From Zeaxanthinibacter enoshimensis (GTDB taxonomy: Bacteria > Bacteroidota > Bacteroidia > Flavobacteriales > Flavobacteriaceae), in the NCBI RefSeq assembly GCF_004362865.1, contig NZ_SNYI01000001.1:1054001-1118000 (forward strand): DNA of 64,000 nt, in the 5' to 3' direction. The position numbers were made by a program, and so were the translations under genes. Below, piece after piece: positions 1 through 64,000 of this stretch (the first letter of the stretch is position 1; each line of letters opens with the position of its first letter). The notes under the pieces are model-generated. The model did not search any database, was not told the origin of the DNA, and saw only the letters and a program-made list of their open reading frames with translations.

Positions 1-741
1 TAAAACTTTATACAGGCTGTCATCATCGGGGTTGTCATTAAAATCGCCCATCCCTATAATTCCAGATCCCGGGTGTAGTCTTTTAAGGGAATCGATCATG
101 CGAACATTAAGTCGCGCCGCTTTCACCCGGTTCTCATTACTGCGGGCTTTCCCGCCACTGCGGGACGGCCAGTGATTAACCAGGAAATGTACCGCCTCCC
201 CCTTTAACCATCCGCCTACGATCAGCAGGTCCCTTGTGTAGTCGCGCTCACCCTCGAGGTCATGCAGGAGCAGTCGCCTGCTTTTAAAACTGCTCGGGAA
301 AAAGCTATCCTTGTTGTATAAAAGCGCAACGTCTATCCCGCGTTCGTCGGGGCTGTCGTTATGAATTATACCGTATTGCAACTCTTTCAATAAGGGATGG
401 GAGACGAGGTCGTTCAGCACCTTGTAATTTTCTACCTCGCAAAGCCCGATGATATCCGGGCCCTTTTTATTCAATATCCCTCCTATCCCGGAAATTACCG
501 TCGCAATTCGTTCTATTTTCAGTTGGTAACGCTGCATTGTCCACCTGTCCCTGCCGCCCGGGGTCCTGTCCATGTCCAGGATGCTGCTGTCCCTCGCGAT
601 GTCGAAAAGGTTTTCGACGTTGTAGAATGCAACAAGTACTTGCTCTCCCTTCACTGCCGTTCTGGTATTAACGGTTTGGGCAATAAGATACAGGGAGTTG
701 AAAGATGAGAACAGTATCCAAAGGCATAGTCGATATATCAT
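1..741 (-). CDS. secreted endonuclease/exonuclease/phosphatase family protein (3' end off window)
   Basis: Reading the minus strand from the ATG at 741 gives 247 open codons to the window edge, so the C-terminus is missing. Residues 1-21 are a signal peptide ending Ala-Gln, so the protein is exported. Marks of the metal-dependent EEP (DNase I-like) fold are visible: YNVENLFD at 40-47, the metal-ligand Glu in CEVEN (E102), the catalytic His in NHWPSRSGG (H190) and the Asp/Asn pair in MGDFND (233-236). Family members cut phosphodiester or phosphomonoester bonds in nucleic acids or other esters; the exact substrate cannot be read. It is divergent from a TonB receptor (106-bp gap) followed by a lamin-tail lipoprotein, which suggests a shared nutrient-acquisition locus. 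The surface nuclease role is inference. Confidence 0.88.
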   Translation of the reverse strand, partial: MIYRLCLWILFSSFNSLYLIAQTVNTRTAVKGEQVLVAFYNVENLFDIARDSSILDMDRTPGGRDRWTMQRYQLKIERIATVISGIGGILNKKGPDIIGLCEVENYKVLNDLVSHPLLKELQYGIIHNDSPDERGIDVALLYNKDSFFPSSFKSRRLLLHDLEGERDYTRDLLIVGGWLKGEAVHFLVNHWPSRSGGKARSNENRVKAARLNVRMIDSLKRLHPGSGIIGMGDFNDNPDDDSLYKVL

Positions 742-847
742 GCTTCAATTTATTTCCTGCCACTGCAAGTATGCTGCAGTGGAGCAATTTAAATTGGTCC
801 TGTTAAGAGAGATCACGTTGGGTTGATCTGCAAGATGAAGTTGTAAG

Positions 848-3577
848 ATGAGGGGGATAGTGTTATTGATATTTGTTGTGTCTTGCTGCGCTATCACCCA
901 TGGCCAGTCCGTCACGGTGACAGGCACTGTTTATGATCGTGAAAATGGTCTTCCCCTGAACGGGGTGGTGGTACAGGTGGATACGGATAGTGCGAGGGTG
1001 ATCACAGATCCCTCCGGCCATTTTGAAATCCGGACAGGGAAGGCCGGAAAGGCCTTGCTGAAATTGGAAAAGGAAGCGTATAGAATGCACCAGGTTCAAT
1101 TGGAATTGAAAGGCAAGGACATCCCGGTGCGAGATATATTCATGACATATTCGGGGACGCCCTGGGAAGTCTCCCTGCCACTACAGGAGAATGAGTTGTA
1201 TGATGAGGAAAGTGGCTGGGGAGACAGGGTGCTCCTGCAGGCCGGTCGTGACATTTACCTGAACCGGGCTGCTTTTGATTTCGGCCAAGTGTATTTCCGG
1301 CTGCGTGGATATGACGCTGCTGAAAACGAGGTCTTATTAAACGGGTTTCCCATGAACAGCCTGCTAAGCGGCCGGGCGGAGTGGGGTCTCTGGGGAGGCC
1401 TAAACGATGTGACCAGGAACCAGGATATCTCTTATGGCCTGGGGGCTTCGGAGCACACCCCGGGCGGAATGCTGGGTTCTGTACATATAGATACTGCTCC
1501 CGGTGGCCTGCGAATGGGAAGCAGGATCACGGGTAGTTTATCCAATCGCAGTTATGCTGGCAGGTTTATGCTAACCCATGTGGGAGGTGATACCGGGGAT
1601 GGATTCAGTTACGCCTTCTCGGCCTCCAGGCGCTGGGCCGGACAGGGTTATACCGAGGGCACGTCTTACGATGCCTATTCCCTGTTCTCATCCCTTGCCT
1701 ATCGTTGGGCCAATGTGCACCGGCTCCTTCTCAGCCTGACCCGTGCCTATAACAGGAGGGGCAGGTCTGCAGCAATTACCTCCGAAGTATTTGAACTGGC
1801 AGGCCGGGATTATAATCCATACTGGGGTTGGCAGGAGGGGAAGGTGCGGAATGCGAGGCAGAGGATATTGAAGGAACCGCTATTCCAGCTACAGTATAGG
1901 ATTGAAAAAGGCAAATTCCAGCTGCTGGCTGGCCTGGGTTATCAATGGGGTGAAAGATCGGATTCCCGGCTGGGCTATTACAACGCCCCCAATCCCGATC
2001 CGACCTACTACAGGTACCTTCCATCGTATTACCTGAATAGTCCGGCTTCCCCCAACCTGCTCAGCGCAGCACAGGCGGCAAAGGCTTTTTCCGCATCACC
2101 TCAATTCTTATGGGAATCGCTCTATACAGCAAACCAAAATCCCCTGCTAAATGGGAATGCTGCCTATCTCTTATCTGCTGACCGGGTACATACCCGGCTG
2201 GGTTCTGCCTATATAAGGGGAGACGTCGGGCTCCAAAATTTCCGGTTTTCCTGGGGAATTCCGATCCAGAACCTGCAAGCGAGGCATAGCGCCCGGTTGC
2301 TGGACCTGCTTGGGAGTGATCACCACCTGGACATTGACCCGTTCTCTGAAACCCGGAACGACCTGCAAGGGGAAGCAAGGAAAACCGAAGGGGATATCTT
2401 TGGATATGATTATTCTATCCTGGTAAAGCGATATAGGCCTTACCTGCAGTTGGAATACCGGAAGGCAGATATGTCTGCTTTTATTACAGGGTATTACGAA
2501 CTGACCCAAATGCAGCGCGAAGGGCATTTTGTCAATGAAAGATATCCTGACAACTCTGCCGGAATAGGAGAAAAGCTGCGCTTTCCTGCGACAGGTGTAA
2601 AGGCCGGGATTCGGTACGGTATCAACGGCAGGCACTGGCTGGATCTCAATGCGGCTGGTTTTCAAAAGGCTCCCCTCCCCCAAAACACCTATGTCAATCC
2701 CAGGGATCATCATTTGGTTGTTCCAGGGGCGGCAGTGGAGGAAAACAAAGGTGTTGAAATTAATTATCACCTCAGGTCTCCATCCTGGATGGGCCGGCTG
2801 ACCGCTTATTATACCAGGTTCCGTAACCGTTCTGATGTAAATTTCTTTTACGCAGACACCGGCCTGGGATCCGATTTCATCCAGGAGGTTATCACGGGGA
2901 TAGATTACTTGCATAAAGGGTTAGAGCTGGGGCTGGAACACGAGATCGTGGCAGATGTAACCCTATCAGTAGTTGGTGCGCTTGGGGACTTTCGCTACAG
3001 CCGGGATCCGGAAGTCTACCTCTTTTTTGACACCAGTGGAAAGCAGGAAGAGCTGATCAATACTGACGGCAGTGCTTACCTCGGATATGCCGGTTTGCAG
3101 GACTATCACCGGGCATCCGGGCCCCAGTCGGCTTTCTCCCTGGGCCTGCATTACAGGGACCCTGACTTCTGGTGGGTTGCTGTCAACGCCAATTACCTGG
3201 CCGGGGCCTACGCGTCCATCACCACCCTGGCAAGAACGAGGCAGTTTTTACTCGATCCTGACACCGGTCTTCCCCATCCCGGGGCAAATGATGCAGTAGC
3301 AGCCGGTTTGCTGAAGCAGGAACCTGTTCCTGATATCTACCTGCTCAATATCACCGGGGGGCGTTCCTGGAGATTCAAGCAGTATTATCTCAGCTTCTTC
3401 ATGAGTCTTTCCAACCTCTTTGACAGGGTTTACGCTACCGGGGGTTATGAACAGGGGCGGAATGCAAATTACGGGCAGTGGCTGAAGGATCACATCGGAG
3501 GCAACCCGTCATTTGGCACAAAGTTCTGGTATGGCCGGGGCCGGAACTTTTTCTTAAACCTGGCCGTCAGTTTTTAA
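848..3577 (+). CDS. TonB-dependent outer-membrane receptor with CarboxypepD_reg-like domain
   Basis: This 909-residue protein has a signal peptide (1-20, ending HGQ), a CarboxypepD_reg-like beta-sandwich at about 22-95 (VTGTVYDRENGLPLNGVVV), a plug domain and a long 22-strand-type barrel ending in Phe, as expected for BAM insertion. The plug is divergent, so this may be the carboxypeptidase-regulatory TonB type that often carries no SusD partner. No SusD gene is adjacent. It is followed 16 bp later by the lamin-tail lipoprotein at 3594, probably in one operon, and is divergent from the secreted EEP enzyme. Substrate unknown; nucleotides, phosphate esters or oligonucleotides are plausible from context only. 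Confidence 0.9.
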   Translation: MRGIVLLIFVVSCCAITHGQSVTVTGTVYDRENGLPLNGVVVQVDTDSARVITDPSGHFEIRTGKAGKALLKLEKEAYRMHQVQLELKGKDIPVRDIFMTYSGTPWEVSLPLQENELYDEESGWGDRVLLQAGRDIYLNRAAFDFGQVYFRLRGYDAAENEVLLNGFPMNSLLSGRAEWGLWGGLNDVTRNQDISYGLGASEHTPGGMLGSVHIDTAPGGLRMGSRITGSLSNRSYAGRFMLTHVGGDTGDGFSYAFSASRRWAGQGYTEGTSYDAYSLFSSLAYRWANVHRLLLSLTRAYNRRGRSAAITSEVFELAGRDYNPYWGWQEGKVRNARQRILKEPLFQLQYRIEKGKFQLLAGLGYQWGERSDSRLGYYNAPNPDPTYYRYLPSYYLNSPASPNLLSAAQAAKAFSASPQFLWESLYTANQNPLLNGNAAYLLSADRVHTRLGSAYIRGDVGLQNFRFSWGIPIQNLQARHSARLLDLLGSDHHLDIDPFSETRNDLQGEARKTEGDIFGYDYSILVKRYRPYLQLEYRKADMSAFITGYYELTQMQREGHFVNERYPDNSAGIGEKLRFPATGVKAGIRYGINGRHWLDLNAAGFQKAPLPQNTYVNPRDHHLVVPGAAVEENKGVEINYHLRSPSWMGRLTAYYTRFRNRSDVNFFYADTGLGSDFIQEVITGIDYLHKGLELGLEHEIVADVTLSVVGALGDFRYSRDPEVYLFFDTSGKQEELINTDGSAYLGYAGLQDYHRASGPQSAFSLGLHYRDPDFWWVAVNANYLAGAYASITTLARTRQFLLDPDTGLPHPGANDAVAAGLLKQEPVPDIYLLNITGGRSWRFKQYYLSFFMSLSNLFDRVYATGGYEQGRNANYGQWLKDHIGGNPSFGTKFWYGRGRNFFLNLAVSF

Positions 3578-3593
3578 TTTAAATCGTGAAATT

Positions 3594-5003
3594 ATGAAAA
3601 GTATGATGCGCCGATTATTTGGCTTAATTACCCTTCTGCTTATCTCTTCCTGTGTAAGTGATTTTTTGTCCGGCGGGGGAGAAGGAGAATGCAATGGAAT
3701 ACCGGAACCTAACCTGCTCATGAGTGAGCTGGTTTCACTGTATGAAGGTACGACCGTCGAGATAACCGAAGATTGGGTTATTGAGGGTTATGTGATCTCT
3801 TCTGACGAGGCTGGAAATTTCTTTGGGAGCCTGCATTTCCAGGACCATCCTTCCGAGCCCAGCTATGGCTTGCAGTTAGAGATCGATCTGCCAAAATCTT
3901 ATCTCTGGTATCCTCCCGGGACCAGGATATTGGTAAAGCTCAATGGGTTGTACCTCGGGAAGCGAAAAGGTGTCCTGATGTTAGGAGGTGCCTTCCCGTC
4001 TTTTGGAAACCTGAGTGTAGGCCGGTTGCCGGCCAGGATGGTTCCGGAACATATAATTGCCGCTTGTGAGGAACCGGTTGAATTGCAGCCGGTAGAGACC
4101 GGTATTGCCGGTCTGGGTGAGATTCCGGTCAATACCCTGGTCCATGTTCAGGGGGTACAGCTGATCGAAGAAGAGAATGGGGAGCCCTTTGCCCTGCCCG
4201 AAACAGATACAGCCAGAAACCTGGAAGACTGTAATGGGGACCAATTGATCTTACAGAACAGCGGTTATGCCGACTTTGCAGCTACAGCACTCCCTTCCGG
4301 TAAGGGAGGTATAACGGCGGTCCATACCCAGGACAATAATAGATCCCTGCTTCGGATACGAAATCTGGAGGATATAGCTATGGAAGGAGATCGCTGCCTG
4401 GATGGTTATGTACCGGGGGAGACAGAATCCGGGGACGAACAGCAGGATGAGAATGAAGGAACAGGAGATACCAATGCCATCCTTATTACCGAATTGGCAG
4501 ATCCCGATAATAACCCTGATGCCAGGTTCCTGGAATTGTACAATGCGGGAGACCAGGCGGTATCCCTGGAAGGATGGATATTACGGCGCTATACCAATGC
4601 CAATACAGAAGCAGGGGCTGTAACCGACCTTTCGGGTTTTACAATTCAGTCCGGGGGATTCTTACTGCTCTCCCCGGATGCAGTTACATTCGCTGCAATC
4701 TACGGGATTAATGCAGACCTGGAGGTCGCTGCCAACAGCGCGGCAGATTCTAACGGGGATGACAATATGGAACTGGTGAATGCCGAAGGGGAGATCGTCG
4801 ACAGTTTTGGCCGGGTGGGAGAAGATGGTTCGGGAACCGATCACGAGTTTGAGGACGGCAGGGCAGTACGCCTTGCCTCAGTAACCCGGGGAAGTGCTGT
4901 TTTTAACCCGGGGGAATGGGAAATATATAATGATACCGGGGCAGCAGGTACCATCAACCAGCCTCAGCAGGCGCCGGGGGATTTTAGTCCTGGAATACGC
5001 TGA
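3594..5003 (+). CDS. DUF5689 / lamin-tail-domain surface lipoprotein
   Basis: The 469-residue product starts with a lipoprotein signal whose lipobox ISSC places the lipidated Cys at residue 20. Residues about 35-250 resemble DUF5689, an OB-fold-like region common in Bacteroidota surface proteins. An acidic linker (about 265-285) leads to a lamin-tail (LTD) beta-sandwich at about 290-440, recognisable from ILITELADPDNNPDARFLEL and the later FGRVGEDGSG. LTD domains occur in secreted bacterial proteins, often beside nucleases. It is probably co-transcribed with the TonB receptor upstream. I infer a surface substrate-binding partner for that receptor. Its stop is 2 bp from the stop of the opposing receiver gene. 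Confidence 0.8.
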   Translation: MKSMMRRLFGLITLLLISSCVSDFLSGGGEGECNGIPEPNLLMSELVSLYEGTTVEITEDWVIEGYVISSDEAGNFFGSLHFQDHPSEPSYGLQLEIDLPKSYLWYPPGTRILVKLNGLYLGKRKGVLMLGGAFPSFGNLSVGRLPARMVPEHIIAACEEPVELQPVETGIAGLGEIPVNTLVHVQGVQLIEEENGEPFALPETDTARNLEDCNGDQLILQNSGYADFAATALPSGKGGITAVHTQDNNRSLLRIRNLEDIAMEGDRCLDGYVPGETESGDEQQDENEGTGDTNAILITELADPDNNPDARFLELYNAGDQAVSLEGWILRRYTNANTEAGAVTDLSGFTIQSGGFLLLSPDAVTFAAIYGINADLEVAANSAADSNGDDNMELVNAEGEIVDSFGRVGEDGSGTDHEFEDGRAVRLASVTRGSAVFNPGEWEIYNDTGAAGTINQPQQAPGDFSPGIR

Positions 5004-5005
5004 AC

Positions 5006-5413
5006 TTAATAATCATGGAGGACTTCCATGACTGTTGAAAGATCTTTTGGCGTAACGGGTTTCAGGATATAATTGTGAACGATCTCGTAATCCTTTACAC
5101 GTTCAAGGTCGCGTGGGTCTATTGAAGAACTGATAATATATATGATCAGGTGTTCTATCTTGGGATGGGTGATCTTCGTGAGTTCTTCCAGGAACTCCCA
5201 ACCATTCATTATCGGCATATTCAGGTCGAGGAAAATGACTGAAGGGAAGTTCTCATCAGCATCTAAAATGGATGACAACCCGTCGAGGGCTTGTTGTCCA
5301 TTCTGGTATACGAGAACTTCATCGCAGAAATTCACTTCTTTCATGATCCTTTTGGTGCCGTAGATAAAGATCGGATCATCATCGATAATACAGCTGGTGC
5401 GTATCTTTTTCAC
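5006..5413 (-). CDS. single-domain response regulator (CheY-like receiver)
   Basis: A 135-residue stand-alone REC domain. The acidic pocket is D11-D13 (IIDDDP), the phosphoacceptor is D63 in FLDLNMP and the switch lysine is K118 in ILKPVTP, so it should be phosphorylatable. There is no output domain, so it acts through protein partners or as a phosphate shuttle. It starts at GTG (5413), 10 bp after the stop of the PAS histidine kinase, so the two form an operon and a likely cognate pair. PAS kinase plus lone REC is a common Bacteroidota arrangement. Confidence 0.93.
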   Translation of the reverse strand: MKKIRTSCIIDDDPIFIYGTKRIMKEVNFCDEVLVYQNGQQALDGLSSILDADENFPSVIFLDLNMPIMNGWEFLEELTKITHPKIEHLIIYIISSSIDPRDLERVKDYEIVHNYILKPVTPKDLSTVMEVLHDY

Positions 5414-5423
5414 TTTGTGCTTT

Positions 5424-7625
5424 TTAATATCCTTCGTTCAGGGTAATAATGAATGTGGTCCCTACGTCCACCTTGCTCTCAACAGATATAGTGCCGTTCA
5501 TGGCTTCTATCTGGTTCTTGGTAATAAACAAGCCGATCCCCTTTGCGTCCTTATGACTGTGGAAGGTCTTGTACATCCCAAAGATCTTATTCCTGTGCCG
5601 GTCAAGGTCTATTCCCTGCCCGTTATCGCCAAAACGGATAATAATTCGCCCGTTGCGTTTGGCAGAGGTTATGGTGATCATTGGAGTGCGATCGGGGGAG
5701 CGGTATTTGATCGCGTTAGTAAAAAGATTCAGGAGGATACTATCTAAATATGCGGGGACCACGTTTACAAAGTGGGATCTCGCTATTTTAATATGACAGG
5801 AGGTATTATTTGCCTTAAGGAGGGCATTCACATTCTTTTCCACAGCGGTAACGGCACTCAGAAGGCTTACGCTGGTCATTTTTTCAAGGGCCCCGGTCTT
5901 CACCTGTACTACTTCATTGAGGTGCTGTACCGTTTCGTTCAGGCTTTCTGAAGCATTCTTCATCATCTGGATGATGTTCTTCTGTTCAGAAGGATCTGTT
6001 TCCCCGTCGAGGAAAGTGGTTAGCATAGACATATTAGTGGCATGCGACCTCAAGTTATGGGAAACGATATGTGCAAAATTCAGCAGGCTTTCGTTCTGGT
6101 CCTTGGTTACGTTGACCAGGGTCTTTAATCGTTTTTCCGCGGCGATACGAGAAGAGATATCCATGATCTGGGAAATGAAGTGGGTAAGTTTCCCCTGTAT
6201 GTCTTTCACGGCGGTTACGGTAAGGATAACATGGACCAGGTGGCCATCCTTATGGTAATAACGTTTCTCTATCTGGTATGAATCCCTTTTGCCTTTGATG
6301 ACCTGTTGCAGGAGATCAAGGTCTTTATTCAGGTCATCCGGATGGGTGATATCCTGGAAGGTGAGCTTCATCAGTTCACTCCGGGAATAACCAATACTTT
6401 TACAGAGGCTGTCATTCACCTTCTTCCATCTACCGTCAAGACCTACAAATGCCATTCCTACAGCCGATTGCTCAAAGGTGCCGGTAAAGGATTCTTCGCT
6501 CCTGGCGAGTTCTAACTGGGCTTTTTTAAGTTCTGTTATATCCCAGTTGGTTCCGATCATCTTAAGGGCATTGCCCTTTTTATCACGCTGGGTCTCGGCC
6601 ATGGCCCGGATATAACGGGTTTCCCCGTTGGGCCAGACTACCCTGAATTCCGTATCAAATGGTTTTTCTCCGCTGATGGCCATCTGTATTTCCTCGTCTC
6701 CTCTTTCCTTATCCTCTGGGTGTACAGCTGCCTGCCAGGCCTCGTAAACACCACTGAAATCCTCCTGGCGTATACCGTATAGCCTGTACATATTAGCATC
6801 CCAGACTAGTATATTCTGGACTATATCGTAATCCCAGATTCCTACCTGGGCCGCTCTGGTAGCGATCTCCAGCCGTTCTGAAATTATAGAGTTCTCTTCA
6901 GAAACTCTTTTTTGAATATCGATATCCTGGAAGGTACCATACAGCCTGACACATTTATTATTGAGAAACTCGGGTTGGCCTTTGGCACGCACCCATTTTT
7001 CATTCCCTTTAGCCGTAATGATCCGGAGCTCCACATCCCAGGGCTTCCCGCTCTCAATGGCCCGTTTGACCATCTTGGTAATCGTCTCACGATCCTCACC
7101 TTCTTTGTAGAAGTTTATACCCGTTGCCAGGTCAGATTCAAAGTCCGCAGGGACTTCGTGGATCTCCTTGGTGATCTTACTCCAGAAAATGCTGTTGTTG
7201 ACCAGGTCAACCTCCCAGCCCCCGACATTGGCCACCTTCTGCGACATCCGCAGCAACTCCATTTCACGTTGAGCAGAAGTCAGGGACTCAAGGACCAGGA
7301 CAACACCCCCTGCATCGCCCTCAGGATCAGACCAGGGGCTAATATTCCATTTTAACCAGTAAATGCTGCCGTCTGCCCTGACAAAGCGTTCCCCCTCATT
7401 GACTTCCGTCTTATTTTTGCTGAGGCTGTTTTTTATTGCATCTATGAGCTTACCCGGGATTTCCGGGGATATCTCGCGGAGGGTTTTTCCTTCTGTTTCA
7501 CCGGGGGTAAGCCCATAACTTTCGTCAAAAGACCGGGAATTCGCAAGAATTCTCAGGTCCTGGTCCAGGGAAACCATTGGTACGGGGGAGTGCTTTATGA
7601 AGTTAAGCGTCTGGATATTTTGCAA
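5424..7625 (-). CDS. multi-PAS hybrid-type sensor histidine kinase
   Basis: The 733-residue kinase lacks a signal peptide or clear membrane segment, so it is probably cytoplasmic. Four PAS/PAC units are visible: about 10-118, 122-240, 250-368 and 375-495 (for instance the PAC-like THFISQIMDISSR end). The dimerisation/phosphoacceptor helix contains H523 in VSHNLRSH. The ATPase has N637 (N box), DNGQGID (667-673) and the G-box GIGLF (696-700). PAS domains usually sense light, redox state or small ligands; no cofactor residue is evident. The start is TTG at 7625, kept because residues 2-16 complete the first PAS helix; the next Met is at 7577. The receiver gene follows directly. Confidence 0.93.
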   Translation of the reverse strand: MQNIQTLNFIKHSPVPMVSLDQDLRILANSRSFDESYGLTPGETEGKTLREISPEIPGKLIDAIKNSLSKNKTEVNEGERFVRADGSIYWLKWNISPWSDPEGDAGGVVLVLESLTSAQREMELLRMSQKVANVGGWEVDLVNNSIFWSKITKEIHEVPADFESDLATGINFYKEGEDRETITKMVKRAIESGKPWDVELRIITAKGNEKWVRAKGQPEFLNNKCVRLYGTFQDIDIQKRVSEENSIISERLEIATRAAQVGIWDYDIVQNILVWDANMYRLYGIRQEDFSGVYEAWQAAVHPEDKERGDEEIQMAISGEKPFDTEFRVVWPNGETRYIRAMAETQRDKKGNALKMIGTNWDITELKKAQLELARSEESFTGTFEQSAVGMAFVGLDGRWKKVNDSLCKSIGYSRSELMKLTFQDITHPDDLNKDLDLLQQVIKGKRDSYQIEKRYYHKDGHLVHVILTVTAVKDIQGKLTHFISQIMDISSRIAAEKRLKTLVNVTKDQNESLLNFAHIVSHNLRSHATNMSMLTTFLDGETDPSEQKNIIQMMKNASESLNETVQHLNEVVQVKTGALEKMTSVSLLSAVTAVEKNVNALLKANNTSCHIKIARSHFVNVVPAYLDSILLNLFTNAIKYRSPDRTPMITITSAKRNGRIIIRFGDNGQGIDLDRHRNKIFGMYKTFHSHKDAKGIGLFITKNQIEAMNGTISVESKVDVGTTFIITLNEGY

Positions 7626-7923
7626 AAGGATCAGTGTTTGTGGTTATTAACTCCAACGCTAAGTTAATACATAAAGTATTAGTGTAAGGCTTTACTCACG
7701 GGATTTTTGGCAGGTTTTCTCAATTTTGTAAGTCGGATTCTGCAGGTATTCAGGTAATTAGTATTTCTCAACGGAGTAAACTGGATTTTTAGCAACATCC
7801 GTACGGATATTGTCATAAAGTACATACATCCTATGGTGTTAAAGGCGGACTGATATTTTCCGATTCCGGTAAGATGTTCTTATCAGGGAGGGTTCTTATC
7901 TTTACAGGAAGATAATCTTGTGT
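7626..7923. other. non-coding stretch between kinase and ankyrin gene
   Basis: About 300 bp of AT-rich sequence lies between divergent genes with no supported ORF. It holds an inverted repeat TAATAC-ATAAA-GTATTA at 7665-7681, a possible operator for the kinase promoter. At 7897-7904 is TATCTTTA, a 7-of-8 match to the Bacteroidota -7 box TAnnTTTG for the ankyrin gene. Nothing else was recognised. Confidence 0.45.
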
Positions 7924-8391
7924 ATGGAACAATTTTTTAACGAGATACGGATTGGTAATAAGGAGGCTGTCAGCAGCATGCTCAGCAAGGATCCAAACCT
8001 GGTAAATGCCCGTGACCAGAGAGGCTCAACCCCACTGATACTCGCTGCTTACTATGATCATGCCGGCATAGTTTCAGAATTGCTGGACTACAATGCCCCG
8101 ATAGATGAGAAAGATGCAGCCGGGAATACCGCACTGATGGGGGTCTGTTTTAAAGGCTTTAAAAAAATTGCCGAGCAACTGATCGCGGCAGGGGCAGATG
8201 TAAACGCTACCAATGCGATGGGGGGCAATTGCCTCATTTTTGCTATTACCTTTAAACATGTGGATATTGCTAAGTTGCTAATAGATCACGGTGCCGATAC
8301 CAAAGCCAAAGATGCCAGGGGCAATACTGCCCTGGACCATGCACGCATGCAGGATGTGAAACCCCTTATAGAATTGCTTGAAAATCACTAG
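7924..8391 (+). CDS. small cytoplasmic ankyrin-repeat protein
   Basis: The 155-residue product is built almost entirely of ankyrin repeats, about four to five units, with the characteristic phrases GSTPLILAAYYDH, GNTALMGVCFKG, GGNCLIFAITFKH and GNTALDHARM spaced by about 33 residues. There is no signal peptide. Such proteins bind other proteins. An upstream in-frame TTG at 7918 is possible, but the ATG at 7924 is the better start. It lies 3 bp before the omega-amidase gene, so the two are almost certainly co-transcribed; a functional link is not known. Confidence 0.88.
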   Translation: MEQFFNEIRIGNKEAVSSMLSKDPNLVNARDQRGSTPLILAAYYDHAGIVSELLDYNAPIDEKDAAGNTALMGVCFKGFKKIAEQLIAAGADVNATNAMGGNCLIFAITFKHVDIAKLLIDHGADTKAKDARGNTALDHARMQDVKPLIELLENH

Positions 8392-8394
8392 AAT

Positions 8395-9171
8395 ATGGCT
8401 GACAAACTGAACGTAGCACTTGTACAGACTCCACTCGTATGGGAAGACCCGGCAGCCAACAGGAATGTCCTTGAGAATTTCATCCGCGGAATTCGGGAAA
8501 ATACCGACCTGGTCATCCTGCCGGAAATGTTCACTACGGCATTTACGATGACCCCCCAGCACATTGCCAAAGAGGAGGGTCCGGCGACGATCAATTGGAT
8601 GCAGGACCTGGGCGGGGAACTGAACCTGGCAATAACGGGGAGTATTGTATTCCAGGACGGGGATAATTTTTATAACCGGCTTTGTTTTGTAACGCCGGAC
8701 GGATCGGTTCACACCTATGATAAAAGGCACACCTTCACCCTGGCAGGGGAAGACAAGGTGTACCAGGCCGGCAGGGAAAGACTAATCGTGTCATTCAAAG
8801 GTTTCCGGATATGTCCCCTGGTGTGTTATGATCTCCGCTTTCCGGTCTGGAGCAGGAATACCGAGAATTATGACCTGTTGATCTACGTGGCCAACTGGCC
8901 GGCTCCCCGAGTTGCAGCATGGGACATTCTTTTAAAAGCCAGGGCGGTAGAGAATATGTCGTACTGCATAGGAGTTAACAGGATCGGGACTGACCATACC
9001 GGGCACGAGTATGCCGGTCATTCGGCAGTATATGATGCCCTGGGAAGTACGATTGCCTATTCGGAAGAAGAGACTGTGCTTTACGCTACGCTGGAGAAAG
9101 AAAAGTTAGATGAAGTGCGGGGAAAACTGAAATTCCTGCAAGACAGGGATGCCTTTACCCTCCAACCGTAA
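8395..9171 (+). CDS. nitrilase-superfamily omega-amidase (YafV/NIT2-like)
   Basis: The 258-residue length fits the C-N hydrolase family. The catalytic triad is visible as E44 (LPEMF), K110 (YDKRHTF) and C144 (LVCYDLRFP). The sequence type MTPQ...NWMQ with WPAPR and VNRIGTDH is that of bacterial YafV and eukaryotic NIT2 omega-amidases. These hydrolyse alpha-ketoglutaramate or alpha-ketosuccinamate to the keto acid and ammonia, a metabolite-repair step after glutamine transamination. It is the second gene of an operon with the ankyrin protein. Its last 17 bp overlap the end of the opposing lipoprotein gene (9155-9171). Confidence 0.9.
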   Translation: MADKLNVALVQTPLVWEDPAANRNVLENFIRGIRENTDLVILPEMFTTAFTMTPQHIAKEEGPATINWMQDLGGELNLAITGSIVFQDGDNFYNRLCFVTPDGSVHTYDKRHTFTLAGEDKVYQAGRERLIVSFKGFRICPLVCYDLRFPVWSRNTENYDLLIYVANWPAPRVAAWDILLKARAVENMSYCIGVNRIGTDHTGHEYAGHSAVYDALGSTIAYSEEETVLYATLEKEKLDEVRGKLKFLQDRDAFTLQP

Positions 9172-10774
9172 AGGTCTGCTCAAGTTCCCAGTTGGCCCTT
9201 ACTTCAATGACCTCCGGGTAGTAGATCACCTTTTCTGGCTGCCTTCTTTCCAGATAGCGGCCGGTGTCCCATCGCTTGTTTTCATTGGTATCAAAGATCA
9301 GCCTCACCAGGTATTTCCCGGGATCCACATTATTGAATTCCAGTAGTTGTGATCCTGTGAGATAGCGTTCCCGCTTCACAGTTCCCTTTTCATCGGTCAG
9401 TTGAACGATCAGGGGAAAGCTGAGTTCTCCTTCTAACCGCATCCTCAGGTTGCCAAGGTCGGCATATCCCCCCGTAGATAGCCTGTAGAAAACACTGTCA
9501 TTGGTCTGTCCGAAGAAATCCATAAGGCTTCGTTCGTCCAGGGTGATCCTGTAGTCTGTATTGGCATCTTTTTCAAAACTTATCCTCACCCGGTTCTCCA
9601 GGGTATCCAGTTCTGTTTGGAAAGGCAGGGGAACGGAATCCTGTGTAACTACGCTGATCCGGCGCCTGTCTACCGCTATGATGGGGGTGTTGGCCCCTAT
9701 GGAGAAAGTTTCTTCAAATGGGAGCTTGGACCTGTGGCTGGGGTTGAGCAGCAGGGTGTCGGGTCCCAGTTTCCTGGTTTTTACAGTAAATGTATCTATC
9801 TGTTCTGTATTCTGAAGCCTTACCCGGAAGACCAGGGAATCTGCCTTGAAGGGGGTAAACCAGAAATTAAGCGAATCTTTACCCGGGATCCTGGAGACCA
9901 TGGTCTTTACACTGTCCGGCAATTGGGTCAGGGGTTCGATAAATACATCAGGATCTTCTCCCTGGTAACCAAAGAGCACCCTGTTTGCTGCGGCAAGGCT
10001 GGGGGGAAGCATACTGTAATCCGGGATTTCCCGGAACATGTTCAGCAGGTAAGTAGTGTCTGTGGGCAGCTGTATGGTATCCTCCACGAACGCGATCTTA
10101 TCTGTATCCTGGTTAAATACATTATTCTTTGCTTCATCTTTTACGCCTACCAGGACATACTTCCCGGCTTTCAGGTTGTTGAGCCTGAAAATCGTGGTGC
10201 TGTCCAGCGTATTGGTCATATAATTCGGGGGTTCGTTATAGATGGTAGAATCCGTATAACTACTGTCCAGTTCGTAGAGCATCACGCTGATGAACTTGTC
10301 GGCATTACGGTTAAAAGCATCCTTTACCACGCCCGAAAGGGTAAGGGAATCTATATAGTCGCCCGTAGAAAAGACATAGGTCAGGAAAGGGTTAGGATTT
10401 CCCTCGTTGTTATCCACGATACTCTGGCCAAAATTAATGGTGTAGGTCGTACTGTCGCGGAGGGTATCTTTCAGGATTATTTCGATGAATTTACTGGCAC
10501 CACCCTGGGGTTTGATTTCAGGGGCGTATTTCAGTGGGGGGGATATGATCAGCTGGTTCTGCACATCCTGCAATTTGATGTATTCGTCAAAATAAAGCCT
10601 GATACGATTACTCTTGAAGTTTACGCTGAGATTATCCGGGTCTGCATCGATCATTACCGGCGCCTCAACATCTTTAGGTCCGCCGCTTGGACTGCCCCTC
10701 TTGGCACACTGAAGCAGGGCCGCGACTAACAGCAGGGCAAACATAAGCATCAGGGATCTTCGGAGCAGGGCCAT
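9155..10774 (-). CDS. Ig-like (Big_5/SbsA-type) domain lipoprotein
   Basis: The 539-residue product, from the ATG at 10774, has a hydrophobic leader and a Cys at residue 23 (ALLQC), so it should be a lipoprotein. The N-terminal body (PVMIDADPDNLSVNF, IRLYFDEYI) is an SbsA/Big_5-type Ig-like domain; the rest is beta-rich with repeated modules about Tyr-Thr-Ile-Asn-Phe. It is a widespread Bacteroidota cell-envelope protein of unknown role. A longer reading from TTG at 10795 falls inside a likely -7 box (TTTCTTTG, 10800-10793), so the ATG is preferred. It is convergent with and overlaps the omega-amidase gene. Confidence 0.82.
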   Translation of the reverse strand: MALLRRSLMLMFALLLVAALLQCAKRGSPSGGPKDVEAPVMIDADPDNLSVNFKSNRIRLYFDEYIKLQDVQNQLIISPPLKYAPEIKPQGGASKFIEIILKDTLRDSTTYTINFGQSIVDNNEGNPNPFLTYVFSTGDYIDSLTLSGVVKDAFNRNADKFISVMLYELDSSYTDSTIYNEPPNYMTNTLDSTTIFRLNNLKAGKYVLVGVKDEAKNNVFNQDTDKIAFVEDTIQLPTDTTYLLNMFREIPDYSMLPPSLAAANRVLFGYQGEDPDVFIEPLTQLPDSVKTMVSRIPGKDSLNFWFTPFKADSLVFRVRLQNTEQIDTFTVKTRKLGPDTLLLNPSHRSKLPFEETFSIGANTPIIAVDRRRISVVTQDSVPLPFQTELDTLENRVRISFEKDANTDYRITLDERSLMDFFGQTNDSVFYRLSTGGYADLGNLRMRLEGELSFPLIVQLTDEKGTVKRERYLTGSQLLEFNNVDPGKYLVRLIFDTNENKRWDTGRYLERRQPEKVIYYPEVIEVRANWELEQTFTVGG

Positions 10775-10824
10775 AGGTCTATTCTGTGCTGGCAAAGAAA
10801 CGATTAATTTACAGATTTATAAAA

Positions 10825-11529
10825 TTAAGGAACCACGGCCATAGCAGCTATATAGACCTCCACATCCCCCGCTTTTTGCAGGGCCAGGGAACAGGCTTCA
10901 AGGGTTGCCCCTGTGGTGATCACATCATCTACCAGCAGTACTTTTTTTCCCCTGAGCTCTTCCCCGTCTGCCAGGGTATAGAGTTCCTGCTGGCTTTGCC
11001 AACGGAAAAACCGGTCTTTCCTGGTCTGTGTACGGACATTGGCCGTCTTTAACAACAAGCCCGTACGGAATTCCGAACCCATGACCCTGGCCAGCGCCTT
11101 TCCAAAATTGTCTACCTGGTTATACCCTCTCTGTCTTTGTTTCCTTGGGTGCAGGGGAACGGGAATGATATAGTCCGGGATGGCGGGAAGACCTGCTTCC
11201 ATGAGGTCCTGGCCAAACCACTCTCCCAGGAATGTTCCCAGCTGCTGCTGTTTCCTGTATTTAAGGTAGTGGATAAGGTTTTTGACGATTCCATCCTCAT
11301 GGTAGTAGAGAAACGCAGCCGCTTTACTGACATCCGTTCGTCCGTAAAAAATGCGGTCTACGGGATTTTCTGTCATGAAATTGTACTCGGTAAGGGGTAA
11401 TTGATTCCGACAAAGGGTGCACAAAAGGTGCTCTCCTCGATATAATCGAGCGTTACATCCAAAACACAAGGGGGGTAAAAGGACCTTGTTGATGTCATTT
11501 AGTATATTTGATAGCTTAAGAAAAATCAA
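10825..11529 (-). CDS. comF: ComF family phosphoribosyltransferase-like protein
   Basis: The 234-residue length is typical of ComF. An N-terminal zinc-binding set CxxC...CxxC is at C22, C25, C37 and C40. The PRPP-binding loop VLLVDDVITTGAT is at 197-209, and PVPLHPRKQRQRGYNQ is the family signature. ComF proteins are needed for DNA uptake in transformable bacteria and have also been linked to recombination and competence ssDNA handling. The reading frame opens with TTG at 11529. It is divergent from the coiled-coil gene at 11573. Confidence 0.9.
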   Translation of the reverse strand: MIFLKLSNILNDINKVLLPPLCFGCNARLYRGEHLLCTLCRNQLPLTEYNFMTENPVDRIFYGRTDVSKAAAFLYYHEDGIVKNLIHYLKYRKQQQLGTFLGEWFGQDLMEAGLPAIPDYIIPVPLHPRKQRQRGYNQVDNFGKALARVMGSEFRTGLLLKTANVRTQTRKDRFFRWQSQQELYTLADGEELRGKKVLLVDDVITTGATLEACSLALQKAGDVEVYIAAMAVVP

Positions 11530-11572
11530 ATCTTAGCGCGAATAACCAGCTGAAAAACTTAGCCTCGATTGA

Positions 11573-12469
11573 ATGGATTTTCAAGATACTAAATTCAATT
11601 ACAAGATCATATTTGCCACTCTGGTCGCCGTGATCCTGGGGATACTGATTGCCTTTTATTACAGCTACGCTCAGTCAAAGGCCCAGATCAGTTACCTCGA
11701 AGATGAACGGAACCTGCTGGTAAAGGACCTTACCATCATGAAATCCGAGGTTGACCGCCTGGCGGCTATGAACGAGGTGAACGAGATAGACCTTGAAGAT
11801 TCCCGTTTCCGGGTAGAGCAGTTGCTGGATTCTGTCGGCCGACTGAACTTTACCGTGGGAAAGTTGCGTGAAGACCGCCGGAGGCTGCGGAAACTGGAAG
11901 CTATGTACGACAGCCTGAAGCTCAAGAACAACTACCTGGAATACAATAACAGCCTGCTGACCGAGAAATACGAGGAGAGCCGGGAGATCCTGGAAGAACT
12001 CCGGAGTAAGAGCAGTGCGCTGTCAGCCGCAGAGACCTTGTTAAGACGAAAGAACAGGGAACTCAGCCGGGAGCTGAAGACCAAGAATTACCTCAGGCTT
12101 CAGTTCGCCGAGGGGAGTGGATTCAGGCTCAGGAGTGAAAGACCAATAAAAACGACAAAGGCATCTACCATAGAAAAACTCCGTGGCTGTGTTACTATCC
12201 TGGAAGATCCGGGGGCAGAAACCCAGCAACGGGTAGTTTACCTGCAGTTCCTGGATCCCCAGATGCAGGTGATAGAGGATAATGCCAGCACGGTTTCCGT
12301 GAGCGGGAACATCTACAGTAAAAGGGTGGAAGTGCTGTACGAGGGAGACGAAATGATGATCTGCGACTTTATCACCGTTCCCGAAGCATCACTGCAGGAA
12401 GGCACCTATACCCTCAATGTTTTCGAGGATGAAAAACTCCTTACTTCCTCTGAATTTCAGCTAAAATAA
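11573..12469 (+). CDS. single-pass membrane coiled-coil protein with C-terminal Ig-like domain
   Basis: The 298-residue protein has a short cytoplasmic N-terminus, one membrane segment (about 11-32), a long charged coiled coil (about 37-170, rich in Glu/Arg/Leu heptads) and a beta-rich C-terminal domain (about 200-298, LRGCVTILEDPG...YTLNVFEDEKLL). The coiled coil is probably periplasmic. Homologues in Flavobacteriaceae often sit beside glyS and are sometimes loosely labelled chromosome-partitioning proteins, but no ParA Walker motif is present here. Function unknown; a structural envelope role is an inference. Confidence 0.78.
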   Translation: MDFQDTKFNYKIIFATLVAVILGILIAFYYSYAQSKAQISYLEDERNLLVKDLTIMKSEVDRLAAMNEVNEIDLEDSRFRVEQLLDSVGRLNFTVGKLREDRRRLRKLEAMYDSLKLKNNYLEYNNSLLTEKYEESREILEELRSKSSALSAAETLLRRKNRELSRELKTKNYLRLQFAEGSGFRLRSERPIKTTKASTIEKLRGCVTILEDPGAETQQRVVYLQFLDPQMQVIEDNASTVSVSGNIYSKRVEVLYEGDEMMICDFITVPEASLQEGTYTLNVFEDEKLLTSSEFQLK

Positions 12470-12494
12470 TTACGGCAGTTCTAGGCTAATATTC

Positions 12495-12502
12495 TATTTT
12501 TG
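12495..12502 (+). promoter_or_regulatory. -7 promoter box for glyS, likely leaderless
   Basis: TATTTTTG matches the Bacteroidota -7 consensus TAnnTTTG exactly and ends only 4 bp before the glyS ATG at 12507. The transcript would start at or within a few bases of the start codon, so the mRNA is predicted to be leaderless or nearly so. No clear -33 TTG was found at the usual distance. Confidence 0.55.
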
Positions 12503-12506
12503 CCGC

Positions 12507-14051
12507 ATGGCAAAGCAAGAAGACAATTTCAAGAATGTAATATCCCACGCCAAAGAATACGGCTATGTATTCCAGTCGAGCGAGATCTATGACGGCCTGA
12601 GCGCGGTCTACGATTACGCCCAGAACGGTGTGGAACTGAAGAAGAATATCAGGGAATACTGGTGGAAGGCCATGGTGCAGATGAATGAGAATATCGTGGG
12701 CCTGGATTCGGCCATCTTCATGCACCCGACTACCTGGAAAGCATCCGGGCACGTTGATGCTTTTAATGATCCCCTGATCGATAATAAAGACTCCAAAAAA
12801 CGATACCGGGCAGACGTACTGATCGAAGATCACGTGGCCAAGATTGAAGCCAAAATAGAAAAGGAAGTCAGTAAGGCGGCTAAACGCTTTGGTGACGCCT
12901 TTGACCAGGAACAATTCGAGGCCACGAACCCAAGGGTACTGCGCTACAAAGAGGAGGCAGACACCATTATGAAACGGATGGCCGGGTCCCTGGAAAAGGA
13001 AGACCTGCAGGATGTAAAGAACCTGATCGAGGAACTGGGCATTGCCTGCCCCCTTTCAGGATCAAAGAACTGGACAGACGTTAAGCAGTTTAACCTGATG
13101 TTCGGTACCAAACTGGGAGCTTCTGCAGAAAGTGCCATGGACCTCTACCTGAGACCTGAAACTGCACAGGGGATCTTTGTGAATTTCCTGAACGTTCAGA
13201 AGACGGGGAGAATGAAGATCCCTTTCGGAATTGCACAGGTAGGAAAAGCGTTCAGGAACGAGATCGTTGCCCGGCAGTTTATTTTCAGGATGCGCGAGTT
13301 TGAACAAATGGAGATGCAGTTCTTTATAAAACCCGGCACCCAGGGCGAATGGTACGAGACCTGGAAAGAAAGAAGGATGAAGTGGCACCTATCTCTCGGG
13401 ATAGGGGAAGAGAACTACAGGTTCCACGACCACGAGAAACTTGCCCATTATGCTGACGCCGCCGCTGATATAGAATTCAGGTTTCCCTTTGGACTCAAAG
13501 AATTGGAGGGTATCCATTCCCGGACGGATTTTGACCTCGGGAGGCACGAAGAATTCTCCGGAAAGAAACTACAGTATTTTGACCCGGAAACGCAGGAGAG
13601 TTACGTGCCTTACGTAATAGAGACCTCTATCGGCCTTGACCGGATGTTCCTGGCTGTTTTCTCGAATGCACTGCAGGAAGAAACCCTGGAAAACGGGTCA
13701 ACCCGGACCGTGTTAAAGTTACCGGCAGTACTCGCCCCGACCAAGGTAGCCATTCTGCCGCTCGTCAAAAAGGATGGCCTTCCCGAAGTAGCGATGCAAT
13801 TACTGGAAGAGCTGCAGTGGGACTTTAATGTCACCTATGATGAGAAAGATGCCGTTGGTCGCCGTTACCGCAGGCAGGATGCCGTGGGAACACCTTTCTG
13901 TGTGACCGTGGATCACCAGACCCTGGAAGATAATACCGTTACCTTACGCTACCGCGACAGTATGGAACAGATTCGTATCCCGATGAGCGAGGTAGCTGCT
14001 AAAGTAGCCGGGGAAGTGGATATGAAGCACTGGCTTCAGAAAATGAAATGA
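12507..14051 (+). CDS. glyS: glycine--tRNA ligase
   Basis: The 514-residue product is a dimeric class II glycyl-tRNA synthetase of the single-chain type used in Bacteroidota, charging tRNA-Gly with glycine in the cytoplasm. Visible marks are PTTWKASGHVDAF (75-86), LRPETAQGIF (215-224), motif 2 starting FRNEI at 249, EQMEMQFF, motif 3 ETSIGLDRMF and the C-terminal anticodon-binding domain (LAPTKVAILPL). Length and motifs are complete. The promoter lies almost on the start codon. Its stop is 3 bp from the stop of the opposing TonB receptor. Confidence 0.98.
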   Translation: MAKQEDNFKNVISHAKEYGYVFQSSEIYDGLSAVYDYAQNGVELKKNIREYWWKAMVQMNENIVGLDSAIFMHPTTWKASGHVDAFNDPLIDNKDSKKRYRADVLIEDHVAKIEAKIEKEVSKAAKRFGDAFDQEQFEATNPRVLRYKEEADTIMKRMAGSLEKEDLQDVKNLIEELGIACPLSGSKNWTDVKQFNLMFGTKLGASAESAMDLYLRPETAQGIFVNFLNVQKTGRMKIPFGIAQVGKAFRNEIVARQFIFRMREFEQMEMQFFIKPGTQGEWYETWKERRMKWHLSLGIGEENYRFHDHEKLAHYADAAADIEFRFPFGLKELEGIHSRTDFDLGRHEEFSGKKLQYFDPETQESYVPYVIETSIGLDRMFLAVFSNALQEETLENGSTRTVLKLPAVLAPTKVAILPLVKKDGLPEVAMQLLEELQWDFNVTYDEKDAVGRRYRRQDAVGTPFCVTVDHQTLEDNTVTLRYRDSMEQIRIPMSEVAAKVAGEVDMKHWLQKMK

Positions 14052-14054
14052 TCC

Positions 14055-16124
14055 TTATAACCGGTATTCTAATCGCAGGCTGCTGTAAAAATTGAGGTTG
14101 TTCCCCGGGTAATAATACCTGGGGGCAGAACCTCCGAAGCCAACAGCATTGATCAAAACCGACCGGGCATAAGCGGTGTCGAAGAGATTGTCTATCCCGG
14201 CAGATAAGGCTAAGCTCCATCGCGGTCCCAGGTCCCTGCTGTAACCGAGCTTGGTGTTTACAAGATCAAAAGCCTCACTGTCCAGGGTATTTGCATCGGT
14301 CAGGGGAATTGCGCCCACATGTTCAAGGCCCAGGGACCACCACCAACCCGCATCCCCTGCGAGTCTCCACCCCGCAGTATAGCGGTGCTTCGGCACCCCG
14401 GTCAATGGATTGCCGGAATAATCATTATCTCCATCCACGAAATCGACAAACTGGTGATCGCTGAAAGTGTAACTCAGGTAAGGCATCCACCGGATTCCCC
14501 GCCAGGGTTTCAGTAATAACTGTGCGTCCAGTTCCACTCCCTGGTGCCTGGTCTCCCCGGCGTTCCGGCCGATAAACTGGTCCTGCCCGACTCTTTGGGC
14601 TACCAGTAAATTCCGGATATCCATTCGGTAAACGGAGAGGTCCACCTTCAGACCGGGATCACTGAAATACCAGCGACTTCCAAGTTCGTAATTCATCCCG
14701 GTCTCCTGGGAAATATCCGGGTTGATCACCCCATCCGGGGTAAGGGTCTCCTCAAGGCTGGGGTTAGAGTAACCCCTGCTGATATTCGCATAGAGATGGC
14801 GGGAAGGTGTCAGGCGGTATTCCAGGTCCAGGCTTGGCAGGAACAACAGGTCAAAATTCCTCTCGGCACTTCGGTTCTCTGCCCCCTGCCTGAAATCATC
14901 CCGGAAATCGTAATAGGTCTTGTTCAAGGCTAGTCCGGCCCTCGCTTTAAATCTATTGGTAAAGGGCCATTCCAGGCTGCCGAATGCGTTGAACTGCCGG
15001 CGGAATTCCCGGTTTTCACTCAGCTGGGTTCCCTGCAGGCTGCCTTGTCCATTATTCTCTTCGTAAAGGTTGTCATAGGTGCTCCAGTGGTATTCGTCCT
15101 TGTAGAGTTCGGCTCCCACGGAAAAGGGTGCGGCCTGTTCCCCGGCTGGAACTGCACCCTCAAAGATGCTTCGGAATCCATATCCATGGGTGAATTCGTC
15201 CAGGATGTTGAAAGGCCGGGGTTCATAATGATCCAGGTAGGAATAGAAAATGCTGGTATTATTGCGGAGCCCAGGGGTGATCTCCTGGCTGAGGTTCAGT
15301 CCGGCCAGGGTATAGTTGTTGTCTTCGTAACCCCGGGCTTGGCGCCATGTGAATGCTGCCTTCCTGGGGTTTTCCCGGAAGTCGGTTTCATTCAGCGAAC
15401 TCGGAATCTGGGCAAAGTAATCGATATGGTTGACCAGGAGCCCTAGTGTGGTCTGCTCACTTAATTTAAAGCTGGAGTTCAGCAGCAGGGCATCTCTTTC
15501 AAAATCGTTGTTTTCCCGGTATCCTCCTGTCTCCAGGTGGCCGTAGGTCAGCTGCAGGTCATACTGCTCCTCCGAGATGGCAAACCCAACATTATTCTTA
15601 AACAGCTGGTAAGAACCCAGGGTGGTAGTATTGTAAACACGGTTTGCCGGGGCTCCGGATCGCAGCAGTATGGCACCACCCAGGTTAGCGCCGTAAGCAC
15701 TTCCCTTAGGGCCTTTGATCACTGTGATATCAGCGAGATTTTCCAGGTCAAATAGTTCGATCGTGGAAAACCCCGTTCCGTTCGTCACCGGGATGTTGTT
15801 GAAATACAGGCGGACCTTATCGGTACCAAAGGGAGTACGTGCGCCCACTCCGCGAATGGTGATCCGGTTGGTATTCTGGGCGCCGGATAAAAGGTATACT
15901 CCCGAAACCCTGTTCATGGCAGAAGGCAGGTCTATGGGGTTCCGGGCCTCGAGGACTTCAGGACCCAGGCGTTGAACATCCGTGATGCCTATAGACACCG
16001 GCCGGTCTACAGGGTCGTAAAGGATGACCTCCTGCAGGTAGGTGACAGAATCCTGTTCTTGCTCCTGTGCCCAGACAAATGTTAGGAGCAGGGTGAATAT
16101 AAAGGAGAGCTGTAACTTTTTCAT
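14055..16124 (-). CDS. TonB-dependent receptor, siderophore type
   Basis: The 689-residue protein has a signal peptide (1-20, FVWAQ), a TonB-box-like segment, a plug (about 45-160: DLPSAMNRVSGVYLL, RITIRGVGARTPFG, DITVIKGPKGSAYG) and a 22-strand-type barrel ending LRLEYRL. It lacks a CarboxypepD_reg-like domain, unlike the other two receptors here, and is in the size range of iron-siderophore, haem or FecA-like receptors. Metal-chelate uptake is therefore likely, but the ligand is unknown. It is translationally coupled to the small barrel protein upstream (overlapping stop and start near 16124). Confidence 0.9.
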   Translation of the reverse strand: MKKLQLSFIFTLLLTFVWAQEQEQDSVTYLQEVILYDPVDRPVSIGITDVQRLGPEVLEARNPIDLPSAMNRVSGVYLLSGAQNTNRITIRGVGARTPFGTDKVRLYFNNIPVTNGTGFSTIELFDLENLADITVIKGPKGSAYGANLGGAILLRSGAPANRVYNTTTLGSYQLFKNNVGFAISEEQYDLQLTYGHLETGGYRENNDFERDALLLNSSFKLSEQTTLGLLVNHIDYFAQIPSSLNETDFRENPRKAAFTWRQARGYEDNNYTLAGLNLSQEITPGLRNNTSIFYSYLDHYEPRPFNILDEFTHGYGFRSIFEGAVPAGEQAAPFSVGAELYKDEYHWSTYDNLYEENNGQGSLQGTQLSENREFRRQFNAFGSLEWPFTNRFKARAGLALNKTYYDFRDDFRQGAENRSAERNFDLLFLPSLDLEYRLTPSRHLYANISRGYSNPSLEETLTPDGVINPDISQETGMNYELGSRWYFSDPGLKVDLSVYRMDIRNLLVAQRVGQDQFIGRNAGETRHQGVELDAQLLLKPWRGIRWMPYLSYTFSDHQFVDFVDGDNDYSGNPLTGVPKHRYTAGWRLAGDAGWWWSLGLEHVGAIPLTDANTLDSEAFDLVNTKLGYSRDLGPRWSLALSAGIDNLFDTAYARSVLINAVGFGGSAPRYYYPGNNLNFYSSLRLEYRL

Positions 16125-16642
16125 CAGAACCGGACTCCTATGGCCAGGCCGGCGCGGTAAATAAAATCACTCTGGTAAGACTCGGGGTTCAGGTTACGAC
16201 CAAAGCCGCCGAACACCTCGAGTGCAAATCGTTCGCTCCGGGTGGTCCATTTATTTCCCATCCCGATCCCCATGGCAAAACTACTGTAGTCGTTATTACG
16301 GTTCCCGAGTTCCGTGGTCTCTATCTCGTCTTCCCCTGTGAAATACAGGCCAAAGGCTTCGGCAAAGAAACCGGATCTGGGCTGGTAACCAAAATACGCC
16401 CTCAGGTTGGGACCTATCCCGAAATTCCCGTTAAAATCGGTCGGGTCGTCATCCAGGTAGAGGGTTCCCCCAAGGCTGACATCATCGTTCAGGTAGTATT
16501 CGTAGGAAGCTTCTACCGTGGTAGTGGCCAGGAAAAGCCCGATATTGAATTTGACTTCGCTCTCCAGGTCAGGATTGGGGTAAGCCTGCCCACGGGCACC
16601 CATGAAAAGCAACAGTAAACAAGGTAACAGCAATTTCTTCAT
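16124..16642 (-). CDS. small outer-membrane beta-barrel-like protein
   Basis: From the ATG at 16642 the protein is 172 residues with a signal peptide (MKKLLLPCLLLLFMGARGQ) and alternating hydrophobic strands with many Gly and aromatic residues (VSLGGTLYLDDDP, SGFFAEAFGLYF), ending in Phe. This fits an 8-stranded porin-like or OmpW/OmpA-like barrel. A longer reading to 16708 adds 22 residues that lack signal character, so it is rejected. It is the first gene of an operon with the TonB receptor and may help that uptake system. Function unknown. Confidence 0.78.
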   Translation of the reverse strand: MKKLLLPCLLLLFMGARGQAYPNPDLESEVKFNIGLFLATTTVEASYEYYLNDDVSLGGTLYLDDDPTDFNGNFGIGPNLRAYFGYQPRSGFFAEAFGLYFTGEDEIETTELGNRNNDYSSFAMGIGMGNKWTTRSERFALEVFGGFGRNLNPESYQSDFIYRAGLAIGVRF

Positions 16643-16773
16643 ATGGGATAGTTCTAGGATCTGTGTAAAAATACATATCTCATTTCTTAAAATCTCACCT
16701 TTGTTCATAACACCTGTCTATAGGGGATAAGAACTTACTGCTTTAAATGTTGGACATGGCGGTGAAACATTGT

Positions 16774-16781
16774 TATTTTTG
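16774..16781 (+). promoter_or_regulatory. promoter of exonuclease III gene
   Basis: TATTTTTG is an exact TAnnTTTG -7 box, with a TTG 21 bp upstream (16750-16752) at the spacing expected for the -33 element. It lies inside the longest possible reading of the downstream gene, which argues that translation starts at TTG 16798 rather than upstream. Confidence 0.5.
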
Positions 16782-16797
16782 TCGAAAACACCAGGAT

Positions 16798-17562
16798 TTG
16801 AAGATCGTTTCATACAATGTCAATGGCATTCGCGCCGCAATTAACAAAGGATTTATTGAATGGATGCAAACCGTAGACGCCGATGTGGTCTGCCTGCAGG
16901 AGATCAAGGCTATGGAGGACCAGCTCACCACCCATCTCTTTGAAGATGCCGGTTATCCTTACCATTATTGGTACAGTGCACAGAAGAAGGGATACAGCGG
17001 TGTAGCCATACTTTCCAAGATAAAGCCCAATCACGTGGAATACGGTACCGGTATCGATTATATGGACCAGGAAGGCCGTAATCTCCGGGTAGATTTTGAC
17101 AACTTTTCCGTGATGAGCCTCTACCTGCCATCGGGCACCAATATAGCTCGCCTGGACCACAAGCTCCAGTATATGGCCGATTTCCAGCAATACGTCAACG
17201 AACTGAGGCAGGATTATCCCAACCTGGTCATCTGCGGTGACTACAATATCTGTCACAGGGCGATCGATATCCATGACCCGGTTCGGAACAAGAATGTTTC
17301 GGGGTTTTTGCCCGTAGAACGTGAATGGATCGGGAATTTCATCGACAGTGGCTTCATTGACAGTTTCCGGTATTTTAATGATGAGCCTCATAACTATACC
17401 TGGTGGAGCTACCGTGCTAACGCCAGGGCCAATAACAAGGGCTGGAGACTGGATTACGGGATGGTGAGTGAGCCCCTGGAGGATCGTTTAAAAAGGTCTG
17501 TTATCCTGCCTGAGGCGAAGCACAGCGACCATTGCCCTATCCTGCTCGAGATAGCGTCCTGA
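16798..17562 (+). CDS. xth: exodeoxyribonuclease III (AP endonuclease)
   Basis: ExoIII/APE1-family base-excision repair enzyme that cleaves 5' of abasic sites and has 3'-5' exonuclease activity. Motifs: KIVSYNVNGIRAA at the N-terminus, CLQEIKA (metal Glu), GYSGVAI, the ICGDYNICH catalytic Asp/Asn pair, YTWWSYR and the C-terminal SDHCPI His. About 254 residues from TTG 16798, which starts exactly where relatives start (M-KIVSYNVNG). An open frame continues upstream to ATG 16747 or 16756 (17 or 14 more residues), but a promoter box sits inside it and the extension is not family-like. The TTG is favoured, not proven. Confidence 0.93.
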   Translation: MKIVSYNVNGIRAAINKGFIEWMQTVDADVVCLQEIKAMEDQLTTHLFEDAGYPYHYWYSAQKKGYSGVAILSKIKPNHVEYGTGIDYMDQEGRNLRVDFDNFSVMSLYLPSGTNIARLDHKLQYMADFQQYVNELRQDYPNLVICGDYNICHRAIDIHDPVRNKNVSGFLPVEREWIGNFIDSGFIDSFRYFNDEPHNYTWWSYRANARANNKGWRLDYGMVSEPLEDRLKRSVILPEAKHSDHCPILLEIAS

Positions 17563-17622
17563 AACCGCAGTATCGGGCACCTTTTAAATTCGAGATAGCA
17601 GTAGTTTTACCCCTTTTATAAT

Positions 17623-18663
17623 ATGATATATACAAAACTCCCCCACACCGATATAGAGGTAAGTAAAATATGCCTGGGTACAATGACCTGGGGCAAGCAG
17701 AACACGGAGGCTGAGGCCTTTGAGCAGATGGACTATGCCCTGGAGCAGGGAGTCAACTTCTTTGACACAGCCGAACTGTATCCTATTCCTGCCCACCCGG
17801 ACCGTTATGCCCATACCGAGATCATTATTGGTAACTGGCTCAAGAAGACCGGGAACAGGGACAAGGTGGTACTCGCCTCGAAGATCGCAGGCAGGGCACC
17901 CCTCACTAAATTTATCCGTGAAACCGGTTTTAGCAGGGAATCTATTATCGAAGCTGTGGAGGGAAGCCTGCAACGACTGCAGACAGACCACCTGGACCTC
18001 TACCAGCTGCACTGGCCGGAAAGATCGACCAACTATTTTGGGCAGCGGGGATATACGCACGACCCCTCGGATCATTGGGAAGACAATATCCACCAGGTAC
18101 TGGAAACACTCAGTGAACTTATTGCTGAAGGAAAAATTGGGCAGGTAGGATTATCTAACGAGACTCCCTGGGGGGTGATGCGATTCCTCGAAGAAGGGAA
18201 GGTGCATATAAAACTACCACGGATGATCACTATCCAAAATCCCTACAGCCTGCTGAACAGACTCTTTGAAGTAGGCCTGTCAGAGATCTCCATGCGTTCC
18301 AAGATCGGCTTGCTCGCCTATTCTCCCCTTGGGTTCGGTGTGCTCAGCGGAAAATACCTTGGCGGGAAACAGCCGGCAGATGCACGGATAACGTTATTCC
18401 CCAACTACAACCGCTATAGCAATGACAATGCGGTAGAGGCTACCCGTAAGTACGCCGCGCTGGCTGCCGATCACGGCCTTACCCCGGCACAAATGGCCCT
18501 GGCCTTCGTTAACAGCAGGCCCTTTGTCACCAGTAATATCATTGGGGCAACCACCATGGAACAGTTAAAAGAAAACATAGGGAGTGCGGATATCGAACTG
18601 ACGGATGAGGTGCTGAAGGGAATAGAAAAGATCCACAGCCAGACCCCTAATCCTGCGCCTTAA
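17623..18663 (+). CDS. NADP-dependent aldo/keto reductase (Tas-like)
   Basis: The 346-residue protein is a TIM-barrel aldo/keto reductase. The catalytic tetrad is complete: D48 and Y53 (FFDTAELYP), K87 (LASKIAG) and H130 (YQLHWPER). The phrases LGTMTWG, SNETPWGV and PYSLLNRLFE match the Tas/YajO branch, which reduces aldehydes or ketones with NADPH. The physiological substrate is not evident. The C-terminal cofactor segment ...IIGATTMEQLKENI is present. The stop codon is 1 bp from the stop of the opposing radA gene. Confidence 0.94.
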   Translation: MIYTKLPHTDIEVSKICLGTMTWGKQNTEAEAFEQMDYALEQGVNFFDTAELYPIPAHPDRYAHTEIIIGNWLKKTGNRDKVVLASKIAGRAPLTKFIRETGFSRESIIEAVEGSLQRLQTDHLDLYQLHWPERSTNYFGQRGYTHDPSDHWEDNIHQVLETLSELIAEGKIGQVGLSNETPWGVMRFLEEGKVHIKLPRMITIQNPYSLLNRLFEVGLSEISMRSKIGLLAYSPLGFGVLSGKYLGGKQPADARITLFPNYNRYSNDNAVEATRKYAALAADHGLTPAQMALAFVNSRPFVTSNIIGATTMEQLKENIGSADIELTDEVLKGIEKIHSQTPNPAP

Positions 18664-18664
18664 C

Positions 18665-20023
18665 TCAGAACAGGGCCTCTACGATCTGTTCGATCTTGGA
18701 GGCAAGCATGATCCTGATCTTGGTGTTCTTCAGGGAGATGGTATTATTCTTGGAAACATAGATGGTAGTGAACCCGAGCTTTTCAGCTTCCAGGATGCGC
18801 TGCTCTACCCTTTGTACCGGCCTGATCTCACCCGCAAGGCCTACTTCTGCAGCAAAGCAGATGCCCTTATCTATGGCTGTATCATCATTGCTGGACAGGA
18901 TCGCCGCTACCACGGCCAGGTCAATGGCGGGGTCATCCACGGAAATTCCCCCCGTGATATTTAAGAAGACATCTTTTGCTCCCAGCTTAAAGCCGGCTCG
19001 TTTTTCCAGTACAGCCAATAGCATATTCAGCCTCTTGGCGTTATAGCCCGTTGCCGAACGCTGGGGGGTGCCGTACACAGCCGTACTCACCAGGGCCTGT
19101 ATCTCTATCATGAGCGGTCGCATGCCTTCAACCGTGGCAGCCACGGCGGTGCCGCTCAGGCCTTCGTCATTCTTGGATAACAGGATCTCTGATGGGTTGC
19201 TTACCTCCCTGAGTCCTTTCCCCTGCATCTCGTAAATTCCCAGTTCGGCTGTAGAACCAAACCGGTTTTTCAGGGCTCGCAGGATCCGGTATACATAATT
19301 TCGGTCCCCTTCAAACTGCAAAACCGTATCCACCATATGTTCCAGGATCTTGGGCCCGGCCAGGGAGCCATCCTTGGTGATATGGCCGATCAGGATCACC
19401 GGGGTATTGGTCTCTTTGGCAAACTTCATAAGTTCTGCCGTGCATTCCCGGATCTGGGAAATACTACCGGCCCCGGATTCTATATAATTGGAGTGTAGTG
19501 TCTGTATGGAATCAACAACCAGGATATCCGGGTTGAGTTTCTCTACGTGCCGGAAGATATCCTGGGTCCTGGTCTCGGTAAGGATATAGCAGCTGTCATT
19601 GTCGGGCTGGATACGGTCTGCCCGCATCTTGATCTGTTTTTGGCTTTCCTCCCCGGAAACATAAAGGGTAGTGTAGGGTAGTTTAAGGGCGATCTGCAGC
19701 AGCAGCGTACTCTTCCCGATACCCGGTTCTCCACCCAGAAGTACAAGCGATCCCGGTACAAGCCCGCCTCCCAAAACACGGTTGAACTCCTGGTCAAAGG
19801 TGTCCAGGCGTAATTCTTTTTCCGTACTGATCTCTTTAACGCGCAGCGGCTTTACCCTGGCGCGGTCTTCACTGCCCGGTTGTTTCCAGTCTGTCTTCGC
19901 CGGGGCCTGTATCACCTCTTCAACGACGGTATTCCATTCTTTACAGGCGCCGCATTGGCCAACCCATTTCGCATACTGGGTGCCGCAATTCTGGCAGAAA
20001 AAAGCAGTTTTGGTCTTGGCCAT
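18665..20023 (-). CDS. radA: DNA repair protein RadA
   Basis: RadA/Sms is a RecA-like ATPase that promotes branch migration during recombinational repair. This copy has the N-terminal zinc finger (CxxC near residues 10-13 and 24-27), Walker A GGEPGIGKST, Walker B ILVVDSIQT, the RadA-specific KNRFGS motif and the C-terminal Lon-like domain (ISVDDPAIDLAVVAAILSS). Length (about 452) is normal. The ATG at 20023 is preferred over GTG at 20026. It is followed convergently by the aldo/keto reductase, and the esterase-fold gene lies upstream on the same strand. Confidence 0.98.
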   Translation of the reverse strand: MAKTKTAFFCQNCGTQYAKWVGQCGACKEWNTVVEEVIQAPAKTDWKQPGSEDRARVKPLRVKEISTEKELRLDTFDQEFNRVLGGGLVPGSLVLLGGEPGIGKSTLLLQIALKLPYTTLYVSGEESQKQIKMRADRIQPDNDSCYILTETRTQDIFRHVEKLNPDILVVDSIQTLHSNYIESGAGSISQIRECTAELMKFAKETNTPVILIGHITKDGSLAGPKILEHMVDTVLQFEGDRNYVYRILRALKNRFGSTAELGIYEMQGKGLREVSNPSEILLSKNDEGLSGTAVAATVEGMRPLMIEIQALVSTAVYGTPQRSATGYNAKRLNMLLAVLEKRAGFKLGAKDVFLNITGGISVDDPAIDLAVVAAILSSNDDTAIDKGICFAAEVGLAGEIRPVQRVEQRILEAEKLGFTTIYVSKNNTISLKNTKIRIMLASKIEQIVEALF

Positions 20024-20091
20024 CACAGGGTTTTAGGATGGCTAAAGATATTGTGGTTACGGCTAATAAAAAAGCCCGGGGTAAAGTTTGG

Positions 20092-21237
20092 TCAGAAGCC
20101 GAAATCGGCTTTCAGGGCATCCATTTTTTCCAGCGCCATCTCCTTGGTCAGGAAATCGATCTCTTCCATCCCGAAAGCCTTTTCATAAGTGCGCAGGGCT
20201 TTCTTAGGTTCTCCTTTCTGTTCGTAGTACTCGCCTTCCATGTAGAAGCCCAGCATTGTGCTGGGATACTCCTTATGACATAGTGCGGCAAGGGCTTTAA
20301 GCGACTCCAGGTCCTGTTTCTTCTTACTCCCTGCGTAGATGGCCATGATATCGTTAAGCTCTACCGGTTTGCGGAAGCCGAACAGGTCTTCGATCATCTG
20401 GTACTTATCGTTCAGGTACTGGAATACAGGGTCATCAGAAGCCAGGATGTTTTCTTTATACTCCTTGCGGGATATCGGTTTAAATATACTGAAGGTGCGG
20501 TCCCAGGCTTTTCCCATCCCGTAACTGATCACGGAAAGCTCGTTGGCCTGCGGGTACTCGTCCAGGTAATAGGTGAAATTATCCTTATCTACAGAAGAAA
20601 GGGCGCGGTCTAACTGCAGTACATTGTTCCTGGTTTCATCACGATTACCGCCTACAATGAGGTGGTAAAATATCTGCTGGTTCAATGCGGCGATCCGGGT
20701 CGGAACCCTGTTCTCCATTTCGGGTGCGAGAAGGGGAGAGATACTGATAAAGGCATTGAAAAGAGAGCGGTCTTTGAACAGGTAGTAATTACCAAAATTG
20801 GCGGTGATGTCGTATCCTACAAAGATCTTAAAGGGCGCAATATTATAGTTGGTGGCCAGGTAAGGGATGATTTCCATTCCGAGGAATTCAAAGAAGTTCT
20901 TGGCTTTCTCACCCGGCAGACCGGTTTCTTCGTCAAAAGCACAGTCTTCCCATCGCAGCTCGTCCTTGTACTGGTGGATGCCCACCACGATAGCCTGGGG
21001 CATACCCTGGAAGCTGCTGTAGAATTTGGAGATCGCCACGACTTGGTCAAAAAGGTACTCGGCGTCCAGTACCACTACCAGGGGATAGGTCTTTTCGGCG
21101 TCGTAGTTCTCTGGGAAATAGTAACGCACGTCCCGTCGTTCCTGTAGTTTAAAAGATTCGAAGATCTCCTGTGTCACCTGTGCCGACAGGCCCAGGGTGC
21201 AGAAAAGGGCGATCAGCAGTAGAAAAAATGATTTCAT
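20092..21237 (-). CDS. secreted esterase-fold (alpha/beta hydrolase) protein with degenerate nucleophile
   Basis: 381 residues with a signal peptide (1-20, LGLSAQ) and an esterase D-like alpha/beta-hydrolase body (YYFPENYDAEKTYPLVVVLD, QAIVVGIHQ). At the nucleophile elbow the sequence is FVGYDITANFG: the position that should hold the catalytic Ser carries D143. The histidine end of the triad is also not obvious. A helical tetratricopeptide-like tail (about 320-370, LGFYMEGEYYEQKGEPKKAL) follows. This may be a pseudo-enzyme that binds a ligand or wall component. It lies between radA and the flippase-like gene on the same strand. Confidence 0.8.
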   Translation of the reverse strand: MKSFFLLLIALFCTLGLSAQVTQEIFESFKLQERRDVRYYFPENYDAEKTYPLVVVLDAEYLFDQVVAISKFYSSFQGMPQAIVVGIHQYKDELRWEDCAFDEETGLPGEKAKNFFEFLGMEIIPYLATNYNIAPFKIFVGYDITANFGNYYLFKDRSLFNAFISISPLLAPEMENRVPTRIAALNQQIFYHLIVGGNRDETRNNVLQLDRALSSVDKDNFTYYLDEYPQANELSVISYGMGKAWDRTFSIFKPISRKEYKENILASDDPVFQYLNDKYQMIEDLFGFRKPVELNDIMAIYAGSKKKQDLESLKALAALCHKEYPSTMLGFYMEGEYYEQKGEPKKALRTYEKAFGMEEIDFLTKEMALEKMDALKADFGF

Positions 21238-21250
21238 GATGTTGGGTTGG

Positions 21251-22216
21251 CTATCGGTTCCGGTTCAATAACGGTAATAGCAGAAAAGATATTGCACCGA
21301 ACACCACTACCATCAGGGTCTGGGCGATCCACATGATCCAGCCAAAAGCATCCCCGGAAACCGAAGAGATCCCGAAGATCGCGAGGGCACCGCTCACTGC
21401 GATAGGGTATAACCCGATTCCGCCGTTGGTTGTGGTCATCGCGAAAGCCCCGGCGACGAAGGCCACAAGCAGTTGGTCCAGTCCCAGCCCTATGGTCTCC
21501 GGTACGGTATATTTGATCACCCAGAACATGGCGATATAACAGGACCAGATAAAAAGTGTGTGGGCTACAAACAATAGTTTCTTTTCCATCCGGAAGATGC
21601 TCATAACTCCGTCCAGAAGTCCTTTGACCAGGGTGCGTACCTTCAGTGCCAGCTTGGATTTGGAACGGCGCAGGAAAGCTAGAAAAACAAACAGGCCAAG
21701 GATTCCCACCCCTGCAAGCACCAGCGTGCCCACCAGGGAAAAACCACGGCCTTCCAGGAAACCCAGGATGATATCGGTCTGCAATACCAGCGCGATTACG
21801 ATGATCAGGAGCAGCATCAGCAGGTCTATCACCCTTTCAGTGACAATGGTGCCGAACCCTTTTTGAAAAGGGACGTTTTCATAGGTGGCCAGGGCAGTAG
21901 CCCGGAGTACTTCCCCGGACCGGGGTATCCCCAGGTTGGCGAAGTAAGCCATCAGGATGATGAGTACGTTGTTGATGATCTTCGGGCGGTAGCCCATAGG
22001 TTGTAAAAGATAGTTCCAGCGGATAGCCCTGGAAATATGGCTCAGGATCCCGATCAGTACGGAAACGGCCACCCAGAAAAGGTCGGCCTCGCGCACATAA
22101 TGGATGATCTGCCGGCGTTCCTCTTCACCGGTGATCTGGTAGGAATACCATACCAAAAAAACTCCCAGGGCAATTGGGAGTATAGTCTTCAGGAGTTTTT
22201 TGAGCCTTTGGTTCAA
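21251..22216 (-). CDS. flippase-like integral membrane protein (LPG synthase TM-region family)
   Basis: 321 residues with about eight membrane segments. The family (YbhN / lysylphosphatidylglycerol_synthase TM region, PF03706) is recognised from HISRAIRWNYLL, the NLGIPRSGEVLRA motif and GIGLYP near the C-terminus. Related proteins translocate or modify lipids; the C-terminal aminoacyl-transferase domain of MprF is absent, so lipid transport rather than lysylation is the likelier role. The frame starts at TTG 22216, 2 bp after the panD stop, so translation is probably coupled to panD. Confidence 0.85.
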   Translation of the reverse strand: MNQRLKKLLKTILPIALGVFLVWYSYQITGEEERRQIIHYVREADLFWVAVSVLIGILSHISRAIRWNYLLQPMGYRPKIINNVLIILMAYFANLGIPRSGEVLRATALATYENVPFQKGFGTIVTERVIDLLMLLLIIVIALVLQTDIILGFLEGRGFSLVGTLVLAGVGILGLFVFLAFLRRSKSKLALKVRTLVKGLLDGVMSIFRMEKKLLFVAHTLFIWSCYIAMFWVIKYTVPETIGLGLDQLLVAFVAGAFAMTTTNGGIGLYPIAVSGALAIFGISSVSGDAFGWIMWIAQTLMVVVFGAISFLLLPLLNRNR

Positions 22217-22218
22217 AA

Positions 22219-22569
22219 TCAGTCTAAACGATTGGTCTCTTCGTTGGGAAAGACCAGGGCGGGGTTGAATTTTTTTGCTTCCTCTATGTCCATCCGGGCA
22301 TAGGTGATAAGGATAAGGACATCACCGACGGCAACTTTCCGGGCGGCAGCCCCGTTCAGGGTAAGTTCCCCAGTCCCACGTGCACCGGGAATGGCGTAAG
22401 TTTCCAGTCGCTCCCCGTTGTTGTTGTTCACGATCTGCACTTTCTCTCCCTGGATGATATTAGCGGCGTCCATCAGGTCTTCGTCAATCGTAATACTACC
22501 GATATAATTAAGATCGGCCCCGGTAACTTTTACCCGGTGTATTTTAGATTTTACTACTTCTATTTGCAT
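22219..22569 (-). CDS. panD: aspartate 1-decarboxylase (pyruvoyl-dependent)
   Basis: PanD decarboxylates L-aspartate to beta-alanine for pantothenate and coenzyme A synthesis. The 116-residue proenzyme has the self-cleavage site Gly24-Ser25 (NYIGSITID), where Ser25 becomes the pyruvoyl group, the [12 protein letters not shown] segment and [12 protein letters not shown]. It lies 13 bp downstream of panC on the same strand, so beta-alanine supply and its condensation with pantoate are in one operon. Confidence 0.98.
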
Positions 22570-22582
22570 CGCACAAAGGTAA

Positions 22583-23431
22583 TTAATTCAAAGCGATATT
22601 GTCGATCAGCCGAACTCCGTCGGCATAAGCAGCAATAAAAGCCCTGTATTTGATATTCTCTTTTTTATCTTTTGCAGGGGTGAGGGTATCCACATCCGTG
22701 ATCTGTATGTATTCCAGGTCTAACAGGGGGTGGCGTCGGAATTCCTCTTCTACCCATGCGGTTATATTAGGCGCACTTTCCGTGCCAAACTTACTTTTGG
22801 CAGCCTGCAGCATATCGTAAATAAAGGACGCCTCCTGCCGGCTGTTGTCTGAAAGCCTTGTATTACGGCTGCTCAGGGCCAGTCCGCTGGCTTCCCTGAC
22901 AATTGGGCAGCCGATCACGGTGACCGGTATACCCTGGTTATCAGTCAGTTTGCGTATGATCTGCAGTTGCTGGAAATCCTTTTCTCCGAAATAAGCCCTG
23001 TCTGGTTCCACTGTTCGGAAAAGCGCCTCGACTATGGTACCAACCCCGTTAAAATGACCCGGACGGAAAGCACCTTCCATCACTTTATCAAGACCTTCAA
23101 AATCATAATGTTTGGATTCCAGTACCTCGGGATAGATCTCGCTGATCTCGGGGGCGAAAACTACCAACTCATCGGATACACTTTCCAGCAGGGAAAGGTC
23201 TTTTTCCAGCGGTTTTGGATAGTTGGCAAGATCTTCGGCATTGTTGAACTGGGTTGGATTTACAAAGATGCTCACTACCACCACCTCGTTTTCCTCTAAA
23301 GCCCTGGAAACCAATGCGAGGTGTCCCTCGTGTAAAGCGCCCATGGTTGGCACCAACCCGATCGGTACGTTTTTTGAGCGGTACTTGTCCAGGTGATCAC
23401 GTAGTTCAAATTTGGTTTTAAAAACCTGCAT
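22583..23431 (-). CDS. panC: pantothenate synthetase
   Basis: PanC condenses pantoate and beta-alanine with ATP to give pantothenate. The 282-residue product has [14 protein letters not shown] (the HxGH ATP motif at H34/H37), [33 protein letters not shown] and [11 protein letters not shown] (the KMSKS-like loop). First gene of a panC-panD-flippase operon, divergent from the glycogen-synthase-like gene. Confidence 0.98.
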
Positions 23432-23450
23432 ATTCCAAATTTAGAGCGTG

Positions 23451-23458
23451 CAAACTTA
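23451..23458 (-). promoter_or_regulatory. -7 promoter box for panC
   Basis: On the minus strand this reads TAAGTTTG, an exact TAnnTTTG -7 match, 19 bp upstream of the panC ATG. It is one half of a divergent promoter pair in a 103-bp intergenic region. Confidence 0.5.
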
Positions 23459-23489
23459 CTATAATTAAAGCTATTCTACATAATTTTTG

Positions 23490-23497
23490 TAATTTTG
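23490..23497 (+). promoter_or_regulatory. -7 promoter box for the GT5 N-domain gene
   Basis: TAATTTTG matches TAnnTTTG exactly and is followed by a roughly 30-base leader to the ATG at 23535. It pairs with the divergent panC box 32 bp away. Confidence 0.5.
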
Positions 23498-23534
23498 CAC
23501 CTACGTTTTCCTCCTTAAACAAAATACAGCTTTT

Positions 23535-24356
23535 ATGAATGGTAAAAAGATATTGTTTGTATCTTCAGAATTAGTGCCCTATCTACCCGAGAACGAAGTA
23601 TCCTTAATGTCATATGAAACCCCCAGGATGGTCAACAGCAATGGCGGCCAGATCAGGATTTTTATGCCGAGGTACGGGAACATCAATGAGCGTAGGCACC
23701 AACTTCACGAGGTGATCCGGCTTTCCGGGATGAACCTGGTGATCAACGATATGGACATGCCTCTTATCATCAAGGTTGCCTCTATCCCAAAGGAGCGGAT
23801 ACAGGTCTACTTTATAGACAACGAGGAGTATTTTAAGAGGAAAGCGACCTTTACGGATGAGAACGGAACCCTGTTCCCGGACAACGACGAAAGAGCTATC
23901 TTCTTTGCCAAAGGTGTTGTGGAGACAGTCAAGAAACTGAACTGGTCCCCGGATATTATCCATGTACATGGCTGGATGGCATCCCTGCTGCCTTTGTACC
24001 TTAAGAAACTTTATGCGGATGAACCGTTGTTCGCGGAAAGTAAGATCGTTACCTCGGTCTACGGCCGGAGCTTTGAAGGAGAACTGGATGAAAAGATGAT
24101 GTCTAAAATTGCCTTTGACGGCATCCCGGAGGAAGCCATTTCTCTCCTGGAAAAACCCACCTATAATAATTTGTTAAAAGTCGCAGTAGATTCTTCTGAT
24201 GCCGTTATTTTAGCCGCCGAAGAACTGCCTGAAGACCTGCAGGAGCACATTGATAAACTGGATAAACCGGTTCTTCCCTATGTTTCTTTGCAGGAATTTG
24301 AAGAGGCTTATGCCGATTTCTACACCAACAAGGTGTTGAACGCGACAGTAAAATAG
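23535..24356 (+). CDS. glycogen-synthase-like protein, GT5 N-terminal domain only
   Basis: The 273-residue protein covers only the N-terminal Rossmann half of GT5 starch/glycogen synthase (ILFVSSELVPYLPE, IRIFMPRYGNI, DNDERAIFFAKGVVE, PDIIHVHGWMASLLPLYLKK). The C-terminal GT-B half, which carries most of the nucleotide-sugar site, is absent (full enzymes are about 470-500 residues). The KxGGL motif that should follow SSE near the N-terminus is also missing. It is therefore unlikely to make glycogen. The gene ends in a clean stop and is followed by a terminator, so it is not a recent truncation. Similar short proteins beside panC and DUF4270 are usual in Flavobacteriaceae; role unknown. Confidence 0.85.
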   Translation: MNGKKILFVSSELVPYLPENEVSLMSYETPRMVNSNGGQIRIFMPRYGNINERRHQLHEVIRLSGMNLVINDMDMPLIIKVASIPKERIQVYFIDNEEYFKRKATFTDENGTLFPDNDERAIFFAKGVVETVKKLNWSPDIIHVHGWMASLLPLYLKKLYADEPLFAESKIVTSVYGRSFEGELDEKMMSKIAFDGIPEEAISLLEKPTYNNLLKVAVDSSDAVILAAEELPEDLQEHIDKLDKPVLPYVSLQEFEEAYADFYTNKVLNATVK

Positions 24357-24395
24357 CGAATTGAAAAAATCATTCACATTATAATGTATCGTACA

Positions 24396-24429
24396 AAAAG
24401 GACTGGCCGGTGGCCGGACCTTTTCTTTT
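24396..24429 (+). terminator. intrinsic terminator after GT5 N-domain gene
   Basis: A 13-bp stem with one A-A mismatch and one G-U pair (AAAAGG.C.GGCC pairing with GGCC...CCTTTT) closes a GGT loop and runs into TTTTCTTTT, 40 bp after the stop at 24356. Confidence 0.8.
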
Positions 24430-24473
24430 GATTGTACAGCAGAAAGCAATATCCAGTGAGTAGAACAGAACGA

Positions 24474-26258
24474 ATGAAAAGATTTATGCCGGGGAAGATT
24501 TTTGCGGCCTTAGCCGTATTGACAATGTTGATGTTCGTGGTCTCCTGTGACGAGGACCCGACCACTATCGGCGCCTCTGTGATCGGCGGGGAACCATTCA
24601 ATACCGACCGGGCTGTTTATGACGTGTTCGCTTACAACCGGAATATTGTTGCTGCACAGACCAATAAACTGGCCTTGTACCAACTGGGCGTTTATAATGA
24701 TCCTGTGTACGGGCAAACCCGTGCCAAGATCACCAGCCAGGTTCAGCTTTCCACGGCTAACCCTATCTTCGGGGCCCAGAGCCAGGACAACGAATCGACA
24801 TCTGAGAATGAAACCGTAAAAGAGGTAATCCTGTATATGCCTTATCAGCAGAACAGTTCTGCTGATGAAGATCGTGACGGGGTGCCGGATGTTTTTGATG
24901 CCGACCCTACGGATGCAAACAGTGATAGTGACGGGGATACCCTGACAGACCTTGCGGAAACGAACAGCGGAACCGATCCCTTGAACCCGGATACTGACGG
25001 AGATGGTATTCGCGATGACGAGGATACCGATACCGTACGAAATAATTACCCTAAAAGGGTTGACCTGGATTCGATTTACGGGAACCGGGATATTCCTTTT
25101 AACCTTAAAGTTACCAGGTCTACCTACTTCCTGAGAGACCTGGATCCGAACACGAATTTTGAACAGGCCCAGGCCTACTATTCTAACCAGGACCTGACTT
25201 CCTTTGCCGGGGAAGTTTTGTTTGACGGGCAGGTGACCATCAGTGATGAAGAGACCGTGATCTACGAGGAAGACGACCCGGATACCGAGGAAGATGAATC
25301 GACTATCGTGGACGAACGTATTCCCCCGGGGATCCGTGTAAACCTCGACCCTGCGTTTTTCCAGCAAAATATCCTTGATAAGGAAGGCAGCACCGAATTA
25401 CTGAGTGCAAGTAACTTCAAGGAATTTTTCCGGGGACTTCATTTTGAACTGGAGCCGGGAGCCGAAGAGTTACTCCTCCTGTTAGACCTGAAGAGCGCCC
25501 GTATCACTATAGAATACGATTACGACAATGCCACGGATACAGAGGATGATACCACCGCTGGTAGTTTCACCCTGAACCTGTTGTCCGGGGGAGGTAACAG
25601 TCCTGTAAGCGGGAACGCGGTAAACACCCTGATTAGCGATACCTACCCGGCCTTTGTTGCCGATAACCTGGATACCGGGAATAACGCTTCCAGGATCTTC
25701 CTGAAAGGTGGGGCCGGAACCTATGCGAACATCAAACTGTTTGACGCGGATAACAGTGAAGCCCTGATTAACCAGATCAAGGCCAACAACTGGATCATCA
25801 ACGAGGCGAACCTTGTATTCTACGTAGACCGGGATGTTATTCCTGTCGAAGCCAATGAACCCCCCAGGCTTTACATCTACAATGCGGAGACCAATGCCCC
25901 GCTCTACGATGCGATCAATGATGTGTCTACGACCAATACCCCGCTGGGTGTACTGCAGACGCACGATGGTATCCTGGTAGAGGAAGATGGCAAGGGCCTG
26001 AAGTATACCATCCGTATCACCGAGCATATCAATAATATTGTTGTACGCGATTCTGCCAACGCCCTGCTCGGGCTCACCGTAACTCCGGATATCAGGCTGA
26101 CGAATATGCGTGATGTACTGTTGCCCGGGAATACTATGGGCGAGGTACCGGATATGTCTGTGAACAGTCCCCTGGGGACAGTGCTCTATGGCAGCGCGGT
26201 ACCGGCATCAGAAGAAAAGAAACTACAACTGGAGATCTTTTACACAGAGACCAACTAG
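24474..26258 (+). CDS. DUF4270 surface lipoprotein with calcium-type Asp repeats
   Basis: From the ATG at 24474 the product is 594 residues with a lipobox VVSC placing Cys at residue 25. The mature part begins [17 protein letters not shown] and is a DUF4270 protein, a Bacteroidota outer-membrane or surface family of unknown role. An insertion at about residues 120-190 has thrombospondin type-3-like calcium repeats ([36 protein letters not shown]). The TTG reading from 24432 is rejected because it puts 14 unrelated residues before the signal peptide. A terminator separates it from the upstream gene. Confidence 0.87.
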
Positions 26259-26330
26259 GTATAATTGTGCTTTTTAAAGCATATCTGTGCGCGATTAACG
26301 TGATTTTAAGGTAGTAAGGACAATATCTGC

Positions 26331-26338
26331 TACCTTTG
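26331..26338 (+). promoter_or_regulatory. -7 promoter box for glmS
   Basis: TACCTTTG matches TAnnTTTG exactly, 46 bp upstream of the glmS ATG. No convincing -33 TTG lies at the normal distance. The leader is too short for a glmS ribozyme, and none is visible. Confidence 0.5.
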
Positions 26339-26384
26339 TGCGTATTAAACTTCAAAGGAATACCCCTAGAAATAACAGAACCAT

Positions 26385-28232
26385 ATGTGTGGAATAGTAG
26401 GATATATTGGACATAGGGATGCTTATCCCATTATCATCAAAGGTCTGCAGCGACTGGAATACCGTGGGTATGACAGCGCCGGAATCGCACTTTACGACGG
26501 CAGCGACATTAACCTTGCGAAAACAAAAGGAAAGGTCGAAGACCTGAAGAAGAAAGCCGAGGCAGAAATAGCCCTGAATGGAAGTCTCGGGATAGGGCAT
26601 ACCCGTTGGGCAACCCACGGGGTTCCCAACGACGTGAATTCCCACCCGCACTATTCCAATTCCGGGGACCTGGTGATCATTCACAACGGGATCATCGAGA
26701 ACTACGAATCCATCAAAAAGGAGTTGGTAAAACGTGGATATAAATTCCATTCCGATACCGATACCGAAGTACTGGTCAACCTGATAGAGGAAGTCAAGAA
26801 GAAGGAAAATGTAAAACTTGGAAAGGCTGTACAAATAGCGCTTAACCAGGTTGTTGGGGCTTATGCTATCGCTGTATTTGACCGCAAGAAACCGGACGAG
26901 ATCGTGGTGGCCAAACTGGGAAGTCCCCTTGCTATCGGGATCGGGGAAGACGAGTTCTTTATAGCTTCAGATGCTACTCCATTTATAGAATTCACCAATA
27001 AATCGGTTTACCTGGAAGATGAAGAGATGGCCATTGTGCGCCTGGGGAAAGAGATCAAACTGAGGAAGATCAAGGATGATGCGATCGCTTACCCTTTGAT
27101 ACAGGAGCTGCAGCTGAACCTGGAGGAAATTGAAAAAGGTGGCTATGACCACTTTATGTTGAAAGAGATCTATGAGCAGCCCAGGGCGATCAAGGATACC
27201 TTCCGTGGCAGGTTGCGTACCGAGCAGGGTATCATCAAGATGGCCGGGGTGGATCAGAATATAGAGAAATTCCTGAATGCTGACCGTATTATAATAGTGG
27301 CCTGCGGAACATCCTGGCATGCCGGGCTGGTCGCCGAATATATCTTTGAAGACCTTGTGCGTATCCCTGTAGAGGTGGAGTACGCATCGGAGTTCCGTTA
27401 CCGTAACCCCGTGATCACAGAAAAGGATGTGGTCATCGCCATATCACAGTCCGGGGAGACCGCCGATACCCTGGCAGCTATCAAGCTGGCCAAGGAAAAG
27501 GGTGCTTTTGTCTTCGGGGTATGTAACGTGGTAGGATCATCCATCGCCCGCGAAACAGATGCCGGGGCTTATACCCATGCCGGACCCGAGATCGGGGTGG
27601 CATCCACCAAGGCATTTACAACCCAGATTACCGTACTGACGCTGCTGGCTCTTAAACTGGCCAAGCATAAAGGTATGTTCTCCGAGGACAAGTTCCACGA
27701 GTTCCTGACCGAGATGGAAAATATGCCTGCCAAGGTTGAGCGGGCTTTACAGTCCAATGCCCTGGTAGAGATCATCGCGGACGTATATAAGGATTCTGAG
27801 AACTGCCTGTACCTGGGCCGAGGATTCAATTTCCCGGTTGCCCTGGAAGGTGCACTGAAACTGAAAGAGATCAGCTACATACACGCGGAAGGATACCCTG
27901 CTGCAGAAATGAAGCACGGACCTATTGCCCTGATCGATGAGCATATGCCGGTAGTAGTGATCGCCATCAACAAGGGTCATTACGAGAAAGTTGTGAGTAA
28001 CATTCAGGAGATCAAATCCCGGAAAGGGAAGATCATTGCCGTAGTTACAGAAGGAGATGAGCAGGTGAAGGAACTGGCCGATCACGTGATCGAAGTGCCG
28101 GAGACCATGGAAAGTCTCAGCCCGTTGCTGACTACTATCCCCCTGCAGTTACTATCTTACCATATCGCCGTGATGCGCGGGTGTAACGTGGACCAGCCAC
28201 GTAACCTGGCTAAGTCGGTTACCGTGGAGTAA
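26385..28232 (+). CDS. glmS: glutamine--fructose-6-phosphate aminotransferase
   Basis: GlmS makes glucosamine-6-phosphate from fructose-6-phosphate and glutamine, the entry step to UDP-GlcNAc, peptidoglycan and LPS. The 615-residue protein has the Ntn glutaminase domain with nucleophile C2 (MCGIVGYIG), GHTRWATHG and HNGIIENYE, then two SIS sugar-isomerase domains (VACGTSWHAG, ISQSGETADTLAA, LGRGFNFPVALEGALKLKE split over two regions) and the C-terminal DQPRNLAKSVTVE. Complete. It has its own promoter and terminator, so it is monocistronic. Confidence 0.99.
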   Translation: MCGIVGYIGHRDAYPIIIKGLQRLEYRGYDSAGIALYDGSDINLAKTKGKVEDLKKKAEAEIALNGSLGIGHTRWATHGVPNDVNSHPHYSNSGDLVIIHNGIIENYESIKKELVKRGYKFHSDTDTEVLVNLIEEVKKKENVKLGKAVQIALNQVVGAYAIAVFDRKKPDEIVVAKLGSPLAIGIGEDEFFIASDATPFIEFTNKSVYLEDEEMAIVRLGKEIKLRKIKDDAIAYPLIQELQLNLEEIEKGGYDHFMLKEIYEQPRAIKDTFRGRLRTEQGIIKMAGVDQNIEKFLNADRIIIVACGTSWHAGLVAEYIFEDLVRIPVEVEYASEFRYRNPVITEKDVVIAISQSGETADTLAAIKLAKEKGAFVFGVCNVVGSSIARETDAGAYTHAGPEIGVASTKAFTTQITVLTLLALKLAKHKGMFSEDKFHEFLTEMENMPAKVERALQSNALVEIIADVYKDSENCLYLGRGFNFPVALEGALKLKEISYIHAEGYPAAEMKHGPIALIDEHMPVVVIAINKGHYEKVVSNIQEIKSRKGKIIAVVTEGDEQVKELADHVIEVPETMESLSPLLTTIPLQLLSYHIAVMRGCNVDQPRNLAKSVTVE

Positions 28233-28254
28233 TAAGACTGCTCCTTGAGATATA

Positions 28255-28280
28255 AAGCCCCTTTCGAGGGGCTTTTTTTA
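28255..28280 (+). terminator. intrinsic terminator of glmS
   Basis: A perfect 8-bp stem AAGCCCCT/AGGGGCTT with the very stable loop TTCG is followed by seven Ts, 22 bp after the glmS stop. Confidence 0.92.
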
Positions 28281-28498
28281 TGGGTCAATGTCCGGGTTGA
28301 AATTCTGAAATACTGCGGCTGATCGATCTGGTTTTCATAAAAAGTGAAGGATATGCCAAAGGAATATCAAATTCTCAGTGAAGTCCTTGTAGGAAAATAG
28401 AATTATTACTATGCATGCATAATTTTTCTCAAATTCTGAATCATGGGTCAAATATTTGTGTATCTTGCCGCCATTCGATCAATAAACAATCAATTAAT

Positions 28499-31258
28499 AT
28501 GACCCTGAAAAGACTTTTATTAATGGTTCCCCTGTTGTTGCTGAGCCTGGGAGCCTATGCGCAGACGGAAGTAAGAGGAACTGTAACCGACAGCAATGGT
28601 GACCCCATCCCGGGAGCCAACGTGGTTATCGTAGGAAAAGCTGTAGGAACTGTAACCGATTTTGACGGGAACTTTGTTCTGGAAACCAGCGTGGAGCCGC
28701 CGTTCACCATCCAGGTGTCCAGTATAGGCTTCACCTTGTACAACGCTGAGGTTAGTGCCTCAGGGGAAACGATCAACGTTACCATGAGTGAGAACCAGAC
28801 CATGCTTGACGAGATCGTCATTTCTGCCTCCCGTACCCCGGAACGACTCTTTGAGTCGCCCGTATCTGTGGAGCGTTTTGGTCTTAAGGAGATAAAGAAT
28901 TCTGCTTCCCCTTCTTTCTATGACGGGCTTCAGAACCTGAAAGGGGTTGATATCAATACCAACAGTTTAACTTTCCAGAGTATCAACACCCGTGGATTTG
29001 CCACTTTTGCCAACACCCGTTTCCTGCAACTGGTAGACGGGATGGACAACTCCGCCCCCGGTCTGAACTTCGTACTGGGTAACCTCGTGGGAATGTCAGA
29101 ACTGGAAGTGCAGAGTGTAGAGATCCTTCCGGGAGCCTCTTCTGCCCTTTACGGTGCAGGCGCCTTTAACGGGATACTGTTTATGAGCAGTAAAAGCCCG
29201 TTCGATTACCAGGGCATTTCTGCCTACGGGAAAGTGGGGATCACCTCCCAGGAAGCTGCCGGTGATAATACTTATTATGATTTCGGGATCCGTGCTGCCC
29301 ATGCCTTCAGTGATAAACTGGCGGTTAAAGCAAATTTAAGTGTGTTAAAAGGTGAGGACTGGCATGCGAACAGGGAAGACGATCCTTTGCAGCCGGGAGC
29401 TACCCGTGCCAATCCTGGCTACGACGGACTCAATGTATACGGTGATGAGGTCGGAACCCTGCTTAATTTTGACCAGCTTGCAGGTTTGCCGGATGGTACC
29501 GTGGGACAGTCTTTTGTAACCCGTACCGGTTACGCCGAAGGCAGCCTCGTGAACTACGATGCTGAAAGTGTGAAATCAGATTTCTCAGTATACTACCGTC
29601 CGTTTGCCGATGATTTCGAGATCATCTACCAGGGACGTGTGGGCCGTGGTAACACCATCTACCAGGGAGCTAACCGCTACGCGATCAGGAACTTTATCCT
29701 GCAGCAGCATAAAATAGAATTCAGGAACGATAACTTCTTCGTTCGCGGGTACATCACTTCCGAGGATGCGGGAGATTCTTACGATACCCGATTCGCAGCC
29801 ATCAATATCAACAGGAGCTGGAAGCCTGACCAGCAGTGGTTCCAGGAGTACGCACAGACATATATCGGGGCCAGGCTTGGACTTGTTCCGGGTGGACCTT
29901 ATGATGAAAGTACCGCGCACCAGATCGCAAGGGGACAGGCAGATACCGGCCGACTCATCCCGGGAACTCCGGAGTTTGAGAGCGTCTTTAACCGTGTAAC
30001 CGCTGACGGGGACCTGACGACCGGGGCTAAGTTCATCGATGAGACCAAGTTCCGCCACGTGGATGCGAATTACAATTTCAGCCATATCACCCGTGACTTT
30101 GCCGATATCCAGATTGGAGGTTCTTTCCGCGAATACGAACTTAATTCCATGGGAACCATCTTTACCGACACAGACGGGCCTATTACTTACAACGAAGTTG
30201 GTGCCTATATGCAACTCCAGAAAAATTTCATGGAAGAGCGGTTAAAGTTCACCGGTTCCGTACGCTATGACAAGAATGAATTCTTTGACGGGTTCTTCTC
30301 GCCAAGGGGATCCCTGATCTACACCATGGGGAATGCCCGTAACCAGAATATCAGGGTCTCTGTACAACAAGGTTTCCGTAACCCGACCACCCAGGACCTG
30401 TTCATCGGCCTTAATGCCGGGCGCGCTATCCTCGTTGGATCGGCTCCGGACAACCTGGACCGAGATATCCGCACCTTCCCTGTAAGTGCCGGGGGACAAG
30501 GTTTTACAGGCGGACCAACCGTACAGGTAGTGGGTCGCCAGGCTTACGAGAATGCTTTCTCCGCTTCTTCCGTACAGGCAGGTGCGCCAACAGCGGTGAA
30601 TACTCCGCTGGTACAACCCGAAGAGATCACGGCTTACGAGCTTGGGTACAGGGGACAGTTCGGTAAGACAGCTATTGACCTGAGCGGTTATTACAACCAG
30701 TATGACAACTTTATTTCCTTATCTACAGTGCTCGTACCGTTCTACGGGCAGGCCGGGGACAACGCCCTCTCCCTGCTGGCATTGCAGAATGGGGATTTCT
30801 TTCCTTACCAGACCTATACCAACTCGCCTGCACAGGTGAAGAGTTATGGGGCTACTATAGGGATAGATACCAAGATACTGGGGAATTATGACCTCGGGTT
30901 CAACTATACCTACGCGGAGCAGGATTTTGACCAGGAGTCTTTCCCTGATTTCCGTACCAACTTTAACACCCCTAACCACAAGTTCAAGGCTTCTTTCGGA
31001 AATACAGCTTTATTTGAGAACTTTGGGTTTAACGTAAATTACCGTTGGTCTGACAGCTACCTTTGGCAGGCTTCCTTTGCCGACGGGGTGATCGATTCCT
31101 ATTCTGTACTCGATGCACAGATCAATTACCAGGTGCCCAGCATCAAATCTGTATTCAAGGCAGGGGGATCCAATATCCTGGGAGATGAATATTTCTCCGC
31201 TATCGGTACTGGAGCCGTTGGTGCCATCTATTATGTAAGCTGGACCATAAACCCTTAA
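28499..31258 (+). CDS. TonB-dependent outer-membrane receptor with CarboxypepD_reg-like domain
   Basis: From the ATG at 28499 the protein is 919 residues with a signal peptide (1-21, SLGAYAQ), a CarboxypepD_reg-like domain (about 24-105, VRGTVTDSNGDPIPGANVVI), a plug (about 110-235, DEIVISASRTPERLFESPVSVE, VEILPGASSALYG) and a large barrel ending YYVSWTINP. No SusD partner is adjacent, so a non-glycan substrate such as lipid, metal chelate or peptide is possible. The 28 residues gained by starting at 28415 lack signal character and are rejected. It sits between glmS and atpD, each side closed by a terminator. Confidence 0.92.
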   Translation: MTLKRLLLMVPLLLLSLGAYAQTEVRGTVTDSNGDPIPGANVVIVGKAVGTVTDFDGNFVLETSVEPPFTIQVSSIGFTLYNAEVSASGETINVTMSENQTMLDEIVISASRTPERLFESPVSVERFGLKEIKNSASPSFYDGLQNLKGVDINTNSLTFQSINTRGFATFANTRFLQLVDGMDNSAPGLNFVLGNLVGMSELEVQSVEILPGASSALYGAGAFNGILFMSSKSPFDYQGISAYGKVGITSQEAAGDNTYYDFGIRAAHAFSDKLAVKANLSVLKGEDWHANREDDPLQPGATRANPGYDGLNVYGDEVGTLLNFDQLAGLPDGTVGQSFVTRTGYAEGSLVNYDAESVKSDFSVYYRPFADDFEIIYQGRVGRGNTIYQGANRYAIRNFILQQHKIEFRNDNFFVRGYITSEDAGDSYDTRFAAININRSWKPDQQWFQEYAQTYIGARLGLVPGGPYDESTAHQIARGQADTGRLIPGTPEFESVFNRVTADGDLTTGAKFIDETKFRHVDANYNFSHITRDFADIQIGGSFREYELNSMGTIFTDTDGPITYNEVGAYMQLQKNFMEERLKFTGSVRYDKNEFFDGFFSPRGSLIYTMGNARNQNIRVSVQQGFRNPTTQDLFIGLNAGRAILVGSAPDNLDRDIRTFPVSAGGQGFTGGPTVQVVGRQAYENAFSASSVQAGAPTAVNTPLVQPEEITAYELGYRGQFGKTAIDLSGYYNQYDNFISLSTVLVPFYGQAGDNALSLLALQNGDFFPYQTYTNSPAQVKSYGATIGIDTKILGNYDLGFNYTYAEQDFDQESFPDFRTNFNTPNHKFKASFGNTALFENFGFNVNYRWSDSYLWQASFADGVIDSYSVLDAQINYQVPSIKSVFKAGGSNILGDEYFSAIGTGAVGAIYYVSWTINP

Positions 31259-31283
31259 GCATCAAAAAGCAACAGCATTTACA

Positions 31284-31310
31284 AGCACCCCGGGAGGGGT
31301 GCTTTTTTTA
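31284..31310 (+). terminator. intrinsic terminator after TonB receptor
   Basis: A perfect 8-bp stem AGCACCCC/GGGGTGCT with loop GGGA runs into seven Ts, 25 bp after the receptor stop. Confidence 0.92.
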
Positions 31311-31357
31311 TCCCCAAAAAAGGCGTTAAAACCATTCCTAATTAAAATGTAATCTAC

Positions 31358-31365
31358 TATCTTTG
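31358..31365 (+). promoter_or_regulatory. -7 promoter box for atpD
   Basis: TATCTTTG matches the Bacteroidota -7 consensus exactly and leaves a leader of about 65 bases before the atpD ATG. It is well separated from the upstream gene by a terminator. Confidence 0.6.
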
Positions 31366-31430
31366 CAGCCGGAAAAACAGCCCCATAGGCACTAAGCTTA
31401 TGGTTTTTAAATACAATATTAAATACGTAA

Positions 31431-32942
<1,512 letters not shown>

Positions 32943-32949
32943 AAAATGG

Positions 32950-33016
32950 TTCGAGGTTCGAAGTTAGAGGTTTGATAGGAACACGACCTCGAACCTCAAA
33001 CCTCAAACCTCAAACT
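32950..33016. repeat. inverted heptamer microsatellite between atpD and atpC
   Basis: Four heptamers in forward sense (GTTCGAG, GTTCGAA, GTTAGAG, GTTTGAT; 32950-32977) are followed by an 11-bp spacer and four heptamers in reverse sense (CTCGAAC and three CTCAAAC; 32989-33016). The two 28-bp arms can pair with about six mismatches, so the transcript should form a long hairpin inside the atpDC mRNA. The unit is the same GTTYGMR heptamer found in the composite repeats at 34.6, 41.2, 42.7, 43.0, 50.2 and 51.5 kb. Confidence 0.9.
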
Positions 33017-33029
33017 CAAATTAATAATC

Positions 33030-33308
33030 ATGCATTTAGAGATCGTATCACCGGAAGCAACCCTGTTCAGCGGGGAAGTGAAATCGGTTACCGTACCGGG
33101 CGTAGAAGGGGAGTTCCAGATGCTGGACAACCACGCTGCCATCGTTTCTGTGTTGCAGGAAGGTGATGTTAAGATAGAAGGCAACATTACCCTGGCCGAA
33201 AATGTAGAGGAATACTTTACCAGGAATGCAGAAGGGAAGACCGTGCTGCACATACAGAGCGGTACTGTTGAAATGAAAGACAACAAGGTCATCGTCCTCG
33301 CAGACTAA
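33030..33308 (+). CDS. atpC: F1F0 ATP synthase subunit epsilon (short form)
   Basis: The 92-residue product has the N-terminal beta-sandwich of the epsilon subunit (LEIVSPEATLFSGEVKSVTV, GEFQMLDNHAAIVSVL, VLHIQSGTVEMKDNKVIVLAD). The C-terminal helical hairpin that inhibits ATP hydrolysis in longer epsilon subunits is absent (E. coli is about 139 residues). Short forms occur across Bacteroidota, so this is not a local truncation. The subunit links the rotor to F1; inhibition must be handled otherwise. Confidence 0.96.
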   Translation: MHLEIVSPEATLFSGEVKSVTVPGVEGEFQMLDNHAAIVSVLQEGDVKIEGNITLAENVEEYFTRNAEGKTVLHIQSGTVEMKDNKVIVLAD

Positions 33309-33332
33309 GCGATCACGGGATTATAAAATAAG

Positions 33333-33366
33333 AAAACCGCGGCTCTTCAGCCGCGGTTTTTTTTTG
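33333..33366 (+). terminator. intrinsic terminator of atpDC
   Basis: A perfect 12-bp stem AAAACCGCGGCT/AGCCGCGGTTTT with loop CTTC runs into a T tract, 25 bp after the atpC stop. The A and T flanks could also support termination from the other strand. Confidence 0.95.
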
Positions 33367-33634
33367 CCCTGATCCGGACATACACGCGTTCCTGTGTCGC
33401 TGATCTGCTGGTGACACAATTCTTCCTGTAAACCATACAAGTAGGAATTTTAACACGGTGATTTCATCGTATTTTTATTCTGAAAAGAGACAATTTGTAG
33501 AAATTTTCCTATATTCGAATTCGTTTCATCGGGACTATGTCCATTTGCAACGACCAATGATCAACAACCAGCCCGGTAGCCGGGTAATACCCCCTGATGG
33601 CGAGGGTATAAACTGGCTACCTTTTTTAATACAG
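33367..33634. other. non-coding stretch after atpC
   Basis: About 270 bp with no supported gene. The frame of the next gene stays open back to 33458, but that extension is AT-rich and unlike a protein start. TACCTTTT at 33619-33626 is a 7-of-8 match to the -7 box and would serve the lipoprotein gene at 33635. Nothing else recognised. Confidence 0.4.
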
Positions 33635-34522
33635 ATGAAACATTACCTACTTTACTTCCTGCTGTTGCCGGGGGTCGCCCTCCCCGGCAGTTGTGGGTTG
33701 TCCAGACATGTGGATTCTGCCCAAAAAAAGGGTGAAGTCGTAAGCCTTCAGCCGGTCTGTACCCCCGCAGGCGAAGACAATGCCATCCTCGACGGAGGGG
33801 CACTGGCCCTTGCCCTCGCCCCCCGGCTGGTCAACCTGGCCGCTTCCTCTATAAAGAATTATTACGAAAAAGAAAGCGAAAAGTTCGTAGCCTCTTACGC
33901 GGCCACCTATACTGGTGAAGATTTCTACGCAGATGATCTTAGTTTGAATGTTAGCTGTAAGGCCCTGGAGCTCCGGCGGACCGTTAGGGATGATGCCGGG
34001 GCCACTGTGCCTGCCGCTACGATCCGCTTACAGTGGGTAAGCAACTCGGAGGGAACTCTTTTGGCCCTGATCCCGGAGCAACTCGAATTAGCTCAATCCA
34101 AAACCGCGCTCCGGGCCGGGGACCAAAATGTAGACCTGGAGATCAGCGTTAGTCTAAACGGCTGGTGGCAGGACAAGAACGGGCAGGTAAAGAGCAAGAC
34201 CCTGGGGGAAGCCAATTTGCTGCTCCGGGAGATACAACTGGGCGAAACATACCGGCTGCAGGGCAGCCTGAACGACTCTTACCTGCAGGACAGCAAAGGC
34301 AACAAAAGCAATTATCATATACAATCGGCCTGGATAGCGCCGGTACCAGTATCCGTGGATCACAAAGGCGAGCGGCTGCCCGGTGCCCGCGGTAATTACA
34401 GCCTGGCCGTAACCATCACCGAAACCGATGATTTCGGGCAACGATTAAAACAAAGAGGACAGCAGCTCTATGTTAACAGGGCAATCCTGAGTGAGTTGTT
34501 GGAGCAAATTTTGGATGAGTGA
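33635..34522 (+). CDS. hypothetical exported (probable lipo-) protein
   Basis: I do not recognise this 295-residue protein. It begins with a hydrophobic leader followed by a Cys at residue 20 (GVALPGSCG), a weak lipobox. The middle has a helical stretch (ALAPRLVNLAASSIKNYYEKES) and the remainder is beta-rich and soluble (TIRLQWVSNSEGTLLALIP, VDLEISVSLNGWW). The start at 33635 is chosen because the signal peptide begins there. A composite repeat fragment in reverse orientation begins directly at its stop codon, and a terminator follows at 34688. Confidence 0.65.
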   Translation: MKHYLLYFLLLPGVALPGSCGLSRHVDSAQKKGEVVSLQPVCTPAGEDNAILDGGALALALAPRLVNLAASSIKNYYEKESEKFVASYAATYTGEDFYADDLSLNVSCKALELRRTVRDDAGATVPAATIRLQWVSNSEGTLLALIPEQLELAQSKTALRAGDQNVDLEISVSLNGWWQDKNGQVKSKTLGEANLLLREIQLGETYRLQGSLNDSYLQDSKGNKSNYHIQSAWIAPVPVSVDHKGERLPGARGNYSLAVTITETDDFGQRLKQRGQQLYVNRAILSELLEQILDE

Positions 34523-34640
34523 CATAGGGGGACAACGGGGACAGAAGGGCCAAAGGAATACTGCCAACTGCAAACTGCCGACAGCCCACTGGAGGCAGGC
34601 CTCGAACTTCGAACCTCAAACCTCGAACTTCAAGCCTGCC
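34521..34640 (-). repeat. composite repeat, copy in reverse orientation
   Basis: Read on the minus strand this fragment has the same module order as the islands at 41 and 43 kb. First come five heptamers (34635-34601: GCTTGAA, GTTCGAG, GTTTGAG, GTTCGAA, GTTCGAG), then the CAGT-type 7-mer block with GGCAGTATTCC (34600-34556), then a degenerate TTGTCCC block (34548-34522). A small hairpin AAGCCTGCC/GGCGGGCTT is at its edge. It directly follows the stop of the upstream gene. No coding potential. Confidence 0.8.
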
Positions 34641-34687
34641 CCAAGGCGGGCTTGAAAACTTTGTTTAGTGTGAGTTAGTTAGTTGAT

Positions 34688-34726
34688 ACCCCCATCCCTT
34701 ACTTGGCGGAGGTTTGGGGGTTTTTT
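34688..34726 (+). terminator. intrinsic terminator
   Basis: Stem ACCCCCA/TGGGGGT with an inner TCC/GGA pairing is followed by six Ts. It closes the transcription unit of the lipoprotein gene and lies just upstream of the membrane-protein gene at 34770. Confidence 0.75.
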
Positions 34727-34769
34727 GAAAGCACACTTGGAAGGACAGCTCCGGAAGGCCCGGGGAGTG

Positions 34770-35555
34770 ATGGAAACTTTATACAATATATATGTAGCAC
34801 ACTTTTTTAAAAACCCGGGGCTTATGGAAAAGTATAAAAGCCTTCACCTGTGGATGCTCCTCCCGATGTTGCTGATGCAACTGGGCATCTACGAAGATTA
34901 CTGGGGCGATTTCTCGGACAACGCCTGGTCTGTTCATATACATTACTGGACGGGGACGGCCTGGTACCTCTATTTGATACTGCAACCCTATTACGCCACC
35001 CATGGGAGGATGGCCCTGCACCGGACCAATGGCATCATCGGGATGTTCCTGGCCGGGGGAGTCAGTATCACCGCCCTCAGCATGCTGCACCGGGATATTG
35101 TGACCACGCAGCGGGCAGCGGCAGACCCGGAACTTTTCGGGCCGTTTGAGCCCTGGTTCTTTTACGGGGTAGCAGCCGTGGAGATCCCGATGATCCTGGC
35201 CTTTGGCTATGCGGTGATCATGAGCATTATCCACCGCAAGCGGCTGGAAGACCACGCCTGGTGGTTGATCTCTACCGTCTTTATCATCATGATGCCGGCC
35301 CTGGCCCGGGGCATTCAGAACCAGTACGTTCGCTGGTACCTGGGAGACTGGCCGGAGATAGATATTATGTTCCCCAACTATGTCACCCAGGTCATAATTA
35401 TTGTCCTGGTGCTGCTGGCGGCCTGGAAGTATATGAAGCTGAAGCACCCGGCCACCTGGCTGGCAGTAGGGATAAATGTATATACCTGCTTCCTGGAACC
35501 CCTGGGGCGGTCAGTAGCGGTGCAAGGGTACTTGCTGACCATCTTAAAAGGGTGA
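34770..35555 (+). CDS. polytopic membrane protein, unknown
   Basis: The 261-residue protein has about seven membrane segments and conserved-looking His residues in or near them (HIHYWTGTAWYLYL, YYATHGRMALHRTNG, SMLHRD), a pattern seen in haem or metal membrane proteins such as DUF2306-like families, though I cannot assign it. The ATG at 34770 has a GGGGAG ribosome-binding site; the 29-residue upstream extension overlaps a terminator and is rejected. Followed by a hydrolase gene 89 bp later. Confidence 0.72.
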   Translation: METLYNIYVAHFFKNPGLMEKYKSLHLWMLLPMLLMQLGIYEDYWGDFSDNAWSVHIHYWTGTAWYLYLILQPYYATHGRMALHRTNGIIGMFLAGGVSITALSMLHRDIVTTQRAAADPELFGPFEPWFFYGVAAVEIPMILAFGYAVIMSIIHRKRLEDHAWWLISTVFIIMMPALARGIQNQYVRWYLGDWPEIDIMFPNYVTQVIIIVLVLLAAWKYMKLKHPATWLAVGINVYTCFLEPLGRSVAVQGYLLTILKG

Positions 35556-35644
35556 GCAGAAAGTACCAAATGTATTCATGTGCAGGCGGTGGAACAGGAT
35601 GTAAACTAAACTTAGAAAGTAAATGAACCAAAAATAGTGTACTC

Positions 35645-36568
35645 ATGAAAACCTTTTTCAACATACTGCTGTCCTGCGTTTATATGGCGCTTGTGGTTCC
35701 GGTGCAGGCTCAAAGAGACAGTACTGTAACCCTGAATCCTGCAGATGAGGAGACCTTCCGGGTAATACATAATTTCTTTGAATATGATACGGGAATGCCG
35801 TTAGATGCCCGGGTGGTTGAACGAACGGAAGGAGAAGCATACACCCGCGAAAAGATTGTTTTTAGCGGCGTCAGGGACAGCCGAGTTCCGGGTTACCTGG
35901 CCCTGCCGAAGGGCGGATCTGCCCCTTATCCATGCGTTCTTCTGATGCATGGGGTATCGAGTTCCAAGGAGAGCTGGTGGGAGGATCAAAGTTTCAGTTC
36001 TGGCGGGCTTCTTACCAAAGAACTTCTTAACTCCGGAATTGCTGTACTCACTCTTGATGCCGAATACCATGGTGAACGTATTTCCGGTAATGATTTTGAA
36101 GGAGCGGGGGTGTTTATCTTTGAAAAAGGATGGATGTACCGGGCCAGGGATATGGTGGTACAATCGGTTATAGAACACCGGCGTGCACTGGACTACCTGG
36201 CGACACGCGAGGATATAGACACTACCCGCCTGGGTATTGCGGGCTTTAGTATGGGTGGAATGATGGTATTCAATTTAGCGGCCGTGGAACCCAGGGTAAA
36301 GGTCGCGGTAGCTGCCGTGACACCCTTGCTTAAAGATGCAAACTCGGCCCTGGCAGTCTTTAATTTTGCTCCCTATGTCCGGAATACCCCTGTACTGATG
36401 CTGATGGGCACCGGGGACACGCGAAATTATACGAGGGAAGAGGCAGAATGGCTTCACGATTTAATTCGGACCGAGATCAAAAACCTGGTATTCTATGAAA
36501 GTGGGCATAATTTACCGCCTGAGTGGACCGGCCGCGCTGCAGATTGGTTGCAGGAATATTTAAAGTAA
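35645..36568 (+). CDS. secreted dienelactone-hydrolase-like alpha/beta hydrolase
   Basis: 307 residues with a signal peptide (1-23, VVPVQAQ). The alpha/beta-hydrolase core is complete: oxyanion region LLMHGVSSSKESWW, nucleophile S202 in IAGFSMGGMM, acid D near 257 (LMGTGDTRNY) and His near 289 (YESGHNLPPEW). The family resembles acetyl-xylan esterase or dienelactone hydrolases acting in the periplasm on ester substrates. Substrate unknown. Base composition matches the host, unlike the next gene. Confidence 0.88.
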   Translation: MKTFFNILLSCVYMALVVPVQAQRDSTVTLNPADEETFRVIHNFFEYDTGMPLDARVVERTEGEAYTREKIVFSGVRDSRVPGYLALPKGGSAPYPCVLLMHGVSSSKESWWEDQSFSSGGLLTKELLNSGIAVLTLDAEYHGERISGNDFEGAGVFIFEKGWMYRARDMVVQSVIEHRRALDYLATREDIDTTRLGIAGFSMGGMMVFNLAAVEPRVKVAVAAVTPLLKDANSALAVFNFAPYVRNTPVLMLMGTGDTRNYTREEAEWLHDLIRTEIKNLVFYESGHNLPPEWTGRAADWLQEYLK

Positions 36569-36735
36569 AAATGTTCGTCGGGAAATTGTCAAGGGGTCCT
36601 TTCGAAAAACTTTAGATATAGATCATAAATTAATAATAGCCTTTATTCGTGGCCAATCGGGATCAAAGAAAAAGCATAATAAATATTATGTGTAATTTGA
36701 ATTTGCTCATTAGTTGTAACACATTAAGAACTAAA

Positions 36736-37626
36736 ATGAAAAAGACAGTTTTAATCATCCATATATTAATTGTTCAATCACTTTTAGGACAACAAATGGG
36801 TGAACAGCAGAAAACTCCTTTGGTAGATAATCAAAGTTTTGTTAGTAGCTTAATGAAAACCAAAGTTGATTTTCACACTTATTTTCCTGATGCATATAAA
36901 AGTGATACCACAAGTTATTTTCCAGTAATATACTGGCTCCATGGCAGTGGTGGATGGCCTCCTTATGCACTCAATTTGATTGCCAACCGTTTTCATTTAG
37001 CGATAAAAGACGAAAAAATACCTCCTGTAATAGTGGTCTTTCTTGATGACGGCAAAAGGGAGAGCATGTGGATTGACTGGAAAGACGGTAGTGTTAAAAT
37101 GGAAAGCGTCATAATCAATGAAGTTATTCCACATATTGATAGGTCTTTTAGGACTATTAATAATGGACAAGGTCGCATTCTAGAAGGCGGGAGTATGGGA
37201 GGATATGGAGTCGCTAGATTAGGATTCAAATACCCTGAAATGTTCGCAGCTATTTCTATGTTAAACCCAGGACCTATGCAAGAAGTATTAAACCCTAAAA
37301 CAGCCCCCTTAGCTGGCGAGGTAAAAGCTCAAAAAACTTTGGACAGGGTATATGGAGGGGATATAGAATTTTTTCGTGAACAGAGCCCTTGGCAAATCGC
37401 ATTAAAAAACGTCGATAAAATTAGAGGAAATATAAAAGTAAGAATTATTCTGGGGGGTGAAGACCCCAGTCTTATTAACAATAAGAAATTTGTGGAACAT
37501 CTTAAAAAACTAGAAATTGAACATACAACAATAATTCTGGAAGGTGTCGCACATTCTCCAAAAGCTATGTTCGGTGCATTAGACGACAGATATTGGGACT
37601 TTTTTAGAGAGAATTTTACAAATTAA
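36736..37626 (+). CDS. secreted esterase (esterase D / PHB-depolymerase-like), AT-rich, probably acquired
   Basis: 296 residues from ATG 36736, with a signal peptide (HILIVQSLLGQQ). The hydrolase core has YWLHGSGGWPP, nucleophile S153 in LEGGSMGGYG, LGGEDPSL (acid) and EGVAHSPKAMF (His). It resembles feruloyl/acetyl-xylan esterase D-type enzymes. Codon use is strongly AT-biased (about one third GC by eye) compared with about half in its neighbours, and the AT-rich zone spans roughly 36.6-37.85 kb including flanks. I infer horizontal acquisition. No transposase or attachment repeat is visible beside it. Confidence 0.85.
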   Translation: MKKTVLIIHILIVQSLLGQQMGEQQKTPLVDNQSFVSSLMKTKVDFHTYFPDAYKSDTTSYFPVIYWLHGSGGWPPYALNLIANRFHLAIKDEKIPPVIVVFLDDGKRESMWIDWKDGSVKMESVIINEVIPHIDRSFRTINNGQGRILEGGSMGGYGVARLGFKYPEMFAAISMLNPGPMQEVLNPKTAPLAGEVKAQKTLDRVYGGDIEFFREQSPWQIALKNVDKIRGNIKVRIILGGEDPSLINNKKFVEHLKKLEIEHTTIILEGVAHSPKAMFGALDDRYWDFFRENFTN

Positions 37627-37848
37627 TGAGATTGTTCCTCAATATTATTGCAAGCTTTATAGATCAAACTATTTATTGACCCATTTATTGATTTTCAAAT
37701 ACAAAAAGAACATAACAACGTGTATAGCTCATTGAGGCAATTTCTATTTTTCCATTACGGAGGAAACTAATAGCTGATTTTCCGCAAAGAGTAATACACA
37801 GAACCATTGGGAAAGAAAGAGAAAAACTAAAGAACTAAATCCATTATT

Positions 37849-38280
37849 ATGAAAGCAAAGTCAAATTTTGGCAAGACCATATTGGATCTGTCAGCAGTTG
37901 TATGTTTCTTAATCGCAAGTAATTCTCTCATCGCCCAGGAGCAGGCAGCAGCTGACCTGGAAAACTTTAAAGTGATCTTACAGAAAACCCCATCCGGCAT
38001 CTCCCTGCAGGGTGTCCAGGGAACGGCCTGGACAGAACTGGCTGTCAGGTTAAATAACTACCAGCCACAGACCATTGATGAATTCGGAATTACCGATACA
38101 AACCGGGCTTCCTCTGGAAAGGATACGGGGCTGACAGATTTCCTGTTCAGCATCAGGAAAACGGAGACCGGGATAGAATTGAAAGGTATAGCGGGAACTG
38201 CCTGGGCTGACCTGAGCTTTATCCTGGCCGAAAATGAGCAACAGGCCATAGACCAGTACGGGATGGTAAAATTGAATTAG
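37849..38280 (+). CDS. exported protein with an internal 42-residue duplication
   Basis: I do not recognise the family. The 143-residue product has a signal peptide (1-30, SNSLIAQ) and two ungapped tandem copies of a 42-residue module, residues 40-81 and 98-139, sharing 17 identical positions including KT..GI.L.G..GTAW..L and a terminal QxxID..G. Each unit is probably a small beta-alpha fold. Composition returns to the host level here. It ends 5 bp before the acetyltransferase gene, so the two may be co-transcribed. Confidence 0.7.
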
Positions 38281-38285
38281 CCGAA

Positions 38286-38861
38286 ATGACCGAAAAACAA
38301 AAAATGCTCGCCGGCCAGGCCTATGACTCCAGGGACCCCGAGCTTTTAAAAATGTACCATAGGGCCCGGGCACTGCTGCAGCAGTACAACAGCCTGGATA
38401 GCACCCTGGCCACAGATCGCGACAACATCTTACAGCAACTGGTTGAAGAAGTAGCACCCGGGGTATGGATAGAAGCTCCTTTTTTTTGTGACTACGGCAG
38501 CCTTATTACTATCGCGGAGAACACTTTTGTGAATGCCAACTGCATGTTCATGGATAATAACCATATCCGCATCGGTAAGAACGGGCTGATCGGACCCGGC
38601 GTACACATCTATACGGCCCAACACCCCTTAAAAGCTGAAGACCGGATCGTCACCGCTGAAGACGGAAGCAGCCGTTACCTTACCACTTCCCAACCCGTAC
38701 ACATAGGCGATAACGCCTGGATCGGCGGTAATACTGTCATCTGCCCGGGGGTGAGCATCGGCAATAATGTGACCATAGGCGCGGGCAGCGTGGTCACCAA
38801 AGATATCCCGGACAACGTGCTGGCCTATGGCAATCCATGCCGGGTGATCCGGAGCCTCTGA
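38286..38861 (+). CDS. maa: maltose/galactoside O-acetyltransferase (hexapeptide repeat)
   Basis: The 191-residue protein has an N-terminal Mac domain ([18 protein letters not shown]) and a left-handed beta-helix of hexapeptide repeats ([41 protein letters not shown]). The catalytic His is in YTAQHPL. It transfers acetyl from acetyl-CoA to a sugar hydroxyl; which sugar is uncertain. Length and motifs are complete. Confidence 0.93.
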
Positions 38862-38956
38862 AAAGCCCTGTAAGGGGTTACTTGTTTTCCTGTTCCGGCA
38901 GGCAATAAACCCTGCCTGTCCGAGTTTTCTTCTATGCAAACCTAAATGACCAATTA

Positions 38957-39418
38957 ATGAAAAGACTAAGCTTCCTGCTCCTTTGTTTAGGGGTGCTGGG
39001 CTGCAAATCAGTGCAACCGGATAATTTCCCTGCCGGCACCTATGTACGGACCGGCCCGGATGGTACTGAGACCGGGGAACTGCTTATCTACCCTGAACCC
39101 GGATCCACCGCCCTGCTGCACCTTTCTGCCCGCAGGGGTGCCCCCAGTTATAACTCGGGCAGCATCTACGCCCGGGTGAATAAGAACAGCAAAAAGATCA
39201 CCCTGCAGGAGAGTGGTGATTACCTGGATTGCGAACTGCTCATGGAACTGGAAGACGATACCATTACCATCAGCACCCTGAAAGACGAATGTGGTTTTGG
39301 TTACGGGGTGCGGGCCGACGGCGCTTACAAGATTAAAAACCGGGATATTCCGCAGTTTTTTACCAACGGGGAAGGTACTGAGATATATTTTTCCGAAACT
39401 CCACCAGGGGATTACTAG
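38957..39418 (+). CDS. small lipoprotein, unknown
   Basis: 153 residues. The leader ends VLGC with Cys at residue 16, a good lipobox. The mature part begins KSVQPDNFPAGTYVR and is a small beta-rich domain resembling a lipocalin-like or MliC-like fold (YLDCELLMELEDDTITISTL), with two further Cys. No family assigned. Preceded by a 95-bp gap after the acetyltransferase. Confidence 0.7.
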   Translation: MKRLSFLLLCLGVLGCKSVQPDNFPAGTYVRTGPDGTETGELLIYPEPGSTALLHLSARRGAPSYNSGSIYARVNKNSKKITLQESGDYLDCELLMELEDDTITISTLKDECGFGYGVRADGAYKIKNRDIPQFFTNGEGTEIYFSETPPGDY

Positions 39419-39542
39419 ATTGTATTATTATCCTTGATAAAACCTGCAGATAAGATTTTCTGGCAGAAAAATATTATTTTCAGGCGCTGTTGTGGTGGGC
39501 GGGTTGTTACACCCGGCCTTCCCGGCTGATACACCAACCCTT

Positions 39543-40322
39543 ATGAAACAATATTTTTTCCTGCTGCTGGCCGCTCTCTGGGCATTCGCGATCTACCCGC
39601 AAGATGCCGATTCCCTGAATGTGCAATCAAAGGAACTCCTCTACCAGAAGAATTTTGACAAGGCCTTCCCACTACTGCAACAGGCTGCAGAGATGGGACA
39701 GGCAGAAGCCCAGTACAACCTCGGCTATGCTTACCACCGGGGGATGGGCACTCGTATAGACCTGGAAAAGGCGAATAGCTGGTACGAGCGCTCTGCAGCC
39801 CAGGGCTATAATGACGCCCTCTATGCCATGATGATGGCCTATGGCAACGGGGACGGGCTGGAACAGGACCTCGAAAAAGCATTCAGTTACGCCCTGCAGT
39901 GCGCCAATAACGGGGACAGCACCTGTATGTGGAACGTCGCCAATTGCTATAAGCAGGGGATGGGCACCGAGGTGAACCTGCAGCAGATGCTGGAATGGAG
40001 TGTGCGGCTTGCACAACTCCCGAACCCCGGGGACCTGCAGAAGAGCGGGTATATTACTTCCGTCCGCCTGGAACTCGCATATATGTACAGGGATGGCAGG
40101 GACGTACAGGCTGATCCTTACCGGGCTTACCTCTGGTTTATGATCTACAACGAGTTTAAGCGCGATTTCTCTTTCTTCCAGCAGGAACAGGTAGTAAAAG
40201 AAATACAACAACTGGAAGACCAGCTCAGCGCTGAACAACTGAAGGCCGCTCCCACCGATGCCGAGGCACTCCTGGGCAGGCCATTGCAGAACCTCGAAAA
40301 GCTGTACGAAGCCGAAATGTAA
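39543..40322 (+). CDS. secreted Sel1-repeat (SLR) protein
   Basis: 259 residues from ATG 39543 with a signal peptide (1-19, AFAIYPQ). Sel1-like helical repeats are clear: AEAQYNLGYAYHRGMGTRIDLEKA, then NDALYAMMMAYGNGDGLEQDLEKA in pieces, STCMWNVANCYKQGMGTEVNL and LELAYMYRDGRDVQADPYRAY. These alpha/alpha units mediate protein interaction in the periplasm. The longer reading to 39492 lacks signal character. Confidence 0.86.
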   Translation: MKQYFFLLLAALWAFAIYPQDADSLNVQSKELLYQKNFDKAFPLLQQAAEMGQAEAQYNLGYAYHRGMGTRIDLEKANSWYERSAAQGYNDALYAMMMAYGNGDGLEQDLEKAFSYALQCANNGDSTCMWNVANCYKQGMGTEVNLQQMLEWSVRLAQLPNPGDLQKSGYITSVRLELAYMYRDGRDVQADPYRAYLWFMIYNEFKRDFSFFQQEQVVKEIQQLEDQLSAEQLKAAPTDAEALLGRPLQNLEKLYEAEM

Positions 40323-40362
40323 CTGATCGAAGAATACTTTATACCATTACCAATCATCAACC

Positions 40363-41184
40363 ATGAACAGATTAATGATCCTGGGCCTGCTGGTCCTGCT
40401 GCTCTCGTGCCGGGAAGAGCCGGTTCAGAAGGAAACCATCACAGAAACTGAAACCGCAGAAGGTATCCCTGTCCTGAACCTGGGGACCTTCCATATGGGT
40501 TATACCACGGATGCGAATACGACCGAGTTCGATGAGCACGATAAGAAGAACCGGGAAGAAGTGCACGCGATCGCGGCACGGCTGGCTAAGTTTAAACCCA
40601 CGGTGATCGCAGTAGAGATGGAGCCGCAGTATAACGATCGCCTCCAGGAGCAATACCGGGCTTACCGGGAGAACCCGTCCATGCATTTTGAGTACCCGGA
40701 CGAGATTGAACTGCTGGCATATGAAGTCGGCCGGCTTAGCGGCACGGAAAGGATCTACGGCATAGACCACCAGATGGGCTATGACTACCCCGGGATCGAT
40801 TCCCTGGCACGAACCCTCGACACGCCCGCCTATAAGGCTTATATGAAAATGGCCGGTTATCGCGGGGAACAGGATTACGATTCGGCCTCCACCCTGGACA
40901 AGCTCAGGATCATCAACCGGAACATCAACCTGGATTTCCTGATCACCGTTAATGCCGATATCCTTACCCATGTTGCCACGGAAGGGAACTTTGAAGGCGC
41001 AGACGAGGCCGCGAAGTTTTACCACCGCAACCTGCGGATGTTCTCCAATTTAAACCAGTTGCCCCTCTCCCCGGATGACCGGGTCTTTATCCTGATGGGC
41101 GCCTCCCACACTGCCTTTTTCCGCGACTTCATGAGCCGCAACCCCAATTATCATATGGTGGATACGTTTGGGTTCCTGGATTAG
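40363..41184 (+). CDS. DUF5694 lipoprotein (TraB/GumN-like)
   Basis: 273 residues, lipobox LLSC with Cys at 16. The mature domain begins PVLNLGTFHMGYTTDANT and contains AVEMEPQ, YGIDHQMGYDYPG and a C-terminal LMGASHTAFFRDF. This is the DUF5694 pattern, distantly like TraB/GumN/ChaN proteins with two conserved G-H motifs and acidic residues. Activity unknown. The last base of its stop codon is the first base of a composite repeat island. Confidence 0.82.
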   Translation: MNRLMILGLLVLLLSCREEPVQKETITETETAEGIPVLNLGTFHMGYTTDANTTEFDEHDKKNREEVHAIAARLAKFKPTVIAVEMEPQYNDRLQEQYRAYRENPSMHFEYPDEIELLAYEVGRLSGTERIYGIDHQMGYDYPGIDSLARTLDTPAYKAYMKMAGYRGEQDYDSASTLDKLRIINRNINLDFLITVNADILTHVATEGNFEGADEAAKFYHRNLRMFSNLNQLPLSPDDRVFILMGASHTAFFRDFMSRNPNYHMVDTFGFLD

Positions 41185-41418
41185 TTCGAGGTTTGAGGTT
41201 TGAGGTTCGAAGTTTACGGTTTGCTGTTCGCAGTTTGCAGCCAGACTCCAGTAAGCAGTCGGCAGTAAGCGGTCGGCAGTATTCCGAGATTCATATCTTG
41301 TCCCTTCTGTCCCTCTTGTCCCGTTTGTCACATATTTTCCTATGTACCTATGTACTTCTACCCTGCATCCCGGCGTGACTGTGTGACGGAATGACGACAT
41401 TACCGCATCACCGCATCA

Positions 41419-41450
41419 CCCGCCCGTACCGGACGGTACGTTCGGGCGGG
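41419..41450. repeat. GC palindrome P1
   Basis: Outer arms CCCGCCCG/CGGGCGGG enclose an inner inverted repeat GTACCG-GA-CGGTAC, so a stable hairpin or cruciform is possible on either strand. Identical to P6 at 43349-43380. Confidence 0.9.
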
Positions 41451-41518
41451 CTGTATCACCGTGTAACTGTTTGCATCCCCGCATCACTGCATCACTGCAT
41501 CACCGTATCACTGTATCA

Positions 41519-41550
41519 CCCGCCCGTACCGAACGGTACGTTCGGGCGGG
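41519..41550. repeat. GC palindrome P2
   Basis: Same 32-bp design as P1 with one base changed in the centre (GAAC for GGAC). It follows directly on an array of six 8-mers (41474-41521). Confidence 0.9.
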
Positions 41551-41586
41551 CCGTGTAACTGTTTGCATCCCCGCATCCCCGCATCA

Positions 41587-41615
41587 CCCGCCCGAACGAC
41601 GTTCAGGCGGGCGGG
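41587..41615. repeat. GC palindrome P3
   Basis: 29-bp variant with core GAAC-GAC-GTTC between CCCGCCC and GGCGGG arms; the same core occurs at 50375 and 50595. Confidence 0.85.
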
Positions 41616-41779
41616 CCGCATCACTGTATCACCGCGTAACTGCTTGCATCACCGCCTGCATCCCGGTGTGACGGCGTGACGGCAATAGTTAAATATTCAC
41701 CCTCCAACAAAACAACATATTCCAATCTTTACTACCTTTAATATGCGGCCCCCGCGCGGTGAACTTAAACATATCGTAT

Positions 41780-42655
41780 ATGCGAAACAGGTGTCGTTTA
41801 TTACTCGGCTTCATTCTTGTGACAGGGGTGGCTGCAGCCCAGTTGAGATCGGTCCCGGTCAATGGGGCGGAACTTCATTATACAGACCAGGGCCGGGGGG
41901 AGGTCGTTCTTTTTGTTCACGGCACCCAGGAGGATCACAGGGTCTTTTCGGCCTATGTGGATTCGATTGCCGAGGACTTCCGGGTGATCACTTACAGCCG
42001 GCGGTACAACTATCCGAATACCAATTCATATACCAAGGGAGACGAGTTTTCAGCCCGTTCAGAGGCCGAGGACCTGGCAGCACTTGTAAAGACTTTAGGA
42101 CTGGCACCGGTACACCTGGTGGGTCATTCCTTCGGCGGGATCATCACTATGCAGTTTGCCAGTGATCACCCTGAAATGGTGAAAAGCCTGGTGCTGTCCG
42201 AACCTGCCCTGGTAAGCTGGGTGCCCGGTATTCCCGGTTGCGAAGGGGAGGCAGACGCAGTGCAACAGGAATTGATAGGGGATTCAAAAGCAGCATTCGA
42301 GACCGGGAATGATGAACAGGCATTGGATGAGCTGATCGAATTCTTCTGGGGAGCAGATTTTGAAGGGGAAATTTCGCCGGAGATCATGCTGGCGCTGGAA
42401 CAGAACCTGCCAGAGGTAAAGGCCCTGGCTTACAGTAAAGATCCGTTTACGGTGCAGTCCCCTGCCCATACTGGGTATCCCATGCTGATCCTTACAGCTG
42501 GGAACACCATGCCCATGCTGCGCTGTACTAATAAGAAACTGCTGCAGGAATACCCTGAGGCGAAACATCACCACCTCGTTCATGCAACCCATGACCTCTG
42601 GGCCACGGAACAGCAGGTGCTGCTTCCGCTCCTGATGGATTTCTGGAAGAGGTAA
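41780..42655 (+). CDS. secreted alpha/beta hydrolase
   Basis: 291 residues from ATG 41780, signal peptide 1-20 (GVAAAQ). Complete hydrolase motifs: VVLFVHGTQEDHRVF (oxyanion hole), nucleophile S117 in LVGHSFGGI, and a C-terminal HATHDLW with the catalytic His. Similar to the general hydrolase fold used by esterases and haloperoxidases; substrate unknown. TACCTTTA at 41733-41740 is a near-match -7 box. The gene is bracketed by direct copies of the composite repeat (E1 upstream, E2/E3 downstream). The upstream GTG at 41759 is less likely as start. Confidence 0.87.
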   Translation: MRNRCRLLLGFILVTGVAAAQLRSVPVNGAELHYTDQGRGEVVLFVHGTQEDHRVFSAYVDSIAEDFRVITYSRRYNYPNTNSYTKGDEFSARSEAEDLAALVKTLGLAPVHLVGHSFGGIITMQFASDHPEMVKSLVLSEPALVSWVPGIPGCEGEADAVQQELIGDSKAAFETGNDEQALDELIEFFWGADFEGEISPEIMLALEQNLPEVKALAYSKDPFTVQSPAHTGYPMLILTAGNTMPMLRCTNKKLLQEYPEAKHHHLVHATHDLWATEQQVLLPLLMDFWKR

Positions 42656-42680
42656 AGGGGGAGGACGGGGTGCCCTGGTA

Positions 42681-43027
42681 GTTCGAAGTTTGAAGTTCGA
42701 AGTTCGAAGTTCGCAGTTTGCAGTTCGCAGTTTGCAGCCTGTCTCCAGAAGGCAGTCGGCAGTGTGCGGTAGGCAGTATTCTAGAACCATTTCACAGTTC
42801 CTTCTATCCCCTTTATCACCGAATTTCCGCATCACTGCATCACCGCGTCACCGCATCACTGTTTGAATCACTGCATCACCGCATCACCGTATCACCCGCC
42901 CGCCCGCCTGCATGTACGCAGTACGGGCAGGAACGACGTTGAGTCGGGCGGGCTGTATCACCGCATCACTGTTTGCATCCCCGCATCCCTGCATCCCTGT
43001 ATCCCGGCATGACGGTGTGACGGCATC
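42681..43027 (+). repeat. composite microsatellite island, copy E2
   Basis: Eight phase-perfect heptamers (42681-42736: four GTTYGAA then alternating GTTCGCA and GTTTGCA), the CAGT-type block ending GGCAGTATTC, a degraded TCCCTTT segment, then 8-mers CATCACTG/CATCACCG and palindrome P4, more 8-mers, and CATCCCGGCATGACGGTGTGACGG. It is followed at once by copy E3; both begin after CCCTGGTA. Part of a 913-bp non-coding stretch with no gene. Confidence 0.9.
42895..42952. repeat. GC palindrome P4, long form
   Basis: CCCGCCCG and CGGGCGGG arms enclose a 42-bp insert that contains a second inverted pair (CCTGCATGTACGCAGTACGGGCAGG in outline). The same long form recurs as P5. Confidence 0.85.
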
Positions 43028-43282
43028 CCCTGGTAGTTCGAGGTTTGAAGCCTGCCAGAGGCCCGTCCGACCGGCACGGGCGGGCAGGTAAATTTGAGGC
43101 CAGCTTCCAGTAGGCAGTGGGCGGTATGCAGTAGGCAGTATTTCGAGATCCATATCTTGTCCCTTTTGTTCCTCTTGTCCCGTTTGTCACCATTTTTCCT
43201 ATGTACCTATGTACCTGCATCCCGAAATATCCGCATCACTGTTTGAATCACCACATCACCGCATCACTGTATCACTGTATCA

Positions 43283-43340
43283 CCCGCCCGCCCGCCTGCA
43301 TATGCGCAGTACGGGCAGGAACGACGTTCAGTCGGGCGGG
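43283..43340. repeat. GC palindrome P5, long form
   Basis: 58-bp palindromic element, the same long form as P4 with a few substitutions (CATATGCGCAGT for CATGTACGCAGT; GTTCAG for GTTGAG). Confidence 0.85.
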
Positions 43341-43348
43341 CTGTATCA

Positions 43349-43380
43349 CCCGCCCGTACCGGACGGTACGTTCGGGCGGG
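43349..43380. repeat. GC palindrome P6
   Basis: 32-bp element identical in sequence to P1 almost 2 kb upstream, eight bases after P5. Confidence 0.9.
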
Positions 43381-43568
43381 CCGTTTCCCCGCTTGCATCC
43401 CGGCGTGACGGTGTGACGGAATGACGACATTACCGCATGACCGTTTCACTGCATCACCGTTTCACCGCTTGCATCCCGGCATGCCGGTGTGCCGGTGTGC
43501 CGGCGTGACAGTATATAATCTAGTTATTTGAAAATCACTACCTTGTAATACGCCTTAATCCCTCGTCC

Positions 43569-44339
43569 ATGGCTATTGATATGCAACAAAATCCCTGGTC
43601 CCGCTGGTTATTAGTGTTAGTAGCCGGACTGGTACTGCTGGTGTTTGCCAAGGACTCTTTGGAGGCTGCATTGGAAGGTTACGCGTTCTATTGGTCCGAG
43701 TCCCTCTTGTTTGGTTCGTTCTGGTTGCTGTTTATTCCCCTGTTATCCCTGAACGGCTGGGTCGCCTACTATAAAGAACCCCGGTTGTACCTGGTTTACG
43801 CCCTGGTATTTAGCTTGCTACACTTGCTGTTATTTGCGTCGATCGTCACTATTTTTTCCAACTTGTTCATGGATCACCCCTTCGGGATGGGAGATGTGTT
43901 ACGAGGTAGTGGTCCTGAGAACGGGGCGATTGCTCTCCTGATCTACGGACTTGGTAATTTTTTCTTCAGGATGTTCCGGGAACAACGGGCCAAAGCTTCC
44001 AGACTCTCATCTGCGAATAACAGTATCCGGGTGACCAAATCTGGCAGGCACATCGTACTTTCACCTTCCACTGTACTATATGTATGTACAGATGCTCCTT
44101 ATATCTCCATAACCACGACCCAGGGTACTTACCTGCATTCCTGCAGCCTGCAATCCTTTATGGATTCTTACGGGGGGCAGCAGTTTGTTCGTATCCATAA
44201 GAGCAGTATCGTAAATACAGAATATGTAAAGTCTTATGTGTCCCGCGGCAACGGGGATTACGATGTCACCCTTCAGGACGGTACCGAGCTAAGGCTGAGT
44301 CGTAATTATGCGAAAGAATTTTTCCGGAAGTTCAGCTGA
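43569..44339 (+). CDS. membrane-anchored LytTR DNA-binding regulator
   Basis: 256 residues: four membrane segments (about 13-30, 45-66, 74-98, 117-135) followed by a LytTR DNA-binding domain (about 150-256: KSGRHIVLSPSTVLYVCTDAPYISI, FVRIHKSSIVNTEYV, LRLSRNYAKEF). There is no receiver domain, so the membrane part is the likely sensor. Proteins of this type control nearby envelope genes; the dioxygenase-like lipoprotein and YceI genes follow on the same strand. An inner Met at residue 5 is an alternative start. Confidence 0.9.
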   Translation: MAIDMQQNPWSRWLLVLVAGLVLLVFAKDSLEAALEGYAFYWSESLLFGSFWLLFIPLLSLNGWVAYYKEPRLYLVYALVFSLLHLLLFASIVTIFSNLFMDHPFGMGDVLRGSGPENGAIALLIYGLGNFFFRMFREQRAKASRLSSANNSIRVTKSGRHIVLSPSTVLYVCTDAPYISITTTQGTYLHSCSLQSFMDSYGGQQFVRIHKSSIVNTEYVKSYVSRGNGDYDVTLQDGTELRLSRNYAKEFFRKFS

Positions 44340-44423
44340 ACTCGGCTTAGCTTATTTGTTACTCCACTTGCCATATTTTTAAGTTATGACATTGCTGTAT
44401 CGCATAATTTTAAAGAAAAAATC

Positions 44424-45050
44424 ATGGATATAACAAGATCTGTTCGATGGTTCAGTTTACTCTTCCTGCTTGGCTTATTAAGCTGTTGCGGGCAGGACAG
44501 AACTAAATTATTAGGGGGTCCTTGCGAGGGCTGCGAAGCAATATATGAATACGGGGAAAGGAAACTCAGCCCGGTGGATACCTTACCGCTGTTCGGGCTG
44601 GAACCCCGGCTGAAGATCAGCGGCACGGTTTTTAAAGCTGATGGCAAAACCCCTGCGCGGGATGTTATTCTCTACATCTACCAGACAGACCGGCAGGGCA
44701 TATACCGCCGGATCGGGGAGGAAAAAGGCTGGGGGCGCAGGCACGGTTCTATCCGGGGTTGGGTCCGGACCGGGCCTGACGGAAGGTATACCTTCTACAC
44801 CTTCAGACCGGGGGCATACCCTGACGGCAGGGAGCCCGAGCATATTCACCTGACCATTAAGGAACCGGGTAAGCGGGAATACTACGTGGATGACTACCAC
44901 TTCCATGATGATATTTTATTAACTGAAGAACGGCGGGCAAGACTTCGGAACCGTGCAGGATCGGGTATTGTTATGCCCACCAAGCAGAACGGGATATACC
45001 TGGTGGAACGCGATCTCTTTCTCGGGAAAAATATTCCAAATTATGAATAA
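44424..45050 (+). CDS. intradiol ring-cleavage dioxygenase-like lipoprotein
   Basis: 208 residues with a lipobox LLSC (Cys 21), so it is membrane-attached outside the cytoplasm. The domain matches the intradiol dioxygenase fold: ISGTVFKADGKTPARDVILYIYQTD, RGWVRTGPDGRYTFYT, RPGAYPDGREPEHIHL. Candidate non-haem Fe(III) ligands are Y94, Y132, H140 and H142, all present. Cytoplasmic relatives cleave catechols, but exported lipoprotein forms act on unknown aromatic or protein substrates. The stop overlaps the YceI start (45043), so the two are translationally coupled. Confidence 0.85.
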   Translation: MDITRSVRWFSLLFLLGLLSCCGQDRTKLLGGPCEGCEAIYEYGERKLSPVDTLPLFGLEPRLKISGTVFKADGKTPARDVILYIYQTDRQGIYRRIGEEKGWGRRHGSIRGWVRTGPDGRYTFYTFRPGAYPDGREPEHIHLTIKEPGKREYYVDDYHFHDDILLTEERRARLRNRAGSGIVMPTKQNGIYLVERDLFLGKNIPNYE

Positions 45051-45690
45051 GCTCTTCATTTTTGTAATGGCTACAGTTTTACTGTTTGCCTGTAAAGAAG
45101 GTCACGGCACCCCTATCACCCACATATATGTCTCCGAACAGGGGCTGCGCATACCGGGCACAGCCAATGATACCTTGCTCGCAGACCCGGAGTCATCAGT
45201 TATTGCATGGAAGGGAACCAAGATGTTCGGACTTAAAAGTCATTCCGGCATTATACAATTGCAGCAGGGTTACCTGGTTGTAAAAGATAACAGGCCTGTG
45301 AGCGGTACTTTTACGGTAGATATGGAGACCATAGAGGTTACGGATATCCCTGACACCGATCCCATCCCCAAACGGGGGCTTGAAAATCACCTGAAGGACC
45401 CGGATTTCTTTGATGTGGTACGCTTTTTCAGGGCTCATTTGGAGATCAGTTCTGTACAACCCTCCACGGGCGGTCATTTATCTTTTTCCGGTTTGCTTAC
45501 TATGAGGGGCATCACGCACCCGGTCGAATTCCATGGTCTGTATGCAGATGGTCAGCTGAAAGCCCTCCTGCAATTTGACAGGTTCCGTTGGGATATCGCA
45601 TACCAGGGAAGCTGGGCAAACCGCAGCCTGATAGACAGGGAGGTAGAACTCAGTGTCACCCTGGTATTCCGTCCGGAGGGGGCATTGTAA
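45043..45690 (+). CDS. YceI-family lipoprotein
   Basis: 215 residues with a lipobox LFAC (Cys 17). The YceI lipocalin-like domain (about 50-215) is recognised from SSVIAWKGTKMFGLKSHSG, the NHLKDPDFFDV segment and GLLTMRGITHPVEF. YceI proteins bind isoprenoid-quinone-like lipids in the periplasm. The ATG at 45043 overlaps the end of the dioxygenase-like gene by 8 bp. Together they suggest handling of a quinone-like or aromatic lipid, which is inference. Confidence 0.92.
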   Translation: MNKLFIFVMATVLLFACKEGHGTPITHIYVSEQGLRIPGTANDTLLADPESSVIAWKGTKMFGLKSHSGIIQLQQGYLVVKDNRPVSGTFTVDMETIEVTDIPDTDPIPKRGLENHLKDPDFFDVVRFFRAHLEISSVQPSTGGHLSFSGLLTMRGITHPVEFHGLYADGQLKALLQFDRFRWDIAYQGSWANRSLIDREVELSVTLVFRPEGAL

Positions 45691-45736
45691 TCCCGAAAAT
45701 TGGAATCTTAAGACTCCGACCCTGATTCCTCAGAGC

Positions 45737-45753
45737 CGGGGTTCTTAACCCCG
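45737..45753. other. perfect short hairpin downstream of YceI
   Basis: CGGGGTT-CTT-AACCCCG is a perfect 7-bp inverted repeat in the 207-bp gap between convergent genes. It lacks a T tract on either side, so it is a weak terminator candidate at best. Confidence 0.4.
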
Positions 45754-45897
45754 CCCCCACTCACAAGGTAATAACTGGCCCTGCAGGAAACATGCATTGT
45801 ATTTTCCAGGGGGGCGGGATGATGGCGGTGAGAAATATAATAAACACCAGCCTGTGATCCTCCCATCAGCAAAAGCGTGGAAGTGGTAACGACGGTA

Positions 45898-47313
45898 CTA
45901 CTCCATCTCCTCGATGGCCTGCAGGGCAGTTCTTAACCCGGGCCGGATCTCCAGTGCTTTCTTATAGGCTTCTATCGATTCCTCAATATTACCCTGGGCC
46001 CGGAGTCCTTCCCCGTAACTATCCCACACGTTTGCCACTTCAGGAAAGAGCCGGGTATTCAGTTGGAATACCTCCACTGCCTTATCGGTTTCTCCTTCCT
46101 CCAGCAGTGTATAACCGATCTGGTTCAGGATCATGTCTTTTGGATCCTGGGGGTGGAAATTCCTGGTAAGCGATTCCCAGTTCTCCCGGATATATCCTTC
46201 TCCATGTGATGTATAAGCGGAATATACCGCCTGTACGGCAGGCAGTGATGGTTGCTCCGGTTGCTGCCCGCGGATAATGGCGAGGATACCGGCCCCGAGG
46301 TTTTCTGCTACCACCTCGTCCGCATTAGCAAAGATGATCACAGATACCTGGTCACGCAGGATCTCGTAGTGGACGGTATTTGATCCTTCGAAACCCCCGG
46401 CATGTACCATGGCACCCCCGCTGTTCATATGCTCCTGGTAAAAGGCATGGCGCTCATCCAGCTGCCGGGTCTCTTTATCCCATAGTTTAGTGCCGTAGTG
46501 GTATTCCCTGAAAAAATGCAGCATGTCTTCCGTGGTCGAATAGAAACCTCCATCCGGTTTGGGTTTCTCCATAAAGTGATCGTTGTTTTTCAGTTCTCCC
46601 TTCATGGTCTTATAGTAGCCCGTAGCCCTGTTTGGGACATCGTACTTCCGGGTCAGGTAGGTGTTCTTCATTCCCAGGGGATCGGTGATTCTTTCTTTGA
46701 TCACCTCGTAATAGGACTTCCCGGTCACCGCCTCGATGATCTTTCCCAGTACTACGTAACCCGAGTTGCTGTAGGACTGTTCGGTACCCGGTTCAAATTC
46801 GAGCGGTTGCTGCTGTACCACTTCAATGGCCTTGTCTATTCCCTTTTCCTCGTAAGGCAGATCCCAGTAAGCAGGGATATGGTACCCGGGTAAGCCGGAA
46901 CGATGTTCCAGTAACATTCCTACGGTGACCTTCTCAGCAACTTCCTGCGGGAACCCCTCGACAAATTTGCCCAGCTTGTCATCGAGGGCCAGTTTTCCTT
47001 CACTGACCAATTGCAGGACTGCCACCTTAGTAAAGGCCTTGTTCATACTACCTATATCAAACCGGGAATCCACGGTGTTCGGAATATTCTTTTCCCGGTT
47101 CGCCAGGCCGAAGGCTTTATGGTATACTGCTTCGCCATGATCGGCAACCAGGACCACCCCGGAAAATATATCGAGATCAACATAAGCCTGCACCAGGGAA
47201 TCTACCCTGGACTCGAATTGCGCTATACCAAGTACGGTCGAATTTTTCTCCGGCTGGCTGTTGCAGGCAGAGATAAACATTAAACAGATGGGAAGAAGGT
47301 GTGATAATTTCAT
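45898..47313 (-). CDS. serine hydrolase (class C beta-lactamase fold) with TPR tail
   Basis: 471 residues from ATG 47313; lipobox ISAC (Cys 17). The beta-lactamase/DD-peptidase-like domain has SxxK at S89-K92 (GSMNK), YSN at 182-184 (SYSNSGY) and a third motif HAGG in place of KTG. The last 90 residues form tetratricopeptide repeats (DKAVEVFQLNTRLFPE, EESIEAYKKALEIRPG). Such proteins are usually esterases or D-amino-acid peptidases rather than true beta-lactamases. Substrate unknown. Confidence 0.9.
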   Translation of the reverse strand: MKLSHLLPICLMFISACNSQPEKNSTVLGIAQFESRVDSLVQAYVDLDIFSGVVLVADHGEAVYHKAFGLANREKNIPNTVDSRFDIGSMNKAFTKVAVLQLVSEGKLALDDKLGKFVEGFPQEVAEKVTVGMLLEHRSGLPGYHIPAYWDLPYEEKGIDKAIEVVQQQPLEFEPGTEQSYSNSGYVVLGKIIEAVTGKSYYEVIKERITDPLGMKNTYLTRKYDVPNRATGYYKTMKGELKNNDHFMEKPKPDGGFYSTTEDMLHFFREYHYGTKLWDKETRQLDERHAFYQEHMNSGGAMVHAGGFEGSNTVHYEILRDQVSVIIFANADEVVAENLGAGILAIIRGQQPEQPSLPAVQAVYSAYTSHGEGYIRENWESLTRNFHPQDPKDMILNQIGYTLLEEGETDKAVEVFQLNTRLFPEVANVWDSYGEGLRAQGNIEESIEAYKKALEIRPGLRTALQAIEEME

Positions 47314-47505
47314 GATCGTGTAATTTTGAATATCAAGGTAAGCCACATTTTAACGTCCCGGGGAACTTTGGTATCAACGGGGGCAGAAATGGGATAAAAG
47401 CCCGGTTTTGGAAGATTTGAGCCAGAGATAATGCGTTCATCACAGGAATTAAGGGGTTGCTCACAAAAAACGGGTAAGCGGGCAACAATTCGCTATTTTT
47501 ATTCC

Positions 47506-48540
47506 ATGCACTGGTCTAAAAAGGAGATAATCCTGAACCTTATTTTCTGGCTGAGCACCGGTTGGCTCATTCTCAGCGGGTACTCCATTCAGTCCCAGGA
47601 AATAGAGCTGATCAACGGGGTTGAGACTACCCGGGTATTCCGGAGCCAGTCACTTTTGCTCCAGCTCGCCGTGCAACTGGCCATTTCCGTTTTCCTGTTC
47701 TACGGGCAATTATATAATATGGTTGGCTTAGGCCGAAGGGCGAAGGGAGACCGAATAATTTGGGTGTCGCTGGCCCTGCTGCTGCTGGCATTCGGAATGG
47801 CTCACCTGGCGGGGTTTCTATCCCTTTCCGGGAACAGGCTGCCCCTGCCCGGTAATATCCGCTTTGGTATCCCCGTATTCTATATGGCGGCAGCAACGGC
47901 TTACGGGGCGGCTAAGGCCTGGTGGCGATCCGAACAACGACGCAAAGAACTGGAACTGGATAAACGTAAAGCCGAGCTCGAGTTACTGCGGAACCAGTTG
48001 CAGCCTCATTTTCTTTTTAACGCCCTGAATAACCTGCTGGCCCTGGTAGACCAGGATCGGGATCCGAAACTGGCCCTGGCTTTTGAGAAATTGTCCTCCC
48101 TGCTGCGGTATGTAATTCATGTGCCCGAGTCCGGAACCCGGCCGGTGCAGGACGAGCTCGACTTTATCCGTAACTATGCCGCCCTGCAATGCATGCGGTT
48201 TGAAGAAGGGGAAGTGAATATTAACTGGGAGACCAGCGGGGATTGTGATTCTTTAACCCTGGAACCCGGGTTGTTGCTGCCCTTAGTAGAAAACGCCTTT
48301 AAATACGGTACTGCTCCGGAAGAGCAAAGCACCATTAAGATCACCTGCAGTTGCTGGAAAGAAAGATCTTTTAATTTTACCATCAGCAATCCTGTACACC
48401 CAGGGATATCAGTGGAAGGTACAGGGAAAGGACTGCAGGCTACCCGGCAGCGATTGGATCTGCTCTACCCAGGGAAGCATGAACTGCAGATAGTAAAGAA
48501 TGAACAGTTTACTGTGCGATTAACCATTCACGGGATATGA
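47506..48540 (+). CDS. LytS-type sensor histidine kinase
   Basis: 344 residues from ATG 47506. About four membrane segments fill residues 1-138; a short coiled coil leads to the His_kinase domain with phosphoacceptor H168 (NQLQPHFLFNALNNLL), the N-box LVENAFKYGT and the G-box GTGKGLQATRQRLDLLY. TATTTTTA just upstream is a near-match -7 box. It overlaps the response-regulator gene by 4 bp (ATGA), so the two are a coupled cognate pair. Confidence 0.93.
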   Translation: MHWSKKEIILNLIFWLSTGWLILSGYSIQSQEIELINGVETTRVFRSQSLLLQLAVQLAISVFLFYGQLYNMVGLGRRAKGDRIIWVSLALLLLAFGMAHLAGFLSLSGNRLPLPGNIRFGIPVFYMAAATAYGAAKAWWRSEQRRKELELDKRKAELELLRNQLQPHFLFNALNNLLALVDQDRDPKLALAFEKLSSLLRYVIHVPESGTRPVQDELDFIRNYAALQCMRFEEGEVNINWETSGDCDSLTLEPGLLLPLVENAFKYGTAPEEQSTIKITCSCWKERSFNFTISNPVHPGISVEGTGKGLQATRQRLDLLYPGKHELQIVKNEQFTVRLTIHGI

Positions 48541-49217
48541 AGACCATTATCGTTGATGATGAACCAAGGGCGATCGAGCTGCTGAGAAACTACCTGTCTC
48601 ATTTCAGTGATTTTAAACTCTGCGCTACTTTCCGCAACGGGCTAAAAGCGCTGGAGTACCTGTCAAAGGAAGGAGCAGACCTTGTTTTCCTGGATATCAA
48701 CATGCCACATATCAGCGGTATTTCCCTGGCCAGGATGATCCCTAAAGATACCCTGGTGGTCTTTACCACTGCTTATTCTGAATACGCGGTCGAAAGCTAC
48801 GAGGTTTCCGCGATCGACTACCTCCTGAAGCCTATCAGCATGGAGCGATTCAGCAAAACCATGGGTAAGATCCTGGAATCAGCTTCCCTGGCCAGTGGCG
48901 GAGCGGCGGATGAGGTCATCCTGGTAAAAAGCGGGCATGAAAAACACCGCATCCGTACCGATGAAATTCAGTACCTGGAAAAGGATGGGAATTACGTGAC
49001 CTATTACCTAAGCCACCGGAAGATCCTGGCCCGGGCCACCGCCGAAGAAACGCTGCATTTACTGCCGGATTATTTCAGCAGGGCCCATAAATCTTTTATT
49101 GTCAATACCCGGAAAGTATTGAGCTGGGATAAGGATGAACTGCAACTGGAAGGAGCAAGGATACCTATCGGGGCTTCCTACCGGCGGGCACTGCTCGAAA
49201 AACTTAAGGTTGGGTAA
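48537..49217 (+). CDS. LytTR-family response regulator
   Basis: 226 residues: receiver domain with D7-D8, phosphoacceptor D53 (FLDINMP) and YLLKPIS lysine, then a LytTR DNA-binding domain (about 128-226; HRIRTDEIQYLEKDGNYVTYY, FSRAHKSFIVNTRKV, IPIGASYRRALLEKL). Transcription regulator paired with the preceding kinase. Targets unknown; the closest candidates are the serine hydrolase (divergent) and the EamA transporter. Confidence 0.95.
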   Translation: MKTIIVDDEPRAIELLRNYLSHFSDFKLCATFRNGLKALEYLSKEGADLVFLDINMPHISGISLARMIPKDTLVVFTTAYSEYAVESYEVSAIDYLLKPISMERFSKTMGKILESASLASGGAADEVILVKSGHEKHRIRTDEIQYLEKDGNYVTYYLSHRKILARATAEETLHLLPDYFSRAHKSFIVNTRKVLSWDKDELQLEGARIPIGASYRRALLEKLKVG

Positions 49218-49289
49218 AACAGGTCTGCTTCCTTATACAAATGCAGGGATCACATTATACATTCTGAAGTTAAATCCTGGAAACCGGCT

Positions 49290-50174
49290 TTAAACCCTTG
49301 CTTCGGCAAGTACATTCCGGTTGGGCAGTAATACCCCGGTAAGGATGATACAGACCCCGACCCATTGCCAGGCGCTGACCGGTTCGGACAGCAGCAGCAT
49401 GGAAAACAGCACCGCCACCGGCAATTCGACCGCGCTCAGGATAGATGTGAGTCCCACCCCGATAAGGGGTACACCAAGGGCGAAGAAAAGTGGGGGGATG
49501 ATGGTGCCGAATAAGGCCAGGGGAACCCCGTAGTACAGCAGCCCATCGGTCAGGGCACCATCCCAGAGGAATTCCGGGGTATAGACAGCGAAGATAAGCA
49601 AGGTGGCCCCTGTCATCATCCACTTACTTTTAGGAACGGCAGGCACGTCCGTGGCTACCCGGCCATTGATCCAGATAAAGGCACTGTAAGAAATTGCAGC
49701 GAGGAATCCGTAGATAGTTCCCCAGAAATTAAAACTTTCCGGTCTTACCCCTGCCACCAGGGCAGTACCTCCCAGTAACAATACCAAGGCAATTAGTTTG
49801 ATCCCGGAAGGGAATTCACGGTTGGCAATGGCTTCGGCCAGGATCCCGATCCAGGTAAACTGGAACAGCAGTAAGATCCCCAGTGAAGCCGGGATAAATT
49901 CCACCGCCTGGTAATAAAACATACTGGTCAGGCCAATAGGAAGTCCCAGTAACATCAATTTTACTGCTTTTTTGACCTTTAAGGGCTTGCGCTCCGATCT
50001 TTTTCGCGCGGCGCTTTGAGAAAGGGAAACGATCCAGAAGAACAACATCCCGATCAAAGCCTGCACCCCGGTAACATCGCTTACAGTATAGCCTGCGCCA
50101 TAGGCTAGTTTAACGATGGGGGACAGCACGCCGTAACAGCAGGCTGCAATAAAGATCAGGAGGATTCCTCGCAT
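49290..50174 (-). CDS. EamA (DMT superfamily) transporter
   Basis: 294 residues with ten membrane segments in two EamA halves (about 1-140 and 150-290; VTGVQALIGMLFFWIVSLSQ and LTSILSAVELPVAVLFSMLL, VGVCIILTGVLL in outline). Drug/metabolite exporters of this group move amino acids, purines or similar small molecules; the substrate cannot be read. A composite repeat island begins 37 bp upstream of its start codon. Confidence 0.92.
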   Translation of the reverse strand: MRGILLIFIAACCYGVLSPIVKLAYGAGYTVSDVTGVQALIGMLFFWIVSLSQSAARKRSERKPLKVKKAVKLMLLGLPIGLTSMFYYQAVEFIPASLGILLLFQFTWIGILAEAIANREFPSGIKLIALVLLLGGTALVAGVRPESFNFWGTIYGFLAAISYSAFIWINGRVATDVPAVPKSKWMMTGATLLIFAVYTPEFLWDGALTDGLLYYGVPLALFGTIIPPLFFALGVPLIGVGLTSILSAVELPVAVLFSMLLLSEPVSAWQWVGVCIILTGVLLPNRNVLAEARV

Positions 50175-50374
50175 GGGTAAAATTTTTGTGGCGGCAAAGA
50201 TAGGGGAAATAGTTTGAGGTTCGAGGTTTGAGGTTCGAGGTTTGCCGTTGGGGGGAGGTTAACTTTCACGATTCCGATATACCCGGATACCCGTATGCGA
50301 ATGTAGCCGGATTACCAACGGTATCCCTGAGTGCCCGTGTGCCGGTTTGAAGTTTTAGCCGTATCACGGCATCA

Positions 50375-50403
50375 CCCGCCCGAACGACGTTCAGTCGGGC
50401 GGG
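50375..50403. repeat. GC palindrome P7
   Basis: CCCGCCCGA/TCGGGCGGG arms around ACGACGTTCAG; same core as P3. It lies inside the first 220-bp unit, flanked by CATCAC and CTGTATCAC. Confidence 0.88.
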
Positions 50404-50594
50404 CTGTATCACTGTTTCACCTCTCAAATAGGTTTGAGGTTCGAGGTTTGAGGTTCGAGGTTTGCCGTTGGGGGGAGGTTAACTTTCACGATTCCGATAT
50501 ACCCGGATACCCGTATGCGAATGTAGCCGGATTACCAACAGTATCCCTGAGTGCCCGTGTGCCGGTTTGAAGTTTTAGCCGTATCACGGCATCA

Positions 50595-50623
50595 CCCGCC
50601 CGAACGACGTTCAGTCGGGCGGG
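50595..50623. repeat. GC palindrome P8
   Basis: Exact copy of P7 carried by the second 220-bp unit. Confidence 0.88.
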
Positions 50624-51021
50624 CTGTATCACTGTTTCACCCCTCAAATAGGTTTGAGGTTCGAGGTTCAAGGCGTGCTTGGGGATGTTAATTTGAGGGT
50701 TCTGTGTTCACGGTTCGCGGCCTGCCTGCGGCATGTAAATTTGCGGTTTGCGGTTCGCTACACCGTTCTGGGATGCCTAGGTTGTATCAGTGATATCAAC
50801 ACCTTGTCACCTTTGTCACATTTGTCCCTCTCTGTCACTTTGTACCTATGTACCTGTGTAACCGAGGAGATCGAGGTTCGAAGTTCGAGGTCTGACAAGG
50901 GGAGGTAATCTTGAGGCTTCTGCGAAACTATAGAACCTGATGCTGGAAACAAAGCAGTAATGTCATTACGGTTTTTACAATAACCCGGGGTGTCTTAAAT
51001 TGCATTCTCAATTAGATACAG

Positions 51022-51498
51022 ATGAATACCCCAGAGATAATGATCACGGCTTTCGGGCCCGAGTACCGGGCAGCATTCCGGGAACTCAACGAAGCCTGGA
51101 TCAGGCAGTATTTCAGGATCGAGGAATCTGACCGCAAAGCTTTGAACGATCCGGAAGGTTATATACTCGACAAAGGCGGGTTTATCCTTGTAGCCCTGCA
51201 AGGGAAGGCTGTGGCGGGAGTGTGCGCGATGATCCGAATGCAGGAGGAACCTTTGACTTTTGAGCTCGCCAAGATGGCCGTAGCGCCATCCACCCAGGGG
51301 AAAGGCGTGGGATATACCCTAGGCAAGGCCGTGATCGAAGAAGCGCGCCACAGAGGCGCCAAGAAAGTATACCTTGAAAGTAATACGAAGTTGGTTCCTG
51401 CCATTTCCTTGTATCGGAAACTGGGATTCAGCGAAACCAAGGGATATACCTCGCCCTATGAACGCTGTAATATCCAGATGGAGCTTGTTTTGAGATAA
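51022..51498 (+). CDS. GNAT N-acetyltransferase
   Basis: 158 residues with the GNAT acetyl-CoA motif (KMAVAPSTQGKGVGYTLGKAVIEEA; Q/RxxGxG form QGKGVG) and the later LYRKLGF. The N-terminus (FRELNEAWIRQYF) resembles small-molecule acetyltransferases of the PA4866/YhbS type. Substrate unknown. Its upstream region is repeat island E5, and a heptamer array follows 25 bp after the stop. Confidence 0.92.
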   Translation: MNTPEIMITAFGPEYRAAFRELNEAWIRQYFRIEESDRKALNDPEGYILDKGGFILVALQGKAVAGVCAMIRMQEEPLTFELAKMAVAPSTQGKGVGYTLGKAVIEEARHRGAKKVYLESNTKLVPAISLYRKLGFSETKGYTSPYERCNIQMELVLR

Positions 51499-51523
51499 GC
51501 GTGCAGTCACACAGCTTATGTGC

Positions 51524-51607
51524 CGAACTGCGAACTGCGAACTGCGAACTGCGAACTGCGAACCGCAAACCGCAAACTTCAAACCTCAAACCTCAAACCT
51601 CGAACCT
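51524..51607 (-). repeat. pure heptamer array, 12 units (copy E6)
   Basis: Twelve consecutive 7-mers without a phase slip: CGAACTG five times, CGAACCG, CAAACCG, CAAACTT, CAAACCT three times, CGAACCT. On the minus strand this is GTTYGMR, so the array is in sense orientation downstream of the DUF5602-like gene. Variants are grouped, a gradient expected from slippage or unequal exchange. Because 7 is not a multiple of 3, the open frames running through it are artefacts. Confidence 0.95.
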
Positions 51608-51636
51608 GCGTGCCTCTGGCAGGCCTCAAACCACTA

Positions 51637-51687
51637 AACCCCCCATCCCGGATCCCTCCCCCGAAGGATCGTTCAATGAGGGGTTGT
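51637..51687 (+). terminator. possible terminator after GNAT gene
   Basis: AACCCC...GGGGTT stem with an inner GATCC/GGATC hairpin is followed by GTTTT. It lies between two convergent genes. The T tract is short, so this is uncertain. Confidence 0.4.
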
Positions 51688-51718
51688 TTTGATGGCCGGG
51701 CGGACCCGTCCATGCACT

Positions 51719-52516
51719 CTAATTATTGATCGCGGTGCCTACCTGGTAACTGAGGTTCTCCAGTGCCAGTTCGTAGAGGCCGGAATCTTCGTCATAAAAT
51801 ATAATATAGGAGTCAGGGTAGTATCCCGTTTTTTGCCATTCGGCCGGGGTTCTTATATCCTGGGTTATATCCACATTGGCATCCAGGGTACTTACGGTGA
51901 CCATGGGTTCCAGGAAATTGATCTCTGCATCGTATTTACCGTAAATAAAAGTATGGGTAAAGGGCCCTGTGCCGGCGATCTCCGGAGAACGCAGGTCAAT
52001 GATATGGGCTCCCATGCGCGGCACTCCACCTTCTGTCTCCAGGTAATCCTCGGCCAGGTAACGGGCCGGAAGTGCCTCATTGAATTTAGCAGTCTCATCA
52101 GGGGTAATCGCATCTCTTTCTGCCATGCTGATAAAGTAAAAATGGAAGTCGAAATGCGGCACATCATACACCCCCTCGGGTTCATGTCCGTGTTCGTTCC
52201 AGTCCATTGTAATATGGTCATAGGGCGCAACTGCTATCTCAGCAGGTAATGGGAGTACAAATTCGTTCCCGTGGGGTGAACCTGTGGGTAAACCCTCCAG
52301 GGCTTCGGCATCAAATTGTATCCCGATGGAAAGCGGGCGTTTTTGTTTATCGGTCCTTATAAAACTCCAGGCTTTCCCGTTACCGATATTAATCGCACTG
52401 CCTTTGTATACAGAAAATTCAGGATCCGGGCCGGGCCCGGGGTTGCTGGGGTCGTCATCACTGGTACACGCAAGGGTCAGGAAGAGTACGAAAAGCAACG
52501 ACATTAAATATTTCAT
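51719..52516 (-). CDS. DUF5602 (TTHB210-like) lipoprotein
   Basis: 265 residues, lipobox TLAC (Cys 17). The domain begins YKGSAINIGNGKAWSFIR and contains a histidine-rich stretch (MDWNEHGHEP, VPHFDFHFYFIS) that looks like a metal site, and later PRMGAHIIDLRSPE and FTHTFIYGKYD. The pattern matches the DUF5602/TTHB210-like family, of unknown function. It is the second gene of a minus-strand pair after the cupin gene (13 bp between them) and so shares the TetR-controlled promoter. Confidence 0.8.
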   Translation of the reverse strand: MKYLMSLLFVLFLTLACTSDDDPSNPGPGPDPEFSVYKGSAINIGNGKAWSFIRTDKQKRPLSIGIQFDAEALEGLPTGSPHGNEFVLPLPAEIAVAPYDHITMDWNEHGHEPEGVYDVPHFDFHFYFISMAERDAITPDETAKFNEALPARYLAEDYLETEGGVPRMGAHIIDLRSPEIAGTGPFTHTFIYGKYDAEINFLEPMVTVSTLDANVDITQDIRTPAEWQKTGYYPDSYIIFYDEDSGLYELALENLSYQVGTAINN

Positions 52517-52529
52517 AGTATGATCAGGA

Positions 52530-52982
52530 TTAAGTAGAAGAAGCCGGTTGGGGAGCGAGGTGCATGTCGTAATGACTACATTTTTCTATCACTGCCCGGA
52601 TAACTTCGGGTTTTGCCGAACGTTCTACGGCACCCTCTTCATTCTGGGGCACCCCGAAAGCTTCAAAAAATGAGAGAAACCCTTTCGGGCTGTGTAGGTT
52701 CAACCAGCGGCAAGCTTTGTCGCCGGAGTTAGAAAAGGTATGAACGGTTCCGGGGGTTATATCAATAGATTCCCCTGCCTTTAATCGCTGTACTTTCCCG
52801 TTTACCATGAAGTCCATTTGTCCCTCCAGGACAAAGAATACTTCATTGTACTTGTCATGGTGGTGCGGTGGTGGACCGGGAACACCTTTAGGTGTTTCTC
52901 CCACTACCATATCGTAATCTCCTGATGGTTGGTGCGGTTCCACCTTGTGGCCCAACACCCAGTATGCATTTTCCTGTTTCAT
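52530..52982 (-). CDS. cupin-domain protein
   Basis: 150 residues, a single cupin barrel. Motif 1 is GVPGPPPHHHDKYNEVFFVLEG, read here as His-His plus Glu metal ligands (shown in two parts), and motif 2 is PGTVHTFSN. Proteins of this kind bind metal and act as small dioxygenases, isomerases or sensors. The gene is divergent from a TetR regulator, and a 15-bp operator lies 5 bp upstream of its start codon, so repression by that TetR is very likely. Confidence 0.9.
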   Translation of the reverse strand: MKQENAYWVLGHKVEPHQPSGDYDMVVGETPKGVPGPPPHHHDKYNEVFFVLEGQMDFMVNGKVQRLKAGESIDITPGTVHTFSNSGDKACRWLNLHSPKGFLSFFEAFGVPQNEEGAVERSAKPEVIRAVIEKCSHYDMHLAPQPASST

Positions 52983-52987
52983 TCGTA

Positions 52988-53002
52988 AGACATTTGTCTC
53001 AT
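52988..53002. promoter_or_regulatory. TetR operator O1 (cupin side)
   Basis: AGACATTTGTCTCAT contains the inverted repeat AGACA-TT-TGTCT. It is identical to O2 and lies 5 bp upstream of the cupin start codon, where bound regulator would block the cupin/DUF5602 transcript. Confidence 0.8.
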
Positions 53003-53039
53003 AAAAGTATATTTTATTTTTGATTAGAACAAATTATTT

Positions 53040-53055
53040 GAGACATTTGTCTCAT
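53040..53055. promoter_or_regulatory. TetR operator O2 (tetR side)
   Basis: GAGACA-TT-TGTCTC is a perfect 6-bp inverted repeat that touches the tetR start codon, consistent with autoregulation. O1 and O2 share an identical 15-mer and are 53 bp apart, about five helical turns, so two dimers would face the same side of the DNA. Confidence 0.85.
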
Positions 53056-53665
53056 GAGCAAAGTTTCATTAAAAGAGGGAAGGGTTCGCCAGAAGCTGGA
53101 AACCCGGTCCCAGATCCTGGAGGCGGCAAGAGAGATTATGAAAGCCAAGAAAAAGCTTAGCCTGGAGGAAGTTGCCCGGCAGGCAGGTATTTCGCGCGCC
53201 ACCATATACCGGTATTTCCCGAACGTGGACTTACTCATCATCGAAGCTTCTTTGGATATTCATTATGTTTCCCCGGAAGAGCTGGCAGAAAAAGTTGCCA
53301 GTAAAACCATAGACGAAGGGTTTCTCTATATACAGGAATATTTTAATAAACTTACCCTGACCCATGAACCTGTTTTCCGGCAGTACCTGAGTGCTGTTCT
53401 CCAAGAGTCTTTAGCTTCTAAGAAAAAACTCCGCGGAGGTCGCAGGATAGCGGCCCTGGAGACTTTGATGGCCACCTATGAAGGGGAGATGGACGAGGAG
53501 ACCCTTGAAAACCTTAAGAATATCTCGGCCATACTGATGGTAGATGCCATCATGACCGGGAAGGATGTCTGCGGACTTGCCTCGGATAAGATCAGTCACA
53601 CCCTCAGGTGGGGCTTGGAAATGATCCTCAAAGGGATTCAGGCTGATATGAAAGAATCTGCCTGA
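53054..53665 (+). CDS. TetR/AcrR-family transcriptional regulator
   Basis: 203 residues. The N-terminal helix-turn-helix is clear (LSLEEVARQAGISRATIYRYFPNVDLL, given in part: ISRATIYRYF) at about residues 36-65; the C-terminal ligand-binding domain is all helical. It is divergent from the cupin operon with two matching operators between them, so it most likely represses both itself and that operon until a small ligand binds. Ligand unknown. Confidence 0.94.
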   Translation: MSKVSLKEGRVRQKLETRSQILEAAREIMKAKKKLSLEEVARQAGISRATIYRYFPNVDLLIIEASLDIHYVSPEELAEKVASKTIDEGFLYIQEYFNKLTLTHEPVFRQYLSAVLQESLASKKKLRGGRRIAALETLMATYEGEMDEETLENLKNISAILMVDAIMTGKDVCGLASDKISHTLRWGLEMILKGIQADMKESA

Positions 53666-53744
53666 CGTATTTATATAAGATACTTGCCACAAACCCCTGT
53701 ATCTCCCGTCCTTGTTCTAAAGAGGTTTCATTAATTTTAGAACT

Positions 53745-54284
53745 ATGGGAATCAGCTGGAGGATAATCGGGGGTTTAACAATACTAATTTGTCATAGTAT
53801 GGTTGTCACTTCCTGCCGGCAGGAAACTCAGCCCGTATTCTCTGAGCCGGAAAAAGAAGAGATCCGGGAAATTGTCCGGAAGAAAGTTCGTGACGGGGTC
53901 ATTGCTACCCGCAATAAAGATATAGATACTTATATGGAGCAATTGCCGGAAGACCTGGTAATATATGACGAGAACGGGGAAGTCATCAGCAGGGAGCAGC
54001 AACGTCAATACGCTTTAGAGGCCTGGGAGATCATAGACAGTACTCTGTACATTGATGTAACTATAGACAGTATACAGTTCTCCGGCAGGGACAGTATTTT
54101 TGTTTTTAATTCCCAGCGGTGGGAACGGCTGATGTTCCGCAGGGACGGGGTTACCCTGGACACCGTGCTCACTACCCAAAGACATAAAGAAACCTGGAAA
54201 AAGAACGAGAAAGGTTGGTTTGGTTACACCATCCTGGAATTGGGAGGCCAGGTCTATATTAACGGCAAACCTTATTCCCCCTGA
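53745..54284 (+). CDS. NTF2-like lipoprotein
   Basis: 179 residues, leader ending VTSC with Cys 24. The mature part (EIREIVRKKVRDGVIATRNKDID, YMEQLPEDLVIYDENGEVIS, FVFNSQRWERLMFR, ETWKKNEKGWFGYTIL) has the SnoaL/NTF2-like alpha+beta cone pattern of a small ligand-binding or scaffold domain. No catalytic residues are obvious. TAATTTTA just upstream is a near-match -7 box. Confidence 0.72.
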   Translation: MGISWRIIGGLTILICHSMVVTSCRQETQPVFSEPEKEEIREIVRKKVRDGVIATRNKDIDTYMEQLPEDLVIYDENGEVISREQQRQYALEAWEIIDSTLYIDVTIDSIQFSGRDSIFVFNSQRWERLMFRRDGVTLDTVLTTQRHKETWKKNEKGWFGYTILELGGQVYINGKPYSP

Positions 54285-54508
54285 ACCCAGGTCTTTTTAT
54301 ATTGATCCCATACCCTCACAATTCACCCGGGATGTCCATTTCCCGGTGTCCGTACCCCATGATTCTGAGTACTGAATTCTTTCTGCAAAACTTGTAGGAA
54401 AAATAATATGAAATCTTCATTTTACCCGCCAATAATTTGATGGATAACGACGGTCTTTCCATGAGACTATGGGTAATTTTATCATTATTAACTCAAACCC
54501 AGATTATC

Positions 54509-55099
54509 ATGAAACAGATAAAGAACATTATTATAATTACCGCCTTACTGATAGGTGCTATCGGGCTGGCACAGTCTGATAAAGATGCCGAATTAATGAA
54601 GGATGTTGAAAAAGCAAAACAAACATTATTATCCACTAATCCTGATATACAGGTGTATTTTGATAATAGTGCAGGATATGTCATTTTCCCGAATGTAGGG
54701 AAGGGTGGATTTATCGTTGGTGGAGCCGCCGGTAATGGGATTGTCTTTGAAAACGGGCAAGCCATAGGAGTGGCTAACCTTAAGAAACTGACCGTCGGCT
54801 TACAGGCAGGCGGAGCATCGATCATTGAAGCGATATTCTTTGAAACCCAGGAAGACTTGGATAGCTTTAAACACGAGGATTTCGAATTTTCAGCCGGGGT
54901 ATCAGCTGTGGCTTTGAAAAGCGGGAAATCCTATTCGGCAAAGTATGATGATGGTGTAAAAGTCTTCACTCATTCTAAAGCCGGACTTATGGCAGATGCC
55001 TCTGTAGGTGGTCAGCGATTTGATTACCACGACTTTGGAAATGCCGCTAAGGATGGTGACGATGATGACGAAGATGACGAAGATGATTACAGGAAGTAA
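54509..55099 (+). CDS. secreted SYLF/YSC84-domain protein
   Basis: 196 residues from ATG 54509 with a signal peptide (GAIGLAQ). The SYLF lipid-binding domain is recognised from SAGYVIFPNVGKGGFIVGGAAG, IVFENGQAIGVANL and ITHSKAGLMADASVGGQRF-like text near the end. An acidic tail DDDDEDDEDDYRK closes the protein and may bind calcium or cationic surfaces. SYLF proteins bind phosphoinositides in eukaryotes; bacterial secreted forms have no settled role. The 24-residue extension to 54437 lacks signal character. Confidence 0.9.
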   Translation: MKQIKNIIIITALLIGAIGLAQSDKDAELMKDVEKAKQTLLSTNPDIQVYFDNSAGYVIFPNVGKGGFIVGGAAGNGIVFENGQAIGVANLKKLTVGLQAGGASIIEAIFFETQEDLDSFKHEDFEFSAGVSAVALKSGKSYSAKYDDGVKVFTHSKAGLMADASVGGQRFDYHDFGNAAKDGDDDDEDDEDDYRK

Positions 55100-55141
55100 T
55101 ACACAATTATCATACTAACCTGTCTTGGTACAAGACTGGGG

Positions 55142-55176
55142 AAAGGCTGGTCGCATGGGTCCGGCCTTTTTCTTTT
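55142..55176 (+). terminator. intrinsic terminator after SYLF gene
   Basis: A 9-bp stem AAAGGCTGG/CCGGCCTTT (one G-U pair) with a 10-base loop runs into TTTTTCTTTT. A smaller hairpin GTCTT/AAGAC precedes it at 55122-55136. Confidence 0.85.
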
Positions 55177-55178
55177 AA

Positions 55179-55700
55179 TTAAAGCAACAAACCGGCGATC
55201 TCCGGCCAGGTGTTTACCCTTTCATAATGGTTTTCATGCACGTTGTGCGGTGAGGTGAATAACATACCGCGCCCTTTGAAATTTTTGAGATTATAAGACC
55301 TGTCATCGATAAGGACATCCCCATCCAGGATGTGTTTATGACCCAGCAGTATCCTGTTCTGCCACGGGATGAACGGGAAATATTCATCCAACCAGTCGCT
55401 CTTCTCCCGCAAACTGTTCGGGAACTGCATGGCCGCGGATGCGATATAGATCTCGTGTTTCTTCTGTAACTCCCGGACAACACGGATACTGTCTTCAATG
55501 GGTTTCAGCGGTCTGAAAAATCCATCCTGTCGCGCATGGTCCTTTACACTCTGCTGCCTTGCCTGGGGGACACATTGCCATACCTCGCGACCCATACAAT
55601 CTTCCTTCGTCAGGCTCTCTCCAAATTCTTCGTTGTATATTTCAATATGCGCACCGTAAGTATCTGCCAATACTTCGTCCATGTCCAGGTATAAGATCAT
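55179..55700 (-). CDS. 5'(3')-deoxyribonucleotidase
   Basis: 173 residues of HAD fold, NT5C subfamily. The nucleophile motif is LDMDEVLAD (D6 nucleophile, D8), followed by IYIASAAMQFPN and DVLIDDRSYN (the DD motif). These enzymes dephosphorylate dNMPs, trimming nucleotide pools. Length is typical. It is convergent with the SYLF gene, whose terminator lies between them. Confidence 0.92.
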   Translation of the reverse strand: MILYLDMDEVLADTYGAHIEIYNEEFGESLTKEDCMGREVWQCVPQARQQSVKDHARQDGFFRPLKPIEDSIRVVRELQKKHEIYIASAAMQFPNSLREKSDWLDEYFPFIPWQNRILLGHKHILDGDVLIDDRSYNLKNFKGRGMLFTSPHNVHENHYERVNTWPEIAGLLL

Positions 55701-55758
55701 CTATCTGAATTTTTTGCAAAGATCGTAATATTTATGCTATTCCTGAAATAACTGGGAA

Positions 55759-56337
55759 TCAGGAAGCTGCTGCAGTGGGTAGTTGGATAAGGTGCCAGGT
55801 GCGCCCATCAGATTCGTATACCTCCATATCCCTGAAGCCGATGGCGTAGTGTGCATTAAGGGACCGCTGGTTCCTGTCGTCGACCTCTGTAATGATCCAT
55901 TCAAAATCATTTCTCAAGGCGATCTGCATGCGGTGGTACAGTCCCCGGAAAATCCCTTTCTTTCGGTAGTCCTTGGCAATACAGACCTGGCCCATGACCA
56001 TAAACCGGCTGCCGGCCGGCAATAAGGCCTTTACACGTTTGAACATCGGCTGGATCAGGGGCAGCTCCTCGGAAAACGAAGGATGCATACTAAGGGCATA
56101 ACCGATGACCTTGTCGCCGTCCAGGGCAACAATATGCGGGCAAACCGCGTTCATGTGCGCCAATAGTTCGAGGCTGTGCTTTAAGGTCACAAAACCTTCA
56201 GCTGAACGAATTTCTTCAGTCAGCCCTTCTACTAGGTTTTCACGTTGCAGTTCCAGTATCTGTTTCAACTGGTCAGCACTGTGGGCCTGCCTGTAGATAA
56301 TACCCATTTTTTGCCTGTTTTGGGAGGTAGTTTCCAT
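55759..56337 (-). CDS. GNAT N-acetyltransferase
   Basis: 192 residues. The acetyl-CoA site is in MGQVCIAKDYRKKGIFRGLYHRM (R/KxxGI form), and the substrate half contains EVDDRNQRSLNAHYAIGFRDM. Substrate unknown. The Met at residue 11 (56307) is an alternative start. It is divergent from bioF, whose promoter lies 33 bp from this start codon. Confidence 0.88.
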   Translation of the reverse strand: METTSQNRQKMGIIYRQAHSADQLKQILELQRENLVEGLTEEIRSAEGFVTLKHSLELLAHMNAVCPHIVALDGDKVIGYALSMHPSFSEELPLIQPMFKRVKALLPAGSRFMVMGQVCIAKDYRKKGIFRGLYHRMQIALRNDFEWIITEVDDRNQRSLNAHYAIGFRDMEVYESDGRTWHLIQLPTAAAS

Positions 56338-56369
56338 ATTTGAAATTACTAATTAATTTCAGGATATGC

Positions 56370-56377
56370 TACCTTTG
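56370..56377 (+). promoter_or_regulatory. -7 promoter box for bioF, likely leaderless
   Basis: TACCTTTG matches TAnnTTTG exactly and ends 5 bp before the bioF ATG. As for glyS, transcription should begin at or next to the start codon. Confidence 0.5.
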
Positions 56378-56382
56378 AGCTC

Positions 56383-57564
56383 ATGGGAATTTTTCCGAAA
56401 AAATTAAGCCGTAAACTGGCTGACCGAAAGTCTTCAAATGCTTTAAGAAACTTACAGCAGCCACAGCGGCGGACCGACTTCTATTCTAACGATTATCTCG
56501 GCTTTGCGAGGCATGCAGCTATCCATACCTGGGCATCCCAGATGGTAAAAGATAGCGATGCCAGTGTTAACGGAGCTACCGGTTCCAGGTTACTGTCAGG
56601 AAACCACGAGCTGTACCAGAGACTGGAAGATTTCCTGGACCAGTATTACGGGCAGCACTCGCTGGTGTTCAATTCTGGTTACGACGCTAATGCAGGATTC
56701 TTTTCTGCTGTTCCCCAGCGAGGGGATATCGTCCTTTTTGACGAATTTGCGCATGCCAGTATCAGGGATGGGATCCGGATGGGCCTCGCCAGGAGTTACA
56801 AATTTGCGCATAATGACCTTGAAGATCTCCGCAGCCAAATTCTGAAAGCCAGGAAGCTCAGCACTCCCGGGTCAGAAGACGAGAACGAGATCTACGTAGT
56901 CACGGAATCCGTATTCTCTATGGATGGGGATAGCCCCGACCTGCAGCAAATGGCAGGATTATGCCGGGAGCTCAACTGCCGGCTGATCGTTGATGAAGCC
57001 CATGCTGTCGGGGTTTGCGGGAAACAGGCGGGAGGCATGGTTGCTGCTGCTGACCCGGAATTCGATGTATTTGCCAGGATCCTGACTTTTGGCAAGGCCA
57101 TAGGTGCTCACGGTGCAGCGGTCATCGGGCCGGAAGAATTACGGCTCTACCTGTTGAACTTTGCCCGCAGTTTTATCTATACCACAGCTTTACCTCCCCA
57201 TTCCGTAGCGACTGTCCTGGCTTCCTATCATTTCATGGAAACCCGGGATGGTCAGAAAAAACAATGGGAACTTCAGGAAAACATTCGTTATTTTAGGGAA
57301 CAACAACAGTGCCAGGGAATAGCAGACATATTCATACCGAGTACTTCAGCTATCCATTGCTGCCTGCTTCCCGGGAATGACCGGGTTAAAGCAGTGGCGG
57401 GCGAGTTGCAAAAAGGAGGTTTTGATGTCCGTCCCATAATGTCACCTACGGTACCACGGGGACAGGAGCGGCTGAGGTTCTGCCTGCACAGTTATAATAC
57501 AGAAGAAGAAATAAAGGAAGTATTGCATAAACTTGCTGCTTCTGTCAGGAATCATGGGGGATAG
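56383..57564 (+). CDS. bioF: 8-amino-7-oxononanoate synthase
   Basis: BioF condenses pimeloyl-ACP (or -CoA) with L-alanine, the first committed ring step of biotin synthesis. The 393-residue PLP enzyme has GATGSRLLSGNHELYQRLE, DEFAHASIRDG, DEAHAVG (D204) and PLP lysine K238 in TFGKAIGAHGAA. First gene of a tight operon: the DUF2007 gene overlaps its end by 11 bp and bioD follows. Confidence 0.95.
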   Translation: MGIFPKKLSRKLADRKSSNALRNLQQPQRRTDFYSNDYLGFARHAAIHTWASQMVKDSDASVNGATGSRLLSGNHELYQRLEDFLDQYYGQHSLVFNSGYDANAGFFSAVPQRGDIVLFDEFAHASIRDGIRMGLARSYKFAHNDLEDLRSQILKARKLSTPGSEDENEIYVVTESVFSMDGDSPDLQQMAGLCRELNCRLIVDEAHAVGVCGKQAGGMVAAADPEFDVFARILTFGKAIGAHGAAVIGPEELRLYLLNFARSFIYTTALPPHSVATVLASYHFMETRDGQKKQWELQENIRYFREQQQCQGIADIFIPSTSAIHCCLLPGNDRVKAVAGELQKGGFDVRPIMSPTVPRGQERLRFCLHSYNTEEEIKEVLHKLAASVRNHGG

Positions 57565-57943
57565 GTTAATTACCATAGGGACTTTTGAGTACGTGGCAGA
57601 CGTACAGATCGTGAAGGCCAAGCTGGAATACGAAGGAATCCCTGTATTTCTTAAAGATGAGACCATCCTTGCCACGGATCCCCTGATCAGTGCAGCCATA
57701 GGGGGTGTTAAATTGCAGGTATATGCCTCGGACCGGGAGCGCGCCATGGAGATCTATGACGAGATCCGCAGCTATGCGAGGGATAAGGAGGGTAACCTGA
57801 TCACCTGCCCTAATTGTAAAGCCCAGAGATCTGAAGTCTATTACAGCCGCAAAAAAATATTCCATCGTTTGTTTCCGTTCCTGGAACCCGTTAAATACCG
57901 ATGTTTAAACTGCCAGATGATCACTAAACCCGATCCTCAATGA
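57554..57943 (+). CDS. DUF2007 protein with zinc ribbon, inside the biotin operon
   Basis: 129 residues. The N-terminal DUF2007 domain reads LITIGTFEYVADVQIVKAKLEYEGIPVFLKD (in part: EYEGIPVFLKD) and GGVKLQVYASDRERAMEIYD; the C-terminus has CPNC and CLNC pairs forming a likely zinc ribbon. DUF2007 is thought to be a signal-transducing or ligand-binding domain. It overlaps bioF by 11 bp and bioD by 4 bp, so it is firmly co-translated with them; a role in biotin metabolism is possible but not known. Confidence 0.88.
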   Translation: MGDRLITIGTFEYVADVQIVKAKLEYEGIPVFLKDETILATDPLISAAIGGVKLQVYASDRERAMEIYDEIRSYARDKEGNLITCPNCKAQRSEVYYSRKKIFHRLFPFLEPVKYRCLNCQMITKPDPQ

Positions 57944-58557
57944 AACGAATCTTTGTAACAGGTATCTCGACAGAGGTCGGTAAGACCGTAGCTGCTGCCA
58001 TCATTACTGAAGCCCTGCAGGCGGATTACTGGAAACCCGTTCAGGCCGGTGACCTGGACCAATCGGACAGTCACCGTATCCGCGACCTGGTCTCTAACCA
58101 GAAGACCGTTATCCACCCTAATGCTTACGCCCTGAAATCACCGATGAGCCCGCACGCTGCTGCTGCCATAGATGGGATAAATATCAGACTTACAGATATT
58201 CATGAACCGGAAACAGAGAATACCCTGGTCATTGAAGGAGCCGGCGGGATCCTGGTGCCCCTCAACGACGAGGATACTATCCTGGACCTGATCAAGCCCC
58301 ATTACAACGTAGTGGTGGTATCCCGGCATTACCTGGGAAGTATTAACCACAGCCTGCTGACCCTATACCAACTACAGCAGCGCGGGCTAAGGCCTGCCAT
58401 TATGTTCAGTGGGGCCGAGCATCCCAGTACCGAAGAGATCATTCTTAAAAAAAGCGGGGCTACTTACCTGGGCCGTATCGACGAAGAAAGTTCCTTTGAT
58501 AAAGCCAGGATAAGTTTCTATGCAGAACGGTTCCGTCCTGCCTTGGCGGCTCTCTGA
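57940..58557 (+). CDS. bioD: dethiobiotin synthetase
   Basis: BioD closes the ureido ring of dethiobiotin from DAPA, CO2 and ATP. The 205-residue protein has the Walker-type loop GISTEVGKT (K15), YWKPVQAG, VIEGAGGILVPL and the C-terminal GAEHPSTEE segment. Slightly shorter than E. coli BioD, as usual. Its start overlaps the DUF2007 stop. Its stop is 1 bp from the stop of the opposing glycosyltransferase. Confidence 0.96.
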   Translation: MKRIFVTGISTEVGKTVAAAIITEALQADYWKPVQAGDLDQSDSHRIRDLVSNQKTVIHPNAYALKSPMSPHAAAAIDGINIRLTDIHEPETENTLVIEGAGGILVPLNDEDTILDLIKPHYNVVVVSRHYLGSINHSLLTLYQLQQRGLRPAIMFSGAEHPSTEEIILKKSGATYLGRIDEESSFDKARISFYAERFRPALAAL

Positions 58558-58558
58558 T

Positions 58559-60043
58559 CTATTTGCGCTGTAGGATATCCGCTCCCTCAACACTGCCGAT
58601 GACCCGGTAATGGGAATCCAGGAATGTCTGCATATAATGGTTTTCTTCCGGTAGCGTTTTGTCAAATATGGGTTTCCCCCTCCTCACGACCACGATCCCG
58701 GGTTTTACGCTGTGCATCAGGTATCGGATTTCTTCCATAGCAGTATCCCTGGGGTTATTGTAAAAGGGAAAAAGCTCCGGTCTGCAGATATTGCTGGGAT
58801 GTGTGGCCGATTTCGTCGGCGGGTGCTGGTCTGTCAGCCAGTACCCAATGTGGTATTCCAGGAATAAGGTGGATTCATCTTCTAACCCCTGCTCCTTCAG
58901 CCAGCGGGGAACACTTATACCTTCGCCGTTGTAAAAAGTGCCCTTGTCTGCCTTATGCCTGGTCACGGCCACATATTCCAGGTAGGATTCGGCGGGCAGG
59001 AGAATCAATAATACCATGAAAGCCTTTTTTATTGTAGTTCGCGGACCTGGAAGGGCCCTGCTGGCCACCACTGCTAACAGTACGAGGAATAGCGGGTGAA
59101 ACTGGATAAGGTAATGCCCGTTGATCCTTCCAACTTTCATAAAAGAGAACAGTACTCCTGCCAGGGCCATGATCAGTAATAATATCCCGGGCTGCCTGCT
59201 ACTGAGCCAGCCTTTTTTAAAAGCAGCGTACAGGAACGCTCCCATGACCAGGATGAGGGGAAGAAAGGTAAGCAGTGATCTTTTTTTATTCTCGGAGTAG
59301 GCTAAGGGGGCCATAAAGACCGAATCCCACCACAAGGCTCCTTGCCCGGCCAGGTTATAGGGGAGAAAAGTGGCAGTAATGACCAGTAGTATTCCGGCTC
59401 CCAACAGGAAGGCGGAGCCGCCGGCTCTTTTCCAGCCTGCACTCCGCCAGGTTTCATAAATGAAGAACAGGCCCACCAGGAAAACCGCGTAAGCGAGGTT
59501 GAGCTTGGTCATTAGAGCAAGCCCGAACATGATCCCGGATAACAGGACGGTCCACCACCTGTGTGGCTGTATCAGGAGAAATATGGCCGGAACCATGAAA
59601 AGCATGCTCAGGTGTTCAGACATAACCCCCTGGAGGCTTCCGAAAAGACTGAGCAGGTAAACGGTTCCGATCCCTGCCCAGACTCCTGTTTTTGTGCCGT
59701 TGAACTGTTTGCCGATCCGGTAACTGAAGTATGCAGTTCCCGCTACGGCCAGCACCCCTAACATCCGGATGGCGATAAAACTCTTGCCGAATATCCATAT
59801 CACAGAAGCAAAAAAGAAGTAGACCAGCGGGGGTTTCAGGTCCCATAGCTCGGTGTAGGGTAAATGCCCATCGACCCAGGACTGTGCAACCAGGATAAAT
59901 GTACTTTCATCCCGGTCAATATAATCCCTGAAGAAGAAGGGAAGGCGGATAAAAAAGGAAAGCAGGCATAATATGGTAAAAACAGACCCGTGACTGAGCC
60001 TCTGATAGTCAGGTTGCAGCCGCTCCAGCGCCTTTTTTAGCAT
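58559..60043 (-). CDS. ArnT/PMT-like integral membrane glycosyltransferase
   Basis: 494 residues from ATG 60043 with about ten to twelve membrane segments. The first periplasmic loop has DYIDRDESTF, the acidic D-x-E/D-E motif of GT39/GT83 lipid-linked sugar transferases, followed by LPYTELWDLKPPLVYFF (in part: DLKPPLVYF). A soluble C-terminal domain follows. Likely adds a sugar from a polyprenyl-phosphate donor to lipid or protein at the periplasmic face. It stands between the two biotin units on the opposite strand and does not obviously belong to biotin synthesis. A longer reading to 60193 is rejected. Confidence 0.88.
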   Translation of the reverse strand: MLKKALERLQPDYQRLSHGSVFTILCLLSFFIRLPFFFRDYIDRDESTFILVAQSWVDGHLPYTELWDLKPPLVYFFFASVIWIFGKSFIAIRMLGVLAVAGTAYFSYRIGKQFNGTKTGVWAGIGTVYLLSLFGSLQGVMSEHLSMLFMVPAIFLLIQPHRWWTVLLSGIMFGLALMTKLNLAYAVFLVGLFFIYETWRSAGWKRAGGSAFLLGAGILLVITATFLPYNLAGQGALWWDSVFMAPLAYSENKKRSLLTFLPLILVMGAFLYAAFKKGWLSSRQPGILLLIMALAGVLFSFMKVGRINGHYLIQFHPLFLVLLAVVASRALPGPRTTIKKAFMVLLILLPAESYLEYVAVTRHKADKGTFYNGEGISVPRWLKEQGLEDESTLFLEYHIGYWLTDQHPPTKSATHPSNICRPELFPFYNNPRDTAMEEIRYLMHSVKPGIVVVRRGKPIFDKTLPEENHYMQTFLDSHYRVIGSVEGADILQRK

Positions 60044-60063
60044 GTGGTCACTATTTTTATTCC

Positions 60064-60071
60064 CATCTTTG
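60064..60071 (+). promoter_or_regulatory. -7 promoter box for bioA
   Basis: CATCTTTG is a 7-of-8 match to TAnnTTTG, 24 bp upstream of the GTG at 60096. It supports a start downstream of the ATG at 60042, which otherwise overlaps the divergent glycosyltransferase start. Confidence 0.4.
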
Positions 60072-60095
60072 CAAGATAGAAAAAAGACGTTTGCT

Positions 60096-61379
60096 GTGAA
60101 TCCGGTCTCTTTGAAAAATATTTCGGAAAAAGATAAGAAGTTCGTTTGGCACCCGCTGACCCAACACAAGCGGAACCCGGAAATGCTCCCCATTGCCAGG
60201 GCCGAAGGTTGCCTGCTCTACGATATGCAAGGCAGGTCTTACATCGATGGGATCTCTTCCTGGTACACCTGTATGTATGGTCATTGCAATCCCCGCATAA
60301 CCTCCAGGGTGGCATCGCAGATGTCGACCCTCGACCAGGTGGTATTCAGTGGGTTTACTCATGCCCCGGCTGTTCAGCTGGCAGAGGAATTACTGCAGGT
60401 TTTACCGGAGAACCAGGCTAAGGTCTTCTATTCTGATAATGGCTCTACCGCCGTGGAGATCGGGATTAAGATGGCTTTGCAGTACCATTTTAACCGGGGA
60501 GAGAAAAGACCTGTATTATTAGCTTTTGAAGATGGTTTTCATGGGGATACTTTCGGGGCTATGTCTGTTTCAGGCCTTTCCGTCTACAACGGTCCCTTCG
60601 AAGATTTTTTTCTGAAAGTAGAACGGTTGCCGGTCCCGACTGAAGATAACCTGAAACAAGTATTGGCGCGGTTAGAAGAGCGCCTCGAAAAACAGGATAT
60701 CGCCGGTTTTGTGTATGAGCCCCTGGTGCAGGGCGCAGCTGCCATGAAGATGAACAAGGCAGAGTGTCTTGAACCTGTACTGGCCTTACTGAAAAAGAAA
60801 GGGGTAGTGACCATTGCGGATGAGGTGATGACAGGTTTTGGCAAGACAGGTAAACATTTTGCCTCCCTTTATATGGATACCCAACCGGATATTATCTGCC
60901 TCTCCAAGGCTTTGACCGCCGGTTTGCTGCCTATGGCCGCAACCACTTGCAGCCAGGAGATATACGATGCTTTTTACAGCGATGAGTTGGGGAAAGGTTT
61001 CTTTCACGGTCATACCTATACCGCTAATCCCCTGGCGTGTTCAGCAGCCCTGGCGGCCCTGGAATTGCTGAGGTCTGAGCAGATACAGCAAAATATACAA
61101 CGGGTTATTGACAGCCACAGGGGGTTCGCCCGGGAACTACAGTCCCATCCAAGGGTGGCAGATGTCAGGCAATGCGGGGTGATCCTTGCGTTGGACCTCG
61201 ATGCCAGCATGGAGCGATACGGGGATCTCAGGGATCGGTTGTACAGGCATTTCATGGAACAGGGGGTATTCCTGAGACCCCTGGGGAACACCATTTATAT
61301 CCTGGCCCCCTACGTGATCACTGAAGAACAATTGATGACTGTCTATGACAGTATCAGAACTGCACTGGATCTATTCTGA
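60096..61379 (+). CDS. bioA: adenosylmethionine/lysine--8-amino-7-oxononanoate aminotransferase
   Basis: BioA transaminates KAPA to DAPA. PLP-binding motifs are present: DNGSTAVEIGIKMA, GFHGDTFGAM, ADEVMTGFGKTG and PLP lysine in CLSKALTAG (K271 counting from the GTG). The start is uncertain: ATG 60042, GTG 60096 or TTG 60111; the promoter box favours the later ones. Three positions that contact S-adenosylmethionine in the E. coli enzyme differ (WHPLT, SSWYT, GFHGDT), so the amino donor may not be SAM. First gene of bioA-KAS-bioB; the KAS gene overlaps its stop by 1 bp. Confidence 0.93.
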   Translation: MNPVSLKNISEKDKKFVWHPLTQHKRNPEMLPIARAEGCLLYDMQGRSYIDGISSWYTCMYGHCNPRITSRVASQMSTLDQVVFSGFTHAPAVQLAEELLQVLPENQAKVFYSDNGSTAVEIGIKMALQYHFNRGEKRPVLLAFEDGFHGDTFGAMSVSGLSVYNGPFEDFFLKVERLPVPTEDNLKQVLARLEERLEKQDIAGFVYEPLVQGAAAMKMNKAECLEPVLALLKKKGVVTIADEVMTGFGKTGKHFASLYMDTQPDIICLSKALTAGLLPMAATTCSQEIYDAFYSDELGKGFFHGHTYTANPLACSAALAALELLRSEQIQQNIQRVIDSHRGFARELQSHPRVADVRQCGVILALDLDASMERYGDLRDRLYRHFMEQGVFLRPLGNTIYILAPYVITEEQLMTVYDSIRTALDLF

Positions 61380-62551
61380 TGAGAGAACCTATTTCTATTA
61401 CAGCCATAGCATCCGTATCTCCTCTTGGACAAAACCAGGAGGAGATCTGGAATAATTACCTGGACGAGAAAGCTTTTTTCAACTTCCGGGATGTTGGGCA
61501 GGAAAAGATGTGGGTCGCGCCTCTTACCGGCGAAGGCCTGGAGGCTGTGGCTAATATTCGGCTCGAATCCCCCTTTTACCGCTCCCTGGACGAGAGCGTT
61601 CTGTATGCGCTGCTGGCAGCAAGGAGTGCTGCGGACAGGGCAGGCTGGAAAAAGGGCGATAATTTTGGGATCAATGTCGGTTCATCCCGGGGCGCAACCG
61701 GGTTATTTGAACGATACCATGAGGAATTCCTGCGCGATGGTCAAAGCAGTACCCAGGCCTCCCCGGCAACTACCCTGGGCAATATATCGTCCTGGCTGGC
61801 ACATGACCTGCAGACTGAAGGCCCGGAGATCTCCCATTCCATTACCTGCTCTACCGCCCTGCACGCGTTTCTCAATGGTGTAGCCTGGCTACAGGCAGGG
61901 ATGGCCGGAAAATTCCTGGTAGGGGGGAGCGAGGCTTCCCTGACCCCATTCACCCTGGCGCAGATGAAAGCACTGAAGATCTATTCGACCCTGGGAGGCG
62001 AAGAACTATATCCCTGCAGGGCATTAGAACTGGACAAAAACAGGAATACCATGATCCTGGGCGAAGGAGCCGCCATGGCCTGCCTGGAAAAAGGGGCTGT
62101 CGAAAATGCGCTGGCCGTCGTTGCAGGAATAGGGTACGCCACCGAACCCTTGCAGCACAGCGTGTCCCTTTCTACCGATGCCCTGTGTTTCCAGCGCTCT
62201 ATGAAGATGGCCATAACCGGTATTGATCCTTCTGAAGTGGATGCCGTGGTAATGCATGCCCCAGGCACACGGAAAGGGGACCTGGCAGAATATAATGCCA
62301 TCAGAAGTGTTTTCGGCAATGATCTCCCTGCCCTGACCTCCAATAAATGGAAGATAGGTCACACTTTCGGAGCCTCCGGCATGCTGAGTATAGAACTGGC
62401 CCTCCTTATGCTGCAGCACCAGCAGTGGATCCCAGTCCCATACCTCAGGAATATGTCATCTCCCGGTCGTTTAAAGTACATCCTTGTGAATGCCGTTGGA
62501 TTTGGAGGGAACGCCGTAAGCATACTGTTGCAAAGACCGCAAACTCCCTGA
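61379..62551 (+). CDS. beta-ketoacyl synthase in the biotin operon
   Basis: 390 residues of KAS (thiolase) fold with the FabF/FabB-type triad C157 (SITCSTALHAF), H293 (VMHAPGTRKGD) and H328 (KWKIGHTFGASG). The triad is complete, so it should be active in decarboxylating Claisen condensation. It is shorter and more divergent than housekeeping FabF (about 415), and its place between bioA and bioB points to a dedicated step in making the pimeloyl chain. No bioC, bioH or bioW is in the window. That role is inference. Confidence 0.88.
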   Translation: MREPISITAIASVSPLGQNQEEIWNNYLDEKAFFNFRDVGQEKMWVAPLTGEGLEAVANIRLESPFYRSLDESVLYALLAARSAADRAGWKKGDNFGINVGSSRGATGLFERYHEEFLRDGQSSTQASPATTLGNISSWLAHDLQTEGPEISHSITCSTALHAFLNGVAWLQAGMAGKFLVGGSEASLTPFTLAQMKALKIYSTLGGEELYPCRALELDKNRNTMILGEGAAMACLEKGAVENALAVVAGIGYATEPLQHSVSLSTDALCFQRSMKMAITGIDPSEVDAVVMHAPGTRKGDLAEYNAIRSVFGNDLPALTSNKWKIGHTFGASGMLSIELALLMLQHQQWIPVPYLRNMSSPGRLKYILVNAVGFGGNAVSILLQRPQTP

Positions 62552-62601
62552 CCTGCATTGCAAATTGTTGCCCTTTCTTGGAAAATGTGATCTTTATAGG
62601 C

Positions 62602-62609
62602 TATTTTTG
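62602..62609 (+). promoter_or_regulatory. promoter of bioB
   Basis: TATTTTTG is an exact -7 box with TTG 21 bp upstream (62578-62580), the expected -33 spacing, and a short leader to the ATG at 62627. bioB therefore seems to have its own promoter in addition to any read-through from bioA-KAS. Confidence 0.55.
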
Positions 62610-62626
62610 GCACATAAAACAGATGT

Positions 62627-63718
62627 ATGAGCGCGGAAAGACACAATTGGACCAAAGAGGAAATTCTTGAGATTTATAACCAACCTATGATGGATTTGCT
62701 GTTTCGCGCCGCAAATGTTCATCGCGAATTCCACGATCCCAATACAGTTCAGGTTTCTACCCTGCTCTCCATAAAGACCGGGGGATGCCCGGAAGATTGT
62801 GGGTACTGCCCGCAGGCTGCCCGGTACCATACAGATATAGAAGGGAACGACCTGATGACGGTTTCCCATGTAAAAGCACAGGCACTCAGAGCTAAAGCTT
62901 CGGGAAGTTCCAGGGTGTGCATGGGAGCAGCATGGAGAAACGTGAAAGACGGGCCGGAATTTGACCAGGTCCTGGAAATGGTGCGCACCATCAATAAGCT
63001 GGACATGGAGGTTTGTTGTACACTCGGTATGCTTACCGAGAACCAGGCCCAGCGATTGGCCGAGGCGGGGTTATATGCCTATAATCATAACCTGGATACC
63101 TCCGAGGATTACTATAAGGATGTTATTTCTACGCGTGCTTTTGAAGACCGTCTGAAAACCATAGACAATGTCAGGAAAAGTAATGTTACCGTTTGCAGCG
63201 GTGGGATTATCGGGATGGGCGAAAAACTCGAGGACAGGGCAGGGATGCTGGTTGCCCTGGCAACCCTTAACCCCCAGCCTGAGTCGGTCCCAATCAACGC
63301 CCTGGTAGCGGTAGAGGGGACCCCGATGGAAGACATGGAACCCGTGCCGATCTGGGATATGATCCGTATGGTGGCCACAACCCGCATTGTAATGCCGAAG
63401 ACCCAGGTAAGGCTGTCTGCGGGTAGAACTAATATGAGCCGTGAAGGACAGGCACTTTGCTTCTTCGCCGGGGCTAATTCGATTTTTGCCGGGGATAAAC
63501 TGCTTACCACACCTAACCCCGATGTGAACGAGGACATGGAAATGTTCAAACTCCTGGGACTGAAACCCCAGCAGGCTTTTGTAAAAGCACCACAGCCTAA
63601 GACCGTAGAACAGGAGGAATCGGTGCTGCAACCCCTGGGAGAAAAACCGAAATGGACACGTCCCGGGCACAAGATAGAACGGAACGAGGAGGCCAAGGCT
63701 AAGGCCAGGCGCTCTTAA
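62627..63718 (+). CDS. bioB: biotin synthase
   Basis: Radical-SAM enzyme that inserts sulfur into dethiobiotin. The 363-residue protein has the cluster motif CPEDCGYC (C54, C58, C61), VCMGAAWRN, YNHNLDTSEDYY, CSGGIIGMGE and SAGRTNMS; the conserved Arg in that last stretch and Cys residues serve the second [2Fe-2S] cluster. A charged C-terminal tail (about 325-363) is longer than in E. coli. Final gene of the biotin region. Confidence 0.98.
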   Translation: MSAERHNWTKEEILEIYNQPMMDLLFRAANVHREFHDPNTVQVSTLLSIKTGGCPEDCGYCPQAARYHTDIEGNDLMTVSHVKAQALRAKASGSSRVCMGAAWRNVKDGPEFDQVLEMVRTINKLDMEVCCTLGMLTENQAQRLAEAGLYAYNHNLDTSEDYYKDVISTRAFEDRLKTIDNVRKSNVTVCSGGIIGMGEKLEDRAGMLVALATLNPQPESVPINALVAVEGTPMEDMEPVPIWDMIRMVATTRIVMPKTQVRLSAGRTNMSREGQALCFFAGANSIFAGDKLLTTPNPDVNEDMEMFKLLGLKPQQAFVKAPQPKTVEQEESVLQPLGEKPKWTRPGHKIERNEEAKAKARRS

Positions 63719-63788
63719 GTTATCGTTAATATACCGGTTCAGCTTCTGCAGCTTTTATAACTTTACAGGCTAAAGAACCAGATTGGCT

Positions 63789-64000
63789 TTGAACCTACAA
63801 GAGATACCAAAAGTTGCTTCTATCAGTAAGGAAGCGTTTATAAGGGACTACTACAAACCGCAGAAACCTGTGGTGCTGCAGGGTTTGGTATCCGATTGGC
63901 CCGCTTACCATAAGTGGAGCCTGGAATACATCCGGGATATAGCAGGGTCAAAAGAGGTGCCGTTATATGACAACCGGCCGGTGAGTCATAAAGATGGTTT
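63789..64000 (+). CDS. JmjC/cupin-like (cupin_8) protein, 5' part only
   Basis: The frame from TTG 63789 is open for 70 codons to the window edge. The text (IPKVASISKEAFIRDYYKPQKPVVLQGL, in part; DWPAYHKWSLEYI; YDNRPVSHKDG) matches the N-terminus of cupin_8 / JmjC-type proteins, Fe(II)/2-oxoglutarate oxygenases or inactive relatives. The metal-binding HxD lies beyond the edge. TAACTTTA at 63758-63765 is a near-match -7 box. An upstream TTG at 63783 is an alternative start. Confidence 0.75.
   Translation, partial: MNLQEIPKVASISKEAFIRDYYKPQKPVVLQGLVSDWPAYHKWSLEYIRDIAGSKEVPLYDNRPVSHKDG

Follow-up and report, generated by a model that had tools for sequence, protein, structure and literature searches.

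In our best reading, the hairpin that lies between atpD and atpC in Zeaxanthinibacter enoshimensis belongs to a family of intercistronic hairpins that can be exchanged and are linked to PF05635 elements; we do not take it for a special regulator of the epsilon subunit. Comparison of sequences establishes its position between the two genes, its predicted fold, its heptamer periodicity, the near-fixed distances that anchor such hairpins to the stop and start codons, the exchange of cassettes between species, and a build held in common with elements that carry PF05635 genes. The finding is real, and it is more interesting as an exchangeable hairpin family than as an epsilon regulator. It brings together intergenic heptamer repeats and the four-helix-bundle proteins of the rRNA intervening sequences (IVSs), which are co-located at operon junctions and whose numbers are correlated across 149 genera. 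Moreover, sister species exchange the whole joint of an essential operon and yet retain its fold and anchors. This amounts to a natural experiment on the requirements of ribosomes and RNases at the junction of two genes, and it cautions against taking such hairpins for gene-specific regulators.

In the window (the whole stretch of 64,000 nucleotides of the Z. enoshimensis genome that was analysed), the spacer between atpD and atpC is 87 nt long and contains four forward and four reverse heptamers. Its parts and the two flanking genes are as follows.

31434..32942, + strand: atpD, F1 ATP synthase subunit beta, 502 aa (open reading frame; NCBIfam TIGR01039, 775 bits against a cut-off of 463)
32943..32947, + strand: linker of 5 nt from the atpD stop to the stem (sequence and predicted fold; family interquartile range 3-5 nt)
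32948..32975, + strand: left arm, four G/T-rich sense heptamers, GGTTCGA, GGTTCGA, AGTTAGA and GGTTTGA (sequence and predicted fold)
32976..32988, + strand: middle stretch of 13 nt, without an ORF (sequence and predicted fold)
32989..33016, + strand: right arm, four A/C-rich inverted heptamers (sequence and predicted fold)
33017..33029, + strand: leader of 13 nt, A/T-rich and unpaired, 5' of the atpC start (sequence and predicted fold; family interquartile range 13-16 nt, with an A-rich tail)
33030..33308, + strand: atpC, F1 ATP synthase subunit epsilon, 92 aa (NCBIfam TIGR01216)

The atpC product scores slightly below the TIGR01216 cut-off (64.7 against 67.25 bits), and 17 of the 17 matches listed for it are to epsilon models. 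An earlier, sequence-only reading of this DNA had described a hairpin with 28-bp arms around an 11-bp spacer. The four heptamers on either side, the opposite orientation of the two arms inside the operon and the arm length of 28 are all borne out; the phrase "28-bp arms" is nevertheless a little generous, because the 28-position register holds 22 Watson-Crick pairs, 2 G-U pairs and 4 mismatches, and the stretch between the arms measures 13 nt, not 11. The same reading placed a long hairpin immediately 5' of atpC, and RNA folding agrees: the predicted stem (32948-33016) has 26 pairs and an energy of -27.9 kcal/mol, against -12.8 +/- 2.5 kcal/mol for shuffled sequences (z = -5.9), with none of 200 shuffles equalling it. 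No intrinsic terminator, with a G+C-rich stem and a sense-strand U run behind it, is present at the window hairpin, and of 60 hairpins in relatives one has at least six T within 10 nt of the 3' end of its stem; this interpretation was rejected, since the U run is missing. The A-rich stretch that precedes the stem in 20 of the 60, which would be a T run for an antisense transcript, is not general.

The survey of the atpD-atpC spacer began with 79 named relatives and was widened to 146 non-redundant Flavobacteriaceae species by adding two genomes of the same genus and a sample from other genera (151 spacers before the removal of duplicates; locus L110 was omitted from the named-relative comparison). 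AtpC was detected in 144 of 149 genomes of the family. The junction is normally tight, as had been claimed, with a spacer shorter than 50 nt in 50 of the 146 species (median 20.5 nt); it is longer in the remaining 96, and at least one third of the species have no hairpin. Sixty of the 96 long spacers combine a fold z of -2 or lower with a lag-7 self-match of at least 0.45, and 36 fail this joint criterion. Among the other gaps of 50-150 nt at the same loci, bounded by genes that were called with a simple ORF caller, the criterion is reached by 2 of 111 same-strand, 6 of 68 convergent and none of 34 divergent gaps. The period is that of the heptamer: over the 96 long spacers the mean self-match is 0.491 at lag 7 and 0.42 at lag 14, and it lies at 0.25-0.30 for lags 3-6 and 8-13. 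In an independent array test, run on 80 named loci, the result was positive in 22 of 55 atpDC gaps, and in none of the other gaps of 30-150 nt (59 same-strand, 38 convergent, 16 divergent); among longer gaps at these loci it was positive in 1 of 85 same-strand, none of 16 convergent and 3 of 10 divergent ones.

The heptamer itself varies among species (CTCAATA, ACTGAAT, AACTCAT, AACAACA, ACTGCAA and others), and by comparison of the sequences it is the site that is conserved, not the word. Across the atpDC hairpins, structure is kept and sequence is not. Within the genus of the window, G003 (locus L112) has a heptad hairpin of a different word at the same place, and G001 has an 86-nt spacer without fold or period (z = -0.4, lag-7 self-match 0.25). 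The sequence-only reading had proposed comparing this spacer in close relatives, with absence of the repeat from all of them as part of the contrary outcome; many relatives have a heptad hairpin, mostly built from another word.

The position of these hairpins within their spacers is also nearly fixed. In the 60 family hairpins the stem begins a median of 3 nt after the stop codon (interquartile range 3-5) and ends a median of 14 nt before the ATG (13-16), with a median of 22 pairs per stem, compared to the 26 in the window, and the nucleotides 5' of the atpC ATG are A-rich across the family. The unpaired remainder of the spacer is 18 nt (15-20), against 32 nt (17-43) in mononucleotide shuffles, and this is about the length of the hairpin-free spacers (median 20.5 nt). 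Such a geometry suggests that the hairpin takes itself out of the path between the terminating and the initiating ribosome.

We consider it probable that the hairpin is an ORF-less, IVS-like element in an operon junction, tolerated in the mRNA spacer because it folds away. Its arms are the inverted tandem heptamers, and larger relatives of the same build hold a gene for a PF05635 four-helix-bundle protein between them. In the transcript the element would fold into a single stem, and since this stem spans from 3-5 nt after the stop to about 14 nt before the start, the insertion would be folded away and the effective stop-to-start distance kept (about 18 nt, against about 20 nt in hairpin-free spacers). 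An element of this kind should be nearly neutral for the translation of atpC, and the cassette could thus be gained, lost or exchanged. By analogy with the IVSs of 23S rRNA, the stem may be cut by RNase III, and processing of the RNA at the atpD-atpC hairpin is plausible on such a model. The PF05635 proteins, in turn, might help to spread or maintain the arms of what would be a mobile element, at a cost or benefit to the host that is presumably small.

The exchange of cassettes was followed in Winogradskyella, for which we read 67 spacers and built an atpD tree, many of whose forks are weakly supported. By reading of the sequences, these spacers fall into several heptad classes, two classes of non-heptad hairpin and an empty state of about 17 nt, the spacer being shorter than 50 nt in 21 of the 67 species. 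Occurrence is sporadic, with sisters that lack the cassette or differ in its class. Empty and hairpin-bearing spacers meet in the sister pairs L292/L294 and L246/L247, and between L284 and L278/L287 the spacers are unrelated, with atpD and atpC about 96-98% identical. A pairwise test used the 46 spacers of at least 50 nt, with cassettes regarded as unrelated below a similarity of 0.70 and as the same from 0.85 upwards, the pairs being non-independent: where atpD identity is 95% or more (36 pairs), 23 pairs carry unrelated cassettes and 4 the same one, and a shared cassette occurs in 9 of the 854 pairs with atpD less than 92% identical. Similar cassettes also recur across genera. Clean insertion and excision were rejected, as empty and filled sister spacers have no common remnant; for the same reason the exchange resembles replacement.

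Could homologous recombination in the conserved genes on either side simply carry these spacer alleles from species to species, the cassette itself being immobile? Conservation is very high at the end of atpD and the start of atpC, so that short tracts could replace just the heterologous spacer, and cassette similarity is indeed weakly and positively related to atpD similarity (Spearman 0.11). The pair L273/L275 speaks against this: the two spacers are identical at 67 of 68 nt, atpD is 88-91% identical, and the differences start within 20 nt upstream of the spacer. Recombination alone, moreover, leaves the occurrence of such hairpins at unrelated junctions unexplained. As the whole explanation we think it rather unlikely; it could, however, coexist with a tolerated, fold-away element as the route by which the latter is exchanged.

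Two further observations were made at the Winogradskyella loci. The non-heptad hairpin cassettes stand between atpD and atpC at L244, L271, L274, L281, L283, L291, L246, L279 and L293, in the forms GACCCTGAA...TTCAGGGT followed by AGTTAAACAAGTTTAACT, and GACTTCCGA...TCGGAAGC; in the three examples viewed (L246, L274, L283) the atpD stop codon is TAG, not TAA. AtpC occurs in two quite different forms within the genus (L228-L294), 24 matches being 76-100% identical to the query and the others 58-67%; the ORFs of the named members measure about 97 as against 91-92 aa, and the two forms are patchy on the atpD tree.

The window's copy has no PF05635 ORF between its arms, and since the longest atpD-atpC spacer is 147 nt, none of the 213 species surveyed (146 and 67) has room for one at this site. 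The link to PF05635 comes from other loci. Of 149 genomes, 113 were positive for PF05635, and the 30 best-scoring loci from these were analysed, 12 of which lie at the fadB-fadA junction. Both neighbours are co-directional in all 30 loci, against 234 of 402 background genes (at L437, the nearest called downstream gene is 1116 nt away). Complementarity between the sequences that flank the PF05635 gene reaches z of -2 or lower in 21 of the 25 testable loci, the arms of the other five being too short for the test, against 11 of 87 control operon genes. At lag 7 the self-match of these arms reaches 0.504, whereas lags 4-6 and 8-11 give 0.29-0.36; a strong lag-7 stretch is present in 22 of the 30 loci and absent from 8, and 6 have a lag-8 stretch. 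In the window's own genome, two of the three PF05635 genes were read, and both are flanked by inverted arrays: L444 by octads (z = -6.1), and L125 by heptads with a borderline value (z = -2.0). PF05635 proteins also give weak, sub-cut-off matches to bAvd and NF033474.

On a larger scale, the number of ACT-heptad arrays in 149 genera correlates with the number of PF05635 genes (Spearman 0.71, or 0.67 given genome size, uncorrected for phylogeny), the median number of arrays being 0, 7 and 35 for 0, 1-3 and at least 4 such genes. An association between the atpDC hairpin and the presence of PF05635 in the same genome was tested and is absent: the hairpin occurs in 29 of 52 genomes with PF05635 and in 5 of 12 without it (Fisher p = 0.52; 64 of 69 loci, with a looser hairpin criterion than the joint test of fold and lag 7).

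The same build is found at operon junctions unrelated to ATP synthase. A single atpDC cassette, searched for in 14 genomes with query DNA that was offset by 6 nt and so includes the atpD end, was found at atpDC in seven of them and, as a full-length relative (77-78%), at sdhA-sdhB in two. Thirty sampled ACT-heptad arrays included three at atpD-atpC, five at rpsM-rpsK and one at fadB-fadA; the rest lie elsewhere, some of them within ORFs or divergent gaps. Among 52 sdhA-sdhB junctions, 36 measure 1-19 nt, 12 measure 39-115 nt and 4 hold a PF05635 ORF. The lag-7 self-match is at least 0.46 in 9 of the 12 longer junctions, two of which (L303 and L304) were preselected by the cassette search. The four ORFs were recognized by Pfam (L350, L354) or by tblastn (L360 and L362, both in pieces), and at three of these loci the arms around the ORF gave z = -2.6 (L350), -3.0 (L362) and a weak -1.2 (L360). 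The sdhA-sdhB junction of the window's genome (L344) is 63 nt long and without heptads. At fadB-fadA, with the same flanking genes, there is an ORF-less hairpin in L144 and a PF05635 ORF in L416; the arms of the latter are AGTATTGAG/CTCAATACT, and the same word occurs at atpDC in L229 and L232. To judge from these sequences, the sdhA-sdhB and fadB-fadA junctions exist in three states: empty, with an ORF-less hairpin, or with a PF05635 gene. Gene identities were checked for atpD, atpC, sdhB, rpsM and rpsK (L137), the fadB/fadA-like pair (L144) and the four-helix protein; sdhA, act, infA/rpmJ and the rps genes outside L137 are what we take them to be from their sequences.

The rpsM-rpsK junction (L364-L413) was set apart from this kind of element, since its heptad arms enclose a conserved inner sequence. 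The spacer is at least 50 nt long in 33 of 50 cases, and 32 of these 33 have the inner sequence GAATCTGTTTGAAAT...AGGATTC inside the arms. It gave no Rfam match in L133 and L137, both of which were scanned, and is possibly a regulatory RNA for ribosomal proteins. In the window's genome (L394) this spacer is 11 nt long.

These other junctions bear on the proposal that the atpD-atpC hairpin is a host regulatory device, which would set the ratio of beta (three per F1) to epsilon (one per F1) by RNA processing or RNA stability, as the sequence-only reading has it, or by translational coupling. There is something to be said for it: a strong predicted fold stands directly between the stop and the start, it is anchored almost invariably to both codons in 60 hairpins, and the site is a specific hotspot. 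The terminating ribosome would, in addition, overlap the left arm, and so translational coupling would be physically plausible. However, the spacer is shorter than 50 nt in 50 of the 146 family species and in 21 of the 67 Winogradskyella species, sisters of hairpin-bearing species among them, and dedicated control of beta and epsilon fits poorly with replacement or absence between sister species. It also fits poorly with the same build at sdhA-sdhB and fadB-fadA, junctions at which no 3:1 ratio of products is expected. We therefore regard a dedicated regulator as improbable.

The distribution of the heptamer within the genome has to be considered as well. With up to two mismatches allowed, the word GGTTYGAGGTTYGA occurs 38 times in the window, where 1.6 occurrences would be expected; its exact form is found 79 times in the 3.34-Mb genome, and that of the reversed control 0 times. 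Only 1 of the 47 array clusters of this word that were examined in the genome has both orientations, and it is the one at atpD-atpC; the remaining 46 have a single orientation. The sequence-only reading took the repeat to be inserted into the operon. This agrees with the dispersal of the word in the window's genome (G000), and in G160, but it does not hold in general: in G152, G138 and G161 the spacer word has no second exact copy elsewhere, and the insertion of a dispersed repeat was for this reason dropped as a general account.

Other arrays in the window are recorded here for their own sake. Single-orientation arrays of the same or a related word occur at 34602-34636, 41183-41237, 42680-42737, 50207-50668 (a 220-nt unit repeated 2.1 times) and 51524-51607, and some start directly at a gene's stop codon with the G/T-rich strand as sense (41183). 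Different tandem words, CAGTAAGCAGTCGG and octads of the TGCATCAC type, are found at 41249-41281, 41398-41587, 42815-42896 and 42974-43010; octad arms likewise flank the PF05635 gene at L444, in the same genome.

A purely mutational origin would dispense with an element altogether: slippage in 7-nt steps would produce the tandem arms and template switching at quasi-palindromes their inversion, with selection only removing spacers that do not fold. In most of the genomes that Mrazek 2007 studied, according to PMC4679880, no long simple repeats were more abundant than heptanucleotides; the spacer word lacks a second exact copy in some genomes, and each arm can be homogeneous and yet unlike the other, as in L093. 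On the other hand, the near-identical cassettes of L273 and L275 between diverged flanks, and the recurrence across genera, require either transfer or a very repeatable mutation, and the PF05635 genes found between such arms, together with the correlation of arrays with PF05635, are left without explanation. This origin, too, seems to us improbable. That two opposite copies of a dispersed GGTTYGA array merely landed side by side is disfavoured and would be highly improbable, despite the 79 matches in the genome and the lack of a heptad hairpin in the same-genus G001, given that the one mixed cluster of 47 lies at the very junction that in many relatives bears a hairpin of another word and that the same-genus G003 has one of a different word at the same place.

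If the tolerated, fold-away element is the correct reading for this junction, one may ask how far it extends. There could be a widespread class of mobile IVSs in mRNA, in which PF05635 (Avd-like) proteins and heptad hairpins spread via operon junctions, ORF-less copies both outnumber and outlive coding ones and RNase III trims the transcripts; the intergenic heptamer arrays of Bacteroidetes, and perhaps those of Cyanobacteria and Beggiatoaceae, would then be arms or remnants of such elements. We put this forward tentatively, as a possibility that we would not yet favour.

Among known systems, the closest in build are the IVSs of 23S rRNA (S23p/IVP protein, Pfam PF05635, TIGR02436). Versions of these without an ORF exist. 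Like the window family, they have terminal inverted repeats that form a stem, and such a long stem is present in the window's copy; the four-helix-bundle ORF lies in the loop, and this same build is met at sdhA-sdhB and fadB-fadA. According to PMC4990558, IVSs carry PF05635 ORFs inside stems that are cut by RNase III, and that of Coxiella has a stem of 28 bp with tandem heptameric repeats just upstream of its S23p ORF. IVSs and atpDC cassettes are both sporadic, and the same paper mentions signs of horizontal transfer for the IVSs (PMC4990558). In contrast to these, the window element lies between atpD and atpC, in an intercistronic mRNA spacer and not in a helix of the 23S rRNA gene, its arms are heptad arrays, and it is without an ORF. 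PF05635 proteins also resemble Avd, the accessory protein of diversity-generating retroelements (PMC10053308).

The intergenic heptamers of Beggiatoaceae, Cyanobacteria and some Bacteroidetes, TAACTGA among them (MacGregor 2015, PMC4679880), are likewise tandem heptamers in intergenic spacers, and TAACTGA fits the ACTNNNN phase observed in the present survey. In the main genome described there, most of them directly precede start codons; they are direct repeats apart from a single inverted case, and no RNA structure is predicted for them, whereas the arms in the window are inverted; the excerpted account, moreover, contains no PF05635 link, conserved site or cassette exchange (PMC4679880). The Rfam cis-regulatory leaders of Flavobacteriia, finally, resemble the window's hairpin as structured RNAs in operon spacers, and the S4-Flavobacteria leader is present in four rps loci. 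They differ in that no Rfam family fits: the covariance models gave no match at the gathering score anywhere in the 64-kb window, nor at any hairpin in a scan of 12 atpDC loci. At L171 (2314-2455) there is a Flavo-1 RNA (RF01705), about 0.8 kb downstream of the atpC start.

Among the matches listed in the openly licensed PMC literature, we found no account of PF05635 elements or heptad hairpins at mRNA junctions. By strict membership the window element, being in mRNA, inverted and ORF-less, is neither a 23S rRNA IVS nor a repeat of the TAACTGA type. In its anatomy, and by analogy, it would work like an IVS that has no ORF, with putative cleavage of its stem.
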